35,613 nt of DNA from an uncultured Actinomycetes bacterium (GTDB lineage: Bacteria > Actinomycetota > Actinomycetes > Nanopelagicales > Nanopelagicaceae). Numbering within the stretch: position 1 is the stretch's first letter; each line of letters starts with the position of its first letter. The stretch covers positions 1 to 35,613 of the forward strand of contig CAJAEK010000125.1 of NCBI GenBank assembly GCA_903938735.1, given 5' to 3'. Under the pieces are notes generated by a model. That model had not been told where the DNA came from. It made no database searches and saw nothing but the letters and a program-made list of their open reading frames with translations. Below are positions 1 to 35,613 of this stretch, one piece after another. Position numbers and translations under genes: made by a program.

Positions 1-651
1 CGGCTAGCGGCCTTGGTTTCACACCTCATCGATGCAGATTTATTAGTTCTTGTTACCGATATCGATTCTTTGTCTGACACGCCACCAACTGAAGCTGGCG
101 CTAATCGAATTTCTGATGTGCAGACTCCGCAGGATCTCGCCGCGGTAACCATTGGCGGCGTGGGTTCATCTGGTGTTGGCAGCGGCGGCATGGTCACAAA
201 GGTCGAGGCGGCCCGGATTGCCGCTGGCGCCGGTGTTGCAATGTTGTTGACGACCTTGGATTCGCTAACGACCGCGCTTGATGGCGCAGATGTCGGGACT
301 CTCTTCTGGCCGGTCCGCGATCGCAAACCATCACGTTTGTTGTGGCTTGAACACGCCGCGACTCCGCGTGGTCGTTTGGTACTTGATGCTGGGGCAGTCA
401 CTGCAATTATCGAACGAGGGGTTTCGTTATTGCCTGCTGGAGTTACCTCAGTAACCGGCGAATTTAGCGCAGGGGATACCGTCGAACTCGTGAGCGAATC
501 CGGACAAGTAATTGCCCGTGGCTTAGTCGCGTTTGATGCGGACGAAATTCCACAGATGCTCGGTCGCTCCACCAAGGAATTAGCCGCATCGCTCGGCGCC
601 GAATACGAACGCGAGTTAGTACATCGCGATGATTTGGTACTGATTAACTAG
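1..651 (+). CDS. proB: Glutamate 5-kinase, C-terminal part with PUA domain (5' truncated by window edge)
   Basis: Frame open from base 1 (..LAALVSHLIDADLLVLVTDIDSLSDTPP..GGMVTKVEAARIAAGAGV..); C-terminal PUA-like region; followed nearby by proA. Confidence 0.93.
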   Translation, partial: RLAALVSHLIDADLLVLVTDIDSLSDTPPTEAGANRISDVQTPQDLAAVTIGGVGSSGVGSGGMVTKVEAARIAAGAGVAMLLTTLDSLTTALDGADVGTLFWPVRDRKPSRLLWLEHAATPRGRLVLDAGAVTAIIERGVSLLPAGVTSVTGEFSAGDTVELVSESGQVIARGLVAFDADEIPQMLGRSTKELAASLGAEYERELVHRDDLVLIN

Positions 652-662
652 CACGTCTCTTT

Positions 663-1829
663 TTAGGGCTTGGACTGTGCAATCGAATAGAGCACTGCTG
701 CGATTGCAGCCTGTGGGTCATCGCCGTTAGGGAAATCGCTCAACTTCACGATAACTGTGCGGGTTGCAGCATCCATAAAGATTTGCTGGCCATGTAATCC
801 CATCGCCAGATTGATTCCTGGGTATGGATGCCAAACCTGGGCGCCATAGCCCCAGTTGTTATCAAGTTTCACGACTGGCGTGCTGAGTCGCTTCATCCAA
901 GCCGCATCAACAATCTGATTTGCGCCGGCGTATCCATTGTTATTAATCATCAGACCTATACGTGCATAATCCCGTGCGGTTGCGTTAAAGCAGCAGAAGG
1001 TCTTCTCGTGTCCACCGATGTGGTCAACGTTCCAGGTGGCTGCATTCGCTGCACCTACTGGTTGCCAGACATTCTTGCTGAAGTAATCAGAGACCGTCCC
1101 ACCAGTAATCTTTTGAATGATGAGTCCCAGCATCTGAGTTTCAACGCTTCGATATTCCGGCTTGGTGTTCGGCGCTTCAAGCATCTTCCGGTTGTGATCG
1201 ATGAACCAGTTCATATCTGTTGTTGCGTACATCTGGGCAATACCCACGCCCCAGCCGGTCGGACCGCTGGGGTAGTTGTCGGTGACACCAACACCAGCTT
1301 CCATATCGAGCAAACTTTGCACAGTGACTTTGTCAAACAATCCACCGGTTTTCCAGTGCGGGAAATACGAAACGAAGGTATCGGATTCATGGAGCTTGCC
1401 TTGAGCAACAAGCTGACCGATAACAATCGAGGTCATGGTCTTTGCCATCGAATAAGAAGGCAATAACGATGTGGACTTCATTCCAGCTTTGGTGTTGTAG
1501 TACTCGTATGTGATAACGCCGTTGCGGACGACGAGAAACGCATTTGTGTATGACTTATCAAGGAATTCTTGCCATGCCATGGTTTTGCCGTCATAGGTAA
1601 CGGTCGTCGGCATCTTCTCGGAACTCGTCGGCCACGCGATAGGGGTTGCTGAAGGATTGACGGTGTGCCACGGCATCAAGGTTGGGGTTTTGGAAGCGGG
1701 TGCCAGGCCAAGACGAACAGCTGCAATCACATTGGGATAGTGAACAAATCTAAAGAAGCCCGAGAGCAGAATAAATAGTGCGACTAAGACGATGCCGGTA
1801 TTACGAAGGGCCTTCAGTAATTTGTTCAT
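663..1829 (-). CDS. Serine hydrolase of the beta-lactamase / 6-aminohexanoate-dimer hydrolase (NylB-like) family with N-terminal membrane anchor
   Basis: 388 aa; N-terminal hydrophobic segment (GIVLVALFILLSGFF); SxxK motif in SYSMAKTMTS; YRSVETQMLG; FCCFNATARDYARIGLM; LHGQQIFMD. Confidence 0.85.
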   Translation of the reverse strand: MNKLLKALRNTGIVLVALFILLSGFFRFVHYPNVIAAVRLGLAPASKTPTLMPWHTVNPSATPIAWPTSSEKMPTTVTYDGKTMAWQEFLDKSYTNAFLVVRNGVITYEYYNTKAGMKSTSLLPSYSMAKTMTSIVIGQLVAQGKLHESDTFVSYFPHWKTGGLFDKVTVQSLLDMEAGVGVTDNYPSGPTGWGVGIAQMYATTDMNWFIDHNRKMLEAPNTKPEYRSVETQMLGLIIQKITGGTVSDYFSKNVWQPVGAANAATWNVDHIGGHEKTFCCFNATARDYARIGLMINNNGYAGANQIVDAAWMKRLSTPVVKLDNNWGYGAQVWHPYPGINLAMGLHGQQIFMDAATRTVIVKLSDFPNGDDPQAAIAAVLYSIAQSKP

Positions 1830-1861
1830 GAGAGAAGGGTAATTCCTCGTAGACTAGAACC

Positions 1862-3130
1862 ATGGATGCCACCGTGATGATTGCAGAGCTCGCTGATACC
1901 GCGCGCCTAGCAGCTCGCACTTTGGTGGCCGCGTCCAGCGCCGATCGAATAGAGGCGCTCCAACGCATCGCCCAAGAAATCGAGAGCTCCGAAGTCGAAA
2001 TCTTGGCTGCTAACGCCGAGGATATGAAACGGGCCGAAGCGGACGGCATGAATGAATCCCTGAAAGATCGGTTGCTACTGACCGCAGCGCGCGTTCATGG
2101 CATCGCCGATGGAGCCCGACAAGTGTCTGCACTGCCAGACCCGCTCAATCGGGTTCTGCGTGAAAGCACTCTGCCTAATGGTTTGAAACTTAAACAACTT
2201 ACTGTGCCCTTTGGTGTCGTCGGAATGGTTTATGAAGCTCGGCCCAACGTCACGGTCGATGCAGCGGTCATATTGTTAATGTCCGGAAATGCAGCGCTGT
2301 TACGTGGATCGGCTAGTGCGGCCGCTAGCAACGCAGTGCTGGTCGATGTCATGCGACGCGCGTTGGCCAAGACCAACATCTCTCCGGATGTTCTTCAGCT
2401 TGTTCCTTCAACCGATCGCTCCACTGTGCAAGCACTCTTGCATGCACGTGGAAAGGTGGACTTAGTTATTCCTCGTGGAAGCGCTGCTTTAATCCGCACC
2501 GTTGTAGATGATTCCACCGTTCCGACGATTGAAACTGGCGCTGGGGTCTGCCACGTGTATGTGGATTCGCAAGCCGATGTTGCCAAGGCGTTGCCGATTC
2601 TGATCAACGCAAAAACCCATCGCCCCAGCGTCTGCAATGCCGCCGAAACTTTGTTAGTGCATCATGACCTCGCTGAATCTTTTATGCCGGTGGCGCTGCG
2701 CGCGTTGCATGATGCTGGAGTTGCTTTGAATGTTGATGCAGCGACTGCAGAGATTGCCGCAAAGATCGGCATCGCTGTAAACCGAGCGACTGAAGAAAAC
2801 TGGTCGACCGAATACAACGCGTTGGAGATGAATGTTGCGGTAGTTTCAAATCTCTTGGCAGCCGCCAATCACATCGCTAAGTACGGCACCAAACACACCG
2901 AAGCCATCATTACCGAATCAGATGTCACGGCATCTCAATTTATTTCGCTGATCGATGCCGCCGCCATCATGATTAACGCCTCGACTCGATTCACCGATGG
3001 CGAGCAGATGGGCTTCGGCGCAGAAATCGGAATTTCAAATCAGAAACTGCACGCCCGGGGACCTATGGGTCTAGAAGCCATGACCACCACCACATGGATT
3101 GTCTCTGGCAACGGACAAATTCGTGCCTGA
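1862..3130 (+). CDS. proA: Glutamate-5-semialdehyde dehydrogenase (gamma-glutamyl phosphate reductase)
   Basis: 422 aa; PFGVVGMVYEARPNVTVDAA, RGSASAAASN, VIPRGSAALI, NAKTHRPSVCNAAETLLVH, and C-terminal ARGPMGLEAMTTTTWIVSGNGQIR. Confidence 0.96.
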   Translation: MDATVMIAELADTARLAARTLVAASSADRIEALQRIAQEIESSEVEILAANAEDMKRAEADGMNESLKDRLLLTAARVHGIADGARQVSALPDPLNRVLRESTLPNGLKLKQLTVPFGVVGMVYEARPNVTVDAAVILLMSGNAALLRGSASAAASNAVLVDVMRRALAKTNISPDVLQLVPSTDRSTVQALLHARGKVDLVIPRGSAALIRTVVDDSTVPTIETGAGVCHVYVDSQADVAKALPILINAKTHRPSVCNAAETLLVHHDLAESFMPVALRALHDAGVALNVDAATAEIAAKIGIAVNRATEENWSTEYNALEMNVAVVSNLLAAANHIAKYGTKHTEAIITESDVTASQFISLIDAAAIMINASTRFTDGEQMGFGAEIGISNQKLHARGPMGLEAMTTTTWIVSGNGQIRA

Positions 3131-3154
3131 CCTAACTTCAGTTAGAGTTGGCCC

Positions 3155-3454
3155 ATGGCCGCTATCTCACGCGAAGAAGTCGCGCACCTAGCCCGTTTAT
3201 CCCGAATCGAAATGACGCCGGATGAGCTCGATCATCTCGCCTCTGAGATGCAATTGATTCTTGGCGCGGTAGCTCGCGTGCAAGAGGTCGCTGCCGCGGA
3301 TATTCCACCAACATCGCATGCGCTGCCGATGACCAACGTCTTTCGTGAAGATGTCACCAAGCCAAGCCTTTCACCGGAAGATGCGCTTTCTGGCGCACCG
3401 GCCCGCGAAGAAGATCGCTTTAAGGTTCCGCAAATCTTGGGTGATGCCGAATGA
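3155..3454 (+). CDS. gatC: Asp-tRNA(Asn)/Glu-tRNA(Gln) amidotransferase subunit C
   Basis: 99 aa; [22 protein letters not shown]; precedes gatA and gatB. Confidence 0.94.
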
Positions 3455-4950
3455 GCATGATTCACAAGACCGCGACCGAAATGGCGCAAGCTCTGGCTGA
3501 TAAATCCATCACCGCAGTTGAATTAACCAAGCAACACCTAGATCGCATCGCAGCCGTCGATGGCGATGTGCATGCCTTTTTGCACGTCGATACCGAGGGC
3601 GCCCTTGCACAAGCAGCGGAATCGGATGCAAAGCGCGCAGCCGGCGAAACTCGTTCAGTGCTCGAGGGAATCCCACTTGCTCTCAAAGATGTTTTGACAC
3701 AAAAAGGTGTCCCCACAACGTGTGGTTCAAAGATGCTCGAGGGTTGGCGTCCGCCATATGACTCCACCGTTGTGTCAAAACTCAAGAACGCTGGCGTTGT
3801 TATCTTGGGCAAGACAAATATGGATGAATTCGCGATGGGTTCATCAACTGAAAATTCTGCTTATGGTCCAACCCATAACCCTTGGGCGTTGGATCGCATT
3901 CCTGGTGGTTCTGGTGGTGGATCTGCGGCTGCGCTTGCCGCCTTTGAAGCACCTCTCGCAATCGGTACCGATACTGGTGGTTCGATTCGCCAACCAGCCG
4001 CGGTAACCGGCACCGTAGGTGTGAAGCCAACATACGGCGGCGTTTCTCGTTTCGGTTTAGTTGCGTTCTCTTCTTCGCTCGATCAAGCAGGTCCATGTGC
4101 TCGTACCGTTTTAGATACTGCGCTCTTGCACGAAGCAATCGCTGGCTATGACGAGCGCGATTCCACCAGCATCAACGCTCCTGTACCTAACGTTGTCGCA
4201 GCCGCAAAGCGACAAGAAGTAAAAGGTATGAAGATTGGCGTTATCAAAGAATTGATGGGCGATGGATTCCAAAAGGGAGTTCTCGACAGCTTTAAGCAAT
4301 CGCTTGATTTGCTGCAAGAACAAGGCGCAGAGATTGTTGAAGTCTCGTGCCCAAGCTTTGATTATGGAATTGCGGCTTACTATTTGATCGCGCCGAGCGA
4401 GGCATCATCGAACTTGGCTCGTTTTGATTCCATGCGTTACGGAATTCGAGTGGGCGATGATGGGCAACGTGGCGCTGAAGAAGTCATGAGCGCTACCCGC
4501 GAGGTCGGCTTCGGTAAGGAAGTGAAGCGCCGCATTATCTTGGGTACATATGCACTTTCATCTGGATATTACGATGCTTATTACGGTTCAGCTCAAAAGG
4601 TTCGTACCTTGATTAAGCGTGACTTCGAGAGCGCCTTTAATCTCGCTGATGTGTTGGTCTCACCATCCACGCCGACCACCGCTTTCAAAATCGGTGAGCG
4701 TGCAAACGATCCGTTAGCAATGTATTTGGCTGATATCACCACTATCCCGGTCAATATGGCAGGAATTGGTGGAATGTCATTGCCATCTGGACTTTCAGCA
4801 GACGATGGATTGCCAGTTGGTTTCCAGATCATGTCACCGGCGATGCAGGATGATCGGATGTACCGCGTCGGCGGAACTCTGGAAGCGGCTTTGAATGACA
4901 AGCTCGGTAAGCCAGTCTGGGCCCAAGCACCTGAGTTGGTGGTGAAGTAA
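3451..4950 (+). CDS. gatA: Asp-tRNA(Asn)/Glu-tRNA(Gln) amidotransferase subunit A
   Basis: 499 aa amidase; [35 protein letters not shown] signature; ATGA overlap with gatC. Confidence 0.96.
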
Positions 4951-6449
4951 TGGCACTTAATTACGATCAAGCTGTTTCTAAGTACGAGCCAACGCTCGGC
5001 CTTGAGGTTCACGTCGAACTCAATACGAATTCAAAGATGTTCTGCTCGTGCTCGACTGTCTTTGGCGCAGAACCGAATACTCAAACCTGTCCGGTCTGTT
5101 TGGGAATGCCTGGTGCATTGCCGGTCGTGAACGCGAAGGCAATCGAGAGTTCAATCCTGATTGGCTTGGCACTGAACTGTTCAATCGCGCCGTATAGTCG
5201 CTTTGCTCGCAAGAATTATTTCTATCCTGATATGCCGAAGAATTTCCAGACTTCTCAGTACGACGAGCCAATCTGCGTTGACGGCTATCTCGATGTTGAA
5301 ATCGAGACCGATGAAGGCCCCAAGACATTCCGAGTTGATATCGAGCGCGTGCACATGGAAGAAGACACCGGCAAGTCACTGCACGTTGGTGGCGCGACCG
5401 GCCGTATTCATGGCGCCGAATATTCTCTGTTGGATTACAACCGCGCCGGCATTCCATTGGTCGAAATAGTTACGCGAATTGTTCCAGGCACCGGTAAGTA
5501 CGCACCCGCCGTTGCTCGTGCATACGTGACCGAACTCCGCGACATTTTGCGTTCGCTCGGCGTAAGCGATGTCAAGATGGAACAAGGATCGCTTCGTTGT
5601 GATGCCAACGTCTCACTTGCACCGATTGGCAGCGGAAAGCTGGGTACTCGAAGCGAGACCAAGAACGTGAACTCGTTGCGTTCCGTCGAGCGCGCGGTTG
5701 CCGGTGAAATTGTCCGTCAAGCTAATCGACTTGAAGCCGGCGAGCGGATTGTTCAGGAGACTCGCCACTTCTTAGAAGAGAGCGGCGAAACTCGCCCCGG
5801 TCGTTCAAAAGAAACTGCTGAGGATTATCGTTATTTCCCAGAACCCGATTTGGTTCCGGTTGCACCTGATGCGAAATGGATTGAAGAGCTTCGTGCCACC
5901 TTGCCAGAGAAGCCATCGACTCGTCGCAAGCGCTTGCAAGAAGCGTGGGGCGTCTCCGATAACGAAATGGCATCGATGGTGAATGCCGAGCTGCTCGATA
6001 CCGTCGAGGCAACAATCGCGCTTGGAGCAGAACCTGCTCGAGCCCGCGGTTGGTGGTTGGGCGAAATCTCTCGCTTGGCAAATGAGAAAGAAGTACATCC
6101 GACTTCGTTGATTACGGCAGAGCAAGTCGCAGAAGTTATTGCGCTAATTGCTAATGGCGAGCTGACCGACAAGTTGGCGCGTGGCGTTGTCGAAGGCGTT
6201 ATCGCAGGTGAAGGATCACCACGTGAAGTCATCGATAAGCGCGGCCTCAAAGTCGTTTCTGACGATGGCGCGCTGATGACCGCAATTGAAGCTGCTATCG
6301 CCGCACAACCTGATACCGCCGAGCGAATTCGCGGTGGAAATATTCCCGCTGCTGGCGCGCTAATTGGCGCGGTGATGAAGGCGACCGGGGGACAAGCCGA
6401 CGCCGCAAAAGTTCGCGAATTACTTCTTAAGCACCTAGGACAGGGGTAA
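4950..6449 (+). CDS. gatB: Asp-tRNA(Asn)/Glu-tRNA(Gln) amidotransferase subunit B
   Basis: 499 aa; [61 protein letters not shown]. Confidence 0.96.
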
Positions 6450-6451
6450 GC

Positions 6452-8128
6452 ATGAGCTCAAATATGAAACCACGTTCTGGTCTGGTGACCGACGGTCTTG
6501 AGCGCGCACCAGCACGCGGCATGTTACGTGCGGTCGGAATGAAGGATGAAGATTTCGCCAAGCCACAGATTGGCATTGCATCATCATGGAATGAAATCAC
6601 ACCTTGCAACCTCTCATTAGATCGTCTCGCAAAAGCATCGCGCAAAGGCGTCATCGAAGCCGGTGGCTTCCCGATGCAGTTCGGAACTATTTCAGTATCT
6701 GATGGAATTTCGATGGGCCACGAAGGCATGCACTTCTCGTTGGTATCGCGCGAAGTCATTGCTGACTCGGTTGAAACCGTTATGCAAGCGGAACGTCTTG
6801 ATGGCATGGTCACCTTTGCTGGTTGCGATAAGTCGTTGCCAGGAATGATGATGGCCGCTGCTCGTATCGATGTTGCCAGCGTCTTTGTTTATGCGGGATC
6901 AACGCTCGCGGGACAGGTGGACGGTAAAGATGTCACCATCATTGACGCCTTCGAAGCCGTGGGTGCATGCGCACGTGGCTTAATTTCGCAAGAGAAGGTC
7001 GATGAAATTGAACGCGCTATCTGTCCGGGCGAAGGCGCTTGTGGTGGCATGTACACCGCGAACACCATGGCCGCGGTTGGCGAAGCGCTTGGATTATCAC
7101 TCCCTGGTTCCGCATCACCACCAGCAGTTGACCGTCGTCGTGATGATTATGCGGTTAAGGCTGGCGCAGCTGTTGTTGAACTTATTCGTCGTGGCATCAC
7201 CACGCGAGATATTTTGACGAAGAAGGCATTCGAAAATGCCATCACCGTTGTGATGGCGCTCGGCGGTTCGACCAACGCGGTTCTTCACTTGTTGGCAATC
7301 GCAAACGAAGCTGAAGTTGAATTAACGCTGGAAGATTTCCATCGGATTGGTTCGAAGGTGCCGTTGCTCGGCGACTTGAAGCCATTCGGTAAATTTGTGA
7401 TGACCGATATCGATCGCGTGGGCGGTATTCCGGTAGTGCTCCGCGCACTTCTTGATGCCGGACATTTGCACGGTGATTGCTTGACAGTGACCGGTAAGAC
7501 GATGGCCGAAAACTTGGCGGAGCTGACTCCACTTGATCCGGATGGCGAAGTTCTGCACAGCATTAAGAATCCATTGTCACCTGGTGGCGGAATCACGATT
7601 CTTGGTGGATCACTTGCGCCAGAAGGTGCCGTCTGCAAGACAGCGGGTGTCGGTGTTGAACATTTCGAAGGACCAGCGCGCGTCTTTGAGCGCGAGCAAG
7701 CTGCGATGGAGGCGTTGGAGAACGGCACCATTAAAGCTGGCGATGCAATTGTGATTCGCTATGAAGGCCCTAAGGGCGGACCGGGCATGCGCGAGATGTT
7801 GATGATTACCGGTGCTATTAAGGGCGCGGGTTTGGGTAAGTCCACTCTGTTGTTGACCGATGGTCGCTTCTCGGGTGGATCCACCGGATTATGCGTCGGC
7901 CACGTCTCACCAGAAGCGGTGGATGGCGGACCAATTGCGTTTGTTCGCGATGGCGACATCATTCGAATCGATACGGTGAAGCGGACCTTGGATCTCTTGG
8001 TTGATGAGGCAGAGCTGGTCGAACGCCGGAAGAGCTTTCAGCCAGTACCCCACAAATACAAGCGGGGCGTCTTGGCGAAATACAGCAAGGTGGTTGGTTC
8101 CGCCTCACAGGGCGCGGTCACTAGCTAG
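6452..8128 (+). CDS. ilvD: Dihydroxy-acid dehydratase
   Basis: 558 aa; [66 protein letters not shown]. Confidence 0.96.
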
Positions 8129-8163
8129 CTCTCGAAAGACCTTCGGCGATGGCGCTCATATAT

Positions 8164-8179
8164 TGAGACGTGCGTCTCA
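8164..8179. promoter_or_regulatory. Operator-like inverted repeat TGAGACG-TG-CGTCTCA upstream of the predicted ilv leader promoter
   Basis: Perfect 7-bp arms with 2-nt spacer, ending 4 nt before a TTGACT -35-like hexamer (8184-8189). Confidence 0.5.
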
Positions 8180-8183
8180 GGGG

Positions 8184-8212
8184 TTGACTCGCTTCTAGGC
8201 TCGCGCGAGAAT
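8184..8212 (+). promoter_or_regulatory. Candidate promoter for the ilvB leader (TTGACT-N17-GAGAAT)
   Basis: -35-like TTGACT 8184-8189, 17-nt spacer, -10-like GAGAAT 8207-8212; predicted start falls at the leader ATG (8219). Confidence 0.55.
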
Positions 8213-8218
8213 TACCCC

Positions 8219-8257
8219 ATGACATCCGTCGTGGTTATTAGCAAGCGCGCGATCTAG
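8219..8257 (+). CDS. Putative ilvB operon attenuator leader peptide MTSVVVISKRAI
   Basis: atg aca tcc gtc gtg gtt att agc aag cgc gcg atc tag: 12 codons with a VVVI run and terminal Ile, directly upstream of hairpins and ilvB. Confidence 0.8.
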   Translation: MTSVVVISKRAI

Positions 8258-8277
8258 TTCCGACTAGAACGTGCGCT

Positions 8278-8309
8278 ACCCCTCAGTGGAAACTGAGGGG
8301 TTTGCTATT
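8278..8309 (+). terminator. Attenuator/terminator hairpin upstream of ilvB
   Basis: ACCCCTCAG-tggaaa-CTGAGGGGT perfect 9-bp stem with 6-nt loop, followed by ttgcta-ttt (imperfect U tract). Confidence 0.75.
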
Positions 8310-8332
8310 TAACTGGGCGATTGTCCAACGCT

Positions 8333-8362
8333 ATATGACGAGATATGACGAGATATGACGAG
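8333..8362 (+). repeat. Three perfect 10-bp tandem repeats (ATATGACGAG)x3 plus a degenerate partial copy, between attenuator and ilvB
   Basis: atatgacgag atatgacgag atatgacgag followed by agatatgaagg. Confidence 0.95.
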
Positions 8363-8382
8363 AGATATGAAGGGAGATGAAC

Positions 8383-10125
8383 ATGGGTAACGAGAAGAAG
8401 ACGGGGGCGCAGGCTCTCGTGCAAGCGTTAGAAGATTCTGGCGTTGACGTCATGTTCGGTATCCCTGGCGGCGCAATCTTGCCGGCCTACGATCCAATTT
8501 TTGATTCCAAGATTCGCCATATTCTGGTTCGCCATGAACAAGGCGCCGGCCATGCTGCAACCGGTTACGCGCAAGCCACCGGCCGCGTTGGTGTATGCAT
8601 TGCTACATCAGGCCCAGGTGCAACCAATCTCGTCACTCCGTTAGCCGATGCACAAATGGATTCTGTTCCGGTTGTTGCGATTACCGGTCAGGTCGCATCT
8701 GGCGCAATCGGTACCGACGCCTTTCAAGAGGCAGATATTCGCGGCATCACCATGCCGGTCACCAAGCACAACTTCTTGGTAACCGATCCTGCAGAGATTC
8801 CACGCGCTATTGCCGAGGCATTCCATATTGCTAGCACTGGTCGCCCAGGTGCGGTCTTGGTAGATATCGCCAAAGACGCCCTGCAGATGATGACGGATTA
8901 CAACTATCCACAGAGCATTAATTTGGCTGGATATCACCCAATCTCCAAGCCAACCGATGGCGCGATTCGCGATGCGGCTCGTTTGATCGCTGAATCCAGC
9001 GCACCAGTTCTCTATGTGGGTGGCGGCGCTATCAAGTCAGCTGCGCATAAAGAGTTGCTTGAACTTGCAGAGCTCACCGGCGCACCTGTTGTTACAACGT
9101 TGATGGCGCTCGGCGCGTTTCCTAATAGTCATCCACAACATTTGGGCATGCCTGGAATGCACGGCACGGTTGCTGCGGTTACCGCGCTTCAAAAAGCTGA
9201 CTTGCTCATTACCTTGGGCGCTCGCTTTGATGATCGCGTTACCGGAAAGCTTTCGTCCTTTGCTCCGAACGCAAAGATCCTTCATGCAGATATTGATCCT
9301 GCAGAAATTGGAAAGAACCGCCGCGCCGATGTTGCCGTTGTTGGCGATTTGAAGCTCACCATTGCTGCACTTATTCCAGCAGTAAAAGCAGAGTTCAAGA
9401 AGAGCAAGCCCGATCTTGGCGCTTGGTGGAAGCAAGTTAATTCATGGCGCGAGCGCTTCCCGCTTGCTTATGACCTGCCAGCTGATGGTGCGGTCTCACC
9501 ACAATACGTAATTGAACGTATCGGAAAGATTTCAGGTCCAGATTCAATTTATGTGGCTGGCGTTGGCCAACACCAGATGTGGGCTTCACAATTCATTTCG
9601 TACGAAAAGCCACGCACCTGGTTGAACTCCGGCGGCTTGGGAACAATGGGATATGCCGTTCCTGCTGCAATGGGCGCAAAAGTTGGCGCACCAGATACCA
9701 CTGTGTGGGCGATTGATGGCGATGGTTGTTTCCAGATGACCAACCAAGAGCTCGTGACATGCGCCCTGAACAATATTCCGATCAAGGTTGCGATTATCAA
9801 TAACGAGAGCCTGGGCATGGTTCGCCAGTGGCAGACCTTGTTCTATAACCAACGTTATTCAAATACCGAGCTTCAATCCAAGCGGATTCCTGACTTTGCA
9901 AAGCTGGCAGAGGCAATGGGCTGTGTTGGATTGTCATGCGACAAGCCAGAAGATGTCGATCGCGTTATTCAACAAGCGATGGAGATCAACGATCGCCCGG
10001 TCGTTGTTGATTTCAGCGTTCATCGTGATGCAATGGTCTGGCCGATGGTTGCCGCTGGTACATCCAATGATGACATCGTCGTGGCTCGTTCCATGGCGCC
10101 GATCTGGGATTCACAGGAGCTCTAG
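8383..10125 (+). CDS. ilvB: Acetolactate synthase, large (catalytic) subunit
   Basis: ThDP enzyme; [64 protein letters not shown]. Start 8383 favoured (AGGGAG at 8371-8376); the ORF track uses 8377. Confidence 0.96.
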
Positions 10126-10127
10126 TC

Positions 10128-13318
<3,191 letters not shown>

Positions 13319-13333
13319 TGTGAAGGTGAATTA

Positions 13334-14374
13334 ATGTCTAACGTAGTAAAGCTCGCGGTCATTGCTGGCGACGGCATTGGTCCAGAAGTCGTCGGTGAAG
13401 GTCTCAAGGTTTTGGAAGCAGTAGCCGCTAAGTACGGCACGACTTTTGCTAAGACCGAATACGACCTTGGTGCAAAGTACTGGCACCGAACTGGTGAAAC
13501 TTTGCCGGATTCCGTTCTTGCCGAGCTTGCTACAGCAGACGTTATTTTGTTGGGCGCGGTTGGCGACCCGGGTGTGCCTAGTGGCGTGCTCGAGCGCGGA
13601 CTCTTGCTCAAGCTTCGCTTCGCATTTGATCACTACATCAATCTCCGTCCAGCGAAACTCTTCCCAGGTGTTAAGTCCCCACTGGTTAATTCTGATGCGA
13701 TTGATTTTGTCGTTGTTCGCGAAGGAACCGAAGGCCCATATGTTGGCGCCGGCGGGTCGTTGGCATACGGGACACCGGATGAAATAGCTACCGAGGAGAG
13801 TCTCAACACTCGACGCGGCGCAGAGCGTGTGATTCGCGATGCCTTTGCACGCGCCCAAGCTCGACCACGCAAGAAGCTGACCTTGGTACATAAGAACAAT
13901 GTGCTGACTCGCGCTGGTGGTCTATGGACCCGAACCTTCAACGAAGTTGCTAAAGAATTCCCGGATGTCACCACCGACTACTTGCATGTCGATGCGGCAT
14001 CGATGTTCTTTGTAACCAACCCAGAGCGGTTTGATGTGGTTGTCACCGATAATCTCTTTGGCGATATCTTGACCGATATTGCGGCTGCCATTTGCGGCGG
14101 TATTGGTTTGGCTGCTTCTGGCAACATCAACCCAACCGGAAAATTCCCATCCATGTTTGAACCCGTTCACGGTTCTGCACCGGATATTGCTGGCAAGGGG
14201 CTAGCGGATCCCACCGCGACCATCATGTCGGTTGCGATGTTGCTCTCACATATTGGATTGCACGACGCTGCGCGCGAAGTTGAAGCAGCGGTTGCTGCTG
14301 ACCTGGTCTCCCGTGGAGATACCAAGCGCTCCACCTCTGAAATTGGCGCCGCCATCTTGCAGGCTGTGAAGTAA
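13334..14374 (+). CDS. leuB: 3-isopropylmalate dehydrogenase
   Basis: [74 protein letters not shown]. Confidence 0.94.
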
Positions 14375-14384
14375 AGGAGAAGCC

Positions 14385-15470
14385 ATGAAAGTAAATCTCC
14401 ATCCAAATACTGCACCGGCAACTGACGCTGATCGCGCCGCAAAAATTGCCGAAGGTGGATTCGGTAAGTACTACACCGACAATATGGTCGTTGCAGAGTG
14501 GAGCCTTGAAAACGGCTGGTCTGATGCAGAGTTGAAGCCTTATGGTCCGCTGACACTTGATCCTGCGACCGCGGTATTTCATTATGGTCAGGAAATTTTC
14601 GAGGGCATGAAGGCATATATCCAACCCGATGGTTCAATTTCATTGTTCCGACCACAAGCAAATGCCGAACGTTTTGCACGAAGCGCAGCGCGGTTAGCGT
14701 TGCCGGAGATGCCGACTGACTTTTTTGTTAAAACCATTGAAGAATTGGTGAAGCAGGACCGCGCCTGGGTTCCTGGCAAAGTAGGAGAGTCGCTCTACTT
14801 GCGTCCATTCATGATTGCTACCGAAGTTGGTCTGGGCGTACGCCCATCCAATAAGGCGATGTATCTCTTGATCGCAACACCAGCCTCTGCATATTTCAAT
14901 GCCGCCAAGGCAGTGACCGTTTGGATTTCGACCGAATATGTTCGCGCAGCGCCAGGTGGAACCGGTGAAGCAAAATGTGGTGGTAACTACGCAGCATCAT
15001 TAGTCGCACAACGCCAAGCCGCCGAGCAAGGTTGCGATCAGGTCGTATGGTTGGATGCGAACGAGCGCCGCTGGATTGAAGAAATGGGTGGAATGAACCT
15101 GTACTTCATCAAGGGTTCAGGCAAAGATGCCACCGTTGTTACTCCGAAATTGACCGGCACCTTGTTGCCAGGAATCACCCGCGATTCAATTCTCTCGGTT
15201 GCGGCAGACCTTGGTTACAAGGTGGAAGAAACAATGATTTCTATCGATGATTGGCGCGATGGCGTTGCTAGCGGTGAAATCACTGAAATCTTTGCCTGCG
15301 GAACCGCGGCAGTTGTTTCAGCTGTGGGAGCCGCGAAGAGCGCGCATGGCACATGGACTACCGGCGACGGAAATCCAGGACCTATCACGCAACAGATTCG
15401 GGAAACCTTGCTCGGTATTCAACACGGCACAATCGCGGATACGCGCGGATGGAACGTCAAGGTCTGTTAA
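14385..15470 (+). CDS. ilvE: Branched-chain amino acid aminotransferase
   Basis: LTLDPATAVFHYGQEIFEGMKAY; KCGGNYAASLVAQRQAAEQGCDQVVWLDA; SD AAAGGAG before ATG. Confidence 0.95.
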   Translation: MKVNLHPNTAPATDADRAAKIAEGGFGKYYTDNMVVAEWSLENGWSDAELKPYGPLTLDPATAVFHYGQEIFEGMKAYIQPDGSISLFRPQANAERFARSAARLALPEMPTDFFVKTIEELVKQDRAWVPGKVGESLYLRPFMIATEVGLGVRPSNKAMYLLIATPASAYFNAAKAVTVWISTEYVRAAPGGTGEAKCGGNYAASLVAQRQAAEQGCDQVVWLDANERRWIEEMGGMNLYFIKGSGKDATVVTPKLTGTLLPGITRDSILSVAADLGYKVEETMISIDDWRDGVASGEITEIFACGTAAVVSAVGAAKSAHGTWTTGDGNPGPITQQIRETLLGIQHGTIADTRGWNVKVC

Positions 15471-17059
15471 TGCCAACATCTGACGCTTTCCATATTTACG
15501 ACACCACGCTTCGTGATGGCGCGCAGCAAGAAGGTCTGAACCTTTCGGTTCATGACAAGCTGGCGATTGCTCGTTATCTCGATGAGTTGGGTGTTGGATT
15601 TATTGAAGGCGGCTGGCCCGGCGCAAACCCTAAGGACACGGAATTCTTTGAGCGCGCAAAAAAAGAATTGCAGTTAAAGAACGCCACCTTCGTAGCGTTC
15701 GGTGCGACACGTCGCCCTAACGTCAAAGCAGCAGATGATGTCTTGCTCCGCGCGCTTGCTGATTCAGGCGCAGCGGCCGTAACGCTGGTGGCAAAGTCTC
15801 ACGATCGTCACGTTGATTTAGCGCTCAAGACCAACCTGGATGAAAACCTGGCGATGATTCGCGACTCCATCAAGTTTTTGCGCGATGGTGGCCAACGGGT
15901 GTTTCTCGATGCCGAGCACTTCTTTGATGGTTACCTCTCTAACAAGGCATATGCGTTAGAAGTAGTACGGACCGCAGCTGAAGCTGGCGCAGATGTAGTC
16001 GCGCTCTGCGATACAAATGGTGGCATGTTGCCGGACCAGCTAGCCGACATCGTGCATGACGTCCTCGGAGCATCGTCATCTCGCCTGGGTATTCATTGCC
16101 ACAACGACACCGGCTGCGCGATCGCTAACTCGTTGGCCGCTATTGAAGCTGGTGCGACGCATGTGCAGGGCACGCTTAATGGGTATGGCGAGCGCACCGG
16201 TAACGCCGATTTAGTCAGCATCATCGCTAACTTGGAGTTGAAGAAGAAGCAGAAAGTTTTGCCAGAAGGCGCGCTACGCGAGGCATTCCGGATTTCGCAC
16301 GCTGTTTCTGAGGTAACAAACGTTGCCCCAAGTCCACGCCAACCATACGTCGGCGTATCAGCATTCGCGCACAAAGCGGGATTGCATGCCAGCGCGATCA
16401 AGGTAGATCCAGCGATGTATCAACACGAAGATCCGGCTTCGGTAGGAAACGATATGCGGATGCTTGTTTCGGATATGGCCGGCCGCGCCTCCATCGAATT
16501 AAAGTCGCAAGAACTTGGCGTTGATATCGGCGACGATAAAGAGGTCGTGGGTCGGGTTGTAGCACGCGTCAAAGAGATGGAAGCACGCGGCTTTACCTTT
16601 GAAGCAGCGGATGCATCATTCGAGCTTCTCTTGCGGGAAGAGATTGATGGCAAGCGTGCCAAGTTCTTCACGATTCTTAATTGGGACACCACCGTTACTC
16701 GTGGCTCCGGGGATGCTGTGACTTCACGCGCGCAGGTCACCATCTCTGCCGGCGGCGAAGTAATTGAGGCTGAAGGATCCGGTAATGGTCCGGTCAACGC
16801 CATCGACCGCGCACTGCGTAGCGGTTTGGAAAAGTTTTATCCAGAGCTCGCAAAGCTAGAGCTGACGGATTACAAAGTTCGAATTCTGGAAGGTCGATTG
16901 GGCACCGGCGCAATCACTCGCGTTTTGGTTGAGACCAGCGATGGCACAGGGGAGTGGACCACGATCGGTGTTCATGAGAACGTAATTGCTGCGTCTGCGA
17001 TGGCGCTGGAGGATGCGGTGACCTACGGCTTGCTTCGTCAGGGTCGCTTACCAGAATGA
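15470..17059 (+). CDS. cimA: Citramalate synthase
   Basis: HMGL-like FHIYDTTLRDGAQQEGLNLSVHDKLAIARYLDELGVGFIEGGWPGANPKDTEFF plus LeuA-type C-terminal domain. The ORF track start (15353) lies in ilvE; the ATG at 15470 overlaps the ilvE stop. Confidence 0.87.
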   Translation: MPTSDAFHIYDTTLRDGAQQEGLNLSVHDKLAIARYLDELGVGFIEGGWPGANPKDTEFFERAKKELQLKNATFVAFGATRRPNVKAADDVLLRALADSGAAAVTLVAKSHDRHVDLALKTNLDENLAMIRDSIKFLRDGGQRVFLDAEHFFDGYLSNKAYALEVVRTAAEAGADVVALCDTNGGMLPDQLADIVHDVLGASSSRLGIHCHNDTGCAIANSLAAIEAGATHVQGTLNGYGERTGNADLVSIIANLELKKKQKVLPEGALREAFRISHAVSEVTNVAPSPRQPYVGVSAFAHKAGLHASAIKVDPAMYQHEDPASVGNDMRMLVSDMAGRASIELKSQELGVDIGDDKEVVGRVVARVKEMEARGFTFEAADASFELLLREEIDGKRAKFFTILNWDTTVTRGSGDAVTSRAQVTISAGGEVIEAEGSGNGPVNAIDRALRSGLEKFYPELAKLELTDYKVRILEGRLGTGAITRVLVETSDGTGEWTTIGVHENVIAASAMALEDAVTYGLLRQGRLPE

Positions 17060-17958
17060 CCGATGCCGGCTTGATTGCTCAGTACGAAGAGCATCTGGCA
17101 ATTGACTGCAATCTTGCAGATAACTCCATCCGGGGTTACGTCTCGGACTTACAGTCTTTCTTGGCTCATATCGAAAAGTTAAACATCACGGAATTTTCTG
17201 ATTTAGAGTTGAAGCACGTTCGGTCATGGCTAGCCAACTTGCAGACGACTGGCGCAGCACGTTCTACCCTGGCCCGCCGAATCGTTTCGATGCGCGCTTT
17301 TACAGGGTGGGCATATCGCAATGGCTGGTTGAGCTCGGACATCGCTGCTTCATTAGTAGTACCTAAGCCGCACCGCACGCTGCCCGATGTGTTGAACCAG
17401 AACGATGCTCAGCAGATGATCGATGCGCTGATCGAACGGAATGTCGAAACCCACGCCGCGAAATCTCGGCGCGATCTGGCGATTGTTGAAGTCTTGTATG
17501 CGTCAGGTGCACGCGTCTCGGAAATTTGCGGCTTAGATATGCGCGATCTTGATCAAAGCCGTCAAACCATAAAAGTTTTAGGCAAAGGTAATAAAGAACG
17601 AGTCGTGCCACTTGGTGGCCCGGCAATGACTGCCATCAATGATTACCTGTCGAAGGCGCGTCCGGAATTCGCCAACGAATTATCGGGCGATGCAATTTTT
17701 CTTGGCTCTCGCGGAAAGCGAATTGATCAACGAACCGTTCGTGAAATCGTGTATCGAGCAACCGCAGAAGTCGGCGTGAAAATGGGGCCGCATGGTCTGC
17801 GCCATTCTGCTGCTACGCACTTGCTTGAAGGCGGCGCAGATTTGCGCACCGTGCAAGAGATTTTGGGTCATTCGTCACTGGCAACAACTCAGATTTACAC
17901 CCACGTCTCGCCGGAGCGGTTGAAAAGTGCATATGACCAAGCACATCCCAGGGCATAA
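17056..17958 (+). CDS. xerC: Tyrosine recombinase, XerC/XerD family
   Basis: Catalytic motifs ASGARVSEICGL, GPHGLRHSAATHLLEGGADLRTVQEILGHSSLATTQIYTHVS. Confidence 0.88.
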   Translation: MTDAGLIAQYEEHLAIDCNLADNSIRGYVSDLQSFLAHIEKLNITEFSDLELKHVRSWLANLQTTGAARSTLARRIVSMRAFTGWAYRNGWLSSDIAASLVVPKPHRTLPDVLNQNDAQQMIDALIERNVETHAAKSRRDLAIVEVLYASGARVSEICGLDMRDLDQSRQTIKVLGKGNKERVVPLGGPAMTAINDYLSKARPEFANELSGDAIFLGSRGKRIDQRTVREIVYRATAEVGVKMGPHGLRHSAATHLLEGGADLRTVQEILGHSSLATTQIYTHVSPERLKSAYDQAHPRA

Positions 17959-18109
17959 GTTCATGAACATGAACTGCGTTGCCGGTAGTGCTCTCGACCG
18001 CAACTGACCGCGGCCACGCTAACCCGGTTGCCAATCCCAAGACGATCAGCGACAGGCCGACGACCGCTTTCAGTCCGGCGCCAGAACTTTCAGTTTTTGT
18101 AATGTCCAT
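17813..18109 (-). CDS. Doubtful small ORF with one predicted TM segment, or remnant of a divergent gene
   Basis: MDITKTESSGAGLKAVVGLSLIVLGLATGLAWPRSVAVE..; hydrophobic helix lies outside xerC, but the second half is antisense to the conserved xerC C-terminus. Confidence 0.25.
   Translation of the reverse strand: MDITKTESSGAGLKAVVGLSLIVLGLATGLAWPRSVAVESTTGNAVHVHELMPWDVLGHMHFSTAPARRGCKSELLPVTNDPKSLARCANLRRLQASA
17958..17975. promoter_or_regulatory. 18-bp inverted repeat AGTTCATG-AA-CATGAACT just after the xerC stop
   Basis: Perfect 8-bp arms with 2-nt spacer. Confidence 0.6.
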
Positions 18110-18392
18110 GCAGGCAGTCTCGATTATGGGGCTCAGGCCAGCGCGGGCAGGCGGGAAATCTGGGGAAAAAGCACCCCTGTGCATCACATAGGATTAGCCC
18201 CAGCACAACAGCAGTTTTGAGCCCGCTGAGGAAACTCAATCGGAATCTCATAGTTGTGACTTCACGCGCTTAACTGAGTTAGCACTTCGGTGATCTACCC
18301 AGTAACCATTTCGGTCCGCGGATTGTTTTCGTAACAACCCGGTCGGTGATTAAGCGCTAGAGATTCAACAAATCGTTGAGTCGTTAACCGAG

Positions 18393-18421
18393 TGCGTTAT
18401 TCGTGCCTGCACGGAAACGCA
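18393..18421 (+). promoter_or_regulatory. Predicted 5'UTR hairpin immediately upstream of the rpsB ribosome-binding site
   Basis: TGCGTT-att-CGTG-cctg-CACG-.. AACGCA; two nested complementary segments; SD AAGGAG follows at 18425-18430. Confidence 0.5.
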
Positions 18422-18439
18422 ATGAAGGAGTATGCCGTT

Positions 18440-19255
18440 ATGGCAGTTGTAACAATGCGAGAGCTCCTCGACAGCGGAGTCCACTTCGGACACCAGACTC
18501 GTCGATGGAACCCAAAGATGAAGCGCTACATTTTCGCGGAGCGCAATGGCATCTACATCATCGATATCCAACAATCACTCGCGCTGATTGATAGCGCTTA
18601 CGAGTTTGTTAAGGACACAGTCGCCAAGGGCGGACATATCCTTTTCGTTGGAACAAAGAAGCAAGCACATGAGCCAATTAAGGCGATGTCTGCTCGCGTA
18701 GGAATGCCATACGTCACCGAGCGTTGGTTGGGCGGAATGCTCACCAACTTCCCAACCGTCTACAAGCGTATTCAGCGCTTGAAGGAGTTGGAAGCCCTAG
18801 AGAGTTCTAACGATCAAGTTTTGACTAAGAAGGAACTCTTGGTTCTTCGCCGCGAGCGCGAGAAGCTCACCAAGAACCTCGAAGGTATTCGCAACATGAC
18901 CAAGTTGCCTTCAGCAATTTGGGTAGTCGATACCAAGAAGGAGCACCTTGCTGTTGCAGAAGCACACAAGCTCGGTATTCCAGTCGTCGCTATCTTGGAT
19001 ACCAACTGCGATCCAGATGAAGTCGATTACAAGATTCCAGGCAACGACGATGCAATTCGTTCCATCGCATTGTTGACTCGCGTCATTGCCGATGCAGCAA
19101 CCGCAGGCTTGCAGGCTCGTTCTGCAACCGCAGCAGCTGCCGCGCAAAATTCCGATGCACCTGCAGCTAAGGCTGAAGCAGTGTTGGCAGATGTTGCTAA
19201 CGAGATGCTTTCAGCAGCCGGCGAAGCAGCACCAGCTGAAGGGGAGACCAAGTAA
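18440..19255 (+). CDS. rpsB: 30S ribosomal protein S2
   Basis: [45 protein letters not shown]; start moved from the ORF track's 18392 because of AAGGAG at 18425-18430. Confidence 0.97.
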
Positions 19256-20086
19256 GTGGCGGCCTACACAGCAGACGATGTAAAGCGTTTACGCGAAGCA
19301 ACTGCCGCTGGCATGTTGGATTGCAAGAAGGCGCTCGACGAAGCCGAAGGTAACTTCGATAAGGCAGTCGAGATCATTCGCGTTAAGGGACTCAAGGGAG
19401 TCACCAAGCGCGAAGGTCGCACAACTTCAAATGGTTTGGTCATTGCAGAAGCCGAAGGCAACTTGGGCGTCATGATTGAACTTAACTGCGAAACCGACTT
19501 CGTTGCGAAGGGCGATCGTTTCCAGGAGTTGGCAGCAGACCTCTTGGCACAGCTCAAGGCAACCAAGATTGCTGAATTGCCAGCCTTCTTGGAGTCAAAG
19601 CTTGCGAACGGCAAGAGCGTGCAAGAACTCATCGATGAGGGCAACGCAACTTTGGGCGAGAAGATCGAACTTCGCCGCATTGCAGTTCTCGATGGTTCAC
19701 CTGTTGCTCTCTACTTGCACCGCACCAGCCCAGATTTGCCACCACAGGTTGGCGTCTTGGTTCAGCTCGCATCTGCTGCGGCAGAAGCCGGCAAGGACAT
19801 TGCACAGCACATTGCAGCATTCGCACCTCAGTTTGTTCGTCGCGAAGATATTCCGGCCGACAACATCGAGAACGAGCGTCGCATCGCTGAAGAGACCGCC
19901 CGCGCTGAAGGTAAGCCAGAAGCCTCGATTTCAAAGATTGTTGAAGGTCGCGTGACCGGATACGTCAAGGAAATCAGCTTGTTGGAGCAGGCCTTTGCGA
20001 AGGATGCCAAGAAGACGGTCCAGCAAATCGTGGATGAAGCAAAGACAGCCGTGTCGGCGTTTCACCGTTTCCGAGTTGGACAGTAA
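19256..20086 (+). CDS. tsf: Elongation factor Ts
   Basis: GTG start abutting the rpsB stop; AAYTADDVKRLREATAAGMLDCKKALDEAEGNFDKAVEIIRVKGLKG. Confidence 0.97.
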   Translation: MAAYTADDVKRLREATAAGMLDCKKALDEAEGNFDKAVEIIRVKGLKGVTKREGRTTSNGLVIAEAEGNLGVMIELNCETDFVAKGDRFQELAADLLAQLKATKIAELPAFLESKLANGKSVQELIDEGNATLGEKIELRRIAVLDGSPVALYLHRTSPDLPPQVGVLVQLASAAAEAGKDIAQHIAAFAPQFVRREDIPADNIENERRIAEETARAEGKPEASISKIVEGRVTGYVKEISLLEQAFAKDAKKTVQQIVDEAKTAVSAFHRFRVGQ

Positions 20087-20114
20087 TCTCTTCCTCAGTA
20101 CAAGTAACGTCTAG

Positions 20115-20165
20115 TTAAGGAGCACTCACTATGGCCCGTCAAGGTTATAAGAGAGTGCTCCTTAA
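20115..20165 (+). promoter_or_regulatory. 13-bp perfect inverted repeat enclosing the pyrH SD and start codon (possible translational switch)
   Basis: TTAAGGAGCACTC (20115-20127) and GAGTGCTCCTTAA (20153-20165); 25-nt loop holds ATG at 20131. Confidence 0.8.
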
Positions 20166-20847
20166 ACTTTCTGGCGAAGTTTTTGGTGGTGCTGCTGGCA
20201 TCGGTGTTGACCCTGATGTTGTGCACGATATCGCCGCTCAAATTGCAGATGTGGTTCGCGCTGGCACCGAAGTAGGTATCGTCGTCGGTGGCGGTAACTA
20301 TTTCCGCGGTGCAGAGCTACAACAGCGTGGCATGGATCGCGCACGAGCTGACTACATGGGCATGCTCGGTACCGTTATGAACTGCCTGGCGCTTCAAGAT
20401 TTTCTGGAAAAAGAAGGAATCGATACTCGCGTGCAGACCGCCATCACGATGGGTCAGGTCGCTGAGCCATACATTCCACGCCGCGCAATTCGTCACTTAG
20501 AAAAGGGCCGGGTCGTAATTTTTGGCGCCGGTGCAGGTATGCCGTTCTTCACTACCGACACCGTTGCTGCACAACGCGCGCTTGAAGTAGGCGCGAAGGC
20601 TTTGTTACTCGCCAAGAGTGGCGTCGACGGCGTCTACTCGGCTGACCCACGCAAGGATTCTTCTGCAACGAAATACGATTCAATTTCATACGACGAGGTA
20701 CTTTCTAAGTCGCTCGCAGTCGCTGATGCGGCAGCCTTCTCGCTCTGTCGCGAAAATAATTTGCCGATCGTTGTCTTTGATCTTAAGGACAAGGGAAATA
20801 TTGGTCGCGCGGTTCGCGGCGAATCTATCGGAACGCTCGTTTCTTAA
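20131..20847 (+). CDS. pyrH: UMP kinase
   Basis: [48 protein letters not shown]-terminal [16 protein letters not shown]. Confidence 0.96.
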
Positions 20848-20883
20848 TTCAGTTGAAGTATTTATCGGAACACGGAGAAAAAG

Positions 20884-21447
20884 ATGTCTGATCTAGCTAC
20901 CACGTTGAGCGATGCCGGCTCCAAGATGGCCAAGGCCGTTGAGGTCGCGAAAGAAGATTTCGGTTCGATTCGCAGTGGTCGCGCTCATCCATCGATGTTC
21001 GCCAAGATTATGGTCGAGTACTACGGCACCTATACGCCGCTTTCGCAGCTCGCAACCGTTCAGGTCCCGGAGCCACGTATGGCAACTGTCAGCCCATTTG
21101 ATAAGAGCGCGATGGCGCTGATTGAAAAGGCAATTCGCGAATCTGATCTGGGCGTCAATCCAGCAACCGATGGCGCGATCATCCGCGTCAACTTCCCGCA
21201 ACTGACCGAAGAACGACGCAAGGATTACATCAAGGTGGCTCGCACCAAGGCCGAAGATTCTCGCATCGCAATTCGGAATATCCGTCGTACCGCAAAGGAA
21301 GCGATGGAGAAGATGGAGAAGGATGGCGAGGTCGGCAAGGACGATGTCGCTCGCGGCGAAAAGGATCTCGAGAAGCTGACCTCTGATCACGTGGCCAAGA
21401 TTGATGAACTGTTGAAGCATAAGGAAACCGAGCTGCTCGAAGTTTAA
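20884..21447 (+). CDS. frr: Ribosome recycling factor
   Basis: MAKAVEVAKEDFGSIRSGRAHPSMFAKIMVEYYGTYTPLSQLATVQVPEPRMATVSPFDKSAM. Confidence 0.96.
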   Translation: MSDLATTLSDAGSKMAKAVEVAKEDFGSIRSGRAHPSMFAKIMVEYYGTYTPLSQLATVQVPEPRMATVSPFDKSAMALIEKAIRESDLGVNPATDGAIIRVNFPQLTEERRKDYIKVARTKAEDSRIAIRNIRRTAKEAMEKMEKDGEVGKDDVARGEKDLEKLTSDHVAKIDELLKHKETELLEV

Positions 21448-21473
21448 GTCGAGCCGCCCCTTAACCTCAGATC

Positions 21474-22322
21474 ATGGATGACCTACATTCGCTCAACGAA
21501 GCGATAAACGCCAAAGCTGGCCGAAAGCTCTTGCCATCAATTTTGGTCTCATTGGCAATCTTTGCGCTGGTCTTCGTGACAATCGAATATGTTCCGATTC
21601 TCTTTGGTGTCCTCGTGTGGGCTGCAATCATGTTGGCGATGCGCGAGCTGGTTCGCGCATATAACGCTGGTGGAATTGAACTGCCCGAGCGGATCCTTCA
21701 ACTCGCTGGAACCGGTGTCATCGTTGCTGCTTGGTACGGAAAAGTCTCGGGCTTGGCGGTTGCCATCGCCATCGCGATTCCCAATGTTCTGGTCTATATG
21801 TTGCTGCGCAACCCTAAGGACTTCGTCCGTCGCTCTACCTCCGCCGCCTTTGCAATCTTTTATCTAGCGTTCTTGGGTGGCTTTATCGTTCTGCTTGCTC
21901 ACCACGAGGATGGTGGCGCGCGTATCTTGGCGCTTGTCGTTCTCGTTGCCTGCAACGATACCTTCGCTTATTTTTCCGGCGTGCTTTTCGGTAAGCACCC
22001 GATGGCTCCGGCGATTAGCCCCAAGAAGACGTGGGAAGGTTTTTCGGGCTCGATAGTTGCAACGACGATTGGATCCTCGCTCGTCTTCGCGTTGGCGATG
22101 CATAAAGACTGGTGGCTCGGCGCAATAGTTGGAGTTGTTGCGGTGATAACCGGAACATGTGGCGATCTGATTGAGTCCGCGGTTAAGCGTGATCTAGCTA
22201 TTAAAGATATGGGTTCACTATTGCCTGGTCATGGTGGCATCTTGGATCGAATCGACTCGGTACTTTTCACCGGTCCGGCGGTATGGTTCGCCCTTGAAAT
22301 CATTAAGCACTTCAAGCTATGA
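21474..22322 (+). CDS. cdsA: Phosphatidate cytidylyltransferase
   Basis: Multi-[21 protein letters not shown] signature [25 protein letters not shown]. Confidence 0.92.
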
Positions 22323-23455
22323 GTAACGAGAATTCCGGCGTGCCGGAAATCAAACTGGTCTTTGATGAGCCCAAGCAAAAGGTAAAACCACCGAAGCACT
22401 TTGCTGATTTATCGCCTGAGGAGCGCAAGGCCAAAGCGGTTGAAATCGGCGTCCCGGCATTTCGGGCCAACCAGATGGCAGTGCATTTCTTTAGCCATTA
22501 CAACGATGACCCAGAGTCATGGACCGATATTCCGAAGGAACTTCGCGAAAAGCTGGCGGCAGAGTTCATGCCCAAGTTGATTACCTTGGTTCGCTCAGTG
22601 GTCGCCGACGGTGGCAAGACTCGAAAAGATTTGTGGCGGTTGCACGACGGCGTCTTGGTCGAGAGCGTCTTGATGCGTTACAGCGATCGGACAACTGTCT
22701 GCATTTCCTCGCAAGCGGGATGTGGAATGAACTGCCCATTTTGCGCGACTGGCCAAGGCGGCTTAACTCGTAATCTGACCGCAGGTGAAATCACCGCACA
22801 AGTTGTCGCTGCTGCACGAGCATGCGCTGAGGGCGAACTGCCTGGTGGCCCAACGCGACTGTCCAACATCGTCTTTATGGGCATGGGCGAGCCGATGGCA
22901 AACTACAACTCGGTCTTGCGATCGGTCCGCAACATCACCGCACCTCAACCAGATGGTCTAGGAATTAGCGCGCGTTCAGTCACCCTTTCAACCGTAGGTT
23001 TGGTTAACGGAATTGAAAAATTGATGGAAGAGGGAATCCCGGTCACGCTCGCGGTCTCGCTCCACACTCCCGATGACGAACTCCGCGACACTTTGGTTCC
23101 GATTAACTCGCGCTTTAAAGTAAAAGAAGTACTGGCCGCCGCGGATAAATATGCCGAGAAGACCGGCCGCCGCTACTCGATCGAATACGCGCTGATTCGC
23201 GATATCAACGATCAGGCATGGCGTTCGGATTTGCTGGGTCGATTGTTGAAGAACCGAAATGCGCACGTGAACTTGATTCCACTCAACCCCACTCCGGGTT
23301 CTAAATGGACCGCGTCGCGACCACAGGATGAAGCAGAGTTTGTTCGAATCCTCGAGACCTATGGCGTCCCCGTCACGGTTCGAGATACCAGAGGTCGCGA
23401 TATCGACGGTGCATGTGGTCAATTGGCCGCCGCCGAGATAACCTCTGAGGCATGA
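22319..23455 (+). CDS. rlmN: Dual-specificity rRNA/tRNA adenine-C2 methyltransferase (radical SAM)
   Basis: [68 protein letters not shown]. Confidence 0.95.
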
Positions 23456-24879
23456 AATCACTCTCTAACTTCATTAACGGCAAGGCCCAACCCGCAGTAA
23501 GCGGAGCTACATCCGAAATCATTAACCCGGCAACTGGCGTTGCATATACAACTGCGCCGGTCTCTGGTGCAGCGGATGTAGACCTTGCGATGAAGGCGGC
23601 CAGCACCGCGTTTGAGGATTGGCGTGATTCCACACCGTCTGAGCGTCAACGCGCACTGTTGAAGATTGCCGACGCCTTTGAGGCTCGCGCCGATGAAATA
23701 ATCGCGGTCGAAGTAGAGAACACCGGTAAGCCCGTTTCTTTGACGACTTCTGAAGAAGCGCCGCCGATGATTGATCAAATTCGTTTCTTTGCTGGCGCAG
23801 CACGAAATCTCGAAGGTAAATCGGCCGGTGAGTATATGCGCGGCATGACTTCGTTCATTCGACGCGAACCAATCGGCGTCTGCGCACAAGTAACTCCATG
23901 GAACTATCCAATGATGATGGCGGTCTGGAAATGGGCTCCTGCGATTGCCGCTGGAAATACCGTTGTCTTGAAGCCAAGCGATACGACTCCGGCATCAACG
24001 GTGTTGATGGCAGAAATTATGGCTGAGTTTTTACCTGCTGGTGTATTCAATGTTGTTACAGGAGATCGCGAGACTGGTCGCGCACTTGTTGAGCATGCAA
24101 CCCCAGCAATGGTCTCTATTACCGGATCGGTACGCGCGGGCATTGAAGTAGCTAAGTCAGCAGCTAACGATGTGAAGCGAGTTCACCTCGAGCTCGGTGG
24201 CAAGGCGCCAGTAGCAGTCTTTGCGGATGCTGATTTGGCAGCGGCTGCCGAAGCTATTGCGATTGCTGGCTATTTCAACGCTGGACAAGATTGCACCGCC
24301 GCCACCCGAGTCATGGTTGAAGAGAGTGCCTACGACGATTTCGTCGCGTTGCTTGCTGCGCAGGCCCGCGACAACATCAAGACCGGTGGGCCGACTGAAG
24401 ATGTTCTTTATGGTTCGGTCAACAACGCCAACCAGCTCGCTCGCGTTAAGGGCCTGGTGGAGCGCACCCCTTCGCACGCAAACGTTGTGGCGGGTGGTTC
24501 GGTGGTGGATCGTGCTGGCTATTACTTTGCTCCAACTGTGATTGCTGGCCTTCGTCAAGATGACGAGATGATTCAGAACGAAATCTTCGGACCGGTGATC
24601 ACCGTGCAGAAATTCAAGGATGAAGCAGAAGCAATTCGGTTAGCTAATGGCGTCAGCTATGGCTTGGCTTCCAGCGTCTGGACCAGCAACCATGGCCGCG
24701 CAATGCGCCTGGCAAAGGCTTTTGATTTTGGTTGCGTCTGGATTAATACCCACATTCCTTTAGTTGCTGAGATGCCACACGGCGGTTTCAAGCACTCGGG
24801 TTATGGAAAAGATTTGTCGGGCTATGGTTTCGAGGATTACACCCGAATCAAGCACGTCATGACCAACCTGAACGCGTAA
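23452..24879 (+). CDS. NAD(P)-dependent aldehyde dehydrogenase, probably gamma-aminobutyraldehyde or guanidinobutyraldehyde dehydrogenase
   Basis: 475 aa; [88 protein letters not shown]. Confidence 0.85.
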
Positions 24880-24888
24880 GGTTCTCTT

Positions 24889-25887
24889 ATGGCAAACCTC
24901 GGCAATATGTATGGTCCAAGCTTTACCTTCTTGGGTATTCCGCAATGCGACCTTGATGACCACACCACATTTGCCGATGCTGATGTCGTAATTGTGGGTG
25001 CGCCGATTGATTCCGGCACATCACATCGCTCCGGTGCAAAGATGGGGCCACAAGCGATTCGGATGGGCGATTACCTGCCGCATGACGCCGAGCGACCACA
25101 TATGTCGATGCGGGTCGATGCGCTCAAAGAGTTGAAGATTTATGACGCCGGCGATTTGTTAATGCCAGGCGGTGATCTCACGCATTCGCTAAAGGTGTTA
25201 GAAGACGCCACTGAAAAGATTTCTCGTTCTGGGGCTATCGCGGTCGTTCTTGGCGGCGATCATTCGATTGCTTCGGCTGATGTTGCTGGTATTGCGAAGC
25301 ATCGCGGCATGGGGCGAATCTCGATGATTCACTTTGATGCGCATGCCGATACCGGCGATTCACAATTTGGCGCGTTGGTCGGTCACGGCACCCCGATGCG
25401 GCGATTGATTGATAGCGGTGCGGTTCGCGGCGATCGTTTCTTGCAGCTGGGCCTTCGTGGCTATTGGCCAGATGACGCGACCTTAAAGTGGATGCGCGAT
25501 CAGGGCATGCGTTCGTATGAGATGACCGAAATTCATCACCGTGGCATGACTGCTGTGCTGGATGAATCTTTTGCGACTCTTACCAATGAATGCGATGGCG
25601 TTTTCCTCTCAGTCGATATCGATGTTGTCGATCCAGGTATGGCACCGGGCACAGGCACCCCCGAACCAGGCGGCATGACCAGCCGTGAATTGCTTGAGGC
25701 GGTCCGTCGAATTTGCTTAGAGTTGCCGATTGTTGGAATCGATATTGTTGAAGTTGCGCCGCCTTATGACAGCGCGGATATCACAGCAATCTTGGCCAAT
25801 CGAGTAGTACTCGAAGCGTTGAGTGCAATTACGTTGCGCAAGAAGGGTGGAACTTATTCCGCCGTGCGCAATCTGCTCGATCGCTAA
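24889..25887 (+). CDS. Agmatinase / guanidinobutyrase-type ureohydrolase
   Basis: Metal-ligand motifs GGDHSIA, MIHFDAHADTGD, SVDIDVVDPGMAPGTGTPEPGGMTSREL. Confidence 0.87.
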   Translation: MANLGNMYGPSFTFLGIPQCDLDDHTTFADADVVIVGAPIDSGTSHRSGAKMGPQAIRMGDYLPHDAERPHMSMRVDALKELKIYDAGDLLMPGGDLTHSLKVLEDATEKISRSGAIAVVLGGDHSIASADVAGIAKHRGMGRISMIHFDAHADTGDSQFGALVGHGTPMRRLIDSGAVRGDRFLQLGLRGYWPDDATLKWMRDQGMRSYEMTEIHHRGMTAVLDESFATLTNECDGVFLSVDIDVVDPGMAPGTGTPEPGGMTSRELLEAVRRICLELPIVGIDIVEVAPPYDSADITAILANRVVLEALSAITLRKKGGTYSAVRNLLDR

Positions 25888-25934
25888 CCAGTCACTAGTC
25901 GGCGGTAGCTTCAACTATCTGAGAAGATAGGCAC

Positions 25935-27098
25935 ATGTCCGAGACCTCACGAATGCGCGAAATCGTCATTCTCGGCTCAACCGGTTCGATCGGCGTCCAA
26001 GCTCTCGAAATTGTCGCTGCCAATCCAGATCGTTTTCGAGTCGTGGGGCTCTCCGCGGGGTCGAAGAACCTGCCAATGCTCTTTGATCAAGCGAAGCGAT
26101 TCAAAGTTCCGTTTGTTGCAACAACGGCTACTGCGGAGGAAGCAAAAAAATACTCGCAAGGATATGACGGAGAAGTCATCACGGGCGCCAACGCGTCGAC
26201 CGAGCTCGCGGCGCATCAGTGCGATGTCGTACTCAACGGCATCACTGGTTCCATCGGTTTATCGCCGACCTTGTCCGCGTTGTCGGCCGGCAATCGAGTC
26301 GCGCTAGCCAACAAAGAATCGCTCGTCGCAGGCGGCGAACTCGTTATGAAATTCGGTCGCGATCGAATCATCCCTGTGGATTCCGAACATTCTGCGTTGT
26401 ATCAATGTTTCTTGGGTGGCAAGGCTGATGAGGTAGCCAAAGTTATTTTGACTGCAAGCGGTGGCCCGTTTAGGGATCGCACCGATTTGTCTTCGGTCAC
26501 AGTTGCGGAAGCGCTTGCGCATCCAACATGGGCGATGGGTCCGGTCGTCACCATTAACTCTGCAACTTTAATGAACAAAGGATTGGAGATTATCGAGGCG
26601 CATTACCTCTTCGATATTCCGTACTCGCGCGTCGACGCGGTCATCCATCCGCAGTCCGTTGTGCATTCGATGGTGGAATTTATTGATGGCTCGACCTTGG
26701 CCCAGGCATCACCACCCAACATGAAAGGGCCGATTTCATACGCCATCGCCGATGGAGATCGGGTCGCCGGAGCAACGCGATCGATTGATTGGACGGCGGC
26801 ACATCAGTGGAGTTTTGCACCGATCAACGAGCAGCGATTTCCTGCAGTTGCGCTCGCTCGTCACTGCGGCGAAATAGGTGGGGGAGCGACCACGATTTAT
26901 AACGCAGCAAATGAGATAGCGGTGGCGGCTTTTATTAACCAGACAATTCCTTTTACCGCAATCGTCAAGATTGTTGAGTCCAGCGTTAACGCTTTGGCCC
27001 AAAGCACGCTTTCCATTCGAGATTTATCCGATGTCAGTGCTATCGAGCAAGATGCTCGTCTACACGCTGAACGATTCGTTGCAGAGATGCGGAGCTAA
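25935..27098 (+). CDS. dxr: 1-deoxy-D-xylulose-5-phosphate reductoisomerase
   Basis: REIVILGSTGSIGVQALEIV; ALANKESLVAGGELV; IIPVDSEHSALYQCFLGG; LMNKGLEIIEAHYLFDI. Confidence 0.96.
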   Translation: MSETSRMREIVILGSTGSIGVQALEIVAANPDRFRVVGLSAGSKNLPMLFDQAKRFKVPFVATTATAEEAKKYSQGYDGEVITGANASTELAAHQCDVVLNGITGSIGLSPTLSALSAGNRVALANKESLVAGGELVMKFGRDRIIPVDSEHSALYQCFLGGKADEVAKVILTASGGPFRDRTDLSSVTVAEALAHPTWAMGPVVTINSATLMNKGLEIIEAHYLFDIPYSRVDAVIHPQSVVHSMVEFIDGSTLAQASPPNMKGPISYAIADGDRVAGATRSIDWTAAHQWSFAPINEQRFPAVALARHCGEIGGGATTIYNAANEIAVAAFINQTIPFTAIVKIVESSVNALAQSTLSIRDLSDVSAIEQDARLHAERFVAEMRS

Positions 27099-27102
27099 GG
27101 TC

Positions 27103-28287
27103 ATGATGGGATTTCTTGGAGTACTCGCTTTTATTGTTGCGCTGCTCTTTTCGGTGATGGTGCATGAAGCGGGACATTTCTTAACCGCCAAGGGCTATGG
27201 CATGAAGGTCACCGAGTTCTTCTTGGGTTTCGGAAAGCGGCTCTGGTCTTTCCGTCGCGGTGAGACAGAATTCGGAATCAAGGCAATTCCAGCCGGTGGA
27301 TATTGCCGAATCGTAGGTATGAGCATTCATGAAGAGCTCACACCCGAGGAAACACCACGTGCCTTCTACACCGCATCAGCCCCCAAGCGTTTGGTGGTAC
27401 TTGGTGCAGGTTCCTTCCTTCACTTCGTGCTCGGATTTCTTTTTCTTTTCGTACTTCTCGCCGGCGTCGGCGTATCGAGTATTACTCCAACGATCGACAC
27501 CGTCGAACCATGTCTGACCTCCTTGCCATGCACGACTGCGGATACGCCTTCGCCTGCAAAGGCAGCCGGTCTTCTTGCGGGCGATACCGTGAAATCCATT
27601 AACGGTATTTCAGTTACCGACTGGGTAAAGGCCGTTACAACTATCCGCGCTTCTGCAAATAAACCGTTAACCGTGGTCGTTAATCGAGCAGGCACCGATC
27701 TGACGCTCACTGTTACTCCAGCGCCACATCAAGTAAATGGCAAAACTCAGGGCATGATTGGCGTGATCAATAAAGTTGGCTTAAAGCGCCAATCCTTTAT
27801 CAACTCGATTAAGGGTTCCGGCACGCTCACCAAGCAGCTATTCACCAGCAGCATCTCCTCGCTGGTTTCACTTCCCACTAAAATTGTTCCGCTCTTCAAG
27901 CAGACCTTCTTGCATCAAAAGCGCGATCCGCAAGGGTTAGTTGGAGTTGTCGGTGTTGCTCGAGTCTCTGCTCAAACTGCTAGCGCGAAGAATGTTGGAG
28001 CTGGGGAGAAGGTTGGCAATTTCCTTCTGATCATTGCCAGCCTCAATATCTTCGTGGGTATCTTCAACTTGTTACCGCTCTTGCCGCTTGATGGTGGACA
28101 TATGGCAATCGCGATTATCGATGGAATTCGTCGCACCTGGGCCCGCCAGCGAAAGAAGCCGCTGCCTGCCCCATTCGATGTGGAGCGACTCACACCCATC
28201 ACTATCGCGGTCTTTATCTTCTTGGCCTCGCTCTCGCTCCTCCTGCTCGCGGCGGATATTTTTAACCCCGTCCAGCTCAATATGTAG
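27103..28287 (+). CDS. Site-2 metalloprotease (RseP/Rip1-like, PDZ domain)
   Basis: VMVHEAGHFLTAK (HExxH), PAGGYCRIVGM, PDZ AAGLLAGDTVKSINGISVTDW, NLLPLLPLDGGHM. The ORF track start (26971) lies inside dxr; ATG 27103 or 27106 preferred. Confidence 0.93.
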   Translation: MMGFLGVLAFIVALLFSVMVHEAGHFLTAKGYGMKVTEFFLGFGKRLWSFRRGETEFGIKAIPAGGYCRIVGMSIHEELTPEETPRAFYTASAPKRLVVLGAGSFLHFVLGFLFLFVLLAGVGVSSITPTIDTVEPCLTSLPCTTADTPSPAKAAGLLAGDTVKSINGISVTDWVKAVTTIRASANKPLTVVVNRAGTDLTLTVTPAPHQVNGKTQGMIGVINKVGLKRQSFINSIKGSGTLTKQLFTSSISSLVSLPTKIVPLFKQTFLHQKRDPQGLVGVVGVARVSAQTASAKNVGAGEKVGNFLLIIASLNIFVGIFNLLPLLPLDGGHMAIAIIDGIRRTWARQRKKPLPAPFDVERLTPITIAVFIFLASLSLLLLAADIFNPVQLNM

Positions 28288-28307
28288 CCTCGCGATAGGA
28301 TTTCCAC

Positions 28308-29459
28308 ATGGTTAATCTCGGAATGCCAGCAGCTCCGCTTCCTACGCTTGCGCCACGTCGCAAGAGCAAGCAACTCAAGGTCGGCAACGTCCTGGTTGGT
28401 GGAGATGCGCCGGTCAGTGTTCAATCGATGTGCACAACACTTACCGCCGATGTGAATTCAACTCTGCAGCAAATTGCCGAGCTCACCGCGTCTGGTTGCC
28501 AGATTGTTCGCGTGGCAGTACCAAGCCAAGACGATGCTGATGCGCTTTCGCAGATTGCAAAGAAGTCTCAGATTCCAGTTATTGCCGATATTCATTTCCA
28601 ACCAAAATATATTTTTGCGGCAATTGATGCTGGTTGCGCCGCGGTTCGCGTTAACCCAGGCAATATCAAGCAATTCGATGACAAGGTCAAAGAAGTTGCG
28701 AAGGCTGCTGGCGATGCAGGCATTCCCATCCGTATCGGCGTCAACGCTGGTTCATTAGATCCTCGATTGCTTGCTAAATATGGCAAAGCGACACCAGAGG
28801 CGTTGGCCGAATCAGCGCTTTGGGAAGCTTCACTCTTTGAAGAGCATGGTTTCACCGATATCAAGATTTCGGTTAAGCACCACGATCCAGTAACAATGGT
28901 TCAGGCATACCGCATCTTGGCTGCTAAGTGTGAATACCCATTGCACCTAGGCGTGACCGAAGCTGGTCCTTTCTTCCAGGGCACCATTAAGTCTGCGACT
29001 GCTTTTGGAATTTTGTTGTCCGAGGGAATTGGCGACACGATTCGCGTCTCGCTCTCTGCGCCACCTGTAGAAGAAGTTAAGGTCGGAATCTCGATTCTAG
29101 AATCGCTTAACTTGCGTCAGCGCAAACTTGAAATCGTCTCGTGTCCTTCATGTGGACGCGCCCAGGTGGATGTCTACACATTGGCGGAGAAAGTTCAGGC
29201 AGGCTTGCAAGGAATGACCGTTCCGCTACGTGTTGCGGTTATGGGTTGCGTAGTTAACGGACCGGGCGAAGCGCGCGAAGCAGATCTCGGCGTTGCATCG
29301 GGCAATGGCAAGGGTCAGATTTTCGTTAAGGGCGAAGTCATCAAGACTGTGCCAGAGAGTCAGATTGTTGAGACTCTTATCGAAGAAGCGATGCGGTTGG
29401 CAGAAGAGATGGAAGCAGCTGGCGCTGCCTCAGGCTCGCCCACGGTTACAACCGCTTAA
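28308..29459 (+). CDS. ispG: 4-hydroxy-3-methylbut-2-en-1-yl diphosphate synthase
   Basis: [79 protein letters not shown]. Confidence 0.96.
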
Positions 29460-29498
29460 TTTTTCTCGTTCGTTCTCCGCTGCGGGTAAGGTTCTCGC

Positions 29499-31229
29499 AT
29501 GCTTCGTATGTCCACGCTTTTATTGCGCACGCTTCGCGACGATCCCGCCGATGCTGAGGTAGCCAGCCACCGTCTCTTGGTGCGCGCCGGTTATGTCCGC
29601 CGAATCGCTGCCGGTATTTACTCGTGGTTGCCATTGGGTTACATCACGCTTCGCAATATCGAGCGAATCATCCGAGAAGAGATGGATAACGCGGGCTTCC
29701 AGGAAGTTCATTTTCCAGCGCTCTTGCCACGCGAGCCTTACGAGCAGACAAATCGTTGGAACGAATACGGCGCGGATTTGTTCCGCCTGCAGGACCGCAA
29801 GGGAAATGATTACTTGCTCGGCCCAACTCACGAAGAGATGTTTACCCTGATGGTTAAGGGGGAGTACTCGTCCTATAAAGATTTGCCACTCTCGATTTAT
29901 CAGATTCAAACGAAATTCCGCGATGAGACCCGGCCACGTAGCGGAATCATCCGCGGTCGCGAATTCGTGATGAAGGATTCCTACTCTTTTGATTTGGATG
30001 ATGAAGGCTTAGCCACTTCGTATGAGAAGCACCGTAACGCCTACGTCAGTACTTTTGATCGCCTGGGCATGAAATACAACATCGTCTCGGCGGTATCGGG
30101 CGCGATGGGTGGATCACGATCCGAAGAATTCTTGGCACCATGCCCTACCGGTGAAGATACCTACGTGCTCTGCGAGAAGTGCGGATACGCCGCAAACGTT
30201 GAAGCGATGGTCACCAAGGTAGAGGTAACGGTCGATGCAGCTCCGCCAGCGATGGAGGTCTTCGATTCTCCTAATACACCGACCATTGATTCACTCGTTG
30301 ATTTGCTCAACGCCACCTTTGGTCCAGGACATACCGGCGGGCACACATTAAAGAACGTGCTCTGTGTCGCTGATGGCAAGACTATTTCGGTATTGGTTCC
30401 CGGCGACCGGGAAGTCGATCTCAAGCGTTTGCAAGCGAATCTGCCCGGCGTGCAAGAGCTTCGTTTATTCGAGGATGCCGATTTCGCAAAGCACCCAGGT
30501 TTGGTCAAGGGCTACATCGGACCACAAGATGCACCGAAGTTTGGCATCACCGTCTACGCAGATCCACGAGTTGCAGTTGGAACACATTGGATCACTGGTG
30601 CAAACGAAAAAGATAAGCACGTTCGCTTTGTGACTCATGGTCGCGACTTCACCGTTGAAAAATTTGTTGAAGTCGCCGAAGTTCGCGCCGGCGATCTCTG
30701 TCCCGATTGCCAATCACCGGTCATCATCGATCGCGCGATTGAAATTGGCCATATCTTCCAGCTTGGTCGTAAGTATGCCGAGGCGCTGGATTTAACAGTG
30801 CTCGACAAAGACGGCAAGTCACGAGTCGTCACGATGGGTTCTTATGGCATCGGTGTTTCCCGCGCGGTTGCTGCGATTGCAGAACAGACCTATGACGAAT
30901 TCGGATTGAACTGGCCACGCGAAGTAGCTCCAGCAGATATTCACATTGTTGCTACAGGCAAGGATGACGAGCCATTCAACGTGGCCGAGAAATATGCTGC
31001 AGATATGGAAGCGGCAGGTTTGCGTGTCATGCTCGATGATCGTCGCGATGCCAGCCCTGGCGTGAAGTTCAAGGATGCTGAGTTGATTGGTATTCCGTTC
31101 ATCATGGTGGTCGGAAAGGGTCTTGCCGATGGCAAGATTGAATTCCGCACACGTCGCACTGGCGAGAAGGTCGAACTTCCTCTCGATAGCGCACTGCAGA
31201 CCATCATCACTGAGATTACACAGTCGTAA
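29499..31229 (+). CDS. proS: Prolyl-tRNA synthetase
   Basis: [73 protein letters not shown]; bacterial-type editing insertion region. Confidence 0.96.
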
Positions 31230-31242
31230 TTAGCACAATCAC

Positions 31243-32013
31243 ATGTCAGTAGCCACGGCAATCTTTCTTGCCTTGGCTGCGGGATTCGCTGGCTTCGTTG
31301 ATGCGATCGCGGGTGGCGGGGGATTGATTCAACTTCCTGCGCTGCTGATCGGTATTTCAAACAAGCCGCTACCGATGATCTTGGGAACTAATAAAGTTCC
31401 GGCCATTCTCGGTACTTCATCGTCGGCCATCGCATATTTCCGGAAAGTTCGACCAGATCTTCACGCCACGCTCTTTATGGCGATACCGGCATTTATCGGA
31501 TCGGTTAGCGGCGCTCGATTAGCGGCGAGTGTCCCGAAGAGTTATTTCCAGCCGATCATTGTTCTGCTCTTGATATCGGTCGCCATCTATACCTGGAAGA
31601 AGCCACATCTGGGCATGCACGAAAATCTGCGCTTCACAGGCAAGGTGCGTAACTATCTCTTGGCGGGATGCGGTCTAGTCATCGGCTTCTATGACGGAAT
31701 TTTTGGTCCTGGCACTGGCACCTTCTTAGTTTTTATCTTGGTCGGCCTGATTGGCTATCACTTCTTGAAGGCATCGGCCACAGCCAAGCTGGTTAACATC
31801 AGCACTAACTTAGGCGCGATCATTTCGTTTCAGATTACCGGCCATATCTGGTGGCGACTTGGTCTCTTATTGGCGATTGCAAATATCACCGGTGCAACTC
31901 TCGGCGCCCGGCTCGCAATTCGTGGCGGCTCGCCATTGGTTCGCAAAGCCTTCTTAATTATCACGACAATTTTGATTGCCAAAGTGGGGTATGATTGGCT
32001 CACAACAAAATAG
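31243..32013 (+). CDS. TSUP (TauE/SafE) family membrane permease
   Basis: GFAGFVDAIAGGGGLIQLPALL; LGTNKVPAILGTSSSAIAYFRK; GFYDGIFGPGTGTFLVF; multiple hydrophobic helices. Confidence 0.88.
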   Translation: MSVATAIFLALAAGFAGFVDAIAGGGGLIQLPALLIGISNKPLPMILGTNKVPAILGTSSSAIAYFRKVRPDLHATLFMAIPAFIGSVSGARLAASVPKSYFQPIIVLLLISVAIYTWKKPHLGMHENLRFTGKVRNYLLAGCGLVIGFYDGIFGPGTGTFLVFILVGLIGYHFLKASATAKLVNISTNLGAIISFQITGHIWWRLGLLLAIANITGATLGARLAIRGGSPLVRKAFLIITTILIAKVGYDWLTTK

Positions 32014-32044
32014 CTTGACTACAACTGAATAGAGAGAAGGACCT

Positions 32045-32536
32045 ATGTCTGTTACAGATGACATCACCGCCGCAATTAAGCCCGCAATCGAGGCGACCGG
32101 CAATTACTTAGAAGAAATCACTATTACTCCGGCCGGCAAGCGCCGCATGCTCACCGTTATTGTCGATGGTGAAAGCCACCTTAATCTTGATCAAGTCACC
32201 GTGATCACCAAAGAAATTTCTGAGATTATTGAAAATCTCCCAACGCTGGGCGAATTGCCATTCACGCTCGAAGTCACATCCCCAGGAATCGATCGCCCAC
32301 TTACGTTGCCTCGCCATTGGCGCAAGAACGTGGGACGTCTGGTGAAGGTCACGCTGAATGATGGAACTGTGGTCGAGGGTCGCATTACTAGCGCCGATGA
32401 AGCCGCCGCAGTTATCGAAGGCAAGAAGAGCGCTGACAATATTTCCTATTCCGATGTGATGAAGGCCGTACTCGAAATCGAATTCAAGTCGATTAATTCT
32501 GATTCCTCAGTCGAGCTTGATGAGGATGGCGAATAA
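32045..32536 (+). CDS. rimP: Ribosome maturation factor
   Basis: ILTVIVDGESHLNLDQVTVITKEIS-type region and EVTSPGIDRPLTLPRHWRKNVGRLVKVTL; adjacent to nusA. Confidence 0.92.
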   Translation: MSVTDDITAAIKPAIEATGNYLEEITITPAGKRRMLTVIVDGESHLNLDQVTVITKEISEIIENLPTLGELPFTLEVTSPGIDRPLTLPRHWRKNVGRLVKVTLNDGTVVEGRITSADEAAAVIEGKKSADNISYSDVMKAVLEIEFKSINSDSSVELDEDGE

Positions 32537-33571
32537 ATGGGTGTCGATGTTGATGCACTTATCGAGCTGACTACAACTCGTCAGATTCCGTTAGAGAAGA
32601 TGATTAGTGCGATTGAGAACTCGGTTACCGAGGCTTATCGCGAGCTGCCTGAGGCAAAGCCACAGGGTCGCGCTGTTCTTAATCGTGACACTGGCGATAT
32701 CTCTATTCAGGTCCCGCTCTTTGACGAAGCAGGTATCTATACCGGCACGATTGTGGATGAACCCGAGGGTTTTGATGATCTGGTCACGCGTATCACTCGC
32801 AAGGAAATTAAAGGTCGGATGCGCGCCGCAAAAGATGCCGAAGTCGTCAATGAATTCTCGGCGAATGTCGGCGAGATTATTTCCGGTGTTATCCAACAAG
32901 GCCGCGACGCCACCATGGTCTATGTCGACCTCGGTCGAGTAGAGGGAAAGATCCCGCCACAAGAACAGGTTGCAACCGAAACCTATAAGCACGGTCAACG
33001 CATCAAGTGTTTTGTTGTCGAAGTAAAACAAGGACTAAAGGGTCCAGAAGTATTGCTCTCGCGCACTCATCCACTTTTGGTCAAAGGTTTGTTTGCACTC
33101 GAAGTGCCAGAACTCGGTGAAAACATTGTGGAGATTGTTGGCGTATCGCGTGAAGCTGGCCAGCGCAGCAAGGTATCGGTTCGTTCGCATCGCGCCGGAG
33201 TGAGCGCTAAAGGCGCGTTGATTGGACCAGGCGGTGCGCGTTCCAAAGCCGTGACCGATGAATTAAATGGCGAAAAAATCGACATCGTTGATTACTCACA
33301 AGATCCCGCCGTCTATGTTGCTAACGCGTTGGCGCCGGCACGCGTGACGAGCTGCGAAGTAGTAAATCTTGAGACGAAATCGGCCAAGGTTGTCGTGCCC
33401 GATTTCCAACTCTCGTTGGCGATTGGCAAAGATGGTCAGAACGCTCGGTTGGCCGCGCGTCTGACTGGATGGCGCATTGATATTCATCCAGATAATCCGG
33501 TTGAGCGGATTGTGAAGCCGAAGCCAGAGGCGGCCGAAGAGCCGACTCCCGAGGGGGATTTGCCCGCGTAA
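32537..33571 (+). CDS. nusA: Transcription termination/antitermination factor NusA
   Basis: S1/KH arrangement: VDLGRVEGKIPPQEQ, VLLSRTHPLLVKGLFALEVPE, IGPGGARSKAVTDELNGEKIDIVDY, LAIGKDGQNARLAARLTGWRIDI. Confidence 0.96.
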   Translation: MGVDVDALIELTTTRQIPLEKMISAIENSVTEAYRELPEAKPQGRAVLNRDTGDISIQVPLFDEAGIYTGTIVDEPEGFDDLVTRITRKEIKGRMRAAKDAEVVNEFSANVGEIISGVIQQGRDATMVYVDLGRVEGKIPPQEQVATETYKHGQRIKCFVVEVKQGLKGPEVLLSRTHPLLVKGLFALEVPELGENIVEIVGVSREAGQRSKVSVRSHRAGVSAKGALIGPGGARSKAVTDELNGEKIDIVDYSQDPAVYVANALAPARVTSCEVVNLETKSAKVVVPDFQLSLAIGKDGQNARLAARLTGWRIDIHPDNPVERIVKPKPEAAEEPTPEGDLPA

Positions 33572-33628
33572 ATCGCTCGGCCGAAGCCCCGATTAACGGT
33601 GCGTAACCAGCTCGGGATAAGATTCGCC

Positions 33629-33871
33629 GTGGTGGTTCCAATAAGAAGTTGCATCGCTTGTCGAAAGCGGAGCGATTGGAGCGAACTCCTTCGGGTAGTT
33701 CTCGTAGGGAATCGGGTTATCCCGGATCCGACGAAATCCAAGGATGGTCGTGGCGCCTGGTTGCATCGGAATTGTTTCGATATGGCCGTGGAGCGACGAT
33801 CGTTCGGCAGGGCGTTGAAGTCTGATTCCGAATTAGACCTCAATGAGCTGAAGCAGTTTTTAGTCAGTTAA
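33629..33871 (+). CDS. YlxR (DUF448) family RNA-binding protein
   Basis: VVPIRSCIACRKRSDWSELLRVV..GRGAWLHRNC; between nusA and infB. GTG 33629 (or 33632) preferred over the track start 33599 because a TAAGAT -10-like box lies at 33618-33623. Confidence 0.85.
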   Translation: MVVPIRSCIACRKRSDWSELLRVVLVGNRVIPDPTKSKDGRGAWLHRNCFDMAVERRSFGRALKSDSELDLNELKQFLVS

Positions 33872-33901
33872 ATATTACGAACTATTAACAGGAGCATATA
33901 A

Positions 33902-33931
33902 ATGTGCACTAAGGCAATCTCTCAATCATGA
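33902..33931 (+). CDS. Candidate upstream ORF MCTKAISQS in the infB leader
   Basis: AGGAG at 33890-33894, 7-nt spacing, ATG 33902; 9 codons then TGA, overlapping the next ATG (ATGA). Confidence 0.5.
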   Translation: MCTKAISQS

Positions 33932-33948
33932 GCACCGCGCGCTCATGA
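33927..33948 (+). promoter_or_regulatory. Perfect hairpin TCATGAGC-accgcg... -GCTCATGA in the infB leader
   Basis: TCATGAGC at 33926-33933 and GCTCATGA at 33941-33948, 7-nt loop. Confidence 0.6.
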
Positions 33949-34008
33949 GTAAGGCATTGATTTAGGCTTCAGCGAACTCCGCAGGGGCCTTAGAAACGGA
34001 AGGCAACT

Positions 34009-35613
34009 GTGGCAAAGGTCCGCGTTTACGAGTTAGCAAAAGATTTAGGTTTAGAAAGTAAGGAACTGCTCGCCAAGCTTCAAGAAGTAGGCGAATTCGT
34101 TCGATCAGCATCCTCAACTGTTGAGGCACCAGTGGTGCGTAAGTTGATGGAGAAATTCCCTGATCTAGCGAACGCCGCTAAGGCAGCAGATACCGCCGAT
34201 GCTCCCAAGCCCGCAAAGAAAGCTGCAGCGAAGAAGTCCGCTGCCAAGAAGAGCGACGGCCCAACTCCCGAAGAGATTGAAGCGGCGCTCGCGACGCTTG
34301 ATGCCGATACTCGTGCACAGTTAGCAAGCGCACAGGCTGCACAAGCCGCAGCTGCTGCAGCGCCGCCGGTTGCGCCAGTAACACCTGCTGCACCAGCCGC
34401 TCCGTCGGCGCCAGCAGCCGGTGATGATGCATCTGCCACACAAATGCCGCGCCCACCACGCCCAGGTAATAATCCATTCTCATCTGGAACAAATCCTGCA
34501 ACCGCGATGCCTCGTCCACCGCGCCCAGGTAACAATCCATTCTCGACCGGTGGTGCAGTTCCGCGCCCACCAGCACAACGTCCATTGCGTCCCGGCGAGC
34601 GTCCACCAATGGCGGGATCACGTCCTGGTGCTGTTCGTCCAGGTTTCGCAGCTCGTCCACAAGCACGTCCAGGTACTGGTGCACCGGGAGCAGGTGGCGC
34701 AGCTGGTGCGCGTCCAGGTGGTTCGTCGCCTTACCGTCCCGGCACATCTGCTGGTGGCGCTGGTGCACCATCAGGAAATAATTTTGGTCCAAATAAAACT
34801 GGCGGCCCAGGTCGTCATCAACGCGGCGGCGCCGCGGGTGCATTTGGAAAGCAAGGCAACAAGAATCGCAAGGGCCGCAAGAGCAAGAAGGCGTTGCGTG
34901 AAGAGTTCGACAATATGGCGGCGCCATCACTGGGTGGCGCAGTTATTCCACACGGTGATGGCAAGACCCAGATTCGCTTGCGCCGTGGTGCAACTCTTAT
35001 GGACTTCGCAGAGAAGATCGGTGGCGATCCAGCAGCGTTAGTTTCAGCACTCTTCCACTTGGGAGAAATGGTCACTGCAACTCAGTCGGTTGATGAAGAT
35101 ACCTTCACACTGCTCGGCGCAGAGCTCGGCTACCAAATCCAGGTCGTTAGCCCTGAAGATGAAGATCGCGAGCTTCTCCAAGAGTTCGATATCGACCTTG
35201 AGGATGAACTCGCAAATATTGATCCAGAGGATCTCGTGGTTCGCTCACCAATCGTCACCGTTATGGGTCACGTTGACCACGGTAAGACGCGCTTGTTGGA
35301 TGCGATTCGTTCGACCGAGGTCATCAAGACCGAAGCCGGTGGAATTACTCAGCACATTGGTGCATACCAAATTCACCACATGCACGATGGCGCAGAGCGC
35401 GCAATCACCTTTATCGATACACCAGGTCACGAAGCCTTTACCGCGATGCGTGCCCGTGGTGCCAAAGTCACCGATATCGCAGTGCTCGTTGTTGCTGCCG
35501 ATGATGGCGTGATGCCACAGACCATTGAAGCGCTGAACCACGCTCAAGCTGCTGATGTCCCGATCGTTGTAGCCGTTAACAAGGTCGATAAGGAAGGCGC
35601 TAACCCAGATAAG
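34009..35613 (+). CDS. infB: Translation initiation factor IF-2, N-terminal and G-domain part (3' truncated by window edge)
   Basis: GTG 34009 after [37 protein letters not shown]; Pro/Gly/Ala-rich linker; [61 protein letters not shown]. Not in the ORF track because no stop lies in the window. Confidence 0.96.
34444..34548 (+). repeat. 63-bp-period coding repeat in infB ([13 protein letters not shown] twice)
   Basis: [21 protein letters not shown] / [17 protein letters not shown], starting at 34444 and 34507. Confidence 0.9.

Follow-up and report, generated by a model that had tools for sequence, protein, structure and literature searches.

In front of infB, which encodes IF2, the window analysed here (the whole stretch of 35,613 nt, part of a draft genome of 1.28 Mb that is 85% complete) carries three very short open reading frames in direct succession. 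The question is whether these arose by chance, whether they are translated and whether ribosomes moving along them might set the amount of IF2. Gene order at the locus is rimP-nusA-ylxR-infB: NusA KH and RimP domains are found upstream of ylxR (Pfam), and ylxR itself, the upstream neighbour of infB, occupies positions 33599..33871 (Pfam YlxR, E=2.5e-18) on the forward strand, as do all features of the sense chain and infB given below. The gene that follows starts with GTG and continues past the window end (34009..35613); its IF2_N and GTP_EFTU domains (Pfam) confirm the first-pass annotation in calling it infB.

Within the gap between ylxR and infB (~140 nt in the window) a direct reading reproduces every coordinate given earlier for the chain. 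The first frame, uORF1 (MCTKAISQS, 33902..33931), is preceded by an SD, AGGAG, at 33890..33894, which reads AGGAGC in the leaders of the genus. It is joined to uORF2 (MSTARS, 33928..33948), and this in turn to uORF3 (MSKALI, 33945..33965), through an ATGA; neither uORF2 nor uORF3 has an SD of its own. From the uORF3 stop it is 43 nt to the infB GTG at 34009, in front of which the direct reading finds another SD, GGAAGG (33998..34003). Scanning the surroundings of the leader for promoters and terminators yielded no promoter-like site, and the leader is without a terminator. In some genus leaders (L006 and the like) an AGC-GAAA-GCT mini-hairpin with a GNRA loop is located between the uORF1 SD and its ATG.

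A chance origin of the chain is excluded by shuffles, control windows and a scan of a longer sequence. Under a strict rule (at least three NTGA-linked ORFs of at most 15 codons with ATG or GTG starts, in 180-nt leaders) the chain is present in 97/127 distinct infB leaders, against 0.8% of dinucleotide shuffles and 0.3% of control windows. Under a relaxed rule (junction offsets of -4, -1 and 0 to +3, last stop 25-75 nt before infB) a chain of three is seen in 123/127 distinct leaders against 0.9% of shuffles; both shuffle tests allow only partly for kinship among leaders. Lack of junction conservation in relatives had been named beforehand as an outcome that would refute the proposal, and the 123 leaders show the opposite. 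In 800 kb of one family member the strict ATG chain of three occurs at five distinct sites, and the infB site is the sole one that precedes a large ORF. Pairs of ATGAGYNC were also used as a search pattern, which is too loose alone to gauge specificity. The four leaders missed by the relaxed rule include one where the chain lies farther upstream (L031) and one where it is present and was dropped by the scoring rule (L175); the other two (L005 and L203) have two chained ORFs only.

Judged by sequence comparison, the chain architecture is class-wide at infB and occurs in essentially every sampled member of the Actinomycetes. Each of the 28 tabulated families includes one or more strict three-ORF chains. 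Named genomes show the arrangement with differing peptides: MSTR, MSTR and MSTPMK in Streptomyces, MSAR, MSTPR and MSTAS in Actinomadura, MSTP, VKFR and MTMRHS in Mycolicibacterium, MSTR, MKSLK and MTRLQVHE in Micromonospora, MSAQR, MKHQR and MKVQNV in Corynebacterium, and MSTR, MSTQR and MSTHQY in Ornithinimicrobium. A further Actinomycetes family (L243), fetched alongside the out-of-class set, carries the chain as well. Of 38 regions from other Actinomycetota classes, 33 could be scored, the start codon being uncertain in some, and none of these has a chain of three. Within the window's genus, all leaders long enough to read keep the three-ORF arrangement. The uORF1 peptides vary here from 7 to 12 residues (MSNPNWEIK, MSSFKRELTKP, MSKKVTK, MLNKASK and others) and the uORF1 stop is always at -4 or +2 nt from the uORF2 ATG; uORF2 typically reads MS(T/A)xRS and uORF3 M(S/I)KxxI. 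For seven genus MAGs (L007, L011, L016, L022, L024, L026 and L027) the contig ends inside the infB leader or within the opening codons of infB. Near-identity of this stretch among co-occurring species may be what breaks the assembly.

In the window both junctions lie within the arms of a hairpin that spans uORF2 (33926..33948). This hairpin, TCATGAGC (33926-33933) against GCTCATGA (33941-33948), is real, has 8 bp and a 7-nt loop, and is present in the predicted fold. The frames might then be untranslated and the ATGA pattern a by-product of a conserved structure, the more so as the palindromic TCATGA yields an antisense chain also, and as L005, a genus leader with a loop one base shorter, retains the hairpin while its uORF2 frame is altered. 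The hairpin, however, is a lineage feature, so that the earlier remark on the two junctions is right for the window and does not carry over to the class: it occurs in 32/51 leaders from the family to which the window belongs, against 0/76 of the others. As these 76 keep the chain, the hairpin alone is rejected as a general source of the ATGA pattern. Given in addition that the spacing preserves the frame across length changes (see below) and that uORF1 has an SD, we regard the untranslated reading as hardly credible. The antisense chain itself runs from 33957 downwards and consists of three ATGA-linked ORFs (MPYS, MSARCS and MIERLP). It arises because TCATGA is palindromic and is probably a by-product of the junction hairpin; a single genome is ambiguous in this respect, and only the comparison across genomes identifies the sense chain as the conserved one.

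The spacing of the junctions is informative about translation. Counted without assuming any ORFs, the distance between adjacent ATGAs is 2 mod 3, which puts the TGA in frame, in 196 cases against 17 (1 mod 3) and 13 (0 mod 3). The usual spacings are 11, 14 and 17 nt (20 nt also occurs) and the lengths of the uORFs therefore vary by whole codons. From this frame, kept despite changes in length, we infer that the uORFs are translated; the evidence is strong though indirect. Junctions are of the ATGA type in 182 cases and of the GTGA type in 10, with start and stop overlapping and a weak SD at uORF2 and uORF3, whereas the final uORF stop is mostly TAG or TAA rather than UGA. Class-wide, the median SD energies are -7.1 kcal/mol for uORF1, -2.7 for uORF2, -1.9 for uORF3 and -7.4 for infB. 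Lacking an SD, uORF2 and uORF3 are thus positioned for access by reinitiation. The claim that uORF1 has a better SD than infB holds at most for this genome, since the class-wide medians of the two are about equal. Two leaders of Micrococcaceae type (L031 and L246, the latter from an assembly without the infB start) have a fourth uORF of 23 residues (MTTLLRSAMG...ARSKK) that starts 2 nt after the third. It occupies an insertion and ends exactly at the foot of the hairpin described next, so that the last stop still adjoins this hairpin. Farther upstream, a conserved element, GGAAGCRGGTCGAGA, is located ~5-25 nt before uORF1 across the class (e.g. in L052, L058 and L147); it may act as an extended SD, or else pair over a distance with the arms of the hairpin. 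Long-range pairing between uORF segments and hairpin arms gave weak signals only, and the upstream element pairs with the arms at ~-1 kcal/mol.

Between uORF3 and infB lies a second hairpin, hairpin A (33965..33989), with a 5' arm GGCTTC (33965-33970) that adjoins the uORF3 stop and a 3' arm GGGGCC (33984-33989). Its arms read CGGUCC...GGACCG across most of the class and GGCUCC/GGGGCC in the window's genus. The 5' arm begins 0-4 nt past the uORF3 stop in 112/126 leaders and the 3' arm ends mostly 12-19 nt before the infB start. Because the loops vary between leaders, an arm-swap test was chosen: pairing is 5.4 kcal/mol stronger between the two arms of one leader than after an exchange of arms among leaders (t=-12), from which it follows that the arms covary. 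Hairpin A is weak in the genome of the window and strong in most relatives.

A second match of the 3' arm, with the initial 30 nt of infB, emerges from the same test (4.8 kcal/mol, t=-8.5). This is because infB codons 3-6 (AAG GUC CGG GUN) copy the 5' arm GGUCCG, and the 3' arm is therefore able to pair with either. In the window this shared 3' arm (33979..33991) is the predicted alternative partner of infB codons 2-6 (AAAGGTCCGCGT, 34014..34025), whose synonymous sites are constrained class-wide; the resulting hairpin B is predicted to enclose the infB SD and start codon. Codon usage was analysed in the 107 leaders where IF2 begins with (A/S/P)K(V/L)R. At codon 4 we find GTC in 96/107, GTT in 8, CTT in 3 and GTG or GTA in 0, against all four Val codons at codon 6 and a GTC share of ~14% of Val in infB of the window's family. 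CGC or CGG accounts for codon 5 in 105/107, and the third base of this Arg codon covaries with the arm base that faces it (55/64 paired against 40 expected, 0/20000 shuffles, relatedness ignored).

To simulate a ribosome at uORF3, 12 nt past its stop were masked and the opening energy of infB -14..+19 was calculated. Masking makes the infB start harder to open in 97/106 leaders, with a median of 5.2 kcal/mol in the window's own family and 5.4 kcal/mol in the rest, and with the ribosome at the uORF1 stop the start is as open as in the free leader. Outside the family, the masking effect is 8.4 kcal/mol with the own codons and 3.5 kcal/mol after synonymous randomisation (53/55 leaders with the greater value for their own, t=13), and opening in the free state is unaffected (10.5 against 10.3). 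The effect is smaller within the family (3.8 own against 1.7 randomised, own larger in 35/46). Counted by family, own exceeds random in 25/28. Pairing within the class amounts to -24.5 against -19.3 for random, and leaders from outside the class show no pairing of the hairpin B type (-15.6 against -17.0 for random). Leaders with an IF2 N-terminus other than (A/S)KVR give no synonymous signal for hairpin B; they include Mycobacterium, Corynebacterium, Microbacterium and similar, and N-termini such as VAGKAR and VAKPR. On this comparative evidence synonymous infB codons are selected for pairing with the shared 3' arm, most strongly in the (A/S)KVR lineages. Hairpins A and B are predicted to be mutually exclusive, with a common 3' arm and one of them sequestering the infB RBS, as expected of an attenuator. 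The second hairpin is thus likely, according to these folding calculations, the output device that the first-pass annotation overlooked. By the same calculations the window illustrates this system badly: its switch is weak (opening 15.6 when free against 17.6 with uORF3 occupied) and the infB RBS region is paired even in the free fold.

These results also bear on another explanation, namely that the translated micro-ORFs merely shield the transcript between ylxR and infB from Rho or RNases, without any sensing. Leader translation is known to counter Rho-dependent termination, and the gap measures ~140 nt in the window. Nevertheless, one small ORF would suffice for this purpose, and protection leaves the presence of exactly three chained ORFs, the abutment of hairpin A and the synonymous selection at codons 4-5 unexplained, which makes it very improbable.

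From the anatomy and conservation observed we infer a mechanism in which IF2 is sensed and a definite sign is set. We consider it probable, though with clear reservations, that the infB leader is a class-wide cis-regulatory translational attenuator, driven by reinitiation, that lowers IF2 when this is ample. A ribosome would load at the uORF1 SD and would have to terminate and reinitiate at each of the two SD-less ATGA junctions, every reinitiation requiring IF2 and fMet-tRNA, as others have shown in E. coli. Because reinitiation is serial, the fraction of ribosomes completing uORF3 should drop steeply with declining initiation capacity. A ribosome terminating at uORF3 would mask the 5' arm of hairpin A, and the freed 3' arm would pair with infB codons 3-6, enclose the SD and start, and reduce IF2 synthesis. 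If IF2 is scarce, the chain would remain incomplete, hairpin A would form, the infB start would be open and IF2 would be made. Initiation capacity would in this way be held under negative feedback, comparable in bacteria to the GCN4-type sensing of eIF2. The geometry at the end of the leader, where 0-4 nt separate the final stop from hairpin A, would fit a ribosome dwell that sets the state. In E. coli, overexpression of IF2 raises reinitiation and IF3 lowers it (PMC2268962; reviewed in PMC12548453). The original idea survives in part: its core, a chain that gauges initiation capacity and thereby sets IF2, is strongly supported by conservation, frame, the SD-less uORF2 and uORF3 and the published IF2 dependence of reinitiation (PMC2268962), while the role of the junction hairpin has to be revised and a likely output device added. 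That the three micro-ORFs are serial reinitiation tests which gauge IF2/initiator-tRNA capacity and hold the IF2 level through the codon 3-6 RNA switch throughout the class has, in our view, an even chance of being correct.

What is most in doubt is the sign, since ribosomes that have ended uORF3 might move on and reinitiate at infB ~40 nt downstream, which would reverse it. Under such positive coupling the chain would deliver ribosomes, those finishing uORF3 would melt the hairpin and feed the infB SD to raise IF2, and hairpin B would block uncoupled starts. Downstream translation is usually raised by ATGA coupling (PMC6728339, PMC12548453) and the uORF3 stop is 33-60 nt from infB, a span that 70S or 30S scanning might cover. 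Yet infB has a strong SD of its own, a GC-rich hairpin lies in the path of the ribosome, and positive feedback on IF2 would presumably be unstable. Furthermore, the synonymous codons are selected for stronger sequestration precisely under masking of the 5' arm, and accessibility in the free state is unchanged. We therefore judge positive coupling unlikely, though it deserves to be taken seriously.

It might also be argued that the same hairpin switch responds not to IF2 itself but to the way ribosomes terminate or are recycled (through RF2 at the UGA stops of the two junctions, RRF or ribosome antibiotics). All junction stops are UGA by construction of the ATGA and are read by RF2, coupling is affected by RRF (PMC9955659), and the region upstream of M. 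abscessus infB has a peak of WhiB7, a regulator induced by ribosome-targeting drugs (PMC10727445). On the other hand, it is IF2 that is regulated in all leaders, reinitiation is directly promoted by IF2 (PMC2268962), and TAG and TAA predominate over UGA at the last stop. This possibility appears quite improbable.

By analogy, a negative-feedback leader of this kind would resemble a ribosome-mediated translational attenuator with a GCN4-type reinitiation sensor. GCN4 and ATF4 of yeast and animals likewise have several short uORFs, and the factor that delivers initiator tRNA (eIF2) sets the reinitiation competence that decides the output. Those systems depend on eukaryotic scanning, have no ATGA overlaps and target a transcription factor instead of an initiation factor, whereas output at infB would run through alternative RNA hairpins; the analogy is functional only. 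Attenuation in trp and ermC/cat is alike in that the position of a ribosome on a leader ORF picks between hairpins that exclude each other, the RBS being sequestered in one of them, but there elongation is sensed on one ORF (charged tRNA, drug stalling); at infB initiation and termination would be sensed on three chained ORFs, and the model predicts that an occupied leader turns infB off. The junction chemistry is identical to that of ATGA gene overlaps (trp, motAB and others), and IF2 dependence has been shown in a coupled phage gene pair. Such overlaps couple two protein genes, whereas the infB leader chains peptides of ~2-16 residues, apparently merely for the sake of translation and termination. 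Autoregulation of infC (IF3) and prfB (RF2) similarly lets a translation factor control its own synthesis via the step it catalyses, through an AUU start codon and an in-frame UGA frameshift, respectively, and neither has a uORF chain or hairpin switch. Finally, the whiB7/wblC attenuators are actinobacterial uORF leaders with alternative hairpins too, unlike infB in having a single uORF, transcription attenuation and antibiotic stalling.

No earlier description of an infB uORF leader was found among 5.39 million open papers, and at the gathering score no Rfam family is matched by the window or by nine leaders; within these collections the leader belongs to no described leader family. Little is understood of how IF2 levels are set in bacteria, and the infB leader would be the first bacterial one known to us that uses chained reinitiation as a sensor. 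The single locus noticed at first is one example of a class-wide system. As the chain is kept in Streptomyces, Mycobacterium, Corynebacterium and Bifidobacterium, control of IF2 can be tested with reporters in laboratory strains. More generally, ORFs of 4 to 7 codons that annotation ignores can be under strong selection. The leader may also bear on the response of actinobacteria to ribosome-targeting drugs. Regarding M. abscessus, the WhiB7 ChIP peak upstream of infB (PMC10727445) suggests that infB has its own promoter there, responsive to ribosome-targeting antibiotics.
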